From: Candidatus Gastranaerophilales bacterium
GTDB lineage: Bacteria > Cyanobacteriota > Vampirovibrionia > Gastranaerophilales > Gastranaerophilaceae
DNA length: 64,000 nucleotides
Assembly: GCA_944323265.1 (NCBI GenBank)
Contig: CALURX010000004.1
Coordinates: 1 to 64,000, forward strand
Reading direction: 5' to 3'
Shown here: positions 1 to 64,000 of the stretch, in pieces
Layout: each line of letters starts with the position of its first letter
How positions within the stretch are numbered: the first letter of the stretch is position 1
Made by a program: the position numbers and the translations under genes
Notes under the pieces: generated by a model
What the model was told of the DNA's origin: nothing
Database searches by the model: none
The model's input: only the letters and a program-made list of their open reading frames with translations

Positions 1-139
1 GCTTAAATTGGTATATAGATGTAAAACAATTGTTGTATGTTTTTTTTATTTGGACATTAGTGCCTGTTAGGAGAGGGAATATATTATCCGGTTGTAGTTA
101 TTTTATGCTTAGTATAGGATATTGTAAGGAGTATATAAA

Positions 140-784
140 ATGCAGGCTAAAACTGAATGTAATATAGATAAAATTGTTGCCAAACTAAAGCAAGCTGATC
201 AGCCTAAGAGCGACTTTGTGCATTTAATGGATTCATTTAAAGAACCTTATCTTGTTTTGGTTGCCTGTATTTTGAGCCTCAGAACAAATGACAGGACGAC
301 TTATCCTGCGACATTAAGAATGCTTGAGCTTGCAAAAAATCCTGCAGAAATGAAAATGGTAAAGGCGGAGGATTTGGCTAAAGCCATTTATCCGGTTGGG
401 TTCTATGAAAATAAAGCAAAACAAATTATTGAACTTTCCCGCCAAATAGACGAAGAATTAGGCGGCAAGGTTCCTGATGAAATTGAGGAACTCACGAAAT
501 TTAAGGGAGTAGGGAGAAAAACTGCAAATCTGGTTTTATCACAAGGGTTTAATAAACCTGCGATTTGTGTTGATGTTCACGTTCATAGGATTTTTAACCG
601 GCTCGGGTATGTAAAGACAAAAACCCCGGAAGAGACAGAATTTGCGCTAAGAGAGAAACTCCCTGTGAAATATTGGATTGATATTAATACGCTTCTTGTA
701 ACACATGGTCAGAACGTCTGTAAACCAATAAAACCAATGTGCGACAAATGTCCCATATCAGACTATTGCGCTAAGATAATATAG
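140..784 (+). CDS. nth: Endonuclease III (DNA glycosylase/AP lyase)
   Basis: Base-excision repair enzyme that removes oxidised pyrimidines and cleaves the abasic site by a lyase reaction. The 214-residue length is normal for the family. A helix-hairpin-helix ([13 protein letters not shown]) carries the catalytic Lys, and VDVHVHRI follows with the catalytic Asp. The C-terminus has the [4Fe-4S] loop with spacing C-x6-C-x2-C-x5-C. The ATG has a good ribosome-binding site (aaggag). The 139 bases upstream are AT-rich and I see no other gene there. No oddities. Confidence 0.96.
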
Positions 785-814
785 TATGATATGATATGTG
801 AAAAGAGGGGCGTA

Positions 815-1429
815 ATGTCAGAGGAAATTTCTTGTCCGTTTTGCGGAAATATTATTACAGATGATGCAATTCGCTGCAGTCACTGCGGCTCTTTATTTAA
901 AGAGCCTGATTTGCCGGGGATTAAGTTTACAGAACTGGGTCCGTTTTTGGCAATTGATATTCTGACTTTAGGTTTCTTTTCAACTATATGGTTTTTTATT
1001 AACGGTAAGGCCGTAAATACTTTGGTTTCTAAACCCAAAGACGGTCTGAAATTGAATTGGCTTTTTCTTCTGCTTGCAGTAAATGGCGGATTTTATATAT
1101 TCTTTTTCTATAAAAATCCTGCATACTTACTTCTTTTTGCTGTATTGCAATGCATAATCTATATTGCTCTTACTTACAGAGTTCTCAGAATTATTCAAAA
1201 ATACACAGAACGAGTTTACGAAGCGGCTCTGGAGATTAATCCCTACTATATAGTTTTATTCAATGTATTTTATCTTGTACATTTCCTTGATACATACAGC
1301 AAAAGAGTACAAGGTATACATGCCCATTTTGATTGGAAATCACCGCAGGGCATTATGCTTATACTTTTGCTCTTGATTATTATATTTATATTGCGCTTTT
1401 ACAATGAAATGTTTCTGTTTATCAAATAG
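815..1429 (+). CDS. Zinc-ribbon membrane protein of unknown function
   Basis: About 204 residues. The N-terminus has a zinc-ribbon pair (CPFCG and CSHCG) like those of DUF-type membrane proteins with a cytoplasmic zinc finger. Four to five hydrophobic segments follow, separated by short basic loops, and the last one ends almost at the C-terminus. An in-frame ATG lies at 791, but agagggg just before 815 is a far better ribosome-binding site and the zinc ribbon begins right after it, so I prefer 815. The gene starts 30 bases after nth and may be cotranscribed. It converges with the next gene with an 8-base overlap. I do not recognise a specific family. Confidence 0.75.
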   Translation: MSEEISCPFCGNIITDDAIRCSHCGSLFKEPDLPGIKFTELGPFLAIDILTLGFFSTIWFFINGKAVNTLVSKPKDGLKLNWLFLLLAVNGGFYIFFFYKNPAYLLLFAVLQCIIYIALTYRVLRIIQKYTERVYEAALEINPYYIVLFNVFYLVHFLDTYSKRVQGIHAHFDWKSPQGIMLILLLLIIIFILRFYNEMFLFIK

Positions 1430-1790
1430 CTATTTCAAAAGTTGACATTTCGTTAACTGCGTTAAATACAGCGCAATTGGCTTGATAAGCTGTTTGTGCC
1501 ATCTTGATATTGCAGGCATCTTGTACTGAATACCCATTTTCTAAAGCGGAAACCATTGCATTATCAAGAGCTTGAGCGGATTGTACGACATTATCTCCGA
1601 CATCAGTTAGCAAGTCTTCCGGACGTATATTTGAATAATAATTGCTTAAATCAACCTGCGAACTTGAAACATCTGAGCTGTCATAGGTTCTGGTTGTAGC
1701 AGCCTCAGGAGCATTTCTGCCGCTCGTTGCCTGCATGCTTTCCAATAAGCCGGAGTAAATGGAAGTATCGATTGATGATATTGAACTCAT
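1422..1790 (-). CDS. Small Ser-rich protein with an axial-protein-like C-terminus
   Basis: 122 residues with no signal peptide or membrane segment. The first half is Ser/Thr-rich and probably disordered. The last ~45 residues look helical, and the tail AQTAYQANCAVFNAVNEM resembles the C-terminal helix of flagellar rod/hook proteins such as FlgC, where AYQAN..V.N...EM is a recurrent pattern. It lacks the conserved N-terminal flagellar rod sequence, so it is not a complete FlgB/FlgC. The ribosome-binding site agagg precedes the ATG. FlhA and FliH are encoded elsewhere in the window, so a link to the flagellar axial proteins is possible. This is inference from a short match. Confidence 0.6.
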   Translation of the reverse strand: MSSISSIDTSIYSGLLESMQATSGRNAPEAATTRTYDSSDVSSSQVDLSNYYSNIRPEDLLTDVGDNVVQSAQALDNAMVSALENGYSVQDACNIKMAQTAYQANCAVFNAVNEMSTFEIAI

Positions 1791-1855
1791 AGTTAACCTC
1801 TATTATCAGTTTAACTCGTTTTTTTTGATTATGCAAGGGGTATATATACAATATG

Positions 1856-2722
1856 TTACATTTGTGGTTCTGCGTGTATTGTTATAGTCACATTACCCAA
1901 CTTGGATTTTACTTCATTTTCTATCTGGTCGCAAATGTTGTGGCAACAGCTTATTTTCATATCAGGATTGAAAAAGATTGTGAGTTCAATTTCTTTGTAC
2001 TGTCCTGATTTACGTCCTTTTATATCCCTGTAACCTTTGATTACCGTATTTTCTTCCAGAATTTGTTCGACAATTTGAATGTCTTCATTCGGCAAAGAGC
2101 CGTCAAGAAGATTGTTTAGGGTCTCTTTAGAGATAGAAAAACCTGCTTTTAATATAATTAAAGCAACAATTATCGCAATAATTGGGTCGAGTAGAGTTAT
2201 GCCTGTGATTTTTATTAGAATCAACCCGACTAAAACCCCGAGGGATGAATAAATATCGGTACTTAGGTGCTCTGCATCTGCAAGAAGCGATACCGAGTCG
2301 GATTTCTTTGCAACGTAGAACAGATATCTGCTTACAAGAAAATTAGTTAGAACGGCAAACCCCATAACATAAATCCCGAGCATTGATTCTGCTTCCATTG
2401 AGTAGCCGAAGATTAATTTTTTCGATGCCTCAAATATAATATAAATCCCTGCAAATATAATTAATCCGCCTTCAATAAACCCGGACATATCTTCATATTT
2501 TCCGTGCCCGAAGGGGTGCTCTTTGTCTGCAGGCTCCGCAGAACGGCTTACGGCAAAGAATGTCAGAACAGAGGCCAGAAAATCTGACAGAGAATGAATC
2601 GCTTCTGATATAATACTTATGCTGCCAGAAATATGACCGATAATTATTTTGAAAAGTATTAAAACGGCATTTGAGCTTATGGAAAGTCCTGCTGCAAAAC
2701 GCTTTTCCGTGTTGATATCCAT
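1856..2722 (-). CDS. Cation diffusion facilitator (CDF) family metal exporter
   Basis: Inner-membrane proton antiporter that exports Zn2+, Fe2+, Mn2+ or similar divalent cations. The 288 residues give six transmembrane helices followed by a C-terminal cytoplasmic dimerisation domain. The two intramembrane metal-site motifs are visible: H-S-L-S-D in helix 2 and D-A-E-H-L-S-T-D in helix 5. The C-terminal domain carries His/Cys residues (SCCHNICDQ) that may bind metal. Its start overlaps the kdsD stop as TGATG, so translation is probably coupled. The metal cannot be assigned from sequence alone. Confidence 0.92.
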   Translation of the reverse strand: MDINTEKRFAAGLSISSNAVLILFKIIIGHISGSISIISEAIHSLSDFLASVLTFFAVSRSAEPADKEHPFGHGKYEDMSGFIEGGLIIFAGIYIIFEASKKLIFGYSMEAESMLGIYVMGFAVLTNFLVSRYLFYVAKKSDSVSLLADAEHLSTDIYSSLGVLVGLILIKITGITLLDPIIAIIVALIILKAGFSISKETLNNLLDGSLPNEDIQIVEQILEENTVIKGYRDIKGRKSGQYKEIELTIFFNPDMKISCCHNICDQIENEVKSKLGNVTITIHAEPQM

Positions 2723-3699
2723 CAGGCAACTCCATTGTTCAGTAAGTCATGGATATGGATTACACCTACAGGCTTTTTGCCTTCTACTACAAAAAGGTTT
2801 GTAATTTTTTTGTCATGCATAATTTTCAGCGCTTCTGCTGTCATTGCATTCGGAGATATTGTTTTTGGGTTTTTAGTCATAAGATTTATTGCTTTCTCAT
2901 CAAGAATTTTAGGAGAAAGACATCTTCTTAAGTCTCCGTCTGTCAGCATTCCTGTTAATTCGCCCATCTGGTTAATAAACCCGACGCATCCGAGCCGTTT
3001 GGATGTCATTTCAAGCAGAACAGCCTGCATATTAGAATTTTCATCAAGTATCGGCATGTCTTGTCCTGTGTGCATTAAATCAGAAACGTGTTTAAGAATT
3101 GCGCCCAATTTCCCGCCGGGGTGTCTGTCATTAAAATCTTCTTTAGAAAAACCTTTTCTTTCAATCATTCCGACAGTTAGAATGTCGCCGAGTACGAGTG
3201 TTGCGGTTGTAGAACTTGTCGGAGCAAGTCCGAGCGGACAGGCTTCGCCATTATCAGGAAGCCTCAACACAACATCACAGGCTTTCCCGAGTGAGCTTTC
3301 CGGATTTTTGGTAATTGCAATTAATCTTATACCGAATCTTTTGCAATAGTTCAGAATATCAATCAATTCTTTAGATTCACCGCTGTTAGAAATTGCAATG
3401 ACAACGTCATCTTCTGTTATCATACCAAGATCCCCATGGCTTGCTTCCGCAGGGTGAACAAAGAATGACGGTGTACCGGTTGAGGCAAGTGATGCGGCTA
3501 TTTTTTGTGCGATATGACCGGACTTTCCGATACCTGTAATTATGATTCTGCCTTTAGAATTTTGCATATAATCAAGAGCTCTTGTAAGACTTTCAGAATC
3601 AATAGAATCCTTTAATCTTTTTAATGTTTCAATTTCAGAATCGATAGTTCTTAGTGCAGAAAGTCTGTCGGTTTGTGATTGTTGAATTACGGCGGTCAT
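2722..3699 (-). CDS. kdsD: Arabinose-5-phosphate isomerase (KDO pathway)
   Basis: Converts ribulose-5-phosphate to arabinose-5-phosphate, the first step toward KDO for LPS inner core. The 325 residues show an N-terminal SIS sugar-isomerase domain (GIGKSGHIAQKIAASLASTG, then HPAEASHGDLG and SNSGESKEL) followed by two CBS domains, the family's standard architecture. It is the first gene of a two-gene operon with the CDF exporter. It diverges from the Fe-S protein gene starting at 3760. Its presence argues for an LPS-bearing outer membrane. Confidence 0.95.
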   Translation of the reverse strand: MTAVIQQSQTDRLSALRTIDSEIETLKRLKDSIDSESLTRALDYMQNSKGRIIITGIGKSGHIAQKIAASLASTGTPSFFVHPAEASHGDLGMITEDDVVIAISNSGESKELIDILNYCKRFGIRLIAITKNPESSLGKACDVVLRLPDNGEACPLGLAPTSSTTATLVLGDILTVGMIERKGFSKEDFNDRHPGGKLGAILKHVSDLMHTGQDMPILDENSNMQAVLLEMTSKRLGCVGFINQMGELTGMLTDGDLRRCLSPKILDEKAINLMTKNPKTISPNAMTAEALKIMHDKKITNLFVVEGKKPVGVIHIHDLLNNGVA

Positions 3700-3759
3700 A
3701 TTTCACACTCCTTTTTACAATATTTTACTACAAAAATTATTTGCTTTAATATATTAATT

Positions 3760-4815
3760 ATGAAAAAGCTGGCTGAATATGAAGACAAAATTCATTCTTG
3801 CTCAAAATGCGGTCTGTGTCAGTCTGTTTGCCCGATATACAAGGTGACGGGGAATGACTGTACTGTATCGCGGGGCCAGTTTATAATGCTCAGGGGGCTT
3901 ATCAAAGGTGATTTGAAGATGTCACCAAAAATAAACCGCTATTTGGATTTGTGTCTAAAATGCGGTGCCTGCTCAAAGTTCTGCCCTAGTGATATTGATG
4001 TAGTTGATATTATTGTAAGCGCAAAGGCAGAATACTTCAAAAAACACCCGATAAAAAAGTTTATTTCATTTATTCAGCGAGTGTTTGTTTTTGGGCTGGG
4101 TGTTAAACTTTTAGGGCTGTTTTCGAGGAATATTAAAGGAAAAGATTTTGAAAAGAAAGTTGTTTATTTTGGCGGCTGCGGAAATAAACTAAAAGGGAAT
4201 CGGGCTGTTGTAAAGCTTCTGAATTCCTGCTCTGTTCAGGTGATTACGCCTGATTTTGAATGCTGCGGAATCCCATTCTTAATGAGAGGGGATGTGGATA
4301 ATTTTAATAAATATAAAGAAAGTTTTCTGAAAATATTAAATGAGCAGGGAATTAGCGATGTTGTTACTACCTGCGCAAGCTGTGAAAAGACTTTGAAAGA
4401 CTATATTAAACATTCACCTTCTTTAGATACAATCAAAGTGAAAAATATTTATGAATACATAAGGGAAAATAATTTAAAACTCAAATTAAAGAAAAAACAG
4501 AAAGTAACTTTTCATAAGCCTTGCAATATTAATAATTTTGAAGATATTGAATGGATTTTAAATAATACTGAAAATCTTGAATACGTTCAGATGGAAGGCT
4601 TTGATGAGTGCTGCGGCTTAAACGGTGTGTCAAAGGTCAATGAATATAAAATTATGTCAAAAGTTTTCAGCACCAAACACAATAATATTATAAATTCCGG
4701 TGCGAAAATCGTTCTAACCTCTTGTCTCGGGTGTGAAGCCGCATTGAATCTGTTTTCTTTTGGTAAATACAGGGTTTTTGATTTTGCGGAATTTATAGCA
4801 AAAAATTGCGGTTAA
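3760..4815 (+). CDS. Fe-S oxidoreductase of the GlcF/LutA type
   Basis: Two N-terminal 4Fe-4S ferredoxin motifs (CSKCGLCQSVCPIY and CLKCGACSKFCPSD) are followed by two CCG domains (CCGIP, CASC, then CCGLNG and CLGCE). This is the architecture of glycolate oxidase subunit GlcF, LutA and heterodisulfide-reductase-like electron carriers. No flavoprotein partner (GlcD-like) is adjacent, so the substrate is unknown. An in-frame codon exists at 3679 but would put the start inside kdsD. ATG 3760 precedes the first Cys cluster by 13 residues. No ribosome-binding site precedes it, and a TTTAAT -10-like box ends 9 bases upstream, so the mRNA may be nearly leaderless. The 3' end overlaps the next, convergent gene by 4 bases. 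Confidence 0.85.
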   Translation: MKKLAEYEDKIHSCSKCGLCQSVCPIYKVTGNDCTVSRGQFIMLRGLIKGDLKMSPKINRYLDLCLKCGACSKFCPSDIDVVDIIVSAKAEYFKKHPIKKFISFIQRVFVFGLGVKLLGLFSRNIKGKDFEKKVVYFGGCGNKLKGNRAVVKLLNSCSVQVITPDFECCGIPFLMRGDVDNFNKYKESFLKILNEQGISDVVTTCASCEKTLKDYIKHSPSLDTIKVKNIYEYIRENNLKLKLKKKQKVTFHKPCNINNFEDIEWILNNTENLEYVQMEGFDECCGLNGVSKVNEYKIMSKVFSTKHNNIINSGAKIVLTSCLGCEAALNLFSFGKYRVFDFAEFIAKNCG

Positions 4816-5552
4816 AACCCATATTGTGCGGATAATTTTTTGTAATAATCAGAGATTGAAGTTTTATAGTTCTTGAAATCCCTGTCGATATCTGCGATTC
4901 TCTCTTTGCAGTTGTTTGCCTTGGCAAGCTCTATAGCCTTTTTGTAATCCTTTTGCGCCAGTTCATTTTCATTTAGGTTTTTGTATATTATTGCGCGAGT
5001 TTTGCAAGCATTAATAGATTCTCCATAAGTTTTGATATATTTGTCTAGCATTAAAAGTGCATTAGGATAATCATTCTTGAGAATGTAACTTACACCTGCT
5101 TGATACGTGCTGCCGACTTTAAGTGCAATGTCAAGTGCTTTATCTTCTTGATTATTTGCAAGATATAAGAAATGTAGTGGGGCAAAATTGTCATTATAAA
5201 AATTGCCGTATCTTTGAGCCTTTTCAAAATATTTTAAAGCGTTTTTGCCGTCTTTTTCCAAAAAACAACGGCTGCCAATATCGCTGTATAACAAACCTTT
5301 GTGATAAGGGATTAAGGTAAATTTTGCAGCATATTCAAGTTTCTCAATAGCGTATGAAGAATTTTGCTGGGCAGATATGGTATAGTAGTATGGAACTGCC
5401 TGAAAGATTACTGCAGATAGTAATATTATGACCGAAATTTTAACAGGCTGTTTTGCTTTAGACTTCATAGTCAAATAAAGTAATACTAAGGCAAGCAGTA
5501 TAACCAGTGGGGCGAGCGCCATATATAAAACTATAAACCAGTAACTATCCAT
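4812..5552 (-). CDS. Membrane-anchored TPR-repeat protein
   Basis: 246 residues. Two hydrophobic segments near the N-terminus (about residues 7-25 and 37-55) anchor a C-terminal domain of helical tetratricopeptide-like repeats, e.g. ALKYFEKAQRYGNF, ALLMLDKYIKTYGES and AQKDYKKAIELAKAN. Such proteins scaffold protein complexes; the partner is not evident. It is a single gene between convergent and divergent neighbours. A TATTAA box with an extended -10 TG lies nine bases before the ATG. Confidence 0.75.
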   Translation of the reverse strand: MDSYWFIVLYMALAPLVILLALVLLYLTMKSKAKQPVKISVIILLSAVIFQAVPYYYTISAQQNSSYAIEKLEYAAKFTLIPYHKGLLYSDIGSRCFLEKDGKNALKYFEKAQRYGNFYNDNFAPLHFLYLANNQEDKALDIALKVGSTYQAGVSYILKNDYPNALLMLDKYIKTYGESINACKTRAIIYKNLNENELAQKDYKKAIELAKANNCKERIADIDRDFKNYKTSISDYYKKLSAQYGF

Positions 5553-5613
5553 CTAATTAAATTAATACCAGATTATTGATTTTTTAGGCTCATATAAGCA
5601 AACGATTTTCATC

Positions 5614-5629
5614 TAGACCAGATGGTCTA
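5614..5629. promoter_or_regulatory. Perfect palindrome resembling a TetR-family operator
   Basis: TAGACCA-ga-TGGTCTA is a perfect 7+7 inverted repeat in the 164-base divergent region between the TPR gene and the AMIN-like gene. Its centre and length resemble operators bound by TetR-family repressors. No TetR-family gene is in the window, so any regulator acts from elsewhere. The inference rests on symmetry only. Confidence 0.4.
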
Positions 5630-5716
5630 TGCGAATTATCCCAAATTCTAATCTCTTGATTGATGGCGCTGGCATGACAATCGGGTACACTATTATCAAG
5701 GGAGAGAGATTAATCT

Positions 5717-6787
5717 ATGAAACGAGTATTGTTGTTTTTTACAATGTTTTTATCAATGCTGTCTGTAATGGCAGAAGATAATGTTTTGCAAACAATAGAG
5801 ATTGTACCTGTGAAGGATACATATAATATAGTTCTTGTTGCAGATAAGGCCGTTGATGTGAAGAAAGAAGTTCAGGCACCGAATAAGGTTACACTGACAT
5901 TGAAAGATATCCGCGCATCAAAGACTTTGAATACTGTTTATAATAACGTATCAAATGTTGATACTGTTATGGTTGAACCTGCCGGAAACGGTGTTAGTAT
6001 TTTCTTTCAGGCAGAAAATGCTCAGGGAACAAGCGTGTCTTTTGATTCTTTAGCACCTGCTGTTCCTGCAAAACCTCAGACCCAGCAGTTAAAATTGAGC
6101 GATCCTGTAGACAGCTATGCTCCTATCTATAAAGAAGATATGGGTGAAGCTAAGACTTCTGATTTGTTTAACAAACTCAAAAATTCTTCTGCTGTCGGAA
6201 GCTTAAGAGAAAATATGGATGAAGATACTGTTTCTGATACCGCAAACAAGGTATTTTCATTTGGTCTTGTAGGACTTCTTGCATTTGCAGTAATCAGACT
6301 ATTCAAACGCAAAGAACCTGATATGAAAATTGGTTTGAGCCAGAGCTTGAATGACAGAGAAATTGAAATGTACAGAGGCCCGCAGCCTATCGGAAGTTCT
6401 TATGTTAATGTAGAAAAACCGTTTACGACTGTTAATTATGGGTTGAACGCTTATCAGAGAGAAAACAGAAATCCTTATGAAGAGCAGGAACATATTCATA
6501 ACCCAAGATTAAGAAACTATGTAAACCCTGGGTATAATCAAAATGTACAAACAATAAGCCAGCCAGCGCCGCAGCCGGCTCCGCAGCCAAGACAGGCACA
6601 GACTGCTGTTCAACAGGCCGTAAGAAAAAATACCACACCTGTAAACACAGCGCCTGTCAACCAGTCTAATCCGAATATTGATAATTTGAAGTTTTTGGAA
6701 TCAATGACTGCAATCTATGAAAAGAGCGGACGCCACGATTTGGCAAGAGGCTTGAAGGCAAGTTTGAATAAGAATAATATTAAATAA
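5717..6787 (+). CDS. Envelope protein with AMIN-like domain and proline/glutamine-rich tail
   Basis: 356 residues. A signal peptide (about residues 1-19) is followed by a beta-rich region (about 24-112) with the pattern of an AMIN domain, the peptidoglycan or secretin-associated module of PilQ and AmiC. There is then a single transmembrane helix near residues 178-195 followed by KRKEP, and a long probably cytoplasmic tail rich in Asn, Gln and Pro (PAPQPAPQPR near 285-295). The C-terminal ~30 residues look helical and conserved-like. The stop overlaps the next start as TAATG, so expression is coupled to the DUF4127 gene. Exact function unknown. Confidence 0.7.
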   Translation: MKRVLLFFTMFLSMLSVMAEDNVLQTIEIVPVKDTYNIVLVADKAVDVKKEVQAPNKVTLTLKDIRASKTLNTVYNNVSNVDTVMVEPAGNGVSIFFQAENAQGTSVSFDSLAPAVPAKPQTQQLKLSDPVDSYAPIYKEDMGEAKTSDLFNKLKNSSAVGSLRENMDEDTVSDTANKVFSFGLVGLLAFAVIRLFKRKEPDMKIGLSQSLNDREIEMYRGPQPIGSSYVNVEKPFTTVNYGLNAYQRENRNPYEEQEHIHNPRLRNYVNPGYNQNVQTISQPAPQPAPQPRQAQTAVQQAVRKNTTPVNTAPVNQSNPNIDNLKFLESMTAIYEKSGRHDLARGLKASLNKNNIK

Positions 6788-8091
6788 TGAAAATAGTTTT
6801 TGTTCCTATAGATAACAGGCCGGTATGTTATAATCTTGCAAAAGATATATGTGCAATAGATAGAGATATTGAGCTTCTTATTCCTCCAAGAGAGTTTTTA
6901 GGTGACTTAAATAAAATTGCAAATATAGAAGGAATTTTAAGCTGGCTGGAGGGACATTCAGAATCAGATGCAATGATTTTATCTCTGGATACTATATGTT
7001 ATGGCGGGCTGATTCCTTCCAGACGCGGGAGTGAATCTTTTGAGGAACTCAAGAGCCGGATTGAAAGATTGAAACCAATTCTTAGAGATAAAAAAGTTTA
7101 CGCTTTTTCAAGCATAATGCGAATCTCTAATAATAATTACAATGAAGAGGAAAAAGAGTATTGGAAGGATTGGGGTAAAAAGATTTTTGCCTATTCATAC
7201 TCAGGAATAAATGACGGAATTCCGGATGAGATTCTGGAAGATTATCTGAGTACGAGAAAGAGAAATTTTGAGATAAATAAAATTTATCTGGAGTGGCAAA
7301 AGGAAGGGGTTTTTGATACATTAATTTTTTCTAAGGATGATTGCGCGGAAAGAGGCTTTAATGTAGAGGAAGCTCGTGATCTGGAGGCTTTGGGGGGAAA
7401 GACAAAGACCGGTGCCGACGAGATTCCATTGACTTTACTTGCTCGGGCAATTCAAAAAGAGGTTAAAATATACCCTGACTTTACAGAGCCGGAGTTTAAA
7501 AGTTGTGTTTCTAATTATGAAGATGTTTCAATCGAACAATCCGTTATGGGGCAGCTGAAACTTGGAGGGTTTAGACTTGCAGAATCAAAGGACGATGCTG
7601 ATATTATACTTGTTGTAAATAATTTTATAGAGAAGCAGGGTGAGCTTGTTATGGGGTGGAATACCAAACCTTTTTCCGGAATTTTTACCCCTCAGGATAA
7701 GCCCTATTGTGTTGCTGATGTAAGGTTTGCAAATGGTGCGGATAATAGATTTGTAAGAGAAGTTTTTAAAAATTTGAACTTAGCCGATTTTTATGGGTAC
7801 GCAGGCTGGAATACCAGCGCAAATACGCTTGGAAGCCTTCTTGCAATGGTGAAGGTAAGATGGAACGCAAAAAAATATGATGAGAAAGCTTTTATAAAGC
7901 TTCAGATGATTCGTTTTTTAGATGACTGGGCTTATCAGGCAAATGTTCGGGGTATGATTGAATCTCCTTGTGATATTAAGAAATTGATGAAACCTTATGA
8001 AGAAGAGCTTTCGGGAGTTTTTCATGATTATTCGGCAATTTCATACTCTTATCCCTGGGGTAGGAAGTTTGAGATTGAGGTCAATCTCTGA
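6787..8091 (+). CDS. DUF4127 family protein
   Basis: 434 residues matching my memory of the DUF4127 family: FVPIDNRPVCYN at the N-terminus, LIPPREFLG, and SLDTICYGGLIPSR around residue 65-80, then YAGWNTSANTLGS near residue 338. These motifs suggest an enzyme fold, but no reaction is established that I know of. It is translationally coupled to the upstream AMIN-like gene (TAATG). Its stop codon directly abuts the left end of the 488-bp inverted-repeat element, which therefore sits in its 3' untranslated region. Confidence 0.85.
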   Translation: MKIVFVPIDNRPVCYNLAKDICAIDRDIELLIPPREFLGDLNKIANIEGILSWLEGHSESDAMILSLDTICYGGLIPSRRGSESFEELKSRIERLKPILRDKKVYAFSSIMRISNNNYNEEEKEYWKDWGKKIFAYSYSGINDGIPDEILEDYLSTRKRNFEINKIYLEWQKEGVFDTLIFSKDDCAERGFNVEEARDLEALGGKTKTGADEIPLTLLARAIQKEVKIYPDFTEPEFKSCVSNYEDVSIEQSVMGQLKLGGFRLAESKDDADIILVVNNFIEKQGELVMGWNTKPFSGIFTPQDKPYCVADVRFANGADNRFVREVFKNLNLADFYGYAGWNTSANTLGSLLAMVKVRWNAKKYDEKAFIKLQMIRFLDDWAYQANVRGMIESPCDIKKLMKPYEEELSGVFHDYSAISYSYPWGRKFEIEVNL

Positions 8092-8579
8092 CATAATATT
8101 TATTATTTCTACCTTTCAATAGCCTCTTTCTTGCGAGCGTGCGGCGAAGCCGCGATAGCGAGCACAAGGGTGCAGGCTTGCCTGCAACAGCCATTTAATC
8201 CTACGCCCGAAGGGCGTAGAAAACATTTGCGGATTTTCTCTTTCTTTTCGTTCTTTTCTTTCTCTTTTTATTCGCAAGAAAAGAGAAAGAAAAGGACATG
8301 TTAGAGAAAATTTGAATTTAAATTATATGCCGCATTTCTTTGACCGCAAAGAAACGCGGCGCAAAGAAACTCTTGAGCCAGAACTTCATTCGCTCAATAA
8401 TATAAACTGCTCGAGCTAAGGCAAGCAAACTCGCTTACGCTCAAACAATGCTTGCCTCTGTTGTTCTCTCGCAAATATTATTGGCTCATTCCGTTAAGGC
8501 TCAAATCTTATTGCCGGAGTGCAAAACAATAGCAAACTCAAATTATGACTATTTAAAAGTAGAAATAATAAATATTATG
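8092..8579. mobile_element. 488-bp MITE-like element with 31-bp terminal inverted repeats
   Basis: The left end (8092-8122) and right end (8549-8579) are inverted copies: the outer 21 bases are identical and the inner 10 match at 8 positions. The interior has no convincing ORF and is full of perfect hairpins: 8141-8153, 8171-8186, 8201-8219, a 16-bp stem at 8253-8294, 8329-8360, and arms at 8419-8427/8449-8457. It is more GC-rich in places than its surroundings. Size, terminal repeats and lack of coding capacity fit a non-autonomous transposable element. No clear target-site duplication is visible. The 12 bases at 8591-8602 repeat the outer end of the left arm directly. Confidence 0.65.
8250..8297. 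repeat. Long polypyrimidine/polypurine hairpin
   Basis: A perfect 16-bp inverted repeat (8253-8268 with 8279-8294) extends to 19 bp with one G:T pair. One arm is only C and T, the other only A and G, with a 10-base loop. It could stall transcription or act as a terminator for the DUF4127 transcript, although no U-tract follows on either strand. Confidence 0.6.
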
Positions 8580-8616
8580 TTTTTATAAGACATAATATTT
8601 ATGATAAAATCATTTT

Positions 8617-9885
8617 ATGATTAAACCCGAACTTTTGATGCCTGCTGGCAATGTTGAAAAATTAAAATACGCAATTAAATATGGCGCAGATGCTGTATAC
8701 CTCGGTGTTGTTGATTTCAGTCTGCGTGCGATGAGAAAAGGCGAGTTGATTACGCTCGAAAATCTTAAATACGCTATAGATACTGCACACCAAATGGGCG
8801 CAAAAGCGTATTTAACTCTGAATATTTTTGCATTTAATAATGATATAAAACAGCTTGAAGCCTGCATGGACAAATTTACGGAATCAAACCCGGACGCGCT
8901 TATTATAAGCGATGTCGGAATTATGAGACTTGCTAAAAAATATATGCCGAATGTAGATATTCACGTGAGTACGCAGGCAAATATTCTAAATTACGAGGCA
9001 GTTCGCTTCTGGCAGGATATGGGCGCAACAAGAGCTATACTTGCGCGTGAACTCCCTATAAGCGATGTTGCGGAAATTAAGCAAAAAGTGCCGGAGATGG
9101 AGCTGGAATGCTTTATCCATGGTGCGCAATGCGTTTCGTTTTCAGGTAGATGCCTTTTAAGCGATTATATGACAGGCGGAGAAAGAAAAGCCAACTCGGG
9201 AAATTGTTCGCAGCCATGCAGATGGAGCTATAAACTCGTTGAAGAAACCCGCCCCGGGCAGTATTGGGAAATTGCTGAAAATGAAAAAGGCACGCATATA
9301 TTGAGTACAAAGGATTTATGTCTGGTTAAACATCTTAGGGGAATGATTGAAGCGGGCATTGATTCTTTTAAGGTTGAAGGCCGAACAAAGAGTCTTTATT
9401 ATGTATCAGCAACGGCAAAAGCATACAGGGAAGCAATTGATGCTGTGCTTAAGAATCCTGACGCTGATATGGAGCCGTATTTTGAAGAACTTCTGAAAGT
9501 CGGAAACAGAGGCTATACTACAGGTTTTTATCTCGGCGGCGGATACCCAAAAGACGGTTATAGCTATGATATTTCAAAAGGGCTTGCCGGAGCGGACTTT
9601 TTGTGCGAATTTTGGGACTTTGACGGCGAGTATTACAAGATAAAGACTAAGAATAAATTTAACAAAAATGAGGACATTGAGGTTATTTCACCATCTGAAA
9701 AATTTATAACACAGGTTACGGAGATTAAAAACCTTAAAGGTGAAGAATTAGAGCTTGCAAATACAAATGATGAACTCTGGGTGAAGCTTACTAAGGCTCC
9801 TGTTGAGTATCATTACGCTCTTGCAAGAACTGTCGGGATAAAGGGTGGTGTGAATCAAGCTCAAAAATGTTCTTGCGGGGATTAA
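8617..9885 (+). CDS. U32 family protein (TrhP/YegQ-like tRNA hydroxylation)
   Basis: 422 residues beginning with the family hallmark ELLMPAGNVEKLKYAI and YGADAVYLG. The U32 signature around residues 165-185 (ECFIHGAQCVSFSGRCLLS) and the following Cys pair (NCSQPCRW) supply the four-Cys cluster site seen in TrhP and RlhA. Length and C-terminal extension fit YegQ/TrhP, which is needed for prephenate-dependent 5-hydroxyuridine formation at tRNA position 34. The older annotation is peptidase or collagenase. No ribosome-binding site precedes the ATG; a TATGAT box lies about 11 bases upstream. YqeG follows after 15 bases. Confidence 0.88.
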   Translation: MIKPELLMPAGNVEKLKYAIKYGADAVYLGVVDFSLRAMRKGELITLENLKYAIDTAHQMGAKAYLTLNIFAFNNDIKQLEACMDKFTESNPDALIISDVGIMRLAKKYMPNVDIHVSTQANILNYEAVRFWQDMGATRAILARELPISDVAEIKQKVPEMELECFIHGAQCVSFSGRCLLSDYMTGGERKANSGNCSQPCRWSYKLVEETRPGQYWEIAENEKGTHILSTKDLCLVKHLRGMIEAGIDSFKVEGRTKSLYYVSATAKAYREAIDAVLKNPDADMEPYFEELLKVGNRGYTTGFYLGGGYPKDGYSYDISKGLAGADFLCEFWDFDGEYYKIKTKNKFNKNEDIEVISPSEKFITQVTEIKNLKGEELELANTNDELWVKLTKAPVEYHYALARTVGIKGGVNQAQKCSCGD

Positions 9886-9900
9886 TACTAAGGGGGATAG

Positions 9901-10374
9901 ATGTTTTTAAAACCTGATTATAACTTAAAAAATATTTATGAGATTGATTTTGCTGAACTGAAAGAGCAGGGGGTAAAATGTGTAATGTTTGATTTGGACA
10001 GCACTACAATGGTTTCCAAATCAGCGACATTTCTTCCTGAGACAGTAGAATGGTTTAATACATTTATAAAAGATTTTAATGTTGCAATAATTTCTAATAA
10101 CAAAAATAAAGACTATATAGAGAATGTATCAAAGCTGGCTCCTTGCAGGGTAATCGGCCATGCGGACAAGCCCAACCCGAAGATAATGCGTACTTACCTT
10201 GAATCTGCGGGAATAGAGCCGGAGTGCGCTGTTATGGTCGGGGACAGACCATTAACGGATATTCTTGCAGGAAAACTTTTGGGGTGCAAAACAATTTTAG
10301 TCGGCTCAATTAACCCGAAGGAAAATCTGCCGACCAAAATCGTTAGAGCTCTTGAAAGAAGTACAATACGTTAA
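9901..10374 (+). CDS. yqeG: YqeG family HAD-IIIA phosphatase
   Basis: 157 residues of the HAD superfamily without a cap domain. Motif I is FDLDST, motif II is IISNN, and the motif IV region is MVGDRPLTDILAGKLLG. The arrangement and N-terminal FLKPDYNLKNIYEID fit YqeG. The natural substrate is uncertain. A gggggat ribosome-binding site precedes the ATG. It is probably cotranscribed with the U32 gene and overlaps the convergent anti-sigma gene by 4 bases. Confidence 0.9.
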   Translation: MFLKPDYNLKNIYEIDFAELKEQGVKCVMFDLDSTTMVSKSATFLPETVEWFNTFIKDFNVAIISNNKNKDYIENVSKLAPCRVIGHADKPNPKIMRTYLESAGIEPECAVMVGDRPLTDILAGKLLGCKTILVGSINPKENLPTKIVRALERSTIR

Positions 10375-10913
10375 AGTGTAAGTGAAAAAACAATAATTGC
10401 GGATAGAATCAAGACTGTCATAACAAAAGCTATTGCAACCTTTAAAACAGGATGAAAAGAAAAGCTGTAATCTTCTGACGGTTCAAGCTGCTTCATAACA
10501 CTTTTTGAAAAATCGTGCCTTGCATCTGCCTTTGTCTTGTTAAAAGAATCGCACATAAGTTTTCTTATGTTGTAAGCATCTTCCAAATCTTTGCGTGCAT
10601 TTCTGTTATTTATGGTAAATTTTTTAATTTTCACATTCTCTTCCGGGCTGAGTTCATTATCAACGTAAGCCGAGAGATTATTTTGAAATACTTTATACTG
10701 GCTGGATACGGCATTCCCTGCCATTTCTTCCAGCTCGGAATCTTCAAAAGAGCTTCTTAAATCACTCAGCATAGATTTGATAATCTCATATTTAGCACGG
10801 CATGCCGAACATTTTTTCAGATGTTCTTCTACCTTAAGTTTCAGTGCCCTGCTAAGGTCGCCGTCTATATAAAAAGATAATAATACGTCCATTTGAGCGC
10901 ATGTTATTTCCAT
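10371..10913 (-). CDS. Anti-sigma factor with zinc-finger (ZAS-type) domain
   Basis: 180 residues. The N-terminal putative zinc finger contains H-x3-C-x2-C (EEHLKKCSACRAK) in the arrangement of RsrA/ChrR-type anti-sigma domains, preceded by MDVLLSFYIDGDL. A single transmembrane helix lies at the extreme C-terminus (about residues 157-178). The gene starts 11 bases after the ECF sigma gene, the usual sigma-then-anti-sigma order, so it very likely binds and inhibits that sigma at the membrane. Almost nothing follows the helix on the far side, so signal sensing may occur in the cytoplasm or membrane. Confidence 0.85.
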   Translation of the reverse strand: MEITCAQMDVLLSFYIDGDLSRALKLKVEEHLKKCSACRAKYEIIKSMLSDLRSSFEDSELEEMAGNAVSSQYKVFQNNLSAYVDNELSPEENVKIKKFTINNRNARKDLEDAYNIRKLMCDSFNKTKADARHDFSKSVMKQLEPSEDYSFSFHPVLKVAIAFVMTVLILSAIIVFSLTL

Positions 10914-10924
10914 TAATACTCCTC

Positions 10925-11494
10925 CTAAATAAATTCTATAAGTTCTTCTTGCAGCTTGAGCCGTGCTCGTGAAATCCTTGATTTGACTGTTCCGAGCGTT
11001 GTATTTGTGATTTTTGAGATGTCATTGTAACTCATTCCTTCATATTCCCTAAGAATAATTGCAATTCTCAGATTTTCCGGAAGGTTCAACAGAGCAGCTT
11101 TGATAAGCTTTTCCATCTCGGAAAAAAGACATTTTTCTCCGGGCTCACATCCGATTTTATCTTTGATTTCTAAAAGCTTGTTATTATCAACATCCAGATG
11201 CTTATCTTTGGCATGTTTTTTTATGTAATCATAAAAAATGTTTGTGACAATTTGGTTAAGCCAGGGTTTGAATTTCTGCGGCTCCTTAAGCTTTGGCAGT
11301 CCTCTTGCCATCTTTAGAAGAGCCTCTTGAGTTAAATCGGCAATATCCTGTCTTTTGTTCGTAAGATAGCTGAACATAGTAAAAACGTTTTTCTGTACAC
11401 GCCTGATAAGTTCTTCAAGCGCTCTCATATCGCCTTTTTGGGCACAAACGACAAGCGTATTTATATCCCTTTTTTTGTACTTTGTTCTAGACAT
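10925..11494 (-). CDS. ECF (group 4) sigma-70 factor
   Basis: 189 residues with sigma region 2 (YLTNKRQDIADLTQEALLKM, binding the -10 element) and region 4.2 (YNDISKITNTTLGTVKSRIS, helix-turn-helix for the -35 element). Regions 1 and 3 are absent, which defines the ECF class. The anti-sigma gene follows directly. An inverted repeat (aacagg/cctgtt, about 11589-11614) lies upstream. Stimulus and regulon are unknown; the shared promoter found at four sites in this window is one candidate target set, but that is speculation. Confidence 0.93.
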   Translation of the reverse strand: MSRTKYKKRDINTLVVCAQKGDMRALEELIRRVQKNVFTMFSYLTNKRQDIADLTQEALLKMARGLPKLKEPQKFKPWLNQIVTNIFYDYIKKHAKDKHLDVDNNKLLEIKDKIGCEPGEKCLFSEMEKLIKAALLNLPENLRIAIILREYEGMSYNDISKITNTTLGTVKSRISRARLKLQEELIEFI

Positions 11495-11859
11495 ACAAAT
11501 CCCTTTTGCAGTTTTAATTATATTAACTCCATTCGCAAAATGAATTGCCTGTCAGGGGAATTATATAAGATGGTTTGGGGCAAAAGAAAACAGGTCGGTT
11601 ATATCCTTCCTGTTAAGATTTTACACTAGCCGAAATATAAATAGCAATTCTATTGTACATCAAAATCAGAAAAATTACAAATAATATGAGGTATAATTTA
11701 TGCAGAATATTATAGAGTAATCCAGGGTTAATCCCTTGGTGACATAGCTTAGAGCTGAAAACTGAAAATGTTAAGTTGTGTAACAATTATATAAAAAGTA
11801 TATATAAAATTGTCAATTTTCTTTACATTTAGGTTTTAATATATATAAGAGGACGAGCT
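11495..11859. other. 365-base divergent intergenic region
   Basis: No ORF of note. It holds the upstream region of the sigma operon, a bulged hairpin at 11722-11739 (ccaggg/cccttgg), an agct..agct repeat at about 11746-11757, and near the right end the promoter of the next gene. The middle part could encode a small structured RNA, but I recognise no known family. Confidence 0.45.
11810..11847 (+). promoter_or_regulatory. Shared-design promoter, copy 1
   Basis: TTGTCAATTT at 11810-11819 followed by ctttaca and an AT-rich -10 region (tttaatatatata, 11835-11847), 13 bases before the start codon. The first part is identical over ten bases to the -35 region of the promoter of the gene at 62112-62963, and related to those before 25587 and 35527. 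Confidence 0.5.
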
Positions 11860-12306
11860 ATGAATAACTATAAATTTGATTCAATAGTAACGAGAAAAGA
11901 GGCTGATGCCTTAAAAGAAATGATATTTCAGCGTGCAAGAGAGCGTGCCGGAGCTATGAATGAAGATGTTCACTCGGATGTCATGGACTTAGCTCGTGAT
12001 TCTTTTACCAGCAAGGATAATCCGTTTGCAAAAATAATTGAACAAACAAAGCCGGAGCCTTCTGCTAAAACTGATTCAGAAATTGGTTTTGCTCAAAAAG
12101 AGCGCCCGGCAGCTTTTCAGGTTAAGTCTCAAAATAAAGCTATTGGAGAACAGCAGGTTCAGGCTGCTGTACAGAATAACATGATAGAAGCAAGGAATGC
12201 TTTGAGCAATAAACAGAGTTTTATGGGTGCGTTAAACTTCTTAAACTCTCAGGCTGCAATATCTTTGATTAAAACCAGAGCAGATAAATTTGAAATGTTA
12301 GCTTAG
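11860..12306 (+). CDS. Lineage-specific protein of unknown function
   Basis: 148 residues, hydrophilic, with no signal peptide or membrane segment. The N-terminal ~55 residues are charged and probably helical (RKEADALKEMIFQRARERAG), the middle is Pro/Lys/Gln-rich and disordered-looking, and the C-terminal ~45 residues form another helix-rich part (NNMIEARNALSNKQSFMGAL). A ribosome-binding site agaggacg precedes the ATG. It is flanked by its own promoter and a pilin gene. I do not recognise the family. Confidence 0.65.
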   Translation: MNNYKFDSIVTRKEADALKEMIFQRARERAGAMNEDVHSDVMDLARDSFTSKDNPFAKIIEQTKPEPSAKTDSEIGFAQKERPAAFQVKSQNKAIGEQQVQAAVQNNMIEARNALSNKQSFMGALNFLNSQAAISLIKTRADKFEMLA

Positions 12307-12369
12307 CGTGAGTATTACTATATTATATATTTTTTGTGTAGAAAAGCTCTATTTCCTGTTAAGTTATTA

Positions 12370-12398
12370 TTGACATAGCACAGGAAGTTTGATAAAAT
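12370..12398 (+). promoter_or_regulatory. Sigma-70 promoter of pilin-like gene
   Basis: TTGACA (12370-12375), 17-base spacer, TAAAAT (12393-12398). About 45 bases of leader follow, with the ribosome-binding site gaaagga before the ATG at 12453. Confidence 0.7.
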
Positions 12399-12452
12399 AG
12401 TTGTATAAAGTAAAAAAAAGTAATCGATAATATAAGAAGAGAAAGGAATATT

Positions 12453-13130
12453 ATGATGAAGAAGAATGGTTTTACTCTTGCAGAGGTTTTGATTACCTTA
12501 GCTATTATCGGGGTTGTTGCTACAATGACTCTTCCTGCTTTGATGACAAATACTGCAGAACAACAAGCTAAAACAGGTTTGAAAAAAGGTATTAATACAT
12601 TGACAGAAGCTGCTCAAATGAATCAGGCTATTGATGGTTTTGATTGGGGCTCTGTTACTGTACAATCTGGTACTACTCCAAGCCCGGATACCCAGTCTAT
12701 CTATGGTCTTCTTGCAAAGAGAACTTCTGTAGATTATTCAAAATCCGGCACAGGGAAGCTTCCTGAAGGTAAAGGCAGTGCGCCTGCAGTAGTACAAGGT
12801 AATTATACTGTATTCTTTAGAGACGGCTCTGCAATATCTTTCCCGACTAATCTATACATGACTGGTAATTCTGCAACTGTTCAACAAGACGGTCTTGTTT
12901 ATGGTCTGCCGGTTCTGTATGATACTAACGGAGAAAAAGGACCTAATATCCTTTCAAATTGTTCAGGAAATACTCTAGGGCCTACATCAGGGAAGGATTC
13001 TACTGCTGCAAATGCTACAACGCAGTGTGCAAGTAAAAACCGTGTAATCAAAGACCAGTTTGGTGTAAGGTTAAGAGGCGGGTATGTTGTTCCAAATGGT
13101 GCTGCTGCAAGATGGGCTTATGAAAACTAA
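12453..13130 (+). CDS. Type IV pilin-like (pseudopilin) protein
   Basis: 225 residues. A short basic leader is followed by the prepilin peptidase site and the hydrophobic helix: KKNG^FTLAEVLITLAIIGV, with Glu at +5 of the mature protein, as needed for pilin assembly. The globular domain is Ser/Thr/Gly-rich and has Cys residues near the C-terminus (NCSGN and TQCASK) that could form a disulfide. It likely acts as a minor pilin or competence/secretion pseudopilin in the inner membrane or periplasm. No pilus assembly genes are in the window. Strong promoter upstream and terminator downstream indicate a monocistronic unit. Confidence 0.88.
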   Translation: MMKKNGFTLAEVLITLAIIGVVATMTLPALMTNTAEQQAKTGLKKGINTLTEAAQMNQAIDGFDWGSVTVQSGTTPSPDTQSIYGLLAKRTSVDYSKSGTGKLPEGKGSAPAVVQGNYTVFFRDGSAISFPTNLYMTGNSATVQQDGLVYGLPVLYDTNGEKGPNILSNCSGNTLGPTSGKDSTAANATTQCASKNRVIKDQFGVRLRGGYVVPNGAAARWAYEN

Positions 13131-13150
13131 TTCTTATATGATATAAAATA

Positions 13151-13181
13151 AAAACGAGATTATTTCTAATCTCGTTTTTTA
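13151..13181 (+). terminator. Rho-independent terminator after pilin-like gene
   Basis: Perfect 12-bp stem (aaaacgagatta/taatctcgtttt) with a 4-base loop and a T-run. A-rich flank on the other side makes it potentially bidirectional, serving also the acyltransferase gene that converges on it. Confidence 0.9.
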
Positions 13182-13216
13182 TTATAATTTTTTATAACAA
13201 AAATAAAGGGCTCGGT

Positions 13217-14035
13217 TTATACTCCGGAGCCTTTTACTTCTATTTTCTTTAGTCTTTGTTCAATTCTTCTGTACCATTTTAATTTTCTTTGAAAGAGTGT
13301 GTCATATCCTTTTAGATGTCCGTGGCTAATGTCATCAAATTGTTTGTCACACAGGGCTTGAAGTTTGTGTGCAAGCATATCAGCAAACTCTTTTCTGTTA
13401 GTTTTTTCTCCATGCAGCTCAATAATTTCTCCCATCTCGACAAGAACTTCCGGTCTGTTATCGCGTAAAAACATGTAATTTACTGCAACAGGCATAAGCG
13501 CAATTTTTCCATATTTTTTTGCAGCTTTTTCTGCTATATAGGCAAGACCAGACTGAAATTCTATTGGTCTGTAATTTGGCGGTTTAATAATACCTTGAGG
13601 GAAAATATATAAAATGTTGTTCAAGTCACCTAAAGCTTCAACAGAATATTTTAAGGCTTCCATAGAGGCTTGAGCCGACTTTTTATTTACATTAAAGGCT
13701 CCTCCTTTGCTTAAAAGCGGAAAACGGTTAAGCTCTTCTACCATAAGACGAATTTCTTTTTTGTAGATTCTGTTGCAGATATTGTATCCGACAATTCCAT
13801 CCCACCAGTTGCTGTGAGGTGCGAATAGTATTATTGGGGTGTCAAGGTCTTTTTTATAAAAATTTTCAGCACCTTTATAGCGGAAAGCATAAAAACGGTT
13901 TTCCAGCATACCGTAGAAAAATCTGTCTGCAACCCATAACCAAAAAGGAGAAGTCTGCGCCGGACGAAACTTTTCATCAATATTTCTAAGTTTTGTTGGC
14001 GGAACCTCCGAATATAAATCCTCTAAGTTTATCAT
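13217..14035 (-). CDS. PlsC-type lysophospholipid/glycerolipid acyltransferase
   Basis: About 272 residues. The acyltransferase motif I HSNWWD (H-x4-D) and the motif III variant FPQGIIKPP are present, followed by VAVNYMFL as motif IV. This fits membrane-associated acyl transfer to a lipid or glycolipid acceptor; the acceptor is unknown. A GTG at 14050 is in frame, but a clear promoter (TTCACA 14065-14070, 17-base spacer, TATTAT 14042-14047) overlaps it and puts the transcription start close to ATG 14035. I therefore choose 14035 with a leaderless mRNA. Confidence 0.82.
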   Translation of the reverse strand: MINLEDLYSEVPPTKLRNIDEKFRPAQTSPFWLWVADRFFYGMLENRFYAFRYKGAENFYKKDLDTPIILFAPHSNWWDGIVGYNICNRIYKKEIRLMVEELNRFPLLSKGGAFNVNKKSAQASMEALKYSVEALGDLNNILYIFPQGIIKPPNYRPIEFQSGLAYIAEKAAKKYGKIALMPVAVNYMFLRDNRPEVLVEMGEIIELHGEKTNRKEFADMLAHKLQALCDKQFDDISHGHLKGYDTLFQRKLKWYRRIEQRLKKIEVKGSGV

Positions 14036-14041
14036 ATAACT

Positions 14042-14070
14042 ATAATACACGTTTTGTTGTGAGTTGTGAA
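14042..14070 (-). promoter_or_regulatory. Promoter of acyltransferase gene, leaderless type
   Basis: On the minus strand: TTCACA, 17 bases, TATTAT with an upstream TG, then six bases to the ATG at 14035. Confidence 0.6.
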
Positions 14071-14118
14071 CACTTTATATTTCAATTTTAATTAAAATTT
14101 ACAATTAAATATAAGTTA

Positions 14119-14142
14119 AAAGGAGGTCTTTTTGACCTCCTT
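14119..14142 (-). terminator. Terminator after the second pilin-like gene
   Basis: Stem aaggaggtc/gacctcctt (9 bp) with a ttttt loop, ten bases past the stop of the minus-strand pilin gene; a short T-run follows on that strand. Confidence 0.75.
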
Positions 14143-14151
14143 AATTAATTT

Positions 14152-14880
14152 TTATTGATACTCAATTTTATCTTGTTCCAGTGCCCTGGCAGTGCAGGCT
14201 AAACCGTCTGTTGTTGGAGACTTGCCCTGGCATCCCTGCTCGCTGTTCCACTTGGGAGCATTGTTGTCATAAAGATTGACATCATCGCCGCCGTATGGAT
14301 AGAGCTTTCCTTCTCTAGAGAGGTAAAATCTGAAAATATCGTTTCCAAAAACATTAGGTCTTTTATCGCCGTTAACATCAATATAAATATCAGCATATCT
14401 TTCACACATGTTTCCGCCATTTGTCTTGATTTCATTACATTTGTTGTTTAAAGATGATGTGTAAAAAGCGATGTTCATTGTTGATGAGTTTGCAAGATAG
14501 AATCTTACTGTACTATTAAGTGCGCTAGATTGCGCCATCTGTAAGGTATATACCGGAGCACTTGCTGGTACGCCGCTTGACATTTTATCTATTTTAAAAT
14601 ATTTTGCCAGTTCGTTTTTTACATCGTCATTTGCTGATGTTACATTTTGAGTTATCACTTCTCCCCAAAGCTTTGTATCATCGAGATTGTCGGCGTTTTC
14701 TATAGCCATCATTTGTGCAAAACCATTGTTAACAACGCTTAAACTGTTTTTAAGGCCTGACATCCAGGTACTGCCGTTAATGTTAGTCATAAGAGCCGGA
14801 AGTGTCATGGCTGCTATTACGCCTAGTATGCCCATCGTAATTAACACTTCTGCCATTGTAAAGCCATTCTTTTTCATCAT
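14152..14880 (-). CDS. Type IV pilin-like (pseudopilin) protein
   Basis: 242 residues with prepilin signal KKNG^FTMAEVLITMGILGV, Glu at +5, and a hydrophobic helix ending in TLPALMTN, nearly identical to the pilin-like protein at 12453. The globular part differs: it has Cys pairs (NKCNEIKTNGGNMCE, and C..C near the end) and a Y-DVNGDKRPN-like loop reminiscent of Ca2+-binding loops in pseudopilins. It is transcribed in the opposite direction from its relative. Promoter-like TTGATACAAT and the ribosome-binding site gaaaggg lie upstream. Probably a minor pilin. Confidence 0.87.
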   Translation of the reverse strand: MMKKNGFTMAEVLITMGILGVIAAMTLPALMTNINGSTWMSGLKNSLSVVNNGFAQMMAIENADNLDDTKLWGEVITQNVTSANDDVKNELAKYFKIDKMSSGVPASAPVYTLQMAQSSALNSTVRFYLANSSTMNIAFYTSSLNNKCNEIKTNGGNMCERYADIYIDVNGDKRPNVFGNDIFRFYLSREGKLYPYGGDDVNLYDNNAPKWNSEQGCQGKSPTTDGLACTARALEQDKIEYQ

Positions 14881-14937
14881 ATAAAAACCCTTTCTCTTAT
14901 TATGGAAACTTTTTATGTCTTGATTGTATCAAATTTT

Positions 14938-16461
14938 TTAAATCATATCAACTCTGTATTGAAAGGCCTGCATAAGATGTTCAAGCTTTATGTTTTCGCT
15001 GGAATTTAGGTCAGCTATAGTTCTTGCAAGTTTCAACATCCTGTTATATTTTCTCCCGGATAACTGGTATTTTTGTGCAGCAGTTTTCATAAAGTCTTCT
15101 GACTGCGCGTCAAGCATGCAGTATTTCTTAATTTGTTTGGTGCTAAGTTCCGAATTTGTCAGTATTCCGTCATTTTTATATCTTTCAGCTTGAATTTTCC
15201 TCGCTGTTATAACTCGTTCTCTAATTTTGTATGACGGTTCCGCCTCTGCTTTTGTATTAATAAGCTCTTCTGTCGTAAGCCTTGGTACATTTATGATTAA
15301 ATCAATTCTATCGAGCAGAGGGCCTGAGAGCCTTGAGCGGTATCTTTTTATCTGGTATTCAGCGCACGTGCACTGTTTTTCTTTATCGCCTAAAAATCCG
15401 CAGGGGCAAGGGTTCATTGCTCCAACAAGCATGAATTTCGCCGGATATTTTACTGAAGTTTTAGCTCTTGAGATAGCAACCTCACCGTCTTCAAGCGGCT
15501 GACGGAGAACTTCTAAGACGCTTCTCGGGAATTCAACCATCTCATCAAGAAATAAAACGCCTCTATGAGCGAGTGTTATCTCTCCCGGTTTGGGGTTTGA
15601 GCCGCCGCCTATAATTCCGTTTTGTGAGGCAGTATGATGAACTGCACGATATGGACGCTTTGTCATAAGAGGCTCTTTGGGATCTAGAAGTCCGCTTATA
15701 CTGTATATTTTTGTAAGCTCCAATGCTTCTTTAAGTTCAAGCGGAGGCAGAATTGAGGCTAAGCATTTTGCCATAAGAGTTTTTCCGGAACCGGGAGAGC
15801 CGGACATTAAAATATTATGTCCTCCTGCTGCTGCAATTTCAAGTGCCTTTTTTGCTTTCTGCTGGCCTTTTACATCTTTAAAATCAAACGGATAATCTAT
15901 ATCCATGGATTTGTTTAAATAATCATTAATATCAACAACTGTTGCCTGCAAGGGAGCTTCCGTATAATGATTTACAATATCTCCAAGATGCTTTGCACCA
16001 TAGACCGTAATACCTTGTACAAGCGCAGCTTCTTTTGCGTTTTCATAAGGTACAAAAACGGTCTTTATGCCGGCCTCCTTTAGTCCGCTTACAAGCGGAA
16101 GGACACCGTTTATGTATCTTAATGAACCGTCCAGAGATAATTCACCCAAAAAGGCCGTCTCCGAATCATCCGGAATATTAATACCTTCCTCTTTTAAAAT
16201 ACCGACAGCAATCGGAAGGTCAAAGTTTGTACCTTCTTTTTTTAAGTCCGCAGGAGCTAAGTTTACAATTACTCGTCCGAGAGGAAAAGAAAAGCCTGAA
16301 TTTTTTATAGCAGAGCGTACTCTTTCTCGGGCTTCATTTACTGCGCTATCGGGCAGGCCTACAATATTGATATTTGGAAGTGAATTGACAACATCCACCT
16401 CAACTTCTATCTTATAAGAGTTAATTCCTATTGTTGATGCTGTTATTGCTTTTGTAACCAT
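14938..16461 (-). CDS. comM: ComM/YifB family Mg-chelatase-like AAA+ ATPase
   Basis: 507 residues, the usual length. The N-terminal Lon-protease-like fold (residues ~1-170) is followed by an AAA+ domain with Walker A GSPGSGKT and Walker B VLFLDEMVEF, a Cys-rich insert (NPCPCGF...CTC), and the C-terminal Mg-chelatase domain. ComM is a helicase that promotes branch migration during natural transformation in gammaproteobacteria; the family is widespread. The nearby pilin-like genes fit a DNA-uptake context, but no other competence genes are visible here. Confidence 0.93.
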   Translation of the reverse strand: MVTKAITASTIGINSYKIEVEVDVVNSLPNINIVGLPDSAVNEARERVRSAIKNSGFSFPLGRVIVNLAPADLKKEGTNFDLPIAVGILKEEGINIPDDSETAFLGELSLDGSLRYINGVLPLVSGLKEAGIKTVFVPYENAKEAALVQGITVYGAKHLGDIVNHYTEAPLQATVVDINDYLNKSMDIDYPFDFKDVKGQQKAKKALEIAAAGGHNILMSGSPGSGKTLMAKCLASILPPLELKEALELTKIYSISGLLDPKEPLMTKRPYRAVHHTASQNGIIGGGSNPKPGEITLAHRGVLFLDEMVEFPRSVLEVLRQPLEDGEVAISRAKTSVKYPAKFMLVGAMNPCPCGFLGDKEKQCTCAEYQIKRYRSRLSGPLLDRIDLIINVPRLTTEELINTKAEAEPSYKIRERVITARKIQAERYKNDGILTNSELSTKQIKKYCMLDAQSEDFMKTAAQKYQLSGRKYNRMLKLARTIADLNSSENIKLEHLMQAFQYRVDMI

Positions 16462-16482
16462 TATAATAATTATATTACAAAT

Positions 16483-16734
16483 CTAAGAATCGGAAAGCAT
16501 AGAAGAGATTTCTGCTACAATTCTTGCAATATCAGGACCACCAAAGATAGCCTCCAGAATCAGTGCAGAATTAATAATAGTTGTCTCGCGGTATTCCATT
16601 GTATCTATGTCAATAATATTAAACTCAATGTAATCATCACCGACATAGACAACCTTTCCGTATTCTGCTCCGGTCGCCCACCTCAAAAAAACATATTTTT
16701 GTTCAAATACTTTGAGTCTGTTTATTAATTTCAT
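16483..16734 (-). CDS. Small conserved-looking protein, possibly Sm/SH3-like barrel
   Basis: 83 residues. The central part (GKVVYVGDDYIEFNIIDID) has the strand-turn-strand rhythm of small beta barrels such as Sm-like or SH3-like folds. A hydrophobic helix with IFGGPDIARIVAEI ends the protein. No signal peptide. It lies 57 bases downstream of the PilZ gene and 21 bases upstream of comM on the same strand, so the three may be cotranscribed. Function unknown. Confidence 0.65.
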   Translation of the reverse strand: MKLINRLKVFEQKYVFLRWATGAEYGKVVYVGDDYIEFNIIDIDTMEYRETTIINSALILEAIFGGPDIARIVAEISSMLSDS

Positions 16735-16791
16735 TTAAATACCTTCACTATGTATATAATATTATTAGCTCTTTTTTTTACAAAGTCAAAC

Positions 16792-17439
16792 TTAGAGTTT
16801 GATTAAAAAGTTCTTTAAAACCACTTCATCGTCAAGAGAAAGCGTTACAAATCTGAATACATACAGCTTTTCTCCGGGGTGATTATCAAAATCTTCTTTT
16901 TCTCTAACAAATTTAGCTTCTGTTGTAAGCTGACCTTCCGCAAAGTTTATAATAGTATCATTTGGCAGTTTTAGTGTTAAAATACACGAAAGTTTTTGAT
17001 AAATGCTTGATAAACGTTCTTTTGACCAGAAAGAAATTCCTCCGGTCGCAAGATCATAGGTGTTTCCATTTATTTCAAATCCATCGTTGAATTTTATCGA
17101 AAACGGAAGTGCAACTTCTTTTCTCGTGCTTTTTCTAAGTTGAATAAAATCCCACTTCTGCGGAATTGAGACTATGTAAAGCACTTCATCCAACGAAACA
17201 TTGGAATCAATAATATTTATATTTGTTTTGTAAACCCCATCTACGGTGAATACTTGAATTTCAGCAGGGGTTTTCTTTTTAGGCTTTATGAAATTAGGAA
17301 TATATTTACCTACAAAATAGCATTCTTTATTATCCATAAAACGCAACGTAACCATTTCACGTTTTCTTGCATTTTGTGGGTTTACATAAATAAGATAAAT
17401 CTTTGTAATATTTGAACTACGTAATATATTTTGTTGCAT
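16792..17439 (-). CDS. YcgR-like PilZ domain protein (c-di-GMP receptor candidate)
   Basis: 215 residues in two parts: an N-terminal beta-rich domain (about 20-95) like the YcgR/PilZN module, and a C-terminal PilZ domain. The c-di-GMP-binding arginine motif RKSTR (R-x3-R) is at residues 102-106. The second motif reads DLATGG (129-134), close to the canonical D/N-x-S-x-x-G but with Ala in place of Ser. In the family such proteins couple c-di-GMP to flagellar braking or surface polysaccharide. Flagellar genes occur elsewhere in the window. A ribosome-binding site with weak match precedes the ATG. Confidence 0.78.
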   Translation of the reverse strand: MQQNILRSSNITKIYLIYVNPQNARKREMVTLRFMDNKECYFVGKYIPNFIKPKKKTPAEIQVFTVDGVYKTNINIIDSNVSLDEVLYIVSIPQKWDFIQLRKSTRKEVALPFSIKFNDGFEINGNTYDLATGGISFWSKERLSSIYQKLSCILTLKLPNDTIINFAEGQLTTEAKFVREKEDFDNHPGEKLYVFRFVTLSLDDEVVLKNFLIKL

Positions 17440-17496
17440 ATTAATACTCTCCGCTTATATATGATAACACATTATATATAAGATAACAACTAAAAC

Positions 17497-17525
17497 TTGA
17501 CGCTATTCTAAAAAAGCGCTACAAT
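17497..17525 (+). promoter_or_regulatory. Strong promoter of the glutamate synthase operon, leaderless type
   Basis: TTGACG (17497-17502), 17-base spacer, TACAAT (17520-17525). Only seven bases separate the -10 box from the ATG at 17533 and no ribosome-binding site is present, so transcription should begin at or next to the start codon. Confidence 0.75.
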
Positions 17526-17532
17526 CTAAATT

Positions 17533-18639
17533 ATGTGTAGAATTGGGGCAATAAAATCAAAGAAAAAGCTGCATCCTTCTTATGCTTTGAAACTAATGAG
17601 GAGCCAGCAGGAAGGCCATGATGATTCCGGATTTGCATTTATAATGCAGGATTTGGGAGGGATATTCGAAAATTATAAGGAGCTTCCTCTGCTTTCTATG
17701 GCTGCAACAGTTGAAGGAACGAGGCTTGCTGAGGATATTTTAAGAGAAATCGGCTTTACCAGGGTAATGCAGTGGTCGCCTGATATTAAACACCAAAGAG
17801 GGCTTAAAATTGAGGCGATGCCTAATTATATGTTTGAGGTCGTGCAGTACCCGAAAAGCTTTAGGCACGCAACAAAGGAAGAAAAAGAAGAACTGCTTAT
17901 TGATACTTCCATAAAAATAAGAAAGGTTCTGGAAGAGTCAGGCTCCGGGTTTATTTATTCTTTCTGGCCGGACACGCTTACGCTGAAAGAAATCGGAAGT
18001 CCGAAAGATATCGGAACATATTTTAACCTCTGGGAAGGTAATAAAGATTTGACATCCAGCATTATAACAGCGCAGTGCAGGCAGAACACTAATTATGATA
18101 TTGTAAGATATGCTGCTCACCCTTTCTTTCTGGAGGGATATACAGGGCTGGTTAACGGCGAAAATACGTTCTATGAAAAGAATCGCGATTATCAAATGAA
18201 TTTGTATAAGGGGTATATGGGGTTTGAATCAGACTCTCAATGTCTTTTGTATACCTTGCATTATATACACAAGATTTTAAAGTGGCCGCTAAGGTACTTC
18301 AAACATACAATTACGCCATTGAGTTATGATGAGATAATCAAAAGGCAAGACAGTGAAATCCTCTTAAGAATCAAGGCTTCGCTTGCGAATTTGGAAATAA
18401 ACGGGCCGAACACGTTTTTGGGCGTAACACCTGATAAGGATTTGATTTGCGTTTGTGATTCCAAGAAATTACGTCCGATTGTAATCGGAAGAGACGAAGA
18501 TACGGTTATTATGACTTCGGAAGTTGAGGGGATAAATGATTTGATGCCCGACAGGAATTTTGAGGAAGATATTTATCCAAATGAGCATGAAACGGTTATT
18601 GTTAGGGATGATTTAACGGTGGAAAGATGGCAGCAGTAA
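17533..18639 (+). CDS. Glutamate synthase amidotransferase subunit (GltB1-like)
   Basis: 368 residues. Cys2 directly after the initiator Met (MCRIGAI) is the N-terminal nucleophile of class II glutamine amidotransferases, and GHDDSGFAF follows. It matches the separate amidotransferase subunit of archaeal-type split glutamate synthase, which releases ammonia from glutamine. The next gene overlaps its end by 13 bases. Length and the central region fit the family; no inactivating change is seen. Confidence 0.86.
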   Translation: MCRIGAIKSKKKLHPSYALKLMRSQQEGHDDSGFAFIMQDLGGIFENYKELPLLSMAATVEGTRLAEDILREIGFTRVMQWSPDIKHQRGLKIEAMPNYMFEVVQYPKSFRHATKEEKEELLIDTSIKIRKVLEESGSGFIYSFWPDTLTLKEIGSPKDIGTYFNLWEGNKDLTSSIITAQCRQNTNYDIVRYAAHPFFLEGYTGLVNGENTFYEKNRDYQMNLYKGYMGFESDSQCLLYTLHYIHKILKWPLRYFKHTITPLSYDEIIKRQDSEILLRIKASLANLEINGPNTFLGVTPDKDLICVCDSKKLRPIVIGRDEDTVIMTSEVEGINDLMPDRNFEEDIYPNEHETVIVRDDLTVERWQQ

Positions 18640-20252
18640 GAATTAGCGAACTTCATAAAGGGGACTTGCCCTGGATAATTGAATATGATGAATCCAAATG
18701 TATCGGATGCGGAAAATGTACTGCAGCCTGCTCCTTTGGTGCTATTTCTCCTGCGGTTGAGCTTAGAAAAGCTAATTCTATTACATCAAAAAACAAAGCA
18801 GAAAAAGTTCTTGTCATCAAGCAAAACATTTCTCTTGAAAATTACTGCCGCGGCTGCGGAATGTGTGCAAATGTATGTCCTAACGGCGCAATAAAAGCTG
18901 TGAGAAACAAGGATGACAAATATTCCGTAATGTATAGGGCAATAAAGGCTGATTCTTTCAAAAAAGGCGGACGCTCAAACCTTAATACTGAAGGAAGGAC
19001 ACTTGATAAGATTAAAATCGGGCGAATTTCTCAAATGACAGACCCATCTTTGGATGCGCAAAGGCACACGTTTGAGTTGAAAACTCCTTTCGGCAGGGTT
19101 CTTTCTCCTGAGAAACTTAACCTTGAAGCAAGAGACGGAAAACTATTTGAAACGACATCGCTTCCTCCCAATAGGTGGATTTATCCGATAATTTTCGGCG
19201 ATATGTCAATAGGGGCGGTTTCTTGGCGTATGTGGGAAGCAATGGCAATTGCAACGGCTTATTTGAATGAAGTAATGGGGATTCCAATCAGAATGTGCAC
19301 CGGAGAAGGCGGGATTCCTACAAAGCTTTTGAAATCCAAGTATGTAAAATATATGATTCTGCAAATTGCCTCAGGCCACTTTGGCTGGAACAGGATTATA
19401 AAAGCGATGCCGGATATGACAGAAGATCCTGCCGGAATTCTTATTAAAATCGGGCAGGGCGCTAAACCGGGAGACGGCGGACTTTTGCTTGCAAGTAAAG
19501 TCGCAAAATACGTTCAGGAAATCAGAGGGGTTCCAAAGGCCGATTTGCTTTCGCCTCCTACCCATCAGGGACTCTATTCAATAGAAGAAAGTGTTCAGAA
19601 GATGTTTTTATCCATGAATGCTGCATTTAAGTTTAAGGTTCCTGTAGCAATCAAGGTTGCGGCATCTTCTACGAGCGTTTCTGTTTATAACAACCTTTTG
19701 AGAGATCCGTATAATATTGTCGGCGGATTCTTTATAGATGGGCTTGCTGCAGGTACCGGCGCCGCGCATGAGATATCATTGAACCACACTGGACATCCTA
19801 TAACATCTAAATTAAGGGATTGTTATTTGGCGGCTGTTCATCAGGGACGTCAGGGCGAGATACCTCTCTTTGCAGGCGGAGGTTTAGGACAAACCGGAAG
19901 TTTTGCAGCAGACGCGTTTAAACTTATTTGCCTCGGCGCAAATGGGGTATTTACAGGCAGAATGCTTATGGAAATTGCGGGGTGCGTGGGAAGCGATACC
20001 GGAAAATGTAATGCTTGCAACACAGGACTTTGTCCTGCAGGGATTGCAGCCCAAGAGGATTGTCTGGTTAAGAGGCTTGATGTGGATAAGGTTGCGCAGA
20101 ATCTGGTTAATTACATTATTGCAACCGATATAGAGCTTAAAAAACTTATGGCTCCTGTCGGTTGTTCATCTCTTCCTATCGGGCGTTCGGACGCTTTGAT
20201 TACGGTTGATAAACACATATCAAACAGACTGGATATACAGTACGCGTGCTAA
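18627..20252 (+). CDS. Glutamate synthase FMN-binding central subunit with ferredoxin domain (GltB2-like)
   Basis: 541 residues. The N-terminus has two 4Fe-4S motifs (CIGCGKCTAACSFGA and CRGCGMCANVCPNGA), giving a ferredoxin module. The rest is the FMN-binding glutamate synthase barrel: DGLAAGTGAAHEISL, FAGGGLGQTGSFAADAF, and the Cys cluster GKCNACNTGLCPAGIA. It reduces 2-iminoglutarate to glutamate with electrons from its Fe-S centres. It overlaps the amidotransferase gene by 13 bases. No GltD-type NADPH subunit is present, so ferredoxin or another partner probably supplies electrons. Confidence 0.92.
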   Translation: MAAVRISELHKGDLPWIIEYDESKCIGCGKCTAACSFGAISPAVELRKANSITSKNKAEKVLVIKQNISLENYCRGCGMCANVCPNGAIKAVRNKDDKYSVMYRAIKADSFKKGGRSNLNTEGRTLDKIKIGRISQMTDPSLDAQRHTFELKTPFGRVLSPEKLNLEARDGKLFETTSLPPNRWIYPIIFGDMSIGAVSWRMWEAMAIATAYLNEVMGIPIRMCTGEGGIPTKLLKSKYVKYMILQIASGHFGWNRIIKAMPDMTEDPAGILIKIGQGAKPGDGGLLLASKVAKYVQEIRGVPKADLLSPPTHQGLYSIEESVQKMFLSMNAAFKFKVPVAIKVAASSTSVSVYNNLLRDPYNIVGGFFIDGLAAGTGAAHEISLNHTGHPITSKLRDCYLAAVHQGRQGEIPLFAGGGLGQTGSFAADAFKLICLGANGVFTGRMLMEIAGCVGSDTGKCNACNTGLCPAGIAAQEDCLVKRLDVDKVAQNLVNYIIATDIELKKLMAPVGCSSLPIGRSDALITVDKHISNRLDIQYAC

Positions 20253-20270
20253 AAGTAAAGGATTAAAGTA

Positions 20271-20684
20271 ATGAGAGAAGGAAGTTTGGATATATCAATA
20301 TTCGAGAAGGCTGTTAATAAACTTGGTGAGATTATAAATCGGTATAATCAAAATGTTGAGGATGATGCAATAAGAGATTCTGTAATTCAAAGATTTGAAT
20401 TTACCTACTCAATTGCACTCACAACACTGAGAAAATACCTTATAGACAGAGCCTTTGTTATAGAGGATGTCAATCAAATGTCCTTCAATGATATGATTAG
20501 AACTGCAAACCAGTTTGGTCTTTTCAAATCAAATCTTGAAATTTGGTCAGAGTATAGAAAAATGAGGAATATGACGTCACATACTTATGACGAAAAGACT
20601 GCCCAAAAGGTAGTTGAGATAATTCCTCAATTTTATGATGAGATGCAATTTTTTCTCGGAGCTTTGAAGGATTCAAATGGATAA
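20271..20684 (+). CDS. HEPN-domain toxin, HepT/HI0074 type
   Basis: 137 residues, an all-alpha HEPN protein of the nucleotidyltransferase-substrate-binding (HI0074) type. The catalytic and modification motif R-x4-H-x-Y is intact (R99, H104, Y106 in RNMTSHTY). In characterised HepT/MntA pairs the R-x4-H motif cleaves RNA and the Tyr is AMPylated by the partner. It overlaps the nucleotidyltransferase gene by 8 bases. The pair lies between two subunit genes of the glutamate synthase operon, an unusual place. Ribosome-binding site: weak (taaagg). Confidence 0.85.
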   Translation: MREGSLDISIFEKAVNKLGEIINRYNQNVEDDAIRDSVIQRFEFTYSIALTTLRKYLIDRAFVIEDVNQMSFNDMIRTANQFGLFKSNLEIWSEYRKMRNMTSHTYDEKTAQKVVEIIPQFYDEMQFFLGALKDSNG

Positions 20685-20976
20685 ACTTGATTTAGAAAAT
20701 AAGTATAGGGATTTCATTAAACAAACTGTAAGCAGCGTTTTGGATAATGCAGAAATTTTTATTTATGGTTCTCGGACTCAAAATAAGGCGCAGGAGTATT
20801 CTGACGTTGATATTGCGCTTAGGTGTTCGGATGAAATTCCCGCAGAAAGGATTATAAAACTAAAAACGATTTTTCATGATTCGACGTTTCCTTATAAGGT
20901 TGATATTGTAGATTTAAATACTTTAGATGAAAATTTTTTGAAAATTATAGAGAAGGATTTGTATAGAATTAAATGA
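20677..20976 (+). CDS. Minimal nucleotidyltransferase antitoxin, MntA/HI0073 type
   Basis: 99 residues. The nucleotidyltransferase signature G-S-x10-D-x-D is intact: IYGSR at residue 29-33 and SDVDIAL with Asp43 and Asp45. In the family it transfers AMP to the Tyr of the HEPN partner and so neutralises it. It overlaps the toxin gene by 8 bases and is followed after 10 bases by the third glutamate synthase gene. Confidence 0.85.
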   Translation: MDKLDLENKYRDFIKQTVSSVLDNAEIFIYGSRTQNKAQEYSDVDIALRCSDEIPAERIIKLKTIFHDSTFPYKVDIVDLNTLDENFLKIIEKDLYRIK

Positions 20977-20986
20977 GAATTATAGT

Positions 20987-22033
20987 ATGATAAAAATTCA
21001 AACATTAAAAAAAAATAACCGTATGTCAACACAGGAGCTTCTTCAGACGATTTATCAGAAAATTCGGGAAGGAGAATGTGAGTTTGAAATAGAAGCTTGC
21101 GGCCAGCACGATATTGGCGGAGCTGTACGAGGAAAAGACGGCAAGGATTTAGAATTTTATATTACAAACCCCGGACAGCGCGTCGGTGCAATGGCTATGG
21201 ATGGTACAAGGATTGTGGTCGAGGGTTCTGCTCCGGCGGATGTCGGCTGGCTTAATTCCGGTGCTGAAATTATTGTAAAAGGTGATGCGGGTGATACCAC
21301 AGCTCATTGTGCAGCAGGAGGAAAAATCTATATAGGCGGACGTGTAGGAACGCGCTCAGGAGCTTTGATGAAGCATGATCCTCGGTTTGAGCCGCCGCAG
21401 TTTTGGGTACTTAAAAATACCGGCTCTTTCGGGTTTGAATTTATGGGCGGCGGAATTGCGGTAATTTGCGGTTACGGATGCGATGATATGCCATCAGTTC
21501 TCGGAAACAGAGCCTGCGTCGGAATGGTCGGAGGAACTGTATACGTGAGAGGAAATGTCGAGGGACTTGCGGCTTGTGTTCAGCAAGTTAAGCTTGATAA
21601 GCTTGATAAAGACTTCCTAAAATCAGGCATGCCTGAGTTCTTAAGCGCAATAGAGAAATCGGAACTTTTGGATGAATTATTAGATTTTTCAAAGTGGTCA
21701 AAAATTATTCCGCTTCCTAAAGAGCAAAAAGTGCAAAGGATTCCTGTTTCTGAATTCAGGAAAACAGAGTGGTTTGAAGATGGGCTGTTCGGCGATCTGG
21801 TAGAAGATGATGGAAAAGTCTATACTCTTGCTCAAGAAGGAGAGGCCAGAATTAAGAAACCTGTTTGGGATTCAAAACTCTGTATCGGGTGTGATTTGTG
21901 CTTGAATAATTGTCCTCAAAAAGCAATAATTAAAGATGACAAAGTTTATATTTCAAAAGATGAAAAATGTATCGGCTGCGGAATCTGTGCGGCTGTTTGT
22001 CCGCGTCAGGCCTGGAGTTTAGTTAAGAATTAG
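20987..22033 (+). CDS. Glutamate synthase GXGXG subunit with two ferredoxin motifs (GltB3-like)
   Basis: 348 residues. The GXGXG right-handed beta-helix domain occupies about residues 45-205 (CGQHDIGGAVRGKDG, GWLNSGAEIIVKGDAG, GGKIYIGGRVGTRSG). The C-terminus has two 4Fe-4S motifs (CIGCDLCLNNCPQ and CIGCGICAAVCPRQ). It is the structural third part of split glutamate synthase. The HepT/MntA pair separates it from the FMN subunit. The ATG at 20987 has only a weak ribosome-binding site; an in-frame ATG at 21023 is possible but has none. Confidence 0.9.
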   Translation: MIKIQTLKKNNRMSTQELLQTIYQKIREGECEFEIEACGQHDIGGAVRGKDGKDLEFYITNPGQRVGAMAMDGTRIVVEGSAPADVGWLNSGAEIIVKGDAGDTTAHCAAGGKIYIGGRVGTRSGALMKHDPRFEPPQFWVLKNTGSFGFEFMGGGIAVICGYGCDDMPSVLGNRACVGMVGGTVYVRGNVEGLAACVQQVKLDKLDKDFLKSGMPEFLSAIEKSELLDELLDFSKWSKIIPLPKEQKVQRIPVSEFRKTEWFEDGLFGDLVEDDGKVYTLAQEGEARIKKPVWDSKLCIGCDLCLNNCPQKAIIKDDKVYISKDEKCIGCGICAAVCPRQAWSLVKN

Positions 22034-22136
22034 TTTTTTTGTTGTAGAATAAATAAAGGGCGTTCCAATGCGAACCATTCTCTACTGGCGACAAAAATAA
22101 CGGTGTATTTAGTCAGCTAGAGAAAGGAGGGCAGCG

Positions 22137-22208
22137 ATGCGTAGGCTAATAAAAATAGCTATCACCCTATTGATAGCTATTTTACAAATTATCCTATTGT
22201 ACTTGTAA
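22137..22208 (+). CDS. 23-residue hydrophobic peptide, type I toxin-like
   Basis: MRRLIKIAITLLIAILQIILL plus YL: a basic N-terminus followed by one membrane-spanning helix. A very strong ribosome-binding site (aaaggagg) lies seven bases before the ATG. Within the ORF is a perfect 13-bp inverted repeat (22152-22164 with 22171-22183). Size, composition and RNA structure resemble type I toxin-antitoxin membrane peptides, whose antitoxin is an antisense RNA. No match to a named family is claimed. It follows the glutamate synthase operon by 103 bases. Confidence 0.6.
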   Translation: MRRLIKIAITLLIAILQIILLYL

Positions 22209-22260
22209 AGGAACGGTGCAAGCTCTGATATTCGCAGTGTCAGGGCTTGTTCCCTTACAA
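22203..22260. repeat. Long imperfect stem-loop covering the peptide's stop codon
   Basis: Outer arms 22203-22214 and 22249-22260 match at 11 of 12 positions, and inner arms 22220-22228 and 22240-22248 pair with one G:T. A 5-base bulge separates them. The outer arm covers the last codons and stop of the 23-residue ORF. It could serve as terminator, stability element, or the template of an antisense RNA. Confidence 0.75.
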
Positions 22261-22276
22261 TACTATTATAACATAG

Positions 22277-22900
22277 TTATGAGATTTCGCAATATCTTGT
22301 CATTTTCCCGTATACAGCCTGAGCGATTTTTTTGTGCCCATCAGGTGTAAAATGAAGCCCATCAAGCTCTGAGGGTTTTGTTACTTGCTCCAGATCAATA
22401 AATTCACATCCGTTTTCGTCTGCAAGTGACTTGTATATTCTGCCGAGTTCTTTTGATTTTTTTATTGAAATCTCGTCAAACATTGTTGAAAAAAAGCTTG
22501 ATAAAATATGTTTTGTGATAACAGGCGGAGAGATAAGAATTATTTTGGATTCGGGCGCTAAATCTTTTACTGTCCGAATAAGCTTTTGCATACCTGATTT
22601 AAACTCATTTTCTTTCACAGAATATCTTTTTTGCAAATCATTTATTCCGATTGCAAGAATCGTACAATACAAATCTTTTTCAAGATAGGATGGCAGGATT
22701 TTGTACCCTGTCTCCATAATTCCTGCGGGATTGTCGGAAAAAGCTGTTCTGTTGTTGCAGCCGGCTTCAATTATTGTAAAATTGTCTTTGCAGAGTTCCT
22801 GCAGTATACCGCTCCAGCGGGTTTTTGTGTCATAACGCTTTCCGCTTGCAGGAATAAAACCGTATACGTTGCTGTCTCCAAAACATAAAACTTTTTTCAT
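22277..22900 (-). CDS. SGNH/GDSL family hydrolase
   Basis: 207 residues. Block I is FGDSNVYGFIP with the nucleophile Ser, block III is IAIGINDL (Gly-x-Asn-Asp), and block V is DGLHFTPDGH with the Asp/His pair. No signal peptide, so probably a cytoplasmic esterase or lipase-like enzyme; the substrate is unknown. Its promoter (TGG-TATAAT, six bases before ATG) implies a leaderless mRNA, and it shares a 55-base divergent region with tcdA. Confidence 0.88.
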   Translation of the reverse strand: MKKVLCFGDSNVYGFIPASGKRYDTKTRWSGILQELCKDNFTIIEAGCNNRTAFSDNPAGIMETGYKILPSYLEKDLYCTILAIGINDLQKRYSVKENEFKSGMQKLIRTVKDLAPESKIILISPPVITKHILSSFFSTMFDEISIKKSKELGRIYKSLADENGCEFIDLEQVTKPSELDGLHFTPDGHKKIAQAVYGKMTRYCEIS

Positions 22901-22906
22901 ACAAAT

Positions 22907-22915
22907 ATTATACCA
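22907..22915 (-). promoter_or_regulatory. Extended -10 promoter of SGNH gene, leaderless type
   Basis: Minus strand TGG-TATAAT with six bases to the ATG at 22900. Confidence 0.6.
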
Positions 22916-22920
22916 GACAT

Positions 22921-22949
22921 TTGACGTAAGATTGCTATTGTAATTTAAT
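22921..22949 (+). promoter_or_regulatory. Promoter of tcdA, leaderless type
   Basis: TTGACG (22921-22926), 17 bases, TTTAAT (22944-22949), six bases to the ATG at 22956; no ribosome-binding site. Confidence 0.55.
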
Positions 22950-22955
22950 TATTTT

Positions 22956-23666
22956 ATGGTGAATCAATTTTCGCGGACAGAACTGCTTATAGGAAAAGAA
23001 GGACTTGAAAAGCTTGCTTTGTCAAGGGTTGCTGTATTCGGTATCGGAGGAGTCGGCGGCTATACGGCAGAGGCGCTTGTTAGAAGCGGGATTGGTGAGA
23101 TTGACCTGATAGATAATGATAAGATTTCGATTACAAATATAAACCGGCAGATTTACGCGCTGACAAGCACGATTGGAAGAGACAAGGTTGATGTTGCCAG
23201 AGAAAGAATATTAGATATAAATTCAAACGTAAAAGTGAATACATATAAACTCTTTTTTACTCCTGAAACGGAATTTGATTTCAGTCCTTATGATTATGTA
23301 GTGGACGCAATTGATACTGTGTCAGGAAAGATTGCAATAATAGAAAGGTCTAATGCGGCAGGAGTTCCTGTAATATCTTCAATGGGTGCCGGAAACAAGA
23401 TGAATCCCCAGATGTTTGAAGTAGCAGATATTTACAAAACATCAGTGTGCCCGCTTGCAAAAGTTATGAGGCAGGAACTTAAAAAACGAGGAATAAAATC
23501 TCTTAAAGTTGTTTATTCCAAGGAAAATCCGATTAAGCCTGCTCAAAGCACGGAAATCGCTGCAGGCAAGAAACGGATTCCCGGGAGTAATGCGTTTACC
23601 CCATCCGTTGCGGGATTGATTATCGCAGCAGAGGTTATAAAAGATTTAATCGGTTATCATTTGTGA
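22956..23666 (+). CDS. tcdA: tRNA threonylcarbamoyladenosine dehydratase (TcdA/CsdL)
   Basis: 236 residues of the ThiF/E1-like superfamily. The ATP-binding loop GIGGVGGYTAEALVRSGIG, the ID-NDKI region and N-I-N-R-Q are typical. MGAGNKMNPQMFEVADIYKT and LKVVYSKENP are characteristic of TcdA, which cyclises t6A to ct6A at tRNA position 37 using ATP. Length is slightly short compared with E. coli TcdA. Its 3' end overlaps the convergent gene by 10 bases. Confidence 0.9.
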   Translation: MVNQFSRTELLIGKEGLEKLALSRVAVFGIGGVGGYTAEALVRSGIGEIDLIDNDKISITNINRQIYALTSTIGRDKVDVARERILDINSNVKVNTYKLFFTPETEFDFSPYDYVVDAIDTVSGKIAIIERSNAAGVPVISSMGAGNKMNPQMFEVADIYKTSVCPLAKVMRQELKKRGIKSLKVVYSKENPIKPAQSTEIAAGKKRIPGSNAFTPSVAGLIIAAEVIKDLIGYHL

Positions 23667-24673
23667 TGCTGTGGTTTCGAATGTATGATTTTGTCTAATT
23701 TTTCGCTGTGTTCGGCTCTGTCTGCCAGAAATGTTGAGATAAATGGGATTACCATATAATAAATTCCTCCCACAAGAAGTATTGGTTTTGCAATCTTTAT
23801 TCCTTCAACCTGTTTTTCAACATTTGGCATGCCTTTGTTTGCCTGACGGAATTTTTGAATAAATTTTTCTGTAGGTTTATCAAGGAGTTTGTCTGCTATA
23901 TATCCGCTTATTATGCTTAAGCCTGTAGAAATTCCTGCATTATAATTAAGAGCTTTTTTCCTTCTTTCTTCTATTTTATCTGAACGGTTGGTTTCATGAA
24001 TAAATACCGCCGTATTGAGAGCATCAGTTGCTGCAATAATATGCATTGCAAAATTTGAGTTTTTAAACTTATCTGAAAATTTTTGCATTTTGGGATTATC
24101 AAGAACCTTACCTATATTCTCTGCAAGTCTGTCAGGATTTTTCCCTTTAAAATTTAAGCCTTTTGTCTCTTCATTCTTTTTAGGCGGTTTTGGTTTATGG
24201 AATATTTTTTGCATTATAAATGGCATTCCTGCGCAGGTAAGAATAGCCTTAGGCGCGGCTACAATAACTCCCAGCCCTAATTTGAAAAGCTGGGTTGCTA
24301 AAATATAACTTTTGGACTGCTGTAGAGTTTCTGCTCCTGCTTGCATTTTATGGATAGTTTCTGACTTGAGGTATTTTCTCGGGTTTTTGTCAATTTTTTT
24401 GATTGCCTTTGAAACAGGATTTGAAAGTCCGAGCATTAGAATATATCCTGCAAGGCTTGATGAAAGGGATTTTGCGCAGGCAACTTTTTTGTTTTCTTTA
24501 TCTGTATGCGGCGCAAGCCATATTGCGGCCGGGCGTGCAAATGCCGAGAGACAAAGTGTTGTAGTTGCTGCAAACAGCGCTCCGTTTTCCTCCGCAAACT
24601 CTAATCCCTTTTTTAATGCCCTGTTAGTATAAATACTTTTGAATGAGATATCCCTATTTGAATTTACTTTCAT
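23657..24673 (-). CDS. Lineage-specific membrane protein with N-terminal FKS motif
   Basis: 338 residues. The N-terminus MKVNSNRDISFKSIY shows the M-[QK]-[IV]-[KN]...FK[AS] pattern found in two other proteins of this window. Five or six hydrophobic segments follow (FAATTTLCLSAFARPAAIWL, SSLAGYILMLGLSN, LGVIVAAPKAILT, AGISTGLSIISGYIA, PILLVGGIYYMVIPFIS), separated by Lys-rich loops. It looks like a multi-pass membrane protein of Gastranaerophilales. Function unknown. Confidence 0.7.
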   Translation of the reverse strand: MKVNSNRDISFKSIYTNRALKKGLEFAEENGALFAATTTLCLSAFARPAAIWLAPHTDKENKKVACAKSLSSSLAGYILMLGLSNPVSKAIKKIDKNPRKYLKSETIHKMQAGAETLQQSKSYILATQLFKLGLGVIVAAPKAILTCAGMPFIMQKIFHKPKPPKKNEETKGLNFKGKNPDRLAENIGKVLDNPKMQKFSDKFKNSNFAMHIIAATDALNTAVFIHETNRSDKIEERRKKALNYNAGISTGLSIISGYIADKLLDKPTEKFIQKFRQANKGMPNVEKQVEGIKIAKPILLVGGIYYMVIPFISTFLADRAEHSEKLDKIIHSKPQHHK

Positions 24674-24697
24674 CTATTTTTATTAGATAACATAAAT

Positions 24698-25378
24698 ATG
24701 ATAAATTTTAAACCAAGAAAATGTTTGGAAATTTTGAGTCTTTGTTTGATTTATCTGATTTTGATAATAAATGCAATTATTGTTAAGGATAGTTTAATTG
24801 CATTTGTTTCAGCTTTTTGCGGTATTACTTATACAGTAATGGCGGGAAAGGGTAATCCGTTTTGTTACGTTATAGGAGTGACAGGTTCGGGATTTTACGC
24901 ATATTTAGCTTTTCATAATGCTCTATGGGGAAATCTTATTCTGTATCTTGCTTATTATATTCCTATGCAGGTTTTAGGTTTCTTCCGCTGGAGGAAGCAC
25001 TTAAAAAAAGATAAAAATGAGATTATAAAAAGTTCGCTTAGTAAAAAAGAACTTGCCTTGACAACACTGTTAACGGCTATTTTTTCAATTATATCTATAC
25101 TTTGCCTTATTGTCGTAGGAGATAAGAGTCCGGTGATAGATGGGATTACGACAGTATTCTCAATTACCGGCATGTATTTGACAGTGAAGCGTTCTATTGA
25201 ACAATGGTTAGTTTGGATGATTGTGAACGGACTTTCTTTCATTATGTGGTTTGAGATTGCTCTGCAAGGTGAAAGGGTGCTTTCAACTGTTATTATGTGG
25301 GGTGTTTATTTTCTGCTTGCCATTTATTTTTATTGTAGGTGGAAAAAGGATATTAAGACAGGTAAAATTACTTATTAA
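24698..25378 (+). CDS. pnuC: Nicotinamide riboside transporter PnuC
   Basis: 226 residues with about seven transmembrane helices. Conserved PnuC features are present: GNPFCYVIGVTGSGFYAYLA, an aromatic Asn/Gln-rich helix with YYIPMQVLGFFRW, and WLVWMIVNGLSFIMWF. PnuC imports nicotinamide riboside as an NAD precursor. No NadR kinase lies next to it. No ribosome-binding site; the start is 24 bases from the divergent gene's start. Confidence 0.9.
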   Translation: MINFKPRKCLEILSLCLIYLILIINAIIVKDSLIAFVSAFCGITYTVMAGKGNPFCYVIGVTGSGFYAYLAFHNALWGNLILYLAYYIPMQVLGFFRWRKHLKKDKNEIIKSSLSKKELALTTLLTAIFSIISILCLIVVGDKSPVIDGITTVFSITGMYLTVKRSIEQWLVWMIVNGLSFIMWFEIALQGERVLSTVIMWGVYFLLAIYFYCRWKKDIKTGKITY

Positions 25379-25446
25379 GTAATACAATATGTAGTGGCGA
25401 AAATATAAAATTTCGTCTTTACAAAACTTTACAAATCGAAACAAAA

Positions 25447-25480
25447 AAGGCAATTTTTTTTAACTGAAATACTTTATATA
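25447..25480 (+). promoter_or_regulatory. Shared-design promoter, copy 2
   Basis: aaggCAATTT (25447-25456), 17 bases between the -35 hexamer position and TACTTTATATA (25470-25480), then tacaag. The -10 region AAATACTTTATATA matches the copies before 35527 and 62963. A 105-base leader follows, containing a ttctctt/aagagaa hairpin at about 25545-25566. Confidence 0.6.
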
Positions 25481-25586
25481 TACAAGAGATATAAAAGAGA
25501 GAATAAGTTCAAACAAAGCTATAAGCTTCTATTTGGGCTTAGGTTCTCTTACCAAAAAAGAGAATTAAAAATAAGGAGACTGAATT

Positions 25587-25823
25587 ATGGCAATCGGAGC
25601 AAGAGATTTTATTGACAAGTTATTAGTTGAGAAGTATGCACAGGAAAAAGTTGACAATCACGATGAAGGATCTTTAGTATCCAGAGTTTCAGCAGACGAT
25701 ATGATGAGTGCAATGAACGCATCCGCATCAAACTTTAGAACAATGCTGGAACTTAATAACAGGCTTACTATGGTTTGTTACGGTGTTGTGGCAAAATCCG
25801 CCAAATACGTACAAACCGCTTAA
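25587..25823 (+). CDS. Small lineage-specific protein
   Basis: 78 residues, predominantly helical, without signal peptide. The N-terminal half is charged (KLLVEKYAQEKVDNHDEGS), the second half Met/Ala/Asn-rich (DDMMSAMNASASNFRTMLE). The ribosome-binding site aaggag is good, and the promoter belongs to the shared design described for 25447. It ends 4 bases into the convergent methylase gene. The C-terminal helix with N-NRL resembles the axial-like tail of the protein at 1422, but too weakly to claim relation. Function unknown. Confidence 0.7.
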   Translation: MAIGARDFIDKLLVEKYAQEKVDNHDEGSLVSRVSADDMMSAMNASASNFRTMLELNNRLTMVCYGVVAKSAKYVQTA

Positions 25824-26551
25824 TTGAACAATTTATACAGGATTACTCCGGCAGAAATACTCAGGTTTAACGATTCAACTTTATCAGACATTTCAATTGT
25901 GATATTTTTATCAGCAAAGTCGATAAGTTCCTTGCTCAGACCGCAAGATTCAGTTCCGAACATAATAACGACCCTCTCTTTGGGTGTGTAATCTCTTAGC
26001 CAAACAGAATTATCAGTCTTAGGAAGAGTTGCGATTTTCTCATAATTCGCAACCTTTTCCTTTAATTCTTCAAAATCTCTTATTGAAAACACAGGAATTT
26101 TCCACAGGTTTCCGACAGATGATCGGACGCATTTGGGGTTGAATAAATCAACCGTATCTCCGTAAAGAATCAGTGCATCAACGTTGAATGCGCAGGCGGT
26201 TCTGAGGATTGTGCCTAAGTTACCCGCATCTTTTATATCTTCTAAAAGAACTATTTTTTTATAATCCTCAGACCAGGCAGGGGTTGGAATTTTTGCGGCT
26301 GCAACGGCTTTGGGAGGAGTTGCGGTCGATGAGATTTTTGATAAAACAGCCTCTGTTACTTCAATTTTATCTTTGCCTTCAAAAAGGGATGAATTTTCAA
26401 GGACAAAGAGATTAACTATTTCAAGCCCGGATTCTATTGCTTCTTCTATGCACTTAACCCCTTCCAGCAGAAACATTTTATCGCGGTATTTTCGCTGCAA
26501 TAGCTTTGCGGTTTCTTTTATCAAATCATTGTTGACGCTTGTGATTTTCAT
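25820..26551 (-). CDS. SpoU/TrmH family RNA 2'-O-methyltransferase
   Basis: 243 residues. An N-terminal substrate-binding domain (about 1-90) precedes the SPOUT domain with motif 1 DAGNLGTILRTACAF, motif 2 IMFGTESCGLS, and motif 3 MSDKVESLNLSISAGVILY, which form the SAM-binding knot. The family methylates ribose in tRNA or 23S rRNA; the target base is not predictable here. The start overlaps the pepP stop by 4 bases, so they form one operon. Confidence 0.92.
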   Translation of the reverse strand: MKITSVNNDLIKETAKLLQRKYRDKMFLLEGVKCIEEAIESGLEIVNLFVLENSSLFEGKDKIEVTEAVLSKISSTATPPKAVAAAKIPTPAWSEDYKKIVLLEDIKDAGNLGTILRTACAFNVDALILYGDTVDLFNPKCVRSSVGNLWKIPVFSIRDFEELKEKVANYEKIATLPKTDNSVWLRDYTPKERVVIMFGTESCGLSKELIDFADKNITIEMSDKVESLNLSISAGVILYKLFN

Positions 26552-28050
26552 AATATTTCAAATTCCTTAAGCCATTCTTTTTCTTGTTCTGATAAGAGCC
26601 CAAAATCAATCAATTTGCCTTCATAACCCATTTTAACAAAAGAATGAATTTTTCCGTCTTTTTTGTAACAGGAATTTTCGAGTCTTACTCCGAAATGCAT
26701 TGGATTATACAAGCCCGGCTCTATAGTGAATGTCATGTTATCCTGGATTTCTGTTTTTGCAATCTCGTTTTGCGAAAGATTCGGCGGTGCTTCGTGCACA
26801 TTGATTCCGATTCCGTGCCCGAGACCGTGAGAAAAAGTAAAGCCTTCTATTTTGTTATCAAGTATAGAATGAGCAGTCATGTCTAAATCATATCCGGCGA
26901 CATGCTCCCTCTCCTTACAGGAGAGGGTTGGGGTGAGGTGACAGTTATAAGCATTCAAAAACGCCTTTAATACTGTCGTATAAACCTCTCTTTGCAAACC
27001 GGACGGTTTACCTTTCACGAATACTCTTGTAATATCTGTTGCAAGTCCGCTTTCATAATACGCGCCGCAGTCGATTAGTACCAGAGAGCCGTCTTTTAGG
27101 ATTACGTCTTTGGAGTTTTTCGCGTAATGCGCAAGTGCCGAGTTTTGATTAATTGCGACAATGGAATTAAAACTCAAAGATTTGGCACCGTATTTGAGGA
27201 ACTCTTCTTTCAACCTTGAAGAAATGTCATACTCCGAGAGATTCTCGTTTGATTCTATATACTCTCTTATTGCCATGACGGCTTTATCTGTTCTCTCGAA
27301 AGCTTTTTTATAAGCTTCTATTTCCTTATCAGACTTAACTGCTTTCATTGTTTTCACAGGCGATGGGCGGTGAATGGGGTGCTTAATCAAGCTGTAGTCA
27401 TAGGCGTTTATTGTTGTTTTGTCTACAAGAAGCTCGCCTTCGTAGTTTTTAAGAAATTCTTCCGCTTCTTTTGAATCCTCAAAAAGCCTTTGACCGTTTT
27501 CATCAACAAACAATTTCTGCCAGATTTTGGCGGAGTTATCTTTGGAAAAATCCCTCATGCCTGTCAGATATGAGACTTCTTCAAGGTTAGAAAAATATGC
27601 CGGCTTTGTATTTAATACTTTTGGCTCATCTGCTTTTGAAGGAACTTCATTATGAGGCTCTGTGTACGAATTTATCGGGTCTTTGTCCAAAAGCTTTATA
27701 TTAATACCCTTAAATTCTTCCAGCCTTGATTGCGAGACCTTTTTTGACACAATTCCCAGAACTTTATCAGGTTTGATTATTTTTTTTATCTCATCGTCCT
27801 GCTTCTGCCCGAGCTGCAGCTTAACAACCGTAACTCCTTCTTTTGCTTCCATATCAGCCTGAGTGTGGTATCTTCCGTCAACAAAAAGATAAATTTTATC
27901 TTGAGCAAGGAGTGCATCACCTGTGGAACCTGAAAACCCTGTCAGAGTATATCTTGCGTTTTCACTCAAATTTGGATATTCAACCAGATACTCATTAGTA
28001 GCATTTACAAGCAGATAATCAATCTTATGTTCGTTTAATATAGCATTCAT
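26548..28050 (-). CDS. Xaa-Pro aminopeptidase (M24B) with in-frame palindromic insertion
   Basis: 500 residues: an N-terminal creatinase-like domain (about 1-230, with a second inserted repeat) and a C-terminal pita-bread M24 domain. Metal ligands are visible: LIDCGAYYESGLATDITR (two Asp), FSHGLGHGIG (His), FTIEPG (Glu) and VRLEN (Glu). It removes an N-terminal residue before proline. Residues about 371-384 (CHLTPTLSCKEREH) are encoded by a palindromic DNA repeat that interrupts the domain without a frameshift. It sits in a minus-strand operon with ligA, a parvulin and the SpoU methylase. Confidence 0.92.
   Translation of the reverse strand: MNAILNEHKIDYLLVNATNEYLVEYPNLSENARYTLTGFSGSTGDALLAQDKIYLFVDGRYHTQADMEAKEGVTVVKLQLGQKQDDEIKKIIKPDKVLGIVSKKVSQSRLEEFKGINIKLLDKDPINSYTEPHNEVPSKADEPKVLNTKPAYFSNLEEVSYLTGMRDFSKDNSAKIWQKLFVDENGQRLFEDSKEAEEFLKNYEGELLVDKTTINAYDYSLIKHPIHRPSPVKTMKAVKSDKEIEAYKKAFERTDKAVMAIREYIESNENLSEYDISSRLKEEFLKYGAKSLSFNSIVAINQNSALAHYAKNSKDVILKDGSLVLIDCGAYYESGLATDITRVFVKGKPSGLQREVYTTVLKAFLNAYNCHLTPTLSCKEREHVAGYDLDMTAHSILDNKIEGFTFSHGLGHGIGINVHEAPPNLSQNEIAKTEIQDNMTFTIEPGLYNPMHFGVRLENSCYKKDGKIHSFVKMGYEGKLIDFGLLSEQEKEWLKEFEIL
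26905..26945. repeat. Palindromic repeat inside the Xaa-Pro peptidase gene
   Basis: Core ccctctcc (26907-26914) and ggagaggg (26920-26927) form an 8-bp stem with a 5-base loop, followed by ttggggtgaggtg. The same arrangement occurs in reverse orientation in the intergenic region at 32103-32146. On the coding strand it reads as LTPTLSCKERE, a translation commonly seen from intergenic repeats of many bacteria. Confidence 0.75.
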
Positions 28051-28099
28051 TTATTCCGCGGCTCAGTTAAATTTGCCCCTTTACCTGTCTTTACCCCAT

Positions 28100-28381
28100 T
28101 TACCCCTCGTCAACACCGGTTAATTTAATCAAGTGCCAGCCGAATTGGGTCTGTACAGGCTCAGAGACTTCTCCTTCTTTAAGAGCAAAAGCTGCGTCTT
28201 CAAACGGCTTAACCATCATGCCTTTACCGAACCATCTTAAATCGCCGCCGTTTCTGCCTGATGGGCATTTGGAAAACTGCTGCGCCAAATCTTCAAAAGC
28301 TACACCGTTTTTTATATCAAGCAAAAGATTTTCTGCTTCTTCTTTTGTATCAACAAGTATATGGCTTGCTCTTATTTTCAT
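28100..28381 (-). CDS. Single-domain parvulin peptidyl-prolyl isomerase
   Basis: 93 residues, a free-standing PpiC/parvulin domain: ASHILV at the N-terminus, FEDLAQQFSKCPSGRNGGDLRWF in the middle and VSEPVQTQFGWHLIKL at the end. It lacks a signal peptide, so it is cytoplasmic like E. coli PpiC. It catalyses cis-trans isomerisation of prolyl bonds. It lies 49 bases before the Xaa-Pro peptidase gene and 10 bases after a small membrane protein gene, probably in one operon. Confidence 0.95.
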   Translation of the reverse strand: MKIRASHILVDTKEEAENLLLDIKNGVAFEDLAQQFSKCPSGRNGGDLRWFGKGMMVKPFEDAAFALKEGEVSEPVQTQFGWHLIKLTGVDEG

Positions 28382-28391
28382 AAACTTCTCC

Positions 28392-28799
28392 TTATAATTT
28401 ATCTTCTGTTTTATTTTCTTCGGCCTCTTTTGTCTTTAGCTCGGCCTCTCTGGCTTTCAGCATAGCCTGAATAATCTTATCATCGGCTGCCTGTTTTTTT
28501 ATATCGGCAAACACTGTTTTTAATTCTTCTTCACTTAATCCTTGAGAAGATTTCATACAGACAACAAGTTTTTCTTTTCTGAATGTAAAATAAGAGGCAA
28601 CAATAATTCCCCAAAGCAAAATCCCTTGAATAAGGCCGATAGCAGGGATTTCAAGATAAGCTGCTGTAAAGTTCCAGATATGCATTGCAACCCATCCCGG
28701 AAATGCAATAAAACCTGCTGCCAGACAGCATATTAGCATACCTACCAGAATTAAACCTTTTACTCCCCTAATTTGTATGACATTCAAATTTTTTTTCAT
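28392..28799 (-). CDS. Small two-helix membrane protein
   Basis: 135 residues. Two transmembrane helices (about 14-34 and 50-68) are followed by a cytoplasmic tail with a charged helical coil (AREAELKTKEAEENKTEDK). The gene begins immediately after the ligA stop. I do not recognise the family. Confidence 0.7.
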   Translation of the reverse strand: MKKNLNVIQIRGVKGLILVGMLICCLAAGFIAFPGWVAMHIWNFTAAYLEIPAIGLIQGILLWGIIVASYFTFRKEKLVVCMKSSQGLSEEELKTVFADIKKQAADDKIIQAMLKAREAELKTKEAEENKTEDKL

Positions 28800-32055
<3,256 letters not shown>

Positions 32056-32102
32056 TTTAATTTTAACTACTTTTCCTTCAACCTTTCAACTTATCAACCA
32101 AT

Positions 32103-32146
32103 CTGACCCCTCTCCCTAACCCTCTCCCACAGGGGGCGAGGGAACA
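32103..32146. repeat. Intergenic copy of the palindromic repeat
   Basis: On the minus strand it reads ccctcgccccctgtgggagagg followed by gttagggagaggggtcag, matching the peptidase-gene copy at 26905 in order of blocks. It lies between the DUF4330 gene and the O-antigen-ligase-like gene. Confidence 0.6.
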
Positions 32147-32210
32147 GGTTGGTTATAACTTCTTCTAAACTTCTAAACTTATCAACTCCTAAACTCAACC
32201 ATTCTACCTT

Positions 32211-32750
32211 CTATCCGACATTTTCGTTAATACCGTCGTCGTCAACTTCGGAAGTTACTCTGACATCCGATATTGTTCCGTTAAATTTATATTTTTCACC
32301 TTCAAGAGTTACCGGAAGCCCCATTTTAATCTTGTTTCCGCCAACCACAGCGCCGTCTTTCGTAATCTTTGCCGTGTCAGTTATCGTAACCACTGCATCA
32401 AATACGGAAGGCTGTGTCGGGTCCTTAATTAAAATATACTGTTCTCTCTGTGACGGCACAATTGCCTTTCTAGGCTCCGACTTTACATCTGTGACGCTCA
32501 ACTCTGTGTACGGAACATTTCTTATGGTAATAAAGGTTTTGTCATCCTTCTTGATAGGAAACTCCTCGCCAGTAACCGTAACACCTCTTAGAAAAACCTG
32601 AAAAGAGATAGGGGAAGTTGCCTCAATCTGCTTGTCAGCAGTCTGTCTGAAATGCTTCGTAGTCAAAATTCCGACGATTAATGCTGCAATAACACCTAAA
32701 ATAATGATGATATCAACTGCATTAAATTTTCCAAATAAATTTTTAGCCAT
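32211..32750 (-). CDS. DUF4330 family membrane-anchored protein
   Basis: 179 residues. A single N-terminal transmembrane helix (residues ~12-32, within KFNAVDIIIILGVIAALIVG) is followed by a soluble beta-rich domain. The N-terminal pattern F-N-(x)-V-D-(hydrophobic) is that of DUF4330, found in cyanobacteria and Firmicutes. Function unknown. It follows the HldA-like gene by 17 bases. Confidence 0.8.
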   Translation of the reverse strand: MAKNLFGKFNAVDIIIILGVIAALIVGILTTKHFRQTADKQIEATSPISFQVFLRGVTVTGEEFPIKKDDKTFITIRNVPYTELSVTDVKSEPRKAIVPSQREQYILIKDPTQPSVFDAVVTITDTAKITKDGAVVGGNKIKMGLPVTLEGEKYKFNGTISDVRVTSEVDDDGINENVG

Positions 32751-32767
32751 TTATAAACCTTTCTTTT

Positions 32768-33787
32768 CTAAACTTCAAGTTCAATATTCTCCGGCATGGA
32801 CGCCAAAATCTCATCAATATTGGTTGTTGCACACCCAAACTGCTTGATAACAATTCCTGCCGCAATATTTCCGATAACCGCAGCGTAAACAGGCTCGGCC
32901 CCTGCCGCAAGAGCTAATGTGTAAAGCGCCGTTACAGTATCTCCTGCCCCTGTTACATCAAAAACTTCCGCCTTATTGAATACAGGTATATGAGTATATT
33001 TATCTCCCTTCTCCACAACAACCATACCGTCTCCGCCGCAGGTAATCAGAACCGCTTGTGCGCCGGTTTGTTCAATAAGCATATTTCCTGCCTTCAAAAA
33101 GTCTTCCTTACTTTTTAAGAAAAACCCAACATGTTTTTGTGTGTCCGGAAGATTCGGTGTCATAGAACTTACACCCCTGTAGCGGTTCAAGTCTCTTTGA
33201 GCATCTACTATAACCTTTTTGCCGTATTTTTTTGCAGTCTCAACAACCGCACCGATAACATTGTCGCTCAAAGTTCCGATATGATAATCAGACAATATAA
33301 TCGCATCATGCGATGGTATAAGTTTTTCAACTTCTTTAATAATCTTTGCCTCTGTCTCTTCTGATATCGGCGCATTTGTCTGTCTGTCAATTCTTACAAT
33401 CTGCTGCGTAATAGAATGAGAACAAGAGCCTGAAATTCTCGTTTTAGTAATCGTTTTTCTGTTTTTATCAACAATCAAAGATTCACAATCAATATTTGCT
33501 TCTCTAAATGCGTTTTTCAAATCCTGAGCCTGATAATCCTCCCCGATAACTCCTATAACGGAAACTTTACCTCCGTTAATCTCAGAAACGTTGTGCGCCG
33601 CGTTAGATGCACCGCCCAGAATAAATTTCGTATGCGTGTGCTGTAAAATAAGAACAGGCGCTTCTCTTGAGATTCTTTCGGTATCTCCGTAAACCATTTC
33701 ATCCAGCGCCAAGTCTCCTACTACAAGTATCTTCGCATCCCTGAGCCCGATTATCAAATTTTTCAATTTATCTTTGTCAATCTTCAT
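32768..33787 (-). CDS. PfkB-family sugar kinase, HldA/RfaE domain I-like
   Basis: 339 residues. PfkB motifs are clear: GDLALDEMVYG near the N-terminus, GGASNAAHNVSE, and FDVTGAGDTVTALYTLAL with the catalytic Asp. The N-terminal VVGDLALDEMVYGDTERISREAPV closely follows HldE/RfaE (D-glycero-beta-D-manno-heptose-7-phosphate kinase). It lacks the adenylyltransferase domain of bifunctional HldE, so it would be HldA-type. It fits LPS inner-core or related heptose synthesis with kdsD. Confidence 0.88.
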   Translation of the reverse strand: MKIDKDKLKNLIIGLRDAKILVVGDLALDEMVYGDTERISREAPVLILQHTHTKFILGGASNAAHNVSEINGGKVSVIGVIGEDYQAQDLKNAFREANIDCESLIVDKNRKTITKTRISGSCSHSITQQIVRIDRQTNAPISEETEAKIIKEVEKLIPSHDAIILSDYHIGTLSDNVIGAVVETAKKYGKKVIVDAQRDLNRYRGVSSMTPNLPDTQKHVGFFLKSKEDFLKAGNMLIEQTGAQAVLITCGGDGMVVVEKGDKYTHIPVFNKAEVFDVTGAGDTVTALYTLALAAGAEPVYAAVIGNIAAGIVIKQFGCATTNIDEILASMPENIELEV

Positions 33788-33867
33788 ATCAACTCTCTTA
33801 TGATTGCCTAATCCCGAAATATCATATATAATATATTTATATCATAAACAAGAAAAGAGAGTTATTG

Positions 33868-34743
33868 ATGGCAGGAAATGTTTTTAATGAAAAAGATTCT
33901 ATGGATATAAATGAATTAGCTTCATTGAATGATGACATCTCGCCCGAACTCATAGAACAACTCCAGCAAAAGATAGCCAAAGACGCTGAAAGTCTTTCTG
34001 GAGAATCCCCAAAACCAGCCTTTAACACAGCAGACGATACTACCCTGTTTGAGGAACCTGAAGCAGCGCCGAAAGAAGAAGAGGTCACACCTCAGCCGGA
34101 AGAACAAAAAGCCGAAGAACCTAAACCTGCTGAAAAAAAAGATATTCAGCTTGATAAGAATTTTGATGATAATTTCATAAAGAAGTACAAAGCTAAATTG
34201 AATAAACAAAAGCAGGGTGCAGAAGGAGAAACTCCAGAGGAGAAAGCTGCTGAAACTATAAGCGACAGTGTATTCGGCGCCCAAGAGGTTGCGCAGGAGG
34301 ATGAAAAAGACCAGAATGATAATGATATAAACAAAATTTCAAACGGTAATATAACAGAAAGAATCCTTACAAAAGAACAAAAAGAATATAATGACAGTTT
34401 GGATTTTCTTGATAATAATATTAAATACTCAAAATACGTTATATATATTGACCCCAATAACGTAGATTTTATAGAAAGTCTTACGGTTAAAGAAAGAAAA
34501 AATCTTATTAACAAAATTCTAAGGGAACAAGATGATATAGCAATAACTAAACAAAGATTTAAAATTATTCAAACAGTGATAAGACATGTAATTATTGCTA
34601 TACTCACTATTTCTATCTCGATTCCGGTAATCTATTTTACGATAAACGCATCACTTGAAGCTACCATCAATAATTACAGACGTTCAGAATCTATATTCCA
34701 AACTCTGTATAAAGAAAAAGGTAAAATCAAAAATATCCGATAG
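33868..34743 (+). CDS. Acidic membrane-anchored protein of unknown function
   Basis: About 291 residues. A long acidic, Glu/Pro/Lys-rich region (about 35-150, with repeats of EEPK and PEEQKAEEP type) is followed by a helical region and a single transmembrane helix near residues 240-262, and a short basic C-terminus. Most of the protein should be cytoplasmic. I choose ATG 33868 over the TTG at 33865. The ribosome-binding sites of this gene and the divergent HldA-like gene form an inverted repeat (aactctctt/aagagagtt). Confidence 0.65.
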   Translation: MAGNVFNEKDSMDINELASLNDDISPELIEQLQQKIAKDAESLSGESPKPAFNTADDTTLFEEPEAAPKEEEVTPQPEEQKAEEPKPAEKKDIQLDKNFDDNFIKKYKAKLNKQKQGAEGETPEEKAAETISDSVFGAQEVAQEDEKDQNDNDINKISNGNITERILTKEQKEYNDSLDFLDNNIKYSKYVIYIDPNNVDFIESLTVKERKNLINKILREQDDIAITKQRFKIIQTVIRHVIIAILTISISIPVIYFTINASLEATINNYRRSESIFQTLYKEKGKIKNIR

Positions 34744-34744
34744 A

Positions 34745-35527
34745 CTATTCACCGATTATAGTGTCGCCAAGTTCCGCACCGAGCTTGTAGCCGCAAATTG
34801 ATGCAGTTACAAAACCTAAACCTTTCAAGAATCCCGGCAAACCTCTTAAAGAATACTTGTTAAATAATTTTGCAGTTGCGCTGTAATCCTTAATCGCAGT
34901 AGCTTGTTTTTCTAAGAAAGGATTATTCTTGTACCAGCCATCTCTGCTGATTAAAACTTTCCCATTGTTAATTTTATAAGAACCTTCTTTTGCAACAAGC
35001 TGTTTTTTTCCGTTAACAGTTTGATACAGGCCGTCTTTTTCTACTGTCATTGTTTTTGCATCATAAGATTTGTTATAAGGCATGCCAATAAATTTCTTCG
35101 CAGTAGCCTCAGCTCCGAACATAGTTGCAAGAGCAAGTGATTCCTTACCAAAAGCCTCTGATTTATCATCGGCTGTCAGAACTTTAACTGCGCCTGTTGC
35201 ACAAATCAATGGGTTAATATTGTTTGCAGTAAAATCAACGACTTTTCCGATACCTCTTAAAACTTTATCACCTTTAGAAAGCGCTTTTATTGATTCTTCT
35301 GCACTTATAATACCATTAGCCCAGGCTGCTTTTGATTCTTTTGCAATATTTGCAACTCCCTTTGCTGCGTTAGTAACCTGACCGGCTGCAATATCAAGAT
35401 TCATTGCTCCGACAAAAGGATTATGGGCTGCCATTGCATCAACTCCGGAGTTTGTTCTTCTGGATGAGAATATCGCTCCTGATGTAATTGAGGGCATAAA
35501 TGCTGAAATTGCTAAACCTGATGTCAT
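34745..35527 (-). CDS. Lineage-specific protein with three internal DG-Y repeats
   Basis: 260 residues. The N-terminal third is Ala/Gly/Ser-rich. In the middle three short beta-like repeats occur: KDGLY (164-168), KEGSY (180-184) and RDGWY (195-199). The C-terminus is a Gly-rich hydrophobic segment (GFLKGLGFVTASICGYKLGAELG). No signal peptide is obvious. Its promoter is of the shared design. The protein from 62112 has a comparable Gly-rich hydrophobic C-terminus and the same promoter. Function unknown. Confidence 0.7.
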   Translation of the reverse strand: MTSGLAISAFMPSITSGAIFSSRRTNSGVDAMAAHNPFVGAMNLDIAAGQVTNAAKGVANIAKESKAAWANGIISAEESIKALSKGDKVLRGIGKVVDFTANNINPLICATGAVKVLTADDKSEAFGKESLALATMFGAEATAKKFIGMPYNKSYDAKTMTVEKDGLYQTVNGKKQLVAKEGSYKINNGKVLISRDGWYKNNPFLEKQATAIKDYSATAKLFNKYSLRGLPGFLKGLGFVTASICGYKLGAELGDTIIGE

Positions 35528-35567
35528 TTACTATTCCTTATCACACTAATGAAACACACTTGTATTT

Positions 35568-35600
35568 ATATAAAGTATTTTTGTAAAATAAAATTGCAGA
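35568..35600 (-). promoter_or_regulatory. Shared-design promoter, copy 3
   Basis: On the minus strand: tctGCAATTT (35591-35600), 17 bases between the -35 hexamer position and TACTTT (35572-35577), continuing TATATAAATACAAGTGTG. The -10 region and the downstream acaagtgtg match the copy at 62994. Confidence 0.65.
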
Positions 35601-35675
35601 AAAACGTCAAATCTTTACAAAACTTAACACGCTGTAACTCTTGCTGGCCTAGGCCCGGAGGCTTAATACTGAGCG

Positions 35676-37019
35676 TCAAGCTTCTTCATTTTCTTCAACT
35701 TCGGCAGCAGGTTCTTTATAAATTTGGAGTTTTGTAATTCTTGCACCGTCAACTTCAATAACGGTAAAGGTTAGGCCGTTATATGAGACAGAATCTCCGA
35801 CATTTGCAATTCTGCCCAAAAGTTTTACAACAAGACCCGCGATTGTATCAACATCGTCTTCCTCAAAATTTGATTCTTTGAGATCAAAAAAGTCGCAAAA
35901 CTCGTCAATCCTCATCATTGCGCTTGCAACGTAAGTGTTTTCAGAAACCTCTTTTATATCAACTTCCGCCTCTTCATCAAATTCGTCCTGAACATCGCCG
36001 ATAATTTCTTCCAGAACATCTTCAAGCGTAATAAGACCTGATGTTCCGCCAAACTCGTCAATTACAACCGCCATTTGAGAGTGGACTTTTTTAAATTCAA
36101 TGATTAAATTATCCAGCGTCATTGTCTCAGGTACGAGCATAAGAGGACGAATAAGCTTTTTCATGGAAAAAGTCTCTTTTTTCATTGATAAAGAGTACAA
36201 ATCCTTAACGTGAATAAATCCTAAAATCTTGTCGATATTTTCTTCATAAACCGGATATCTTGTATATTGGTTATTTAAGGCAACTTCGTTTAGTTCTTCA
36301 TACGAGATGTCACTCGGAATACAAACCATATCGGTTCTTGGAATCATAACCTGTTTTGCAAGCAGGTCTGAAAATTTGAACATGTTATGAAGCATCTCTG
36401 CTTCGGTTTCATTGAGAACCCCTTCATTATAACTTGCATCAACAAGCATATCCAACTCTTCCGTCGAGTGAACAAGCGATGCGTCTTCCGAATTAGCATG
36501 ACAGGCAGCAAGAATTTTGTCGCCAGAAACCTGCAGAAGCCAGACAAACGGCTTAAAAACGGTTATAAACATATCCATAGGCGTGGATATTAAAAGAGCT
36601 AAGCTTTCGGGATGTCTCAAAGAAATACACTTAGGCAGCTGTTCACCTAAAAGTACGTGGAAGTAGGTTACGAGAATGAACGAAATCGGAACCGCGATTA
36701 CGTGGGCTGTTACTACGCTGTTTGCGAGCGGCAAAAGTTTTATCACAGGTTCAATCAGCTGAACAATAGTGGCTTCCGCAACCCAACCTAATGCGATACT
36801 TGCGATTGTAACCCCAAGCTGCGCTGCCGCAAGCATTTTATTAACATTATTTACAAGTTTCAGGGCTTTTTTGGCCTGATAATTACCTTCGTTACAAAGC
36901 TGCTCCAAGCGGGTTTTTCGAACCTTAACGAGCGAAAATTCCGCTGCAACAAAAAAACCGTTAACGAAGAGTAAAAATGCAATTATAAAAATATTTATAA
37001 ATATATCTGTCAGGTCCAT
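35676..37019 (-). CDS. CNNM/CorC (HlyC) family membrane protein
   Basis: 447 residues with the standard order: DUF21/CNNM transmembrane domain (residues 1-190), two CBS domains (about 205-330: MIPRTDMVCIPSD, FIHVKDLY and VIDEFGGTSGLITLEDVLEEIIGDVQDEFD), and a C-terminal CorC_HlyC domain. Family members act in Mg2+ or cation efflux/homeostasis. The acidic last residues (EVEENEEA) are a minor extension. It is a single gene, read toward the DG-Y repeat gene. Confidence 0.92.
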   Translation of the reverse strand: MDLTDIFINIFIIAFLLFVNGFFVAAEFSLVKVRKTRLEQLCNEGNYQAKKALKLVNNVNKMLAAAQLGVTIASIALGWVAEATIVQLIEPVIKLLPLANSVVTAHVIAVPISFILVTYFHVLLGEQLPKCISLRHPESLALLISTPMDMFITVFKPFVWLLQVSGDKILAACHANSEDASLVHSTEELDMLVDASYNEGVLNETEAEMLHNMFKFSDLLAKQVMIPRTDMVCIPSDISYEELNEVALNNQYTRYPVYEENIDKILGFIHVKDLYSLSMKKETFSMKKLIRPLMLVPETMTLDNLIIEFKKVHSQMAVVIDEFGGTSGLITLEDVLEEIIGDVQDEFDEEAEVDIKEVSENTYVASAMMRIDEFCDFFDLKESNFEEDDVDTIAGLVVKLLGRIANVGDSVSYNGLTFTVIEVDGARITKLQIYKEPAAEVEENEEA

Positions 37020-37098
37020 TCGTCTCTTAGTATCCTACAATTCTAATTTTACATGATACTTGAATATTTTGCAACGGCTTGAAAAAATATCACTTAAT

Positions 37099-37109
37099 CC
37101 CCCCCCCCC
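37099..37109. repeat. Run of eleven cytosines
   Basis: An uninterrupted C11 tract in otherwise AT-rich DNA, 65 bases before the DUF3326 start and upstream of its -10-like box. Such tracts slip during replication, and can also be sequencing or assembly artefacts. Confidence 0.7.
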
Positions 37110-37121
37110 ATACTGCCAGCC

Positions 37122-37150
37122 CTTCACGAATCATAAATAAATAATTCGTG
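37122..37150. promoter_or_regulatory. Inverted repeat upstream of DUF3326 gene
   Basis: ttcacgaat and attcgtgat form an 8-bp inverted repeat (tcacgaat/attcgtga) with a 12-base AT-rich spacer, directly before the likely -10 (gataaaat). Possible operator. Confidence 0.4.
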
Positions 37151-37174
37151 ATAAAATATTATAAAGGAGATAAC

Positions 37175-38116
37175 GTGAAAACAGCAGCTTTTATAGTCCC
37201 TACAGGAGTAGGCGCTTCAATAGGAGGATTTGCGGGAGACGCAAGCAGGTGGGCAAGAAAACTCGCTAAAAAATACCGGCTTATTGTGAATCCGAACGTT
37301 GTAAACGCTGCCTGCTTCTCCGGAATTACGGAAAATATGCTCTATGTGGAAGGTTATGCTCTTGATGAATTCTTCAAAGGAAATTTGACACTTATTCCGT
37401 CCGAGAAAAATAAAATCGGGGTTATTTTTGATAAGTCCATATCTAAAGAGGTTTTGAACGTCCATATTAATACTATTAATGCAGTACAGACTGTTTATGA
37501 TTTGGATATTATCGGATACGAAATAACGGATTCCGCAGTCGGCGTAGAATTTTTTGTAGATAAATCCGGTGCTTCTATGGGCAACGTTAGAGACTTATCA
37601 ACCTTAAAAAGAGCAGCCCAAAACCTAATCTCAAAAGGCGCAGAAGCAGTTGCAATTGTCTGCCATTTCCCCGAAGAACAGGGAGAAGATTATGCAAACG
37701 GTATCGGAGTGGATCCGGTGGGCGGCGTGGAAGCTATTATCTCTCATTATATTTCTAAGGAATTTTTAATACCCTGTGCGCATGCACCCGCGTTTGATGA
37801 TATTTCGATAACAACGGATATTGTAGATAAACGTTGTTCTGCTGAATACATCACACCGACATTTCTGCCCTGCATCTTAATTGGGCTTAATCAGGCGCCA
37901 AAGCTTGCAAAAGCCGGCGGAATCTCAATTAATGATATTGATTTTTTAATTTATCCGTCTAACTGCCTGGGGGGAATTCCGGTTCTTGAAATGGCTAAAA
38001 GGAATAAAAAAGTTTTTGCCGTTAACGAGAATAAAACCGTTCTAAATGTTACAAAAGGTTTTGTTTCCAATTGCGAAACCGTTAATACATACGAAGATAT
38101 TTTAAAAATTTTATAG
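37175..38116 (+). CDS. DUF3326 family protein
   Basis: About 313 residues. It begins VKTAAFIVPTGVGASIGGFAGDA and has PNVVNAACF, LYVEGYALDEF and GVDPVGGVEAIISH, the hallmarks of DUF3326, a family conserved in cyanobacteria. The catalytic role is unknown to me. An in-frame GTG at 37148 precedes the ribosome-binding site aaggaga, which fits GTG 37175; I choose the latter. A strong terminator overlaps its stop codon. Confidence 0.85.
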   Translation: MKTAAFIVPTGVGASIGGFAGDASRWARKLAKKYRLIVNPNVVNAACFSGITENMLYVEGYALDEFFKGNLTLIPSEKNKIGVIFDKSISKEVLNVHINTINAVQTVYDLDIIGYEITDSAVGVEFFVDKSGASMGNVRDLSTLKRAAQNLISKGAEAVAIVCHFPEEQGEDYANGIGVDPVGGVEAIISHYISKEFLIPCAHAPAFDDISITTDIVDKRCSAEYITPTFLPCILIGLNQAPKLAKAGGISINDIDFLIYPSNCLGGIPVLEMAKRNKKVFAVNENKTVLNVTKGFVSNCETVNTYEDILKIL

Positions 38117-38140
38117 GGGGCTCTTTTGAACCCCCTATAA
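38111..38140. terminator. Bidirectional terminator between DUF3326 and tig
   Basis: Ten-bp perfect stem (ttataggggg/ccccctataa) with a 10-base loop. Minus-strand transcripts from tig continue into aattttt, plus-strand ones into tttatt. The DUF3326 stop codon lies in the stem. Confidence 0.85.
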
Positions 38141-38144
38141 TTTA

Positions 38145-39437
38145 TTAAACTAAGTTTACTTTATTGTTTTCTGCAAGGAATTGGGTAACCTTTTCATTCA
38201 ATACCTGTTGTGAAATGGCATTGAATACACCCGGTGTTTGTGAAAGCTGCTTAACCATAGTTTTTGTATCCATTTGATACATTCTGCTAAGTTCTGCCAA
38301 TTTTGCACCGAATTCTTCTTGTGCAACAGTTATGTTTTCTTCTTTTGCAATCTTATCAATTACAAGAGAATTCTTAACTCTAACTTTAGCATCTTCTTTA
38401 AGGTCTTTCATTATATTATCGTATCCTTGAGCTTCTACAGCCTGCTCCCAGCTGAATCCCTGCATAGCAAGTCTTTGTCTGTATTCTTCTACAAGCTGAT
38501 CTGCTTCTCTGTCAATCATTGACTGCTGAATCTCAACCTTAGCATCTCCGGTAACTTTTTCAAAAACAGCTTTTTCAGAATTTGTTCTGTCAATATCAGC
38601 CTTTTGATTATCAAGATATTTTTGAATATCAGCTTTTAATTCGTCAACGGTTTTAAATGGTCCGATTTTTTGTACAAATTCATCGTTAAGTTCAGGCAAT
38701 ACCTTAGACTTAATTTCATTAATTTTGCACTTGAATACAGCCGGCTGACCTGCTAGTTTTTTCTCATGATATTCTTCAGGGAAAGTTACATTGATTTCAA
38801 ATTCTTCACCGAGAGCTCTGTCAACAAGCTGTTCTGCAAAGCCAGGAATGAAGCTTGAACGAGCCAGATCAAGTGTATAATTCTTAGCATCCCCATGTTC
38901 GATTTTTTCACCGTTTGAAAACCCTTCAAAATCAAAAACAACAACATCTGTTCCAAGAGTTTTTCTATCTGTAACAATAACGGTTGTTGCATGCTGTTCT
39001 AAAAGACTGTCCAAAGATTTTTGCATAGCATCTTCCGGTGTTTTATAAGCAGGAACATCGATAGTTAAACCCTTGTATTCACCAAGTGTTACTTCCGGTC
39101 TTAATTCAAGCTTTGCAGTAATCTTTAAGTCTTCTCCGATTTTGTAAGTATAAGATTCAACGTATGGTTGAGCCACTACATCAAATTCGTTTTCTTTAAT
39201 GACCTGAGAAAAAATTCTCGGAAGAGCTCCTTCAAGAGCTTCTTGCTTAATTCTTTCTTCTCCGATATTTTGTTCAACAATATTTCTCGGAGCTTTTCCT
39301 TTTCTAAAGCCCGGAATATTAATATACTGTGCTAATCTTTTTGCTGCATTATTGTAAAAATCAACTGCGTCTTTTGCAGGAATATCAATATCAACTTTTA
39401 CAATATTGCCTTCTTGTTTTTCAATCGTTGTGTTCAT
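38145..39437 (-). CDS. tig: Trigger factor chaperone
   Basis: 430 residues, full length. The ribosome-binding signature IPGFRKGKAPRNIVEQ is at residues 39-54, followed by an FKBP-type isomerase domain (about 160-245) and the long helical C-terminal chaperone domain. Trigger factor binds nascent chains at the ribosome exit tunnel. Between it and the divergent thioredoxin gene is a hairpin (ggggat/atcccc at 39511-39530) of unknown role. Confidence 0.96.
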   Translation of the reverse strand: MNTTIEKQEGNIVKVDIDIPAKDAVDFYNNAAKRLAQYINIPGFRKGKAPRNIVEQNIGEERIKQEALEGALPRIFSQVIKENEFDVVAQPYVESYTYKIGEDLKITAKLELRPEVTLGEYKGLTIDVPAYKTPEDAMQKSLDSLLEQHATTVIVTDRKTLGTDVVVFDFEGFSNGEKIEHGDAKNYTLDLARSSFIPGFAEQLVDRALGEEFEINVTFPEEYHEKKLAGQPAVFKCKINEIKSKVLPELNDEFVQKIGPFKTVDELKADIQKYLDNQKADIDRTNSEKAVFEKVTGDAKVEIQQSMIDREADQLVEEYRQRLAMQGFSWEQAVEAQGYDNIMKDLKEDAKVRVKNSLVIDKIAKEENITVAQEEFGAKLAELSRMYQMDTKTMVKQLSQTPGVFNAISQQVLNEKVTQFLAENNKVNLV

Positions 39438-39510
39438 GTTTATTAAATCCTTTCAAATTATACTGCCTCTTTTTTCAAGCTACTACAAACAGAGCCTCTT
39501 TGCAAGTTTA

Positions 39511-39540
39511 GGGGATATTAAAGAATCCCCCTTCGGGTAA
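39511..39540. promoter_or_regulatory. Hairpin pair in the tig/thioredoxin divergent region
   Basis: ggggat-attaaaga-atcccc is followed by ccc-ttcg-gg, and then by a T-rich tract (39541-39552). Oriented toward the thioredoxin gene it looks like a terminator in a 5' leader, so attenuation is conceivable. Weak evidence. Confidence 0.35.
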
Positions 39541-39595
39541 TTTTATTTTTTTTCACACCGATATATTATATGGTAAACTTAAGGAAGGAGATAAT

Positions 39596-39991
39596 ATGAA
39601 GAAAAATGTTATACTAATTCTGTTAATATTCCTGGTACCTCTTGCTGTGTACTTTGGTCTTACAAGGGATAAGCTTACAACCTTGCCTTCGATTGCATCA
39701 TCAGGCGCAGAAATTATTAAATTTTCTTCACCTATGTGTTATGAATGTCAGGAATTGGAAAAAGTCTTTGAAGAAGTTTTTCCTGCGTACAGTAAAGATA
39801 TTTATCTGAGAAAAATTGATGTTACTCAGAAAAATGCAGAGACAAAAGAACTTATCAAAAAATATGAAGTTAAACTTGTCCCCACAACTGTATTTAAAGA
39901 CGCTCAGGGTAATGTAAAACGCCGTATTGAGGGAACTCTGCAGCCGAAAATTTTGGATAATTATTTGAAAGAACTGGTAAATAATGGATAA
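39596..39991 (+). CDS. Membrane-anchored thioredoxin-like protein
   Basis: 131 residues. An N-terminal signal anchor (about 5-22) is followed by a thioredoxin fold with active site SPMCYECQEL (C-x2-C) and cis-Pro region KLVPTTVF. It overlaps the CcdA-like gene by 8 bases, which together suggests a thiol reductase whose electrons come through the membrane from cytoplasmic thioredoxin. Ribosome-binding site aaggagat. Partner substrate unknown. Confidence 0.88.
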   Translation: MKKNVILILLIFLVPLAVYFGLTRDKLTTLPSIASSGAEIIKFSSPMCYECQELEKVFEEVFPAYSKDIYLRKIDVTQKNAETKELIKKYEVKLVPTTVFKDAQGNVKRRIEGTLQPKILDNYLKELVNNG

Positions 39992-40694
39992 TCTTGTACA
40001 AATATTTTCATCAGGTACTACAGGGGCTCAGGTATGGCTTCTAATGTTCGCTGCATCGTTTGCAGGCGGAGTAATAGCTTCAATTTCTCCGTGTTCCCTT
40101 GCAATGCTGCCCTTGATTATAGGATATGTCGGAGGGTATTCTAAAGAAACACCTTTCAGGACATTTGTTCAGCTGTGCTTTTTTATTCTCGGAACTGCAA
40201 TAGTATTTTCAATTATCGGGATTATATGCGCGGTAACCGGAAGTGTCTTTGCTTCAGCTCTTGGCGAATATTTTACTCTGATTATGGCATCACTTCTTAT
40301 GGTAATGGGGCTTAAGATTCTTGATATAATCGACTTTGACCTCCCTATCGTAATTAAATCAATGCCGACAAATTCAACAAGTTCGCTTTTTGTATACCCG
40401 ATACTTCTTGGTATAACCTTCGCACTTGCAGGAACACCCTGCTCAACACCTATCTTAGCAGGCATAATGGCTTTTGCTGCGATGGGCAAAAATCTGGCTG
40501 CAGCAATTTTTATGCTCTTCCTGTTTGCTCTGGGGCAGGGCTTAATCCTAATTATTGCGGGGATATTTACATCAAGCGTAAAAAACTTGAAGAAAATGGC
40601 ACGTTTTACAGATGCCTTGATGAAGTTTAGCGGAATCCTCTTAATCCTCGTTGCTGTTTACTTGTACTACAAGGTTTTCAGCCCTTTGATTTAA
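39984..40694 (+). CDS. CcdA/DsbD-like transmembrane electron-transfer protein
   Basis: 236 residues with six transmembrane helices. The CcdA pair of cysteines is present in ISPCSLAMLPLIIGY (helix 1) and GTPCSTPILAGIMAF (helix 4), arranged in the internally repeated fold of the family. It moves electrons across the membrane to the thioredoxin-like partner encoded just before it. Its 3' end overlaps the convergent gene by 54 bases, an unusually long overlap. Confidence 0.92.
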   Translation: MDNLVQIFSSGTTGAQVWLLMFAASFAGGVIASISPCSLAMLPLIIGYVGGYSKETPFRTFVQLCFFILGTAIVFSIIGIICAVTGSVFASALGEYFTLIMASLLMVMGLKILDIIDFDLPIVIKSMPTNSTSSLFVYPILLGITFALAGTPCSTPILAGIMAFAAMGKNLAAAIFMLFLFALGQGLILIIAGIFTSSVKNLKKMARFTDALMKFSGILLILVAVYLYYKVFSPLI

Positions 40695-41132
40695 GAGTTT
40701 TGTTTCCACTATCTCTGCCGCTTTTTTTATGAAAAATTCGCAAGGGCGTTGTTTATAATAACTGTCTGTACGCTCTGACGGCATTGGAGAATCTTCACCC
40801 GGAGGCAGGCCAAGAAGTTCGCGGCAAATAATTGTACCAAATTCTGTTTTAAAATCATGGGCTAATTCTTGTATAAGCTTATAATGTTCCGCTTTGGCTT
40901 CATAATCATTAGGGGTAGTATACCCTCTAAGCATGCCGGCAATTGCAAACATAGACGTAACTGCACCGCAAACCTCTCTTAAGCGTCCCATTCCTCCGCC
41001 AAAGGATGAAGATAATTTCAGACAAGTTTCCTTATCCAAACCAATTTCATCGGAAAAAGCCAGTAAAACAGACTGCGCACAATTGTAGCCTTCTCGAAAA
41101 TGTTTGCTTGCTCTTTCAGAATAAATACCCAT
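40641..41132 (-). CDS. C_GCAxxG_C_C family protein
   Basis: 163 residues. The redox-like Cys motif family name is reflected in YNCAQSVLLAFSDEIG, CLKLSSSFGGGMGRLREVCGAV, and the later Cys residues (ICRELLG, RPCEFF). The family has a conserved pattern of Cys, often linked to redox or metal handling, and the reaction is unknown. The last 54 bases are shared with the ccdA-like gene on the other strand. A TAAAAT box lies six bases before the ATG, again implying a leaderless mRNA. Confidence 0.86.
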   Translation of the reverse strand: MGIYSERASKHFREGYNCAQSVLLAFSDEIGLDKETCLKLSSSFGGGMGRLREVCGAVTSMFAIAGMLRGYTTPNDYEAKAEHYKLIQELAHDFKTEFGTIICRELLGLPPGEDSPMPSERTDSYYKQRPCEFFIKKAAEIVETKLLNQRAENLVVQVNSNED

Positions 41133-41211
41133 AAAAATATTTTATCAAAAAATGAACAATTGAAAAAATCTTTTCGTTATACAAATGTAGAACTTATAAA
41201 GGAGAGTAATT

Positions 41212-41538
41212 ATGACAGAAGAAAACAAAATCGTAGAAACAAAAGAAGAAAAATGCTTATGTCAGAGCAAGGGGTTTAGAAAATTTTTAATAGTAGCAGG
41301 CGGAAGCTTTGTAGGTGTATTTTTAGCACTGAGTTTATTTGCGGCACTTCATAGACCGCCAATGCCGCCTATGAATCCTTATGCCTTCGGCGGCCCGGGC
41401 CCTCAAATGGTAAGACCTTGTCACTGCCACCACCATTTTGACAGAGGTCACAGAGGTGATTTCCACAAAAAATTTCCTAAAGACAGGCTTGATAAGCCAA
41501 TGCCTCCGAGAGCTGATAGAGCAGAAATAGACGACTAA
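41212..41538 (+). CDS. Small membrane protein with His/Pro/Met-rich tail
   Basis: 108 residues. An acidic N-terminus with two Cys (KCLCQ), one transmembrane helix (about 26-45), and an exposed tail rich in Pro, Met, His and Cys (RPPMPPMNPYAFGGPGP, then RPCHCHHHFDRGHRGDF). The tail looks able to bind metal, particularly copper or nickel, but this is inference. Ribosome-binding site aaggagag. A terminator follows. Confidence 0.7.
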   Translation: MTEENKIVETKEEKCLCQSKGFRKFLIVAGGSFVGVFLALSLFAALHRPPMPPMNPYAFGGPGPQMVRPCHCHHHFDRGHRGDFHKKFPKDRLDKPMPPRADRAEIDD

Positions 41539-41548
41539 TTAAAAGAAT

Positions 41549-41574
41549 AACCCTGTTACAGGGTTTTTCTTTTT
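41549..41574 (+). terminator. Terminator after the His-rich protein gene
   Basis: Stem aaccctg/cagggtt with a 3-base loop and a long T-rich tail. Confidence 0.88.
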
Positions 41575-41635
41575 ACACTTGCTATTTAAAAATGTTTGTG
41601 CGAAGATAATCTGGTGACAATTTAATAATAGATAT

Positions 41636-41709
41636 GGCAAGGTAGCTCAGTTGGTGAGAGCGCACGGCTCATACCCGTGAGGTCGAGAGTTCGAATCTCT
41701 CCCTTGCTA
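41636..41709 (+). tRNA. tRNA-Met (CAT), elongator type
   Basis: 74 bases fold into a full cloverleaf: acceptor GGCAAGG/CCTTGCT, D stem GCTC/GAGC, anticodon stem CACGG/CCGTG with loop CTCATAC, variable loop AGGTC, T stem GAGAG/CTCTC with TTCGAAT, discriminator A. The first acceptor pair is a G:T pair, not the mismatch of initiator tRNA. CCA is not encoded. An Ile2 (lysidine) tRNA has the same anticodon, but the anticodon stem resembles elongator Met. Confidence 0.9.
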
Positions 41710-41711
41710 AT

Positions 41712-41748
41712 AAAAAAGAGATAGGTTCAGCCTATCTCTTTTTTATTG
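41712..41748 (+). terminator. Terminator after tRNA-Met
   Basis: Perfect 14-bp stem (aaaaaagagatagg/cctatctctttttt) with a 5-base loop and T-run. Confidence 0.9.
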
Positions 41749-41938
41749 TCTGGGATATTGAAGCGAACTCATGTTAGAGTTCGAGCGGATTTGCGGACGG
41801 ACGACACGAGCGAAAGCGAGTTAGTCCGGATATTCCCGATAATAATCAAGAATACGCGACTGAAGCTTATTAATATAAAAATACTTGATTTTCTTGAATT
41901 ATATCATAATATTAAATAAAAAATAAAAGAGGTAAATT
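41749..41938. other. Palindrome-rich spacer before the leader ORF
   Basis: No convincing gene. Contains inverted segments (tctgggatatt near 41751 with ggatattcccga near 41832; cggac/gtccg at about 41802-41832) and a local GC-rich block, then AT-rich DNA that should hold the promoter of the following leader ORF. Confidence 0.4.
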
Positions 41939-41983
41939 ATGAATATTCAACTTAAAATTGGCAAAAAAAGACCTTTCTTCTAG
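41939..41983 (+). CDS. 14-residue leader peptide
   Basis: MNIQLKIGKKRPFF, with the ribosome-binding site agaggtaa. Its last codons and stop (cctttcttc, 41972-41980) are one arm of the hairpin that covers the next gene's ribosome-binding site. This layout is that of a translational-coupling or attenuation leader. Too short for homology. Confidence 0.55.
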   Translation: MNIQLKIGKKRPFF

Positions 41984-41997
41984 TAAAAGAAGAAAGG
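41972..41997 (+). promoter_or_regulatory. Hairpin masking the downstream ribosome-binding site
   Basis: Perfect 9-bp stem: cctttcttc (41972-41980) with gaagaaagg (41989-41997), 8-base loop. The right arm covers half of aaaggagg, the ribosome-binding site of the gene at 42007. Translation of the leader ORF through the left arm would open it. Confidence 0.65.
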
Positions 41998-42006
41998 AGG
42001 CTCAAT

Positions 42007-42201
42007 ATGAGCAGAAGCAGAAAACGACCATATATTCAGGCAGCTGCAGATAAAAAGAACAAAATAAGATTTAACAGAATTATCCGCAGAACTAACGAAG
42101 ATATTGGTCAATATTGTGAGTATAAAAAACATCACAATTCATGGGATATTTGCGATTGGATATTTTATGAACCGGATAATCCCAAATTTTACAGAAAGTA
42201 A
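42007..42201 (+). CDS. Small basic protein of SRSRKRP type
   Basis: 64 residues, strongly basic at the N-terminus (MSRSRKRPYIQAAADKKNK) with a Trp/Tyr/Asp-rich C-terminus. Small proteins starting SRSxKKxP are common hypothetical genes in gut bacteria and phages; I know of no function. The ribosome-binding site aaaggagg is excellent but lies in the hairpin described above. Followed by a terminator. Confidence 0.7.
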   Translation: MSRSRKRPYIQAAADKKNKIRFNRIIRRTNEDIGQYCEYKKHHNSWDICDWIFYEPDNPKFYRK

Positions 42202-42207
42202 TTATAA

Positions 42208-42239
42208 AGTCGGGGCTTAATGTCCCGGCTTTTGTTTTT
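42208..42239 (+). terminator. Terminator after the small basic protein gene
   Basis: Stem agtcggggc/gtcccggct (9 bp, two G:T pairs) with a ttaa loop and a T-rich tail. It ends 12 bases before the next start, so it may act as an attenuator for that gene. Confidence 0.8.
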
Positions 42240-42250
42240 AAGGAGGTAAT

Positions 42251-42772
42251 ATGGTTTCTTCATTAAGATATACGATTTATAAAAAATTTGGCAAAATATG
42301 TTACCTGCATTATTTTAAAAGAATGATAAAAGATTATGAGTCAGGAAAATGGGATTTTGATATTAGAACAATTGTAAAAAATATAAAGGTAGAAGTTCCA
42401 TGTCCAAAATATGTTTGCAGACGAGGCTTTACAAAACGCTTATGCTTAACTATTACAGATGAGAATGTTTTTATAAAAGAATTCGACCGATATTTGAATG
42501 GATACATTCGTCCAATGCAGGAATTAAGAAAAAATCTAATCCTTGCAAGGAGAATTTTTGTCAAAAAGCACGGTTATTTTACTAGATATAATCAAGATTG
42601 TGCATTGGCAAATTACAAATGTAAGGATTGTAAAAGCAAAGCGGAATGTGATTTGGCTAAAAATTTAAGTAAAAAAGATGATCATATTTATAAACTTACA
42701 AGACTTGCAGAAATTTTATATGGCAACATACATCACGGTCACTGGGCTGATTTAGTTAAATATAATAAATAA
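42251..42772 (+). CDS. Unknown protein with endonuclease-III-type Cys motif
   Basis: 173 residues, basic, no membrane segment. Near the C-terminus (about residues 116-132) DCALANYKCKDCKSKAEC has the spacing C-x6-C-x2-C-x5-C, which equals the [4Fe-4S] loop of endonuclease III and MutY. Other Cys residues (CYLHY, CPKYVCRRG, RLC) lie in the N-terminal half. The helix-hairpin-helix of a glycosylase is absent. It could bind Zn2+ or an Fe-S cluster. Ribosome-binding site aaggagg. Function unknown. Confidence 0.68.
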   Translation: MVSSLRYTIYKKFGKICYLHYFKRMIKDYESGKWDFDIRTIVKNIKVEVPCPKYVCRRGFTKRLCLTITDENVFIKEFDRYLNGYIRPMQELRKNLILARRIFVKKHGYFTRYNQDCALANYKCKDCKSKAECDLAKNLSKKDDHIYKLTRLAEILYGNIHHGHWADLVKYNK

Positions 42773-42792
42773 CATTGAGGCGAGAGGGAATG

Positions 42793-45303
42793 TTATTTTA
42801 GAAACATACCGGTAACGCTCTTTTTACAAGCGGAGATGTCTTCGGGCGAACCTGTTGCAACTATGGTTCCGCCATCTTCTCCGCCTCCCGGCCCCATATC
42901 TATAATATAATCAGCGTTTTTAATAACATCTAAATCATGTTCAATTACAATCACGGTCGCATTGTTATCAATCAGTTTTTGAAAAACGCCAAGTAAAGAG
43001 CGGACATCGAGAGGATGAAGACCTATTGTCGGTTCATCAAAAACAAAAACAGAATCATCCTGTCTGCGTCCCATCTCTGATGCGAGCTTCAAACGTTGAG
43101 CTTCTCCGCCGGATAAACTCGGGGTTGATTCTCCAAGCGTTAAATACCCAAGCCCTAAGTCTTTCAGAACTTGAAGCCTTTGTCTTACGACATTTAAATC
43201 TTTGCAAGCGTTAATTGCATGGTTAATATCCATTGCCATAATTTCAGGCAGAGAATAAGCTTCTTTTGATTTTGAAATATATTTTATACTTGCAGCCTCT
43301 TTAGAATACCTTGAGCCTCTACAATCAGGACAAGGAATATCTACATCCGGCAAAAACTGAACATCAAGACTTATGCTTCCGGTTCCGTCACAGGTCGGGC
43401 AGCGCAGGTTACCGGTATTGTATGAAAAATCTCCTGCTTTGTATCCAAGAGCTTTAGCGTCTTGGGTTTTTGCAAAGATTTTTCTAAGCTCATCATGAAC
43501 ATTTGCATAAGTTGCAACTGTTGAGCGGACATTAATCCCGATTGGTGTAGCATCAATAAGCTTTACATGTTTAATCCCCTCTGCGCTTATACTTTTAACA
43601 TGTTCAGGTAATTTTTTCCCCGCAATAGTATTTTCTAGCGCAGGCACAAGGCTCTCCAAAACCAGTGTTGTTTTCCCTGAACCGGATACCCCTGTAATAA
43701 CAGTCAGCCTTCCTTTTGGGATTGAAACATCCAAAGGTTTTACAGTGTGAATGGATGACGTGGAAAGCTTTATTTCACCATTTTTAAAAAGTTCCGAGCT
43801 GTTTATTTTCGGGCGGACATTTGTGTCCGCGCTTCCTGCTAAAAATGGACCTATTTTTGATACAGGATTTTTAACTACATCAGGAATAGTTCCCTCCGTG
43901 ATAACCTCACCGCCGTCAGCTCCGGATTCAGGCCCCATTTCTATAATCCAATCCGATTCTGATAAAATCTGGGTATCATGATCCACAAGGAGAACCGAGT
44001 TTCCGTCAGCAACAAGATCATGCATAACAGCATTCAAACCTTTGATATTAGAAGGATGCAAGCCTATTGACGGCTCGTCCAGCACGTATAAAACACCGGT
44101 TGTTCTGTTTCTGACAGAACGCGCAAGCTGCATTCTCTGTCTTTCTCCTGTTGAAAGAGTCGACGCGGCACGGTCAAGTGAAAGGTAACCGAGCCCTAAG
44201 TCCATAAGCCTTTTTGCGGTTACATTAAAAGATTCACAGATTGCCTCTGCCATCGGACGCATTTCAGCAGGAAGAGAAGCCGGAACTCCCTCAACCCATT
44301 TTACCAATTCCGAAAGCGTCATTTTGCAAGCTTCATCAAGCGATATACCGCGAAGCTTAGGCGCCCTTGCAGCCTCAGAAAGCCGGGTGCCTTTACAATC
44401 CGGGCAGATATCTTCTTTCAGGAATTTTTCCACACGCTTCATACCTTTTTCATCTTTTACTTTTTTTAAGGCATTTTCTACAGTATACACAGCATTAAAA
44501 TACGTAAAATCTATTTCTCCGGCCTGATTTGTATTTTTTGCTTTATAAAATATATGCTTTTTCACTGCAGGCCCATGGAATACAATATCTCTCTCTTCTT
44601 TAGTAAGCTCTCTGAACGGAACATTTGTTCTAACCCCCATTTCTCTGCAAACATCTGTCATCAAAGACCACATGAGCGAGTTCCAGGGAAGCACCGCGCC
44701 TTCATCAATGGTAAGCGACTCATCCGGCACAAGAGTTGCCTCGTCTACCGTACGAATTGTTCCGACCCCGCCGCAGCGTTCACAAGCTCCCTGACTGTTG
44801 AAAGCAAGTTCCTCCGCTCCCGGTGCATAAAAATGAACACCGCATTCAGGACATACAAGTTCTTTTTCAGCTGCTACAAGAAGTGTCGGCTCAAGATAAT
44901 GACCGTTCGGGCAGCGATGATTAGCAAGTCGCGAATACATAAGTCTAAGGCTATTCAAAAGTTCTGTTCCCGTGCCAAATGTACTGCGGATTCCTGGAAC
45001 ACCGGGACGCTGATGCAAGGCAAGAGATGCAGGAACATATAGTATTTCATCAACCTGGGCTTTTGCAGCCTGTGTCATTCTTCTGCGAGTATAAGTTGAA
45101 AGCGCTTCCAGATAGCGCCTTGAACCTTCCGCATAAAGCACACCGAGCGCAAGTGAGGATTTGCCCGAGCCCGATACCCCTGCAATCCCAACAATTTTGT
45201 TAAGCGGAATATCTACATTTATATTTTTCAGATTATGAACTCTAGCTCCGCGAACAAGAATCTTATCAGGCTTTAAATTTTTATTATTATCCATAAAAAC
45301 CAT
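42793..45303 (-). CDS. UvrA2-like ABC ATPase
   Basis: 836 residues, shorter than housekeeping UvrA (about 940). It has two ABC ATPase halves: Walker A GVSGSGKSS and GVSGSGKTT; signatures LSTGERQRMQLA and LSGGEAQRLKLA; Walker B LYVLDEPSIGLHP and VFVFDEPTIGLHP. Zinc-binding Cys pairs (CPECG...CERCGG, and CPTCDGTG...CPDCRG) are present. The UvrB-interaction/DNA-binding insertion appears reduced. Such short paralogues are linked to resistance to DNA-binding compounds rather than main excision repair. The gene starts 22 bases after tRNA-Ala and may share its transcript. An alternative ATG is at 45294. Confidence 0.88.
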   Translation of the reverse strand: MVFMDNNKNLKPDKILVRGARVHNLKNINVDIPLNKIVGIAGVSGSGKSSLALGVLYAEGSRRYLEALSTYTRRRMTQAAKAQVDEILYVPASLALHQRPGVPGIRSTFGTGTELLNSLRLMYSRLANHRCPNGHYLEPTLLVAAEKELVCPECGVHFYAPGAEELAFNSQGACERCGGVGTIRTVDEATLVPDESLTIDEGAVLPWNSLMWSLMTDVCREMGVRTNVPFRELTKEERDIVFHGPAVKKHIFYKAKNTNQAGEIDFTYFNAVYTVENALKKVKDEKGMKRVEKFLKEDICPDCKGTRLSEAARAPKLRGISLDEACKMTLSELVKWVEGVPASLPAEMRPMAEAICESFNVTAKRLMDLGLGYLSLDRAASTLSTGERQRMQLARSVRNRTTGVLYVLDEPSIGLHPSNIKGLNAVMHDLVADGNSVLLVDHDTQILSESDWIIEMGPESGADGGEVITEGTIPDVVKNPVSKIGPFLAGSADTNVRPKINSSELFKNGEIKLSTSSIHTVKPLDVSIPKGRLTVITGVSGSGKTTLVLESLVPALENTIAGKKLPEHVKSISAEGIKHVKLIDATPIGINVRSTVATYANVHDELRKIFAKTQDAKALGYKAGDFSYNTGNLRCPTCDGTGSISLDVQFLPDVDIPCPDCRGSRYSKEAASIKYISKSKEAYSLPEIMAMDINHAINACKDLNVVRQRLQVLKDLGLGYLTLGESTPSLSGGEAQRLKLASEMGRRQDDSVFVFDEPTIGLHPLDVRSLLGVFQKLIDNNATVIVIEHDLDVIKNADYIIDMGPGGGEDGGTIVATGSPEDISACKKSVTGMFLK

Positions 45304-45324
45304 TCAGGTATCTTCTTCTAATTA

Positions 45325-45397
45325 TGGAGCGTAGGGGATTCGAACCCCTGACCCCGACACTGCCAGTGTCGTGCGCTACCAACTGCGCTAACGCCCC
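45325..45397 (-). tRNA. tRNA-Ala (GGC)
   Basis: 73 bases on the minus strand: acceptor GGGGCGT/ACGCTCC, D stem GCGC/GCGC, anticodon stem CGACA/TGTCG with loop CTGGCAG (anticodon GGC), T stem AGGGG/CCCCT with TTCGAAT, discriminator A. CCA not encoded. Confidence 0.93.
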
Positions 45398-45417
45398 AAA
45401 TAATATTCAGTTGTAAA

Positions 45418-45540
45418 ATTTTGAGCAGTTGCGTAGCGCGCAAGGCCTTCGCCTTGGCTACCTCTCGGAAAACGTGACATTTAGTCACCTTTTCCTCGGC
45501 AGGGTCAACTGCGCTAGCCCCTGATGACGAATTTGAGTAT
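45418..45540. repeat. Multi-hairpin palindromic block upstream of tRNA-Ala
   Basis: On the minus strand: an outer repeat gcagttg/caactgc encloses an 11-bp stem ggaaaa(g)gtgac/gtcac(g)ttttcc and a caaggc-gaag-gccttg hairpin. Its outer left part (tagcgcagttg) equals the D-arm start of tRNA-Ala. GC-rich GAA-loop palindromes also occur in the 488-bp element at 8092. No ORF. Confidence 0.6.
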
Positions 45541-45566
45541 AGCATAAATCAACATTTCTTTCAATT

Positions 45567-46730
45567 TTACATTTTAAATTTAATTTTTTGCCCTTCTTCC
45601 AAGTCGTCTGTCACGTTGGTAATAAGTTTTTCATCACCTTTAAGCCCCTCAAGGATTTCAATCTTATCACCCAAATCACGTCCTTGTTTTATCTTAATAA
45701 AATGAACGGTAGAATCCGGGCGAACCTGTGCAACGTATTGGTCAGGTTTTGTGAAGGTTATAAGACAGGCAGGATTTATTGTCATTATTTTTTCTTTACC
45801 TTTTATATCAATACCCATTTTTACATAAAGTCCGCTGTACAATCCTGATTTTCCGTCATTTGGGATTACAAGCGCAACCTCCATTGTTCTTGATACATCA
45901 TCAAGTTTGCCTGAAATCTGGGAGATGTACCCTTTAATCTTTTGTTTCGGATTCTCCGGAATATAAACTTCTACAGGCTGGCCGTCATAAATATATCTGA
46001 CGTAGTTTTGCGGAACATAAATTGTTGCCCTGAATTTATCAATCTGCTGAATCTCAAAAAGACTTGTGCTTGTTGAGCTGCCGCCTGAGACAACATTTGC
46101 GCCTGCATCTATATTATATTTACTAATCACACCATCAAATGGTGCAACGACATCTTTGTAACTCTGAAGAGCAAGCAGTCTGTTTAAGTCTTCTTTTGCC
46201 TTATCAACATCAGCCTGAGCGCCCAAATAATTCATCTCTGCGGTTTTAAAATCATTGTATTTAGAATCCAGCTCCTGCATTGATATTGCACCGTCTGCCG
46301 AAGATTTTTGATACCGTTCATTTGTCTGCTTTGCAAAATCATATTTATATTTTGCCTCCATTAATCGTTTTTCTGCTGATATTAAGGCGGACTTTGCACT
46401 TGCAGCTTCTGCATCCAAATCAGGAGTCTCGATTGTAGCAAGAATCTGCCCTTTCTTGACATGCTCTCCGAGTTGAACAAATCTGTTGCTTACAAGCCCA
46501 TTAATTCTTGAAAAAAGTTCTGTCTGCAAAAACGGCTTTAACTCACCTGAAAGTTCAAGTGTTGGCTCTCCTTCCGTAATTTGAGGGCTTTCGACAATTG
46601 CGGTGTAGCCGGCTTCTCTTGCCGACAGCGTAGTTGTTATATATCTCACGACCTTCGGAATCAATCCCACCAAGAATAGAATTATTACAACAGCTATAAT
46701 TATTTGTTTATGAGTAAATTTTTTAGTCAT
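45567..46730 (-). CDS. RND efflux periplasmic adaptor (membrane fusion protein)
   Basis: About 387 residues: N-terminal transmembrane anchor (about 8-28), lipoyl half-motifs with GEHVKKGQILATIETPDLDAEA and VVAPFDGVISKYNIDAGANV, a helical hairpin (about 95-165) and beta-barrel plus membrane-proximal domains. It links the RND pump to the TolC-like channel. Preferred start 46730 has an aggatg ribosome-binding site; the in-frame 46748 start would overlap the RND gene by 14 bases. Last gene of the OMF-RND-MFP operon. Confidence 0.92.
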   Translation of the reverse strand: MTKKFTHKQIIIAVVIILFLVGLIPKVVRYITTTLSAREAGYTAIVESPQITEGEPTLELSGELKPFLQTELFSRINGLVSNRFVQLGEHVKKGQILATIETPDLDAEAASAKSALISAEKRLMEAKYKYDFAKQTNERYQKSSADGAISMQELDSKYNDFKTAEMNYLGAQADVDKAKEDLNRLLALQSYKDVVAPFDGVISKYNIDAGANVVSGGSSTSTSLFEIQQIDKFRATIYVPQNYVRYIYDGQPVEVYIPENPKQKIKGYISQISGKLDDVSRTMEVALVIPNDGKSGLYSGLYVKMGIDIKGKEKIMTINPACLITFTKPDQYVAQVRPDSTVHFIKIKQGRDLGDKIEILEGLKGDEKLITNVTDDLEEGQKIKFKM

Positions 46731-46734
46731 AATT

Positions 46735-49700
46735 TTACATCCTATCATATACTTTATCTTTATTTAGAATTGCAAACAGTAAAGGTACAATAACAAGCGT
46801 TGCAAAAGTTGCAAACAAAAGACCTCCGATTACGGTTCTGCCGATTGGCGTATTCTGTTCTCCGCCTTCTCCGATTCCGAGAGCCATCGGAAGCATACCC
46901 AGAATCATTGCAGAAGCTGTCATTATAACAGGGCGGATTCTTGTATAACCGGAAATTATTGCAGCCTGAACAGACGTAAAGCCTTCGCGCATTTTATCTG
47001 TCGCAAAGGAAATTACAAGAATAGAGTTTGCACAGGAAACCCCGACTGCCATAATAGAGCCCATAAGCGCTTGAACACTAAATGTTGTATCAGATACAAA
47101 CAGCATCCACAAGATTCCTGACAATGCCAGAGGAACCGGTGTTATTATAATAAACGGATTTCTCCAAGACTGGAAGTTTACTACAATCAATAAATACACA
47201 AGAATCAGAGCCAGCATAAGCCCGGCAAGAAGAGATGAAAATACATAATTCATTGATTTTGCCTGACCGTGAACATTTATAAAAGTTCCTCTCGGCGCCT
47301 GCTTTTCGTATTTTTTAACAACTTTATTAACATCTGCTGCGACACCTGCCAGATCTCGGTCCTGAAGGTTTATCAAAATGTCATACACCGGAAGTATGTC
47401 GTAGTGGTTAACAACTGTAGAAGTTTTTCCGGAGCTTACTGATGCAACGTTCGAAAGTCTGACAGGCGATTTGTTAGAATAAGCAACAGGGATATCAGTA
47501 ACATTTTTTACTGTATCAACCTTGTATTGAGGAACTTGAAGTGCCAGAGTATAGTTTACGCCGTTTTCCGGATCTACCCAATAATTAGGCGCAACCTGAC
47601 CGCTGGAAGTTAGGGCTGTCAAAACATTACGAGATACTGTTTCTTGAGAGAGATTCATGATACTTGCCCTGCTCTTATCAACATCAACACGAATTTCCGG
47701 TGCATCAGTAATCTGATGAATATGAGCGTCCGCTACACCTCTTATTTTCTTAACATCTTCAAGCATTCTTTGTGCAAGCTTATAGTTATCTTTGATATTC
47801 TTACCCTGAATCTGAATATCTATAGGAGCTGCAAGACCAAAGTTAAGAATCTTACCTACCATATCGGCATTTTGGAAGAAAAATACACTGTCAGGGAATT
47901 CTTCTTTCAAAGTTTTTCTTAATTTTTTCACATAGGTCTTTGTAGGCTTATGATTTTCCTTAAGCGCAATAAGGATTTCTCCGTCTCCTACTCCAATTTG
48001 CGAGCTGTCCATAAATGCCAGATTTAATGAGCTTGCAGGCAAACCTATATTATCAAGAATTGTTTCCAGCTCATCAGGCGGAATAATTTTTCTTATTGTC
48101 TTTTCTATTCTGGTAAACTCTCTTGCTGTTTCTTCAATCCTTGTTCCATGGGGCGCATAAACGTGAAGCCTTATCTGTCCGGCGTCAACTTCAGGAAAGA
48201 AATTCCCGCCTATAAAAGGAATTAATATAAGAGAAGACAGAACAACTATTCCATATATAATACCTGCTCTTTTCGGATTTTCAAGAATCGAATGAACAAG
48301 AAATTTCTTATATGCCTTTCTGAATTTTTCAAAATTCGTATTTACAAAGTTATTAATCTTAAAAAGTATAGATTTTGGATTCAGAACTTCTTTATGTTTC
48401 AAAAGCTTGTCAACAAGTACAGGAACCAGTGTGTTAGAAAGAATATAAGAACCTATCATTGAGAATATAACTGACATTGCAAGCGGTATAAACAGATATT
48501 TTGTAGATCCTTCCATCAAAAATATCGGCGCAAAAACCATACATATAGAAAGTGTTGAGACAAGTGTCGGAGTTGCAACCTCGGTTGTGGATTTATATAT
48601 TACATCTTCAATAGACGCACCATTCATTACCTCTTTGTTTCTTAAAATATTTTCAATAACAACTGTTGCGTTATCAACGAGCATACCTATTGCAAGCCCA
48701 AGCCCGCTTAATGACATCATATTTATTGTCTGCCCGAAGAGTGATGAACATATTACGGCAAACAATACTGATAAAGGAATTGATATTGCGATTATAAAAG
48801 TCGACCTTATACTTCCGAGGAATATTAATATCATTAAAGCAGTCAAAAGTGCCGCAAGAGTTCCCGAGAAGATTACGTCTCTAATAGAAGCTTTAACGAA
48901 AACTGACTGGTCAAAAAGTATCTGCATATTAACTCCCTCGGGAATTATTTTGGAGATAACAGGCAAAAGCTTTTTTGTGCCTTCTACAACGTTTAAAGAA
49001 GAGACCCTTCCGGATTTATAAACAGTCATTAAAGAGCCGGGGTTTCCATTTTCTCTCACAATATTTGTTTGGATAGAGTTTCCGTCATGAATATGCCCGA
49101 TATCAGAGAGATAAACAACCTTGTTTCCATTAGAAAATATCGGAAATCTATTCATCTCATCTACTGTCGGCGCTGCGTTGTTCAATGATATAAGAAAATC
49201 CTTATCCCCGATTTTAGTATTACCTGATGGGATAATAACGTTTTGTGCCGCGACAGCCTTCGTTACATCAGCAGGCGTAAGCCCCCTTGCCTCCATTTTC
49301 TGCATATCCAGATCTACTATAATCTGACGGACTTTCCCTCCCATAGGAAGCGGAACTTGTGCGCCTTCAACTTTTGTAAGTTGAACCTTAATATTATTCT
49401 GCGCAATATCAGTCACCTTCTGTATAGGCAGTTTTAAAGATGATACAACAACTTGCAGAACAGGAATTGTTGTAGGTGTATATTTTAAAATATTAGGCGG
49501 CATAATACCTGCAGGCATTGTTCTCATACATACCTGTGAGGTCGCACTAACCTGTGTAATACCGGTGTTAATATCTGCTCCGGGGTGTAAGAAAACTCTA
49601 ATTACGCCCACTCCAAGAAGCGACTGGGATTCAATATGTTCAATATCATTAACACTGGATGCGTAAGCTCTTTCAGCAATAGTTACAATTCTTCTTTCTA

Positions 49701-49878
49701 TATCTTTTGCCGGCATGCCGGTATACGTCCAAACGGCTGTTACAACAGGCGTATTAATTTCCGGAAATATATCAATAGGTGTTTTGAATATGGTAACTAG
49801 CCCCATAATCAATATGAAAAGCGCCATAACGATTACAGTATAATGATATTTCAAAACCATTATGATAAAGTTTCTCAT
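46735..49878 (-). CDS. RND family inner-membrane efflux transporter (HAE1-like)
   Basis: 1047 residues, twelve transmembrane helices and two large periplasmic loops, as in AcrB-type pumps. Helix 4 contains GLAIGMLVDNATVVIEN: the proton-relay position is D-N instead of the D-D of AcrB, a variation seen in some RND groups. It exports drugs or other small molecules by proton antiport; the substrate is unknown. It overlaps the outer-membrane factor gene as ATGA. The order OMF-RND-MFP is less common than MFP-RND-OMF. Confidence 0.94.
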   Translation of the reverse strand: MRNFIIMVLKYHYTVIVMALFILIMGLVTIFKTPIDIFPEINTPVVTAVWTYTGMPAKDIERRIVTIAERAYASSVNDIEHIESQSLLGVGVIRVFLHPGADINTGITQVSATSQVCMRTMPAGIMPPNILKYTPTTIPVLQVVVSSLKLPIQKVTDIAQNNIKVQLTKVEGAQVPLPMGGKVRQIIVDLDMQKMEARGLTPADVTKAVAAQNVIIPSGNTKIGDKDFLISLNNAAPTVDEMNRFPIFSNGNKVVYLSDIGHIHDGNSIQTNIVRENGNPGSLMTVYKSGRVSSLNVVEGTKKLLPVISKIIPEGVNMQILFDQSVFVKASIRDVIFSGTLAALLTALMILIFLGSIRSTFIIAISIPLSVLFAVICSSLFGQTINMMSLSGLGLAIGMLVDNATVVIENILRNKEVMNGASIEDVIYKSTTEVATPTLVSTLSICMVFAPIFLMEGSTKYLFIPLAMSVIFSMIGSYILSNTLVPVLVDKLLKHKEVLNPKSILFKINNFVNTNFEKFRKAYKKFLVHSILENPKRAGIIYGIVVLSSLILIPFIGGNFFPEVDAGQIRLHVYAPHGTRIEETAREFTRIEKTIRKIIPPDELETILDNIGLPASSLNLAFMDSSQIGVGDGEILIALKENHKPTKTYVKKLRKTLKEEFPDSVFFFQNADMVGKILNFGLAAPIDIQIQGKNIKDNYKLAQRMLEDVKKIRGVADAHIHQITDAPEIRVDVDKSRASIMNLSQETVSRNVLTALTSSGQVAPNYWVDPENGVNYTLALQVPQYKVDTVKNVTDIPVAYSNKSPVRLSNVASVSSGKTSTVVNHYDILPVYDILINLQDRDLAGVAADVNKVVKKYEKQAPRGTFINVHGQAKSMNYVFSSLLAGLMLALILVYLLIVVNFQSWRNPFIIITPVPLALSGILWMLFVSDTTFSVQALMGSIMAVGVSCANSILVISFATDKMREGFTSVQAAIISGYTRIRPVIMTASAMILGMLPMALGIGEGGEQNTPIGRTVIGGLLFATFATLVIVPLLFAILNKDKVYDRM

Positions 49879-51251
49879 CTTATCGCGCTCCCCAATGATT
49901 TGTATATGTTCACAGTATCAACAAGAGAGCTTACCTTTGCACTGTACATGGAATTTTCGTTAATAAGCAGTTTTCTTTTTGCATCCAGCTCATCTATTCT
50001 GTTTCCTGTTCCGTTTGTATATCTTATATTTGCTACATTATAATAATGCGTTGATTTTTCGATAGCCTCATTAAATTCATTGTACGAATTATAATCCTCT
50101 TTGTAGCTTGAAAGAGCATTCTCAACTTCACAAAAAGCGTTTAGAAGAACATTGTTATATTGATGCAGTCTCTCAATAGCTAGCTCTTTATTGTACTTTA
50201 GGTAGGACATTTTATATCCGCCTGTATACAAGTCCAGTAGAAGTCCTGCACCAAGCTGGTAAACAGTACTTTCCCAATCAAAAATCCTGCTTGCTCTGAT
50301 ATTTTCAAACCCTACCATTTCATTCAGGTTTACGGAAGGAAGAAAAGCCTTTTTGGCGGCTCTAACATCAAGCGCAGCCTTTTTTATTCCAAACTCTGCC
50401 TGAATAACATCAGGTCTTTGGAATATCAAATCAGAAGAGATTGGCTCATCTACATTAAATGGGAAATTAAGCCTGCTGATATCCGCTCTCAATATTTCAG
50501 CACCGCCCTCTGGCGAAACACCGCGCAAAACCGCAAACTGATGAAGTAAAATATCTCTTTGCTTTAATATGGTATTTAACTCGTTTTGATATCCTACAAG
50601 CTCATACTCTGTAGTGTACAAATTATCATAAGGAATAATTCCGCCGTCATAAAGCTGTCTTTTGAGCCTTATTGTCTCTTTTGTATTTGCTATTATCTCC
50701 TCATAATTCTTTATCAAAGCGTCATTCAATATAATATTAAAATAAGAAGCCGCAACCTCTGCAGACACAGAGAGTTTTGCTATATTCAAATCTTCCTTTG
50801 ACATCTTAACGCTATATCTTGCTGACTTTACATTATCCGTAAGCTTTCCGAATATATCAAGCTCCCAGTTTAACAACAACGGCAAGTATAAATGATTTCC
50901 GCTTCCAAACCTCCCTGTCCAGCGGGATATTGTCTTAAAAGGGTAAATACTTGGATTTATACTTAACTGCGGAAGTCTTTGCGCATTAACCGTTCCCAGC
51001 ATAGCTTCAGACTGTTTAACCCTTGATTTTGCAATCTTTATATCAAAGTTATTCTCAAGCGCCTCTTGAATATACTCATCAAGCAAATTATCCTGATAAT
51101 TTTCCCAGTAAGGGCTCAAAGTAAACGATTTTTCGGCTTCTTTTTTATTCTTATGCACACCGAGCTCAAGGCGGTTTTCTTGAATGGCAAAGGAAGGCAC
51201 CTCAAGGAGGACAAAACTGACTAATATTAGTAATATCAGTATCTTTTTCAT
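49875..51251 (-). CDS. TolC-like outer-membrane efflux factor
   Basis: 458 residues with a signal peptide (about 1-23, ending VPSFA) and no lipobox Cys, followed by two OEP repeats of long helices and beta strands (SRVKQSEAMLGTVNAQRLPQ; ILRDALIKNYEEII-type hairpins; RPDVIQAEFGIKKAALDVRAAKKAFLP-like signature). It forms the trimeric outer-membrane channel for the RND pump. First gene of the operon. Confirms a diderm envelope. Confidence 0.92.
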   Translation of the reverse strand: MKKILILLILVSFVLLEVPSFAIQENRLELGVHKNKKEAEKSFTLSPYWENYQDNLLDEYIQEALENNFDIKIAKSRVKQSEAMLGTVNAQRLPQLSINPSIYPFKTISRWTGRFGSGNHLYLPLLLNWELDIFGKLTDNVKSARYSVKMSKEDLNIAKLSVSAEVAASYFNIILNDALIKNYEEIIANTKETIRLKRQLYDGGIIPYDNLYTTEYELVGYQNELNTILKQRDILLHQFAVLRGVSPEGGAEILRADISRLNFPFNVDEPISSDLIFQRPDVIQAEFGIKKAALDVRAAKKAFLPSVNLNEMVGFENIRASRIFDWESTVYQLGAGLLLDLYTGGYKMSYLKYNKELAIERLHQYNNVLLNAFCEVENALSSYKEDYNSYNEFNEAIEKSTHYYNVANIRYTNGTGNRIDELDAKRKLLINENSMYSAKVSSLVDTVNIYKSLGSAIR

Positions 51252-51349
51252 TTACCCGACTCCCTGTCTTTTTCAAGTATACATCAGCCAAAAAAGAAGT
51301 ACAATTTAAAAATAACAAATTTTATTTTTATGCGTTTTATAATGGAAGT

Positions 51350-52453
51350 ATGCAGATAAAAAATTCAAATATATATACGCCCCATTTTAAGGCAAAAATC
51401 CCTCTGAATAATCGAGAGCTGCTTAAAAATACTCATTTGTTCTCTCAATCAACACCTCTGGATTCAATGTTTAATGAGAATTTAATCGTCAAAAATCTTG
51501 ATAATTTATCTGTATTTGTAAAAAACAACATCCTATGCAAATATTTTAATGCCCCAAAAACAATTGCAGGAAAGTTGATGGCAAATTTTCAAAAAAAAGT
51601 GATTTTATACTCCAGAATCCTTGCTGACAGAATATTTCTTATGAGTAACAAACACGCCATAAATAAAATTAATGACAGCTTTATCAAAATACACCCCGAC
51701 TCTGCTGAATACATAGAAGAACTCGCAAGAATGGGAGGAACCGTCAAAAATAAATATATTATTGCAAATACCGAAGATAAAACATTAGATAAAATAGCGC
51801 AATCCGGTAACAGTACAATTTTTGTACTTAACCACCCTAATTATCATAAAGATAAATTTATATATGCTTTCCTTAGTTCAACTCTTAGCAAAATGTACAC
51901 CGCAAACGGAAAGCAAGCTAAATGCCCGAGACCGAAAATTCTTGTAAGCAGAAATATGCTTAAAATTGTTCACCCAAAAATCGGAAATGTTTACAGAAAA
52001 CTAGGGTTGGTAGAAGTTGATGCTTCTTTGCATAAAAAAGACCGGGCTTTTAATGCTGTTTCAATAAAAAATCTAATGACAGAATTTACAAAAGACAAAG
52101 CTAATATATTTATTTTTCCGGAAGGAAACAACTCCGCCTACCAGTTCAAACCGCTAGAAGATAGACTGCAGCCGGGAGTAGCTTCTTTTATTAAAGAAGC
52201 TGTAAAACACAAAAACAGTGTAAGAGTTGTTCCAATAGGCATTGATTACTCCAAAAAACAAAAAGGTAGTCTTGGCAGGATTTATATAGGAAAACCTCTC
52301 TATTTCAAAAACAGTAAAGACGGTATAACTTACACAGAAGGCGTGGAGAGACGCCGGATAAGAACAATATCCAGAAAACAAGCCTCTTCAAGAATTCTTG
52401 ATACATTATGCAGGAATTTGAAATACAATATTGAAAAAGCCAAAAGAAGTTAG
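51350..52453 (+). CDS. PlsC-like acyltransferase with N-terminal FKA motif
   Basis: 367 residues. The N-terminus MQIKNSNIYTPHFKAKIP carries the motif shared with 61862 and 23657. The acyltransferase domain (about 155-340) has NHPNYHKDKF in the motif I region (H-x5-D spacing, atypical; the canonical spacing is H-x4-D), IFPEGNNS (motif III) and VVPIGID (motif IV). Probably acylates a lipid or lipid-linked acceptor. TATAAT ends six bases before the ATG (leaderless-type). It overlaps the convergent MATE gene by 4 bases. Confidence 0.8.
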   Translation: MQIKNSNIYTPHFKAKIPLNNRELLKNTHLFSQSTPLDSMFNENLIVKNLDNLSVFVKNNILCKYFNAPKTIAGKLMANFQKKVILYSRILADRIFLMSNKHAINKINDSFIKIHPDSAEYIEELARMGGTVKNKYIIANTEDKTLDKIAQSGNSTIFVLNHPNYHKDKFIYAFLSSTLSKMYTANGKQAKCPRPKILVSRNMLKIVHPKIGNVYRKLGLVEVDASLHKKDRAFNAVSIKNLMTEFTKDKANIFIFPEGNNSAYQFKPLEDRLQPGVASFIKEAVKHKNSVRVVPIGIDYSKKQKGSLGRIYIGKPLYFKNSKDGITYTEGVERRRIRTISRKQASSRILDTLCRNLKYNIEKAKRS

Positions 52454-53823
52454 GTTCTGGCCTGTCTTAATTTTTTCTGCGTTTTATAAATAAAAGTTTT
52501 TATAGTTGTATAATACCCGCCTGCAAGAACCAATGACGCTGCCACCCATGCAATCGGGCCTGCGTAGAAGACCCCGAAATATCCTATTCTTACAGCTAAA
52601 TACACTGCGGCAAAAGACCTCATCAAAAGTTCGCCGACAGAAGCAAGCATTGGTATAACCGCCCTGCCAAGCCCTTGAAGAGCGTTTCTGTATATAAAAA
52701 TCTGCGCAAGGAAAAAGTAGAATAGGGAACTTATAAACAAATAATCATGCGCAATTTTTACTACATGTTCGTTGCTGGCACCAATAAAGATTTTTACAAA
52801 CTCTCCGCCCCAGAAATGCATAACAACAGCCATAAAGATACTTAATCCTACATTAATAAGAGAAGCTCTTTTTACTCCGTATCTTATTCTTGAAAATTTT
52901 CTTGCCCCGAAATTCTGCGCAACATAAGCAGACAGAGCAACTCCGAAAGATACCATCGGTAATGTTGCTATCTGCTCTATCCTAAGAGCTGCCGTAAATG
53001 CCGCAATAACTTCCGGCCCAAACGAATTACAAACACTCTGGATTATCAAAATACTGAGCCCTAATATGGTAAACTGTACTGCCATTGGAACTCCGACACG
53101 AAGGTGCAGAAGCGCAAATGTATAATCCTTTTTCCAATTAAAAATCCAATCCCTTTTTGTTAAATGAAGAATAGGAAATTTTATTTTTATATACCAGATA
53201 CAGAGCAGTACCGATACAGCCTGCGAAAGAACAACTGCAACCGCAGAGCCCGGAACACCCCAGTGGAATTTCATGATAAATAATAGTGCCAGCAATATAT
53301 TCAAAACAGACGCCACTATTAAACAGTAAAGCGGAGTTAAACTGTCTCCAAGTGCTCTTACGATACTTGCAAGAAGGTTATAAAAACTTGCAATCATAAG
53401 TCCGATTACAACAATTTGAATATATAAATAAGCATCCCTGTAAATTGCAGCAGGAACATTCATAAAATACAAAATAGGCTTCATAAAAGCAGCGCAAAAT
53501 ACAGTAAATAAAATTGTGAAAACAAAACATAATATAGAAGACATCGTAACAGAACGTCTTACGCCTACATAATCCTTAGCACCGAACTTCTGTCCTGTTA
53601 TAACCGCAAAGCCGTTAGTTAAACCGACTATAATAAACATTATAAGAAAAAATAACGGAGAAACTGCACCAACTGCAGCCAAAGCTTTCATTCCCAGAGT
53701 TCGGCCTACTATAATAATGTCTGCTATATTATAAAACTGCTGAAATATATTTCCTATCAAAAGCGGAACGGAAAAAAGCATCATTAACTTTACCGGAGCG
53801 CCCTTGGTAAGGTCGTTTATCAT
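52450..53823 (-). CDS. MATE family efflux transporter
   Basis: 457 residues with twelve transmembrane helices in two homologous halves. N-terminal PVKLMMLFSVPLLIGNIFQQFYNIADIIIVGR and GLTNGFAVITGQKFGAKDY are typical of the DinF/NorM superfamily. It exports organic cations or drugs using a Na+ or H+ gradient. Single gene. Confidence 0.95.
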   Translation of the reverse strand: MINDLTKGAPVKLMMLFSVPLLIGNIFQQFYNIADIIIVGRTLGMKALAAVGAVSPLFFLIMFIIVGLTNGFAVITGQKFGAKDYVGVRRSVTMSSILCFVFTILFTVFCAAFMKPILYFMNVPAAIYRDAYLYIQIVVIGLMIASFYNLLASIVRALGDSLTPLYCLIVASVLNILLALLFIMKFHWGVPGSAVAVVLSQAVSVLLCIWYIKIKFPILHLTKRDWIFNWKKDYTFALLHLRVGVPMAVQFTILGLSILIIQSVCNSFGPEVIAAFTAALRIEQIATLPMVSFGVALSAYVAQNFGARKFSRIRYGVKRASLINVGLSIFMAVVMHFWGGEFVKIFIGASNEHVVKIAHDYLFISSLFYFFLAQIFIYRNALQGLGRAVIPMLASVGELLMRSFAAVYLAVRIGYFGVFYAGPIAWVAASLVLAGGYYTTIKTFIYKTQKKLRQART

Positions 53824-53894
53824 TTTTTCTCTCCTCCATGTTTATTATATATGAAAAAATTTTTTGCATATAATAGATAAAAAGGAGAATTTTT

Positions 53895-54335
53895 ATGTCT
53901 AAATTTACAGGGCTTGACTTAAACGGCGAAGAAAAAGAATACTCATTGGAAGATTTTAAAGGGAATCGCGTTGTATTGTACTTTTACCCGAAAGACAATA
54001 CTTCCGGCTGTACGCAGGAAGCCTGCGATTTCAGAGATAATCTCAACCGCCTGACATCAAAGGCAACACTTATTGGTGTAAGTCCTGACAGCATAAAAAG
54101 CCACAAAAAGTTTAAAGAAACCCACGATTTGAATTTTATTCTGCTATCTGACCCCGAACATGAACTTGCAGAAAAATTTGAAGTCTGGAAAGAAAAATCC
54201 ATGTACGGAAGAAAATATATGGGTATAGAACGTTCAACATTCGTTCTTGCTGCGGACGGCAGTATAGAAAAAGAATGGAGAAAGGTAAAAGTAAAAGGAC
54301 ACGTAGATGAAGTCCTTGAATACTTAAATTCCTGA
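53895..54335 (+). CDS. bcp: Thioredoxin-dependent peroxiredoxin (Bcp/PrxQ)
   Basis: 146 residues. The peroxidatic Cys39 and resolving Cys44 in NTSGCTQEACDFRDN, with FYPKD before them, define the BCP/PrxQ subfamily. It reduces hydrogen peroxide and organic hydroperoxides using thioredoxin. Ribosome-binding site aaggagaa. Divergent from the MATE gene and convergent with the XRE regulator (1 base apart). Confidence 0.94.
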   Translation: MSKFTGLDLNGEEKEYSLEDFKGNRVVLYFYPKDNTSGCTQEACDFRDNLNRLTSKATLIGVSPDSIKSHKKFKETHDLNFILLSDPEHELAEKFEVWKEKSMYGRKYMGIERSTFVLAADGSIEKEWRKVKVKGHVDEVLEYLNS

Positions 54336-54336
54336 T

Positions 54337-54663
54337 TTATTCACACTGCTTTAAATTTATCAAGGTTTTATATACAAATTCGACTTCCTTTTGAGAAGAA
54401 TTCCTAAGGAGTGTATTGATTCTATCTATCAGCTCATCCTTGGATTGAATGTGCTCGAAATCAAACAAGTCTTTTACAGGAACCTTCAGAATCTCAGCTA
54501 TTTTACAAAGGTTCTCCTCTTTTGGCATCTGATAACCGCTCTCTATGCGGGTGAGATTAGAAGGCTCCATGTTAAGCATGTCTGCGAGTTCAAATTGCTT
54601 GATGTTTAATCCCTCGCGAATTTCTTTAATACGCTTTCCGATTCTTTTGCTTAACTTGCCCAT
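54337..54663 (-). CDS. XRE-family helix-turn-helix regulator
   Basis: About 108 residues. The helix-turn-helix (KQFELADMLNMEPSNLTRIESGYQMP) lies in the N-terminal half, followed by KICKIAEILKVPVKDLF-like family context and a C-terminal helix for dimerisation. ATG 54663 is preceded by an excellent aaaggagg; the longer ORF start at 54711 has none. The palindrome at 54767 is a likely operator. Confidence 0.88.
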   Translation of the reverse strand: MGKLSKRIGKRIKEIREGLNIKQFELADMLNMEPSNLTRIESGYQMPKEENLCKIAEILKVPVKDLFDFEHIQSKDELIDRINTLLRNSSQKEVEFVYKTLINLKQCE

Positions 54664-54766
54664 AAAGCCTCCTTTATTAAGGATAGCGTTATAAAGTGAG
54701 TTTTTACACACTATATAATAACAATTTTATTGACTTTCTTTCTGCTTCATGACATGAATATTCCAG

Positions 54767-54789
54767 AAAATGTTATATCATAACATTTT
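54767..54789. promoter_or_regulatory. Perfect 10+10 palindrome, likely XRE operator
   Basis: aaaatgttat-atc-ataacatttt, in the divergent region between the XRE gene and the SGNH-like membrane protein gene. A repressor bound here would control both directions. Confidence 0.55.
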
Positions 54790-54829
54790 TTACATTATTT
54801 TATGCTGCAATAAAGAGTGACTGAAAAGT

Positions 54830-55915
54830 ATGGATTATAAGAGCTACAATAAAAAATTACTTTTTTCAATTATCATTACATTTTTGACTCTCATTACCCT
54901 CAATTATTTAGTAAATCCGTTCCAGATTTTTAACCATGGGTTAAAATTCAAAAGATATCCGGAGCTAAAAAAACAGGAACGTTTAACTAAAACCATATAT
55001 CTGGAACAACCTGGCAAGTATGATGTACTTTTTATTGGCACGTCACGTCCTGATCATTCTCTTGATGCACAATATTACACGGAGTTAAGCGGTAAAAAAG
55101 CTATAAATATGTGTATTGAAGGGGCTGGGTTTTATGAACAAAAATTTATTATAAAAAGGGCTTTAAAATACCATCCGGAGATAAAAACAGTCTTACTGGG
55201 CGTTGACTTTGATTCTTATTATAATATACCGGACGAAGAAAAACTTGATTTATCTCAATATAATAAAAACATTTTAAACAAATATACGACCGCGTTATTA
55301 TCCTATGATGCAACAGGTGCAAGTATTATAACTATAATAAAAAGTTTGACTCCAAATTGTCAAAAAGGTTTTAATGCAAATGGGATTAAAACACTATTTC
55401 ATAATGATAAGATAAATATTTCCTTTGATACAACAATTAACCAGTATAAAGCAAGCGGAATTGATTTCCCTTCCAACCCGGATTTGAGCCAGCTTTCGCA
55501 ATTTATAAAAGAACTTAATTCAAAAGGGGTAGAGGTAATCATTTTTATGCCGCCAGTGCATGCAACTATGTTTGAAATACTTAAACAAAACGGAGCTTGG
55601 GACAGGATTCGGGATTTCAAACTCGAGCTTGCAAAAATCCAGCCATTCTATGATTTTTACTATCCGTCGGAATATTCAATCGAAACGATTAATCCAGATA
55701 TGCAATATTTCTTTGAAAGTTCACACTGTACATATATTGTCGGGAATAAAATTATTGAAAAAATAATACTTAATCGCGGCGACTTTGGAGAATATGCACA
55801 AACTAATAATATAAATACCAATCATAAAAAGCATACTAAAATGCTTGAGAGCTGGGAAAAAGAAAATTTGCCGCTGGTTGAACATATAGAAAAAGTTAGA
55901 AAAGAAGGGCTGTAA
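54830..55915 (+). CDS. Membrane-anchored SGNH-like accessory of an MBOAT acylation system
   Basis: 361 residues. One N-terminal transmembrane helix (about 9-28) followed by a domain with LFIGTSRPDHSLDA, reminiscent of SGNH hydrolase block I in AlgJ/DltD-like partners of MBOAT proteins; IIFMPPVHATMF and FFESSHCTYIVG fit later blocks (the latter with His). The MBOAT gene follows after 19 bases. Together they would O-acylate an exported polymer. Catalytic residues are not certain. Confidence 0.75.
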   Translation: MDYKSYNKKLLFSIIITFLTLITLNYLVNPFQIFNHGLKFKRYPELKKQERLTKTIYLEQPGKYDVLFIGTSRPDHSLDAQYYTELSGKKAINMCIEGAGFYEQKFIIKRALKYHPEIKTVLLGVDFDSYYNIPDEEKLDLSQYNKNILNKYTTALLSYDATGASIITIIKSLTPNCQKGFNANGIKTLFHNDKINISFDTTINQYKASGIDFPSNPDLSQLSQFIKELNSKGVEVIIFMPPVHATMFEILKQNGAWDRIRDFKLELAKIQPFYDFYYPSEYSIETINPDMQYFFESSHCTYIVGNKIIEKIILNRGDFGEYAQTNNINTNHKKHTKMLESWEKENLPLVEHIEKVRKEGL

Positions 55916-55934
55916 TTTTCAGCCGGAGGAGACA

Positions 55935-57347
55935 ATGTTATTTAATTCAACAGATTTTTTACTGTTTTTCTTACCTATAGTATTTATTGTTTACTTTTTA
56001 CTTAATAAGTTAAAACTTATCAATATGGCAACCGGATGGCTTGTAATAGCTTCTTTGTACTTTTATGCGTATTGGAAGATTGATTATCTGCCGCTTATTT
56101 TAATATCCATGGTATTAAATTACTCGCTGGGGTGCACGCTTTCAAATACAAAATTAAAAATAAACAGAAAGCTGGTTTTATTAACCGGCATAGGCATGAA
56201 TGTTCTTTTGCTTGGGTACTATAAGTATTATGACTTTGTAATTTATAACATTAATCTTTTATTCAAAAGCGAGTTTAACTATATGCATATTATGCTCCCG
56301 CTTGGTATTAGTTTCTTTACATTCCAGCAGATTGCATACGTAGTCGACAGCTATAAAGGTTTAACAAAAGAGTATGATTTTCTTACATATTCACTGTTCG
56401 TAACCTTTTTCCCACAATTAATTGCAGGGCCTATTGTGCATCACAAAGATATGATGCCTCAGTTTCATAACCTCAGAAACAGATTTATTAATCACAAAAA
56501 CATTTCCATAGGTCTATTTTTTCTTGCAGTAGGACTTATGAAAAAAGTCCTGATTGCGGATTATTTTTCACCTTTTGTTAAAGAAACTTTTGATGTAATT
56601 CCAAGTCTTACATTCTTTGAAAGCTGGCTAGCGTCATTTTGTTACACCTTTCAGCTTTATTTTGATTTTTCAGGTTATTGCGATATGGCAGTAGGCTTAG
56701 GATACTTATTTAATATCAAACTCCCTCAAAACTTTAATTCACCTTATAAGGCTGACAGCATTCAGGATTTTTGGCGAAGATGGCACATTACACTTTCAAA
56801 ATTTTTGAGAGACTATATTTATATTCCTCTCGGCGGTAACAGGCTTGGAGAATTAAAAACATACAGAAACCTCTTTCTAACGTTTTTAATTGGCGGAATC
56901 TGGCATGGTGCTAACTGGACATTTATTGTCTGGGGAATATTACACGGTATTGCATCTTGTATACACAGATTTTACACAAAATGGAATTTTAAAATGCACA
57001 AAGCCATTGCTGTATTTTTAACCTTTGGTTTTATAAATCTGACGTGGGTATTTTTCCGCTCAAACCACATATCACGTGCTATTGATATTTTAAAATCAAT
57101 GTGCGGGCTTAATGGATTTGAACCGATTATAGTCAACAAACTCCGTTTTGCATTTGAGAATACAGATCTTAAAGTAAGCTTCTTTCTCCTTGCAGGAGCT
57201 ATAATACTGCTTATACTGCCAAATACGAACGAACTTGCGAAAAAAATAAAACCCAACCTTCTTTGCGGTCTTATAACATTTGCTCTGCTTGTAATGAGCA
57301 TACTGCAAATGAACAAAATCAGCGAATTTCTATATTTTCAGTTTTAG
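55935..57347 (+). CDS. MBOAT family O-acyltransferase (AlgI/DltB-like)
   Basis: 470 residues, about ten or more transmembrane helices. The conserved histidine region GGIWHGANWTFIVWGILHG and FWRRWHITLSKFLRDYIYIPLGG are diagnostic. AlgI-type proteins move acyl groups across the membrane for O-acetylation of surface polysaccharides. Operon with the SGNH-like gene. Ribosome-binding site cggaggag. It ends 1 base from the convergent flhA stop. Confidence 0.93.
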   Translation: MLFNSTDFLLFFLPIVFIVYFLLNKLKLINMATGWLVIASLYFYAYWKIDYLPLILISMVLNYSLGCTLSNTKLKINRKLVLLTGIGMNVLLLGYYKYYDFVIYNINLLFKSEFNYMHIMLPLGISFFTFQQIAYVVDSYKGLTKEYDFLTYSLFVTFFPQLIAGPIVHHKDMMPQFHNLRNRFINHKNISIGLFFLAVGLMKKVLIADYFSPFVKETFDVIPSLTFFESWLASFCYTFQLYFDFSGYCDMAVGLGYLFNIKLPQNFNSPYKADSIQDFWRRWHITLSKFLRDYIYIPLGGNRLGELKTYRNLFLTFLIGGIWHGANWTFIVWGILHGIASCIHRFYTKWNFKMHKAIAVFLTFGFINLTWVFFRSNHISRAIDILKSMCGLNGFEPIIVNKLRFAFENTDLKVSFFLLAGAIILLILPNTNELAKKIKPNLLCGLITFALLVMSILQMNKISEFLYFQF

Positions 57348-57348
57348 T

Positions 57349-59439
57349 TTAATACCCGCTATTCTCTCCGATGGTGTCAACAGCTTCAACCTTAATATCC
57401 GTGATTAATTCAGAATAAGATATAACAACAATCGTCGGGATATGACGTTCAAGGAGCTGGTAAAGCGGAAGTCTGATTCTCGGCGAACATAATATAACCG
57501 GCTGTTGTCCAATAGCCTGATGCGCCCTCATAAGCGTCATTGCGGTTGATTCAATCAAATCCTGAACTTGCATTGGATTAAGCAGGAACATTGTACCAAG
57601 CTCAGTTCTTTGACAGCTGTCATCAAGAGTTTTTTCCCATTCAGGAGAAAGCGTTAGTGCGTACAGAACCTTATCTCTATCAACGTTGCTTAAACAAATC
57701 TGTCTTCCTAATGCGGCACGCAGACGCTCTGATAAGATATCCGGTTCTTTGGAGAATCTTGCATAATCACAAAGACGCTCAAATACAAATATGATATCCT
57801 TGATTGAAACCTTTTCTCTAATCAGGTTAACAAAAATCTTACGTAAATCTGATGTTGAAATAATTGCAGGAACAAGGTCATTAACGAGCGTCGGGTCTTG
57901 TGAACGGACAAGTTCCATAAGCTTAAGAACGTCTGTTTTTGTCATAACCTCATCAACGTGTTTTCTTACGCATTCCTGCAGGTGTGTAACAAGAACATCT
58001 GTTGCGTCAACTGCAGTAACGCTCTTCGCGGATTTAGCATCCTCCGGCGAAATCCAATAAGCTTGAGTTTGGTACGTAGGATCAACCCCGACAATAGCGT
58101 CTTCCGGAATCGTTTTCTTAACAGAATCCCACTGGTCTGCAATAACCATATACTTACCCGGATAAACATATCCTGATGCAACAACGTTATTACGTATAGA
58201 AATTACATACTCATTGGCCTCAAGGGCTGATGAGTCCATAATACGAATATTCGGGATAATATAACCCAACTCGTCTGTAACTCTCTGACGGAGAGCTGCA
58301 ATTTTTGCGAGTAATTGACCTTCCTGATCAGGGTCTGCAATAACAAGCAGGCCTGCACCGACTTGTAAACTTAAAACATCAACACCAAGTCTTTCGTACA
58401 TCTTATTCGGGTTAACCAAATCCTGCATATTCTGACGTACGCTTTCCAATTGTCCCAATTGAGACTGAACGTCTGCATTAACTAATACAGAGAAGCCTGC
58501 TATTGCAAGGATTATTGTAAACATTAAGAACGGCAGGAAGGGAAGTCCTGTTATTGGAGATGTTACCGTGATTAAGCCCAAAAACAGCGCTGCAAAAAAT
58601 AGTGAATACGGTTTGGACAGAATCTGGTTAGTTAAGTCGCCGCCCAATGAAGTATTCCCTGCAGAAGCACGTGTCATTACGATACCGGCTGCAATTGACA
58701 TTAAAAGAGACGGAAGCTGTGAGGCAAGACCATCACCAATTGTTAAGACTGTGTATTTGTTAACGGCATCGGCTATCGGCATCTGGTTTACAAGACATCC
58801 GATTGCCAAACCGCCTATAATGTTTATTAATACAATGATGATACCGGCAATAGTATCACCTTTTACGAACTTCATAGAACCGTCCATAGAACCGAAGAGG
58901 CTTGATTCTCTCTGCAAATCTTCACGTCTTTTTACAGCCTCTTCCGGAGAAATCAGTCCTGCGTTAAAGTCCGCGTCGATTGTCATCTGTTTACCGGGCA
59001 TAGCATCCAATGCAAAACGAGCTGCAACTTCTGCGATACGTTCGGCACCCTTTGTGATTACCATGAACTGTACAACCGTAATAATCAGGAAGATTACGCC
59101 GCCTACAATCATGTTACCGCCGGTTACAAATGTTCCGAATGCGTGGATAACCTCTCCGGCGTCGCCTTTTGCCAAGATAAGTCGTGTGGACGCGATTGAA
59201 AGTACAAGACGGAACATAGTTCCAAGAAGTATTATTGAAGGAAATGCCGCAAGTTCAAGAGGCTTTTGTACATAAAGAGATATCATCAATAGTACGATAC
59301 CAAGGGTAATGTTCAAGCTTATGGAAAAATTAATAACCCAATTTGGCATTTCGATAATGAGGATTAAAATCAATGTCATTACGAATAATGCCAGAAAAAT
59401 TTCACTTATTGGTTTATTATTTCCGCCTTCTGCTGCCAT
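57349..59439 (-). CDS. flhA: Flagellar export gate protein FlhA
   Basis: 696 residues, full length. Eight transmembrane helices in the N-terminal half include KGDAGEVIHAFGTFVTGGN (91-109) and MPIADAVNKYTVLTIGDGL (230-248). The FHIPEP-type cytoplasmic loop lies between them (RFALDAMPGKQMTIDADF, 141-158). The C-terminal cytoplasmic domain (about 340-690) holds the chaperone and substrate docking platform. Last gene of a minus-strand operon: FliG-like, FliH, FlhA-like fragment, FlhA. No FliI, FlhB or motor genes in the window. Confidence 0.96.
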   Translation of the reverse strand: MAAEGGNNKPISEIFLALFVMTLILILIIEMPNWVINFSISLNITLGIVLLMISLYVQKPLELAAFPSIILLGTMFRLVLSIASTRLILAKGDAGEVIHAFGTFVTGGNMIVGGVIFLIITVVQFMVITKGAERIAEVAARFALDAMPGKQMTIDADFNAGLISPEEAVKRREDLQRESSLFGSMDGSMKFVKGDTIAGIIIVLINIIGGLAIGCLVNQMPIADAVNKYTVLTIGDGLASQLPSLLMSIAAGIVMTRASAGNTSLGGDLTNQILSKPYSLFFAALFLGLITVTSPITGLPFLPFLMFTIILAIAGFSVLVNADVQSQLGQLESVRQNMQDLVNPNKMYERLGVDVLSLQVGAGLLVIADPDQEGQLLAKIAALRQRVTDELGYIIPNIRIMDSSALEANEYVISIRNNVVASGYVYPGKYMVIADQWDSVKKTIPEDAIVGVDPTYQTQAYWISPEDAKSAKSVTAVDATDVLVTHLQECVRKHVDEVMTKTDVLKLMELVRSQDPTLVNDLVPAIISTSDLRKIFVNLIREKVSIKDIIFVFERLCDYARFSKEPDILSERLRAALGRQICLSNVDRDKVLYALTLSPEWEKTLDDSCQRTELGTMFLLNPMQVQDLIESTAMTLMRAHQAIGQQPVILCSPRIRLPLYQLLERHIPTIVVISYSELITDIKVEAVDTIGENSGY

Positions 59440-59448
59440 TAAGTAAGC

Positions 59449-59898
59449 TTACACCCTCCTCTTTGAAACTATCATATAAGGAATCCATATACAAAATTCT
59501 AACAATGCCGTACAAATAGTCATGCCGGCCATTATAACCGTAAATTTTGCCATAGCGTCTGCTAACGGCATATTATAGCTTGAGTTATAAACCGTCAGAC
59601 AAAGCAAATAATTAAAACCAATTAGAATAATATCCAAAAGATTTGTTCCTAAGATTATTAATTTATCTTTTTTATTTAATAAAAATAAGCCAATTACTGT
59701 CAAAATTACTATTAACGAAATTAGAATTAAAGAATTAAAAATACCAACCAGTATATTACCGCAGCACAAAAAATTGCCTAAGTGATAAATCAAACTTCCT
59801 GCATCGCCTTTAAAAAAAGAACCGTACATAATAAGAACGATGAATATAAATTTTAATACTAGAAATGTATATAAAAATTTTTCTCTTTTTTCTACCAT
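59449..59898 (-). CDS. Truncated FlhA-like membrane protein
   Basis: 149 residues, four or five transmembrane helices. Two blocks match FlhA: KGDAGSLIYHLGNFLCCGN (30-48) against FlhA KGDAGEVIHAFGTFVTGGN, and NMPLADAMAKFTV (109-121) against FlhA QMPIADAVNKYTV. Between them about 59 residues are missing relative to FlhA, including the whole FHIPEP loop, and the large cytoplasmic domain is absent. It has its own ribosome-binding site (agaagga) and intact frame. It lies 9 bases before flhA and 3 bases after fliH. Either a relict tandem duplication or a gate accessory. Confidence 0.78.
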   Translation of the reverse strand: MVEKREKFLYTFLVLKFIFIVLIMYGSFFKGDAGSLIYHLGNFLCCGNILVGIFNSLILISLIVILTVIGLFLLNKKDKLIILGTNLLDIILIGFNYLLCLTVYNSSYNMPLADAMAKFTVIMAGMTICTALLEFCIWIPYMIVSKRRV

Positions 59899-59901
59899 AC
59901 T

Positions 59902-60666
59902 TTACATTCCTTCTAAAGCTTTCTTAATGATTTCCAGCTGAGTGTCAATTGACGCATCAACAATACCGTTGTTTGTCTGGAAAATGCATCCTCCGTCTTC
60001 TATTGAAGGGTCGGAGATTATATTTATTTTGGCCTCAATGCCGTATTGATAAGTTATGTTCGGAAGAGTATCTTTAATAAATTGAACGGCTTGCGGCTTG
60101 ACCCTTATATTGATTTTAGGCTCACTTTTGGAGACTGTTTTCAATACATCTATAATTGTATTTATAAGCACCTGCGGGTCACTTTCAACTTCTTTTTTGA
60201 TAATTTTCTTTGCAATATCAACGCTTATTTCAAGAATATCGGGAGCAATGTATTCGAAAACATCTTTTTTTGCGCTCATAAAGCCGGAGAATTGTTTCCG
60301 AAACTCGTCCAAGTCTTCCTTTGCTTCTTCAAGCCCTTTTCTGTACCCTTCTTCAAAAGCAGATTTTTTAATATTTTCGGCCTCTTCCTGCGCTCTTGAA
60401 ACTAGGTTTCTGTCATCAATTCTTCTGTAACCGCGCCTTCTGGAGCCTCTTCTGCGTTCCTGTCTCTGTGTAAAATCAATATTTTCAATATCAAATAAAT
60501 CAATCTCCGGCTCCGGAGGCGGCGGAGGTGCTTGCTGAACAACCGGTTCAGGCTGTACAATAGGAGCCTCTGATTCGGCAGGCTGAGGCGGAACTGCCGG
60601 TTCGGCAGCTTTTGCCGGAATACTTTTCCCCTCCCTTAATTTTTGCCTGTCCTTTTTTATTATCAT
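59902..60666 (-). CDS. fliH: FliH-like flagellar/type III export protein
   Basis: 254 residues. A Pro-rich N-terminus (about 15-50, with PPPPPEPEIDLFD) is followed by an Arg-rich stretch (RQERRRGSRRRGYRR, 68-82), a helical coiled region (about 85-150) and the C-terminal FliH/HrpE domain: ISVDIAKKIIKKEVESDP...SDPSIEDGGCIFQTNNGIVDASIDTQL. FliH regulates the FliI ATPase. Its basic stretch is unusual for the family. Position between a FliG-like gene and flhA supports the call. Confidence 0.85.
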   Translation of the reverse strand: MIIKKDRQKLREGKSIPAKAAEPAVPPQPAESEAPIVQPEPVVQQAPPPPPEPEIDLFDIENIDFTQRQERRRGSRRRGYRRIDDRNLVSRAQEEAENIKKSAFEEGYRKGLEEAKEDLDEFRKQFSGFMSAKKDVFEYIAPDILEISVDIAKKIIKKEVESDPQVLINTIIDVLKTVSKSEPKINIRVKPQAVQFIKDTLPNITYQYGIEAKINIISDPSIEDGGCIFQTNNGIVDASIDTQLEIIKKALEGM

Positions 60667-60674
60667 ATCTTATA

Positions 60675-61715
60675 TTATATACTTTCCTCAACGTATTGTG
60701 CAACAATACCGGCAACTCTAAGCGGTAATTCTGAAAACTCTCCGTCGTATGCCTGCGCAATAAACTTTTTAACCTTTGGACGTTCATTTTTTATAACACG
60801 CTCAATTTTTTCTCTTGGAACTTTGCGATAAATTCTTAACAAATCACCGAGAACATTTTCTTTTGTAAGTTTTCGTTTGATAGGCAGATACTCTTTCATC
60901 TCCTTAAGACAGTTTGTAATCAAATCACCGTCAATGTGAGATTCTAAATCAGCCATATTCATGTATTCGGAAATTGCAAGTGAATCATTAGAATCAAATT
61001 TATTTAAGATTGTTGTAACTTTGTCCTGTGAAAGAATTTTGAGAACAAGTGCTAGTGTCATCAGCTTCATCTGCTTATTGCTAATACCCTGCGGCATTGA
61101 AGCCTTTTGTTTTTCAAGCTTTCTTTGCTTTCTCTTTTCTTCTCTTCGTTTTTCAGCTTCGGCTTGATTTTTTTCGGATTCTTCAATTGCAGCCTGCTTT
61201 TGCCGCATCTGCTCTTCCTGAGCTTGTTTTGCCATTGCGTCAATATTTGATTGGCTCTCTGCTCTATTTTTTGTCTCTTCGTCAATTACACCTTTTTGTT
61301 GAAGCTCCTCAATGCTGGAGTTATAAACTTTTATAACATGGTGTTCTACTGCTTGCAGAAGCTGGTCTTGCGGAATTTTTCTAATAACGGCCTGTTTTGC
61401 AACCTCAAAGATTGTGAACGCAATCTTTTGCATGATGCTGTCCCAATACTGCGGGAGTATTCCGGAATGAATTAAATCGATTGATTTGTGGAACGACCAT
61501 TCTGCAATAATTTGGGTAATAAATACTGCCTGATCAACGGTAAGGTTAAGCTGAGTGTCGTTGTATAAAGCTTCTCCGGCAAGGAGTGTAAAATTCCCGA
61601 GAGTTTTTACAATGTACTCTTTTTCTCTATCCTGCAGGTCTTTGGGCACAAGCTCTTTTGCCTGTTCGGCCATTGATGCTGCAAAACCTTTATAATCAAA
61701 ACCTTCTATTGGCAT
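60675..61715 (-). CDS. FliG-like protein lacking the C-terminal torque domain
   Basis: 346 residues. A helical N-terminal part (1-135) and a highly charged coiled-coil (about 145-206) precede a C-terminal part resembling FliG_N and the start of FliG_M: LVLKILSQDKVTTILNKF, AISEYMNMADLESHIDGDLI, and VIKNERPKVKKFIAQ in place of FliG's LIKNEHPQTIALIL. No FliG_C (rotor torque) domain follows. Position just before fliH is where fliG normally stands. The assignment is by pattern and context and is not certain. Confidence 0.55.
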   Translation of the reverse strand: MPIEGFDYKGFAASMAEQAKELVPKDLQDREKEYIVKTLGNFTLLAGEALYNDTQLNLTVDQAVFITQIIAEWSFHKSIDLIHSGILPQYWDSIMQKIAFTIFEVAKQAVIRKIPQDQLLQAVEHHVIKVYNSSIEELQQKGVIDEETKNRAESQSNIDAMAKQAQEEQMRQKQAAIEESEKNQAEAEKRREEKRKQRKLEKQKASMPQGISNKQMKLMTLALVLKILSQDKVTTILNKFDSNDSLAISEYMNMADLESHIDGDLITNCLKEMKEYLPIKRKLTKENVLGDLLRIYRKVPREKIERVIKNERPKVKKFIAQAYDGEFSELPLRVAGIVAQYVEESI

Positions 61716-61814
61716 AAATTTTCCTTCCCAAGATATAATAATCCCTATTGTATTATACCTGCTTTATAGTGATGCTGCCTCATATAAGTTGATGATTTTG
61801 CAAGCCCCTGTTAA

Positions 61815-61842
61815 TTGACAATAATTTGTGGAATGCTACAAT
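61815..61842 (+). promoter_or_regulatory. Consensus sigma-70 promoter
   Basis: TTGACA (61815-61820), 16-base spacer, TACAAT (61837-61842); ribosome-binding site aaggag precedes the ATG at 61862. Confidence 0.75.
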
Positions 61843-61861
61843 AAAAATCTAAGGAGTAGAT

Positions 61862-62122
61862 ATGCAGATAAACAGAATAAACAGTCAGCCTAATTTCAAG
61901 GCGGTTAATCAAAAATACTTCGAGTGGGCGAAGAAGGATTATAATTTAACAAAAGATGTCTCCCTAGACTGGATTCAAAGATTAAGTTTTGATGTGTTTT
62001 TATTTAAAGAAATCTCTCGTAAGGATGCGATTGATACTGTAAACGCAGTTAAAAAATATATGAATAAAACGGATGAGTGCATGGAAGCTCTGCTTGAAAA
62101 TTTACGTAATCCTAATTCATAG
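61862..62122 (+). CDS. Small lineage-specific protein with N-terminal NFKA motif
   Basis: 86 residues. The N-terminus MQINRINSQPNFKAVNQ shows the motif shared with 51350 and 23657. The rest is helical and charged (KYFEWAKKDYNLTKD, AIDTVNAVKKYMNKTDE). No signal peptide. Strong consensus promoter and ribosome-binding site suggest high expression. Overlaps the convergent gene by 11 bases. Function unknown. Confidence 0.72.
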   Translation: MQINRINSQPNFKAVNQKYFEWAKKDYNLTKDVSLDWIQRLSFDVFLFKEISRKDAIDTVNAVKKYMNKTDECMEALLENLRNPNS

Positions 62123-62963
62123 CGTTGTTTACAATAGCTCCAGTAACAGCTCCAAGCCCCATGCCAACTAATGAGCCTGTAGGGCCGAGGTGTTTGGCGC
62201 CGATTGCACCGAGTACCCCTGTTGCGGCAAGGGTTGTCCCAAGTGTTACTGCAGACTTGCCGGCTTCTTCAAAGAAATTTTTGCCATTAGATACCTCATG
62301 CGCCACATGCGCAGCCTCAATTCCTCCAAGTGCCAATGCACCAAGCTTTGATGTTCGAATTAATGCTCGCGCAGTTATATCTGCAAATGGATTTGAAGTC
62401 TCAAAAACCTTTGCAGGAACAAATTTAGGGTTTTTAGCTGTATAATCTATTTGTTTTATATTAGTTTGTATTTTACTTTCTTCAATATTAAACTTCTTTT
62501 TAATCCAATTTCCCAGCTTTGTATCCCAAAGGGTTTTATCTTGTTTAATAAACCATGCGGCGAGCTTCGGGTGCGGACATTTCGGGGACAGAGGGTTCAT
62601 ATACTCGTGCAGAATCGTACCTCTAAAGAATGAAAACGGATGCTGTGCGATTTTGTTGTCATAACCTTCATGGAATGTAACAGGCTTTGGGAATCCTTTT
62701 CTTATCTGGTCATAGGCGCTGAACACATCATTCAATTCTTCCGGCCCGTTCAGGATTGCAAGCGAGACCAAGCCCATCGCCGGAGTATAATCCTTTTCGG
62801 CAAGTTTGTCCGAAATCTCGTTGACTTTGCCGTAAAAAGGAATCGCATCTGACATGACGGAGTCTTCATCCGCACCGAGAGCAGACTTCACGGAGTTATA
62901 ATCCTTAGCAACGTCTGGAAATTTTGCTGCCTGATATTGATAAAACACCGGGCTTATTGACAT
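62112..62963 (-). CDS. Lineage-specific protein with Gly-rich hydrophobic C-terminus
   Basis: 283 residues from ATG 62963, chosen because gaaagg precedes it. The longer frame to 63026 runs through the promoter. N-terminus MSISPVFYQYQAAKFPDVAKDY; the middle contains HEGYDNKIAQHPFSFFRGTI and PKCPHPKLAAWFIKQD; the C-terminal ~75 residues are Ala/Gly-rich and hydrophobic (VGMGLGAVTGAIVNNAMN), suited to membrane insertion. Promoter of the shared design. Function unknown. Confidence 0.7.
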   Translation of the reverse strand: MSISPVFYQYQAAKFPDVAKDYNSVKSALGADEDSVMSDAIPFYGKVNEISDKLAEKDYTPAMGLVSLAILNGPEELNDVFSAYDQIRKGFPKPVTFHEGYDNKIAQHPFSFFRGTILHEYMNPLSPKCPHPKLAAWFIKQDKTLWDTKLGNWIKKKFNIEESKIQTNIKQIDYTAKNPKFVPAKVFETSNPFADITARALIRTSKLGALALGGIEAAHVAHEVSNGKNFFEEAGKSAVTLGTTLAATGVLGAIGAKHLGPTGSLVGMGLGAVTGAIVNNAMN

Positions 62964-62993
62964 TATACACCTTTCACACTTGTTAATATATTT

Positions 62994-63026
62994 ATATAAA
63001 GTATTTTTGTAATGATAAATTGACAA
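62994..63026 (-). promoter_or_regulatory. Shared-design promoter, copy 4
   Basis: On the minus strand: TTGTCAATTT (63017-63026), 17 bases between the -35 hexamer position and TACTTT (62998-63003), continuing TATATAAAT and, after a short insertion, acaagtgtg. It matches copy 3 over most of its length. Confidence 0.65.
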
Positions 63027-63055
63027 AATATTACTAAATGTAAATGTCGAAAATA

Positions 63056-63916
63056 TTAATATTCGTTTTTAATAGAGGCACCAACAAATAATTTGCCGGC
63101 ATAAAAGTTTACGCAAATTCCTTCGCCCTTATACCACGAGGGCAGCGGCGCAAATGGAGATGATTTTTCTATTGCAGCAAGAGCGGCGGCGTCAAGTTTC
63201 TGGTTTCCGGAAGACTTGATGATTTTTAAATCTGTAACCTCACCTCTTTTATTAATATTGAAACTAAGTGTTACTTTCTGAGTCTCAGAAACATTGTTTA
63301 TTACAAGATTTGGTCTGACTTTTCTCTGTAACCCTCTCATATAATAACCCCAATCGTAGGTTTTTGCTTGGGCAGGGCTTGCGGATTCTGCTGCCTGATC
63401 CTGAGATTTTGGGAAGAAGCTAAATCCGCAGAATAGAAGTCCGCATATTATTAAAAAAATTGAGATAGGTTTTCTGTTAAAGATTTTTTTTGAAAATATT
63501 ATAATCATTGGTACAAGAAATATGTAAATTCCGAAAAGAATATATAAGACTAGCCGAATTTTTTGTGCTGTTATACTAAAATCATATCCGGCAGGGTGAA
63601 GTTCGTTTCTAATTAGAGCTGCTACATAAAGCATGTTCAGCGTAATTCCTGTAATAAATAGGATAACTCCTGCTATAGCGAATTTTTTCTGTGATTTTTG
63701 AAAATCTTGAACAGATTTATATTCTTTTTTCTCCATAGCCCATTCGTTTCCTTTGTATCCGAAATAAACAGAGAGCACAAAGGAGATAAAGCTTCCGACA
63801 TAAGGTATCAACGATAGTGGCAGCTGCCATAATGTTACGTAAGATTTGTGGAACAGCCCCCAAATCCATCCAAGTAAACACGCACCCCAGTTAAACTTTT
63901 CTTTTTCTTCCATCAT
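63056..63916 (-). CDS. Membrane protein with TonB-like C-terminal domain
   Basis: About 286 residues. The N-terminal part (FNWGACLLGWIWGLFHKSY, GYKGNEWAMEKKEY) resembles DUF2628-type cytoplasmic/membrane domains; three or four transmembrane helices follow (about 25-55, 78-95, 115-135, 148-166). The C-terminal ~85 residues look like a TonB_C energy-transducer domain (VTLSFNINKRGEVTDLKIIKSSGNQKLDAAALAAIEKSSPF). No ExbB/ExbD is nearby. ATG 63916 (gaaagga upstream) is preferred to 63931. Confidence 0.75.
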   Translation of the reverse strand: MMEEKEKFNWGACLLGWIWGLFHKSYVTLWQLPLSLIPYVGSFISFVLSVYFGYKGNEWAMEKKEYKSVQDFQKSQKKFAIAGVILFITGITLNMLYVAALIRNELHPAGYDFSITAQKIRLVLYILFGIYIFLVPMIIIFSKKIFNRKPISIFLIICGLLFCGFSFFPKSQDQAAESASPAQAKTYDWGYYMRGLQRKVRPNLVINNVSETQKVTLSFNINKRGEVTDLKIIKSSGNQKLDAAALAAIEKSSPFAPLPSWYKGEGICVNFYAGKLFVGASIKNEY

Positions 63917-63949
63917 GTATCCTTTCTTCAACTTCTCAACCCTTTACCC

Positions 63950-64000
63950 CTATCCTTCAATCCAGCTTCTGATTCGTTCTCCTGCTTCTGCTTCATCAAC
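63950..64000 (-). CDS. C-terminal end of a gene continuing past the window
   Basis: The minus strand is open from the window edge and ends DEAEAGERIRSWIEG-stop. The composition suits a real C-terminus, and the spacing to the next start is 33 bases. Only 16 residues are visible, so the product cannot be named. Confidence 0.45.
   Translation of the reverse strand, partial: VDEAEAGERIRSWIEG

Follow-up and report, generated by a model that had tools for sequence, protein, structure and literature searches.

In flagella and in type III secretion, FlhA is the motor protein driven by protons, and the locus described here raises the question of what a gene for a miniature FlhA-like protein might be doing between fliH and a full-length flhA gene. 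The original prediction, made on the window (the whole stretch of 64,000 nucleotides analysed, from a Gastranaerophilales genome), saw in this gene either a decayed tandem copy of flhA or an accessory that enters the FlhA ring and alters the export gate.

Position of the gene at the fliH-flhA junction

The genes and sites at this junction are the following:
59449 to 59898, reverse strand: mini-FlhA gene, 149 aa, with four predicted TM helices corresponding to FlhA TM3-TM6 without the FHIPEP loop
59902 to 60666, reverse strand: fliH, 254 aa
57349 to 59439, reverse strand: flhA1, 696 aa, a divergent FlhA (FHIPEP 724 bits; TIGR01398 700 bits, below the cut-off of 772)
59908 to 59913, reverse strand: GAAGGA, Shine-Dalgarno-like sequence for mini-FlhA, within the 3' end of fliH
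59455 to 59460, reverse strand: AGGAGG, Shine-Dalgarno-like site for flhA1, within the last codons of mini-FlhA
60675 to 61715, reverse strand: 346-aa gene at the fliG position, with no Pfam family over the cut-off

The frame from 59449 to 59898 is intact and starts with an ATG, and both fliH and flhA1, which flank it on a contig of 69.6 kb, are intact as well. Only 3 nt separate the fliH stop from the mini-FlhA ATG and 9 nt the mini-FlhA stop from the flhA1 ATG, so that the original prediction was right in describing an intact frame with its own ribosome-binding site and tight spacing; the mini-FlhA gene is, in fact, spaced for translation together with flhA1. As far as the window sequence can tell, this copy carries no hint of decay. 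The end of the window fliH (EGM followed by the stop) resembles the fliH tails of relatives, where the same tail lies directly 5' of flhA, and mini-FlhA starts 3 nt further on. In most of the relatives checked the fliH stop and the flhA start overlap as TAATG, while the spacer is short in a few and longer in two of the genus. The window copy alone was seen to occupy the precise junction of fliH with flhA: close relatives have no orthologue at this position, an outcome that the original prediction named as counting against itself, and the other two carriers of the genus have theirs elsewhere.

The product of the neighbouring gene at 60675-61715 is a FliG that has diverged strongly or else a protein that has taken the place of FliG, and its N-terminal part is like that of a fusion protein with the FlhA cytoplasmic domain encoded elsewhere in the genome.

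Homology to FlhA

Two blocks are common to mini-FlhA and the adjacent FlhA:
59743 to 59811, reverse strand: KGDAG-x2-I-x3-G-x-F-x3-GN-x2-VG block, mini-FlhA residues 30-52, common to FlhA 91-113
59524 to 59571, reverse strand: MPLADAMAKFTVIMAG block, mini-FlhA residues 110-125, common to FlhA 220-235

As had been predicted for this small protein, both blocks align with the adjacent FlhA by BLASTP, the KGDAG block over residues 30-65 (FlhA 91-128, E 1e-5) and the MPLADAM block over residues 110-147 (FlhA 220-257, E 1e-3). The spacing of 80 residues between blocks given for mini-FlhA stands, but the second FlhA block, placed at 230-240, actually lies at 220-230, ten residues earlier, and the FlhA spacing is therefore 129 residues and not 139. 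The form MPxADAxxKY characterises FlhAs of the divergent FlhA1 type, unlike the canonical FlhA of the same genome. A profile-profile comparison of seven mini-FlhAs with ten FlhAs (hhalign) gave a probability of 98.5% and an E of 1.9e-15, matching mini-FlhA residues 15-131 to the TM3-TM6 region of FlhA with the FHIPEP loop gapped out and both blocks covered in order. This agrees with the earlier view that the FHIPEP loop and the cytoplasmic domain are missing.

Such matches might reflect no more than a chance resemblance between hydrophobic proteins, and the 149-aa window protein alone, in fact, has no FHIPEP (PF00771) match in Pfam and only a weak one to SctV (0.015); the profile search by which the original prediction could be judged thus fell short for the single protein and succeeded for its relatives and in hhalign. 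The relative in G004 matches SctV at 3.6e-7, and that in G249 matches Pfam FHIPEP at 7.3e-9 with 35.1 bits, over the cut-off of 29.1. Moreover, none of 500 shuffles that kept local composition reached the real score against FlhA1 (window protein and seven relatives), and a profile built from three mini-FlhAs matched 376 of the 383 genomes of the order, nearly always in FlhA, in the two blocks and mostly at E 1e-5 to 1e-8. The profile-profile match, the shuffles and the Pfam and NCBIfam matches of relatives refute a chance resemblance, which we consider most improbable, and as judged by sequence comparison the homology of mini-FlhA to FlhA is settled.

Searches of Pfam, NCBIfam, PADLOC and PHROGs with the single 149-aa protein returned nothing useful. 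A weak match of the single protein to DUF2569 (0.13) was set aside, as the family as a whole is matched much better by FlhA profiles. Foldseek found no structural match in the PDB, in a library that reaches to April 2026 (the paper on the FlhA membrane-domain structure is of June 2026), and an AlphaFold2 model built from three sequences was weak, with a pLDDT of 65.

Residues kept and lost

Four stretches of mini-FlhA are hydrophobic, and its positive charges are found in the middle loop and at both termini, a pattern that under the positive-inside rule would place both shared motifs on the periplasmic side. TM1-2, TM7-8, the FHIPEP loop and the cytoplasmic domain are all missing from its 149 residues. 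Although family members are no more than about 30% identical to the window protein, 17 positions are invariant across seven mini-FlhAs. Two of the family-invariant residues, mapped through E. coli FlhA, deserve a closer description:
59851 to 59853, reverse strand: Lys16, at the site of Arg85 in E. coli/Salmonella FlhA
59632 to 59634, reverse strand: Asp89, four residues (one helical turn) past the FlhA Asp208 site

In the FlhA structure, reported in a 2026 preprint, the Arg85-Asp208 salt bridge is the centre of the proton path, and the core of TM2-TM6 is decorated by TM1 and TM7-8 of neighbours (PMC13308203); in Salmonella, the FlhA substitutions R94A, D208A and D249A are dominant negative (PMC3139655). 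The proton-path set of Arg85, Asp208, Asp249 and Gln254 is not present in mini-FlhA. The Arg94 site holds an invariant tyrosine in mini-FlhAs, which keep Asn219 and the Gly/Phe/Gly-Asn loop residues, while the Asp249 and Gln254 sites are variable and these residues are lost. The aligned segments do not reach the sites of Asn137, Arg147, Arg154, Asp158, Asp199, Lys203 and Asp208, most of which belong to the missing loop.

Distribution and evolution of the family

The family is sporadic, being found in nine of several hundred genomes of the Gastranaerophilales, which are gut-dwelling relatives of cyanobacteria: the window genome (G000), G004, G030, G249, G356, G381, G293, G279 and G168, with the G356 member frameshifted and the G168 member truncated. 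By genus, carriers number 3 of 65 genomes in g1, 3 of 46 in g36 and 2 of 23 in g43; the other matches listed in these genera are FlhA. No mini-FlhA was found outside the family among 382 genomes of the class, and no relatives were found in IMG/VR, plasmids or phages. A contig scan yielded nothing beyond the two known relatives of the same genus, which have 256 and 257 aa, 37-38% identity and a C-terminal DUF805 domain. This domain (PF05656) is present in four intact members (G004, G030, G249 and G381), and DUF805-like C-terminal sequence also follows in the frameshifted G356 copy, in another frame; it is absent from the window protein, as judged by Pfam, and from G279 and G293. All genomes are draft assemblies, probably metagenome-assembled, and contig edges and absences therefore carry some uncertainty.

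Members are AT-rich, with a GC content of 24-29% against a window mean of 37.7% and 38-42% in neighbouring genes. The two closest pairs have a dN/dS of about 0.22-0.23, in line with the working gene favoured by the original prediction, and these sequence data indicate that the family is fast-evolving and under purifying selection. In G000, G004 and G030, FlhA1 is 96-97% identical whereas the mini-FlhAs are 34-48% identical, so that there is no sign of tight co-evolution. G279 and G293 have practically the same FlhA1 (dS 0.25) but mini-FlhAs that are only 75% identical (dS 0.69); between G030 and G249, which belong to different genera, mini-FlhA dS (1.0) is lower than FlhA1 dS (1.72). These divergence patterns fit horizontal movement.

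Mini-FlhA might also be taken for a decayed tandem duplicate of the adjacent flhA, to which it is similar and which it adjoins. The window protein is about 34-38% identical to the dispersed family over the full domain, closer than to its neighbour flhA, and some of these closer relatives lie in other genera; its frame is intact, the FHIPEP loop is missing in all members, and the tree unites all mini-FlhAs in a single clan (100% support) well away from FlhA1. The shared loss of the loop and the single clan refute this half of the original prediction, and we regard such an origin as very improbable. Placement nearer FlhA1 than FlhA2 is not significant by tree (AU p 0.22 for an origin nearer FlhA2), and the KGDAG and MPxxDAxxKY motifs of mini-FlhAs are FlhA1-like.

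An integration hotspot at tRNA-Leu(GAG)

Six relatives lie just downstream of tRNA-Leu(GAG), and a seventh adjoins a copy of the tRNA 3' end. In G004, G168, G279 and G293 the distance is 21-582 nt. In G249 the contig end truncates the tRNA; mini-FlhA lies about 490 nt past it, and between the two there is another copy of the tRNA 3' end. In G356 the contig starts at an edge reading like the tRNA 3' end, and mini-FlhA adjoins a LemA-like neighbour, the same gene that follows tRNA-Leu in G161. The seventh, in G030, is 13 nt from a 241-bp repeat ending in the tRNA 3' end and CCA, two copies of which flank a Type IIG restriction-methylation gene. No tRNA was found within the 12.4-kb contig of G381, and neither tRNA-Leu nor an att-like copy of its 3' end in the 13.6 kb surrounding the window copy. 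Where this tRNA has no mini-FlhA behind it, its downstream neighbours vary: an att-like copy with a tyrosine recombinase in the window genome, and elsewhere Fic/RhuM, BRO, addiction-module or transposase-like genes, or immediately the native M23 peptidase gene. These placements show that the usual home of mini-FlhA is an integration hotspot, to which the window copy is the exception, and strongly imply horizontal mobility of the family. The flgBC neighbourhood in G279 and G293 was considered as a flagellar link and rejected, as the tRNA-Leu(GAG) gene lying in between accounts for it better.

A repeated element of about 100-240 bp ending in the tRNA-Leu(GAG) 3' end lies beside the tRNA or flanks cargo in several genomes, and is perhaps an attachment element for single-gene cassettes:
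L036, 1289 to 1529 and 4784 to 5024: tRNA-3'-end repeated element
L119, about 340 to 465: tRNA-3'-end repeated element
L116, about 1590 to 1793 (reverse strand): tRNA-3'-end repeated element

We also note that the proteins encoded at window 63056-63931, adjoining fliF, and at L042:8899-9354, between tRNA-Leu and mini-FlhA in G279, have in common an N-terminal stretch resembling FNWGAxLLGWIWGLFxxSYVTL; the latter has no Pfam match.

Mini-FlhA might be selfish or near-neutral cargo, hitch-hiking with tRNA-Leu integration and being lost, with no function for the host. The small number of carriers, the frameshifted and truncated copies in G356 and G168 and the AT-rich composition are all consistent with this. 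The low dN/dS of the two closest pairs, the 17 invariant residues and the intact, operon-coupled window copy argue against it, however, and we think it unlikely.

A stronger alternative is that mini-FlhA has been exapted as a free-standing four-helix membrane protein, with or without DUF805, that works alone, for example as a proton- or ion-permeable effector or sensor in defence-like tRNA islands, its place at flhA being a relocation accident that supplied a promoter and a ribosome-binding site. Seven of the eight other members lie at the hotspot or at a 3'-end copy, off export operons, one of them adjoining the Type IIG restriction gene, and the buried charge pair is conserved while mini-FlhA diverges and FlhA1 does not. 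On the other hand, the FlhA-type periplasmic motifs are kept in spite of divergence elsewhere, the window copy sits exactly in the operon with coupled spacing, and no PADLOC or PHROGs family matches.

Which export system the window copy belongs to

The window genome has two FlhA systems:
window 57349 to 64000 and the contig beyond (L048): FlhA1 with fliE, fliF and fliH
L054, 5621 to 10677: canonical fliP-fliQ-fliR-flhB-flhA2

The FlhA2 of the second locus is canonical (TIGR01398 855 bits, cut-off 772). Almost all genomes in a sample of 60 from the order have FlhA1 and a divergent FliP; canonical FliP/FlhA and flagellin are found in the window genome and in deep families, and flagellin is absent from all 37 other genomes of the family Gastranaerophilaceae. 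Such genomes were recorded earlier as having incomplete flagella sets (PMC4040986, PMC5877343). The FlhA1 type persists without flagellin, so the window mini-FlhA stands in a flagellin-independent export system. FlhA1 is present in eight carriers and is the only full-length FlhA in G293, G279 and G381; in the remaining carrier, G168, only canonical FlhA was found and mini-FlhA is truncated, a single case that fits dependence of mini-FlhA on FlhA1. Beyond what had been predicted, then, the family has its home at the tRNA-Leu(GAG) hotspot and is often fused to DUF805, and the flhA1 beside the window copy belongs to a second, flagellin-independent system.

Two further proteins carry the FlhA cytoplasmic domain:
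L136, 1290 to 2786 (G000:C44), with equivalents in L093, L094, L098, L100 and L102: protein of 490-510 aa
L135, 2697 to 5684 (G000:C17): 995-aa fusion protein

In the former, which almost none of the searched genomes of the order lack, the domain follows a small N-terminal domain and a probable coiled coil, with no membrane part; in the latter, a part like the 346-aa protein at 60675-61715 and two hydrophobic stretches precede it. It seems that these genomes have split FlhA into modules that can be used again.

Possible role at the export gate

The reading that we put forward, with a probability of roughly 35%, is that mini-FlhA mimics FlhA as a mobile protein and so tunes or poisons the export gate; we hold a free-standing role in the membrane to be about equally likely. 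From the core of the FlhA protomer, mini-FlhA keeps helices and periplasmic loops, with the buried Lys16-Asp89 pair near the Arg85-Asp208 site; it lacks the FHIPEP cup and charged ring, Asp249 and Gln254, the helices packing against neighbouring subunits and the substrate-docking domain. It would most likely pack against FlhA1 or the gate and alter proton-coupled gating or the assembly of the FlhA ring, as a brake or poison subunit in the manner of the dominant-negative Salmonella FlhA point mutants, and would itself export nothing. It is the residue losses, together with the published structure and mutants (PMC13308203, PMC3139655), that lead us to infer a non-exporting mimic with a rewired charge pair, and the operon position of the window copy, the retained motifs and the co-occurrence with FlhA1 favour the mimic. 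Against it, only one of the nine members lies in an export operon. In addition, TM1, TM2, TM7 and TM8, which according to the structure paper are core or subunit-bridging helices, are missing, so that entry into the ring may be impossible. The lack of tight co-evolution with FlhA1, the tree's tolerance of an origin nearer FlhA2 and the weak AlphaFold model also speak against the mimic. A more specific idea, which we rate as somewhat less probable, is that a core mimic borne by a mobile element enters the FlhA basket, or sits next to it, and so controls the type III export gate.

The coupling of proton flow to export by FlhA has become structurally accessible only recently, and mini-FlhA offers a natural minimal construct with which to ask whether the core alone can bind, conduct protons or poison the ring. 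It shows that part of an export gate can escape into mobile DNA, and indicates that a second export system, independent of flagellin, is widespread in gut Vampirovibrionia, for which papers record only incomplete flagella. If the more specific idea holds, mini-FlhA would be a natural, transmissible modulator of a secretion motor made from that motor's own proton-conducting core, with Lys-Asp replacing Arg85-Asp208.

Comparison with known systems

With FlhA/SctV (FHIPEP, PF00771) mini-FlhA shares the TM3-TM6 core, the KGDAG..G.F...GN and MPxxDA..K loops, a basic residue at the Arg85 site and the Asn219 equivalent. It differs in having 149 aa against about 700, in its sporadic, mobile-looking distribution and in lacking TM1-2, TM7-8, the FHIPEP cup, the charged ring, Asp208, Asp249, Gln254 and the cytoplasmic domain; the combination of eight TM helices, FHIPEP loop and cytoplasmic nonamer domain is thus not found in it. 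DUF805 proteins (PF05656), of unknown function, share the C-terminal domain of four intact members, whereas the FlhA-like N-terminal domain of mini-FlhA lies outside DUF805. Like tRNA-associated islands and cassettes, the family shows insertion downstream of tRNA-Leu(GAG) and duplicated tRNA 3' ends, and the window genome has a tyrosine recombinase at this tRNA; the window copy differs in that it lies in an export operon and that no tRNA end was found next to it. Finally, FlhX is a stand-alone homologue of the FlhB C-terminal domain and, like mini-FlhA, an example of a gate-protein fragment maintained as a gene of its own, although FlhX is a piece of the soluble domain of FlhB and mini-FlhA a piece of the membrane core of FlhA.
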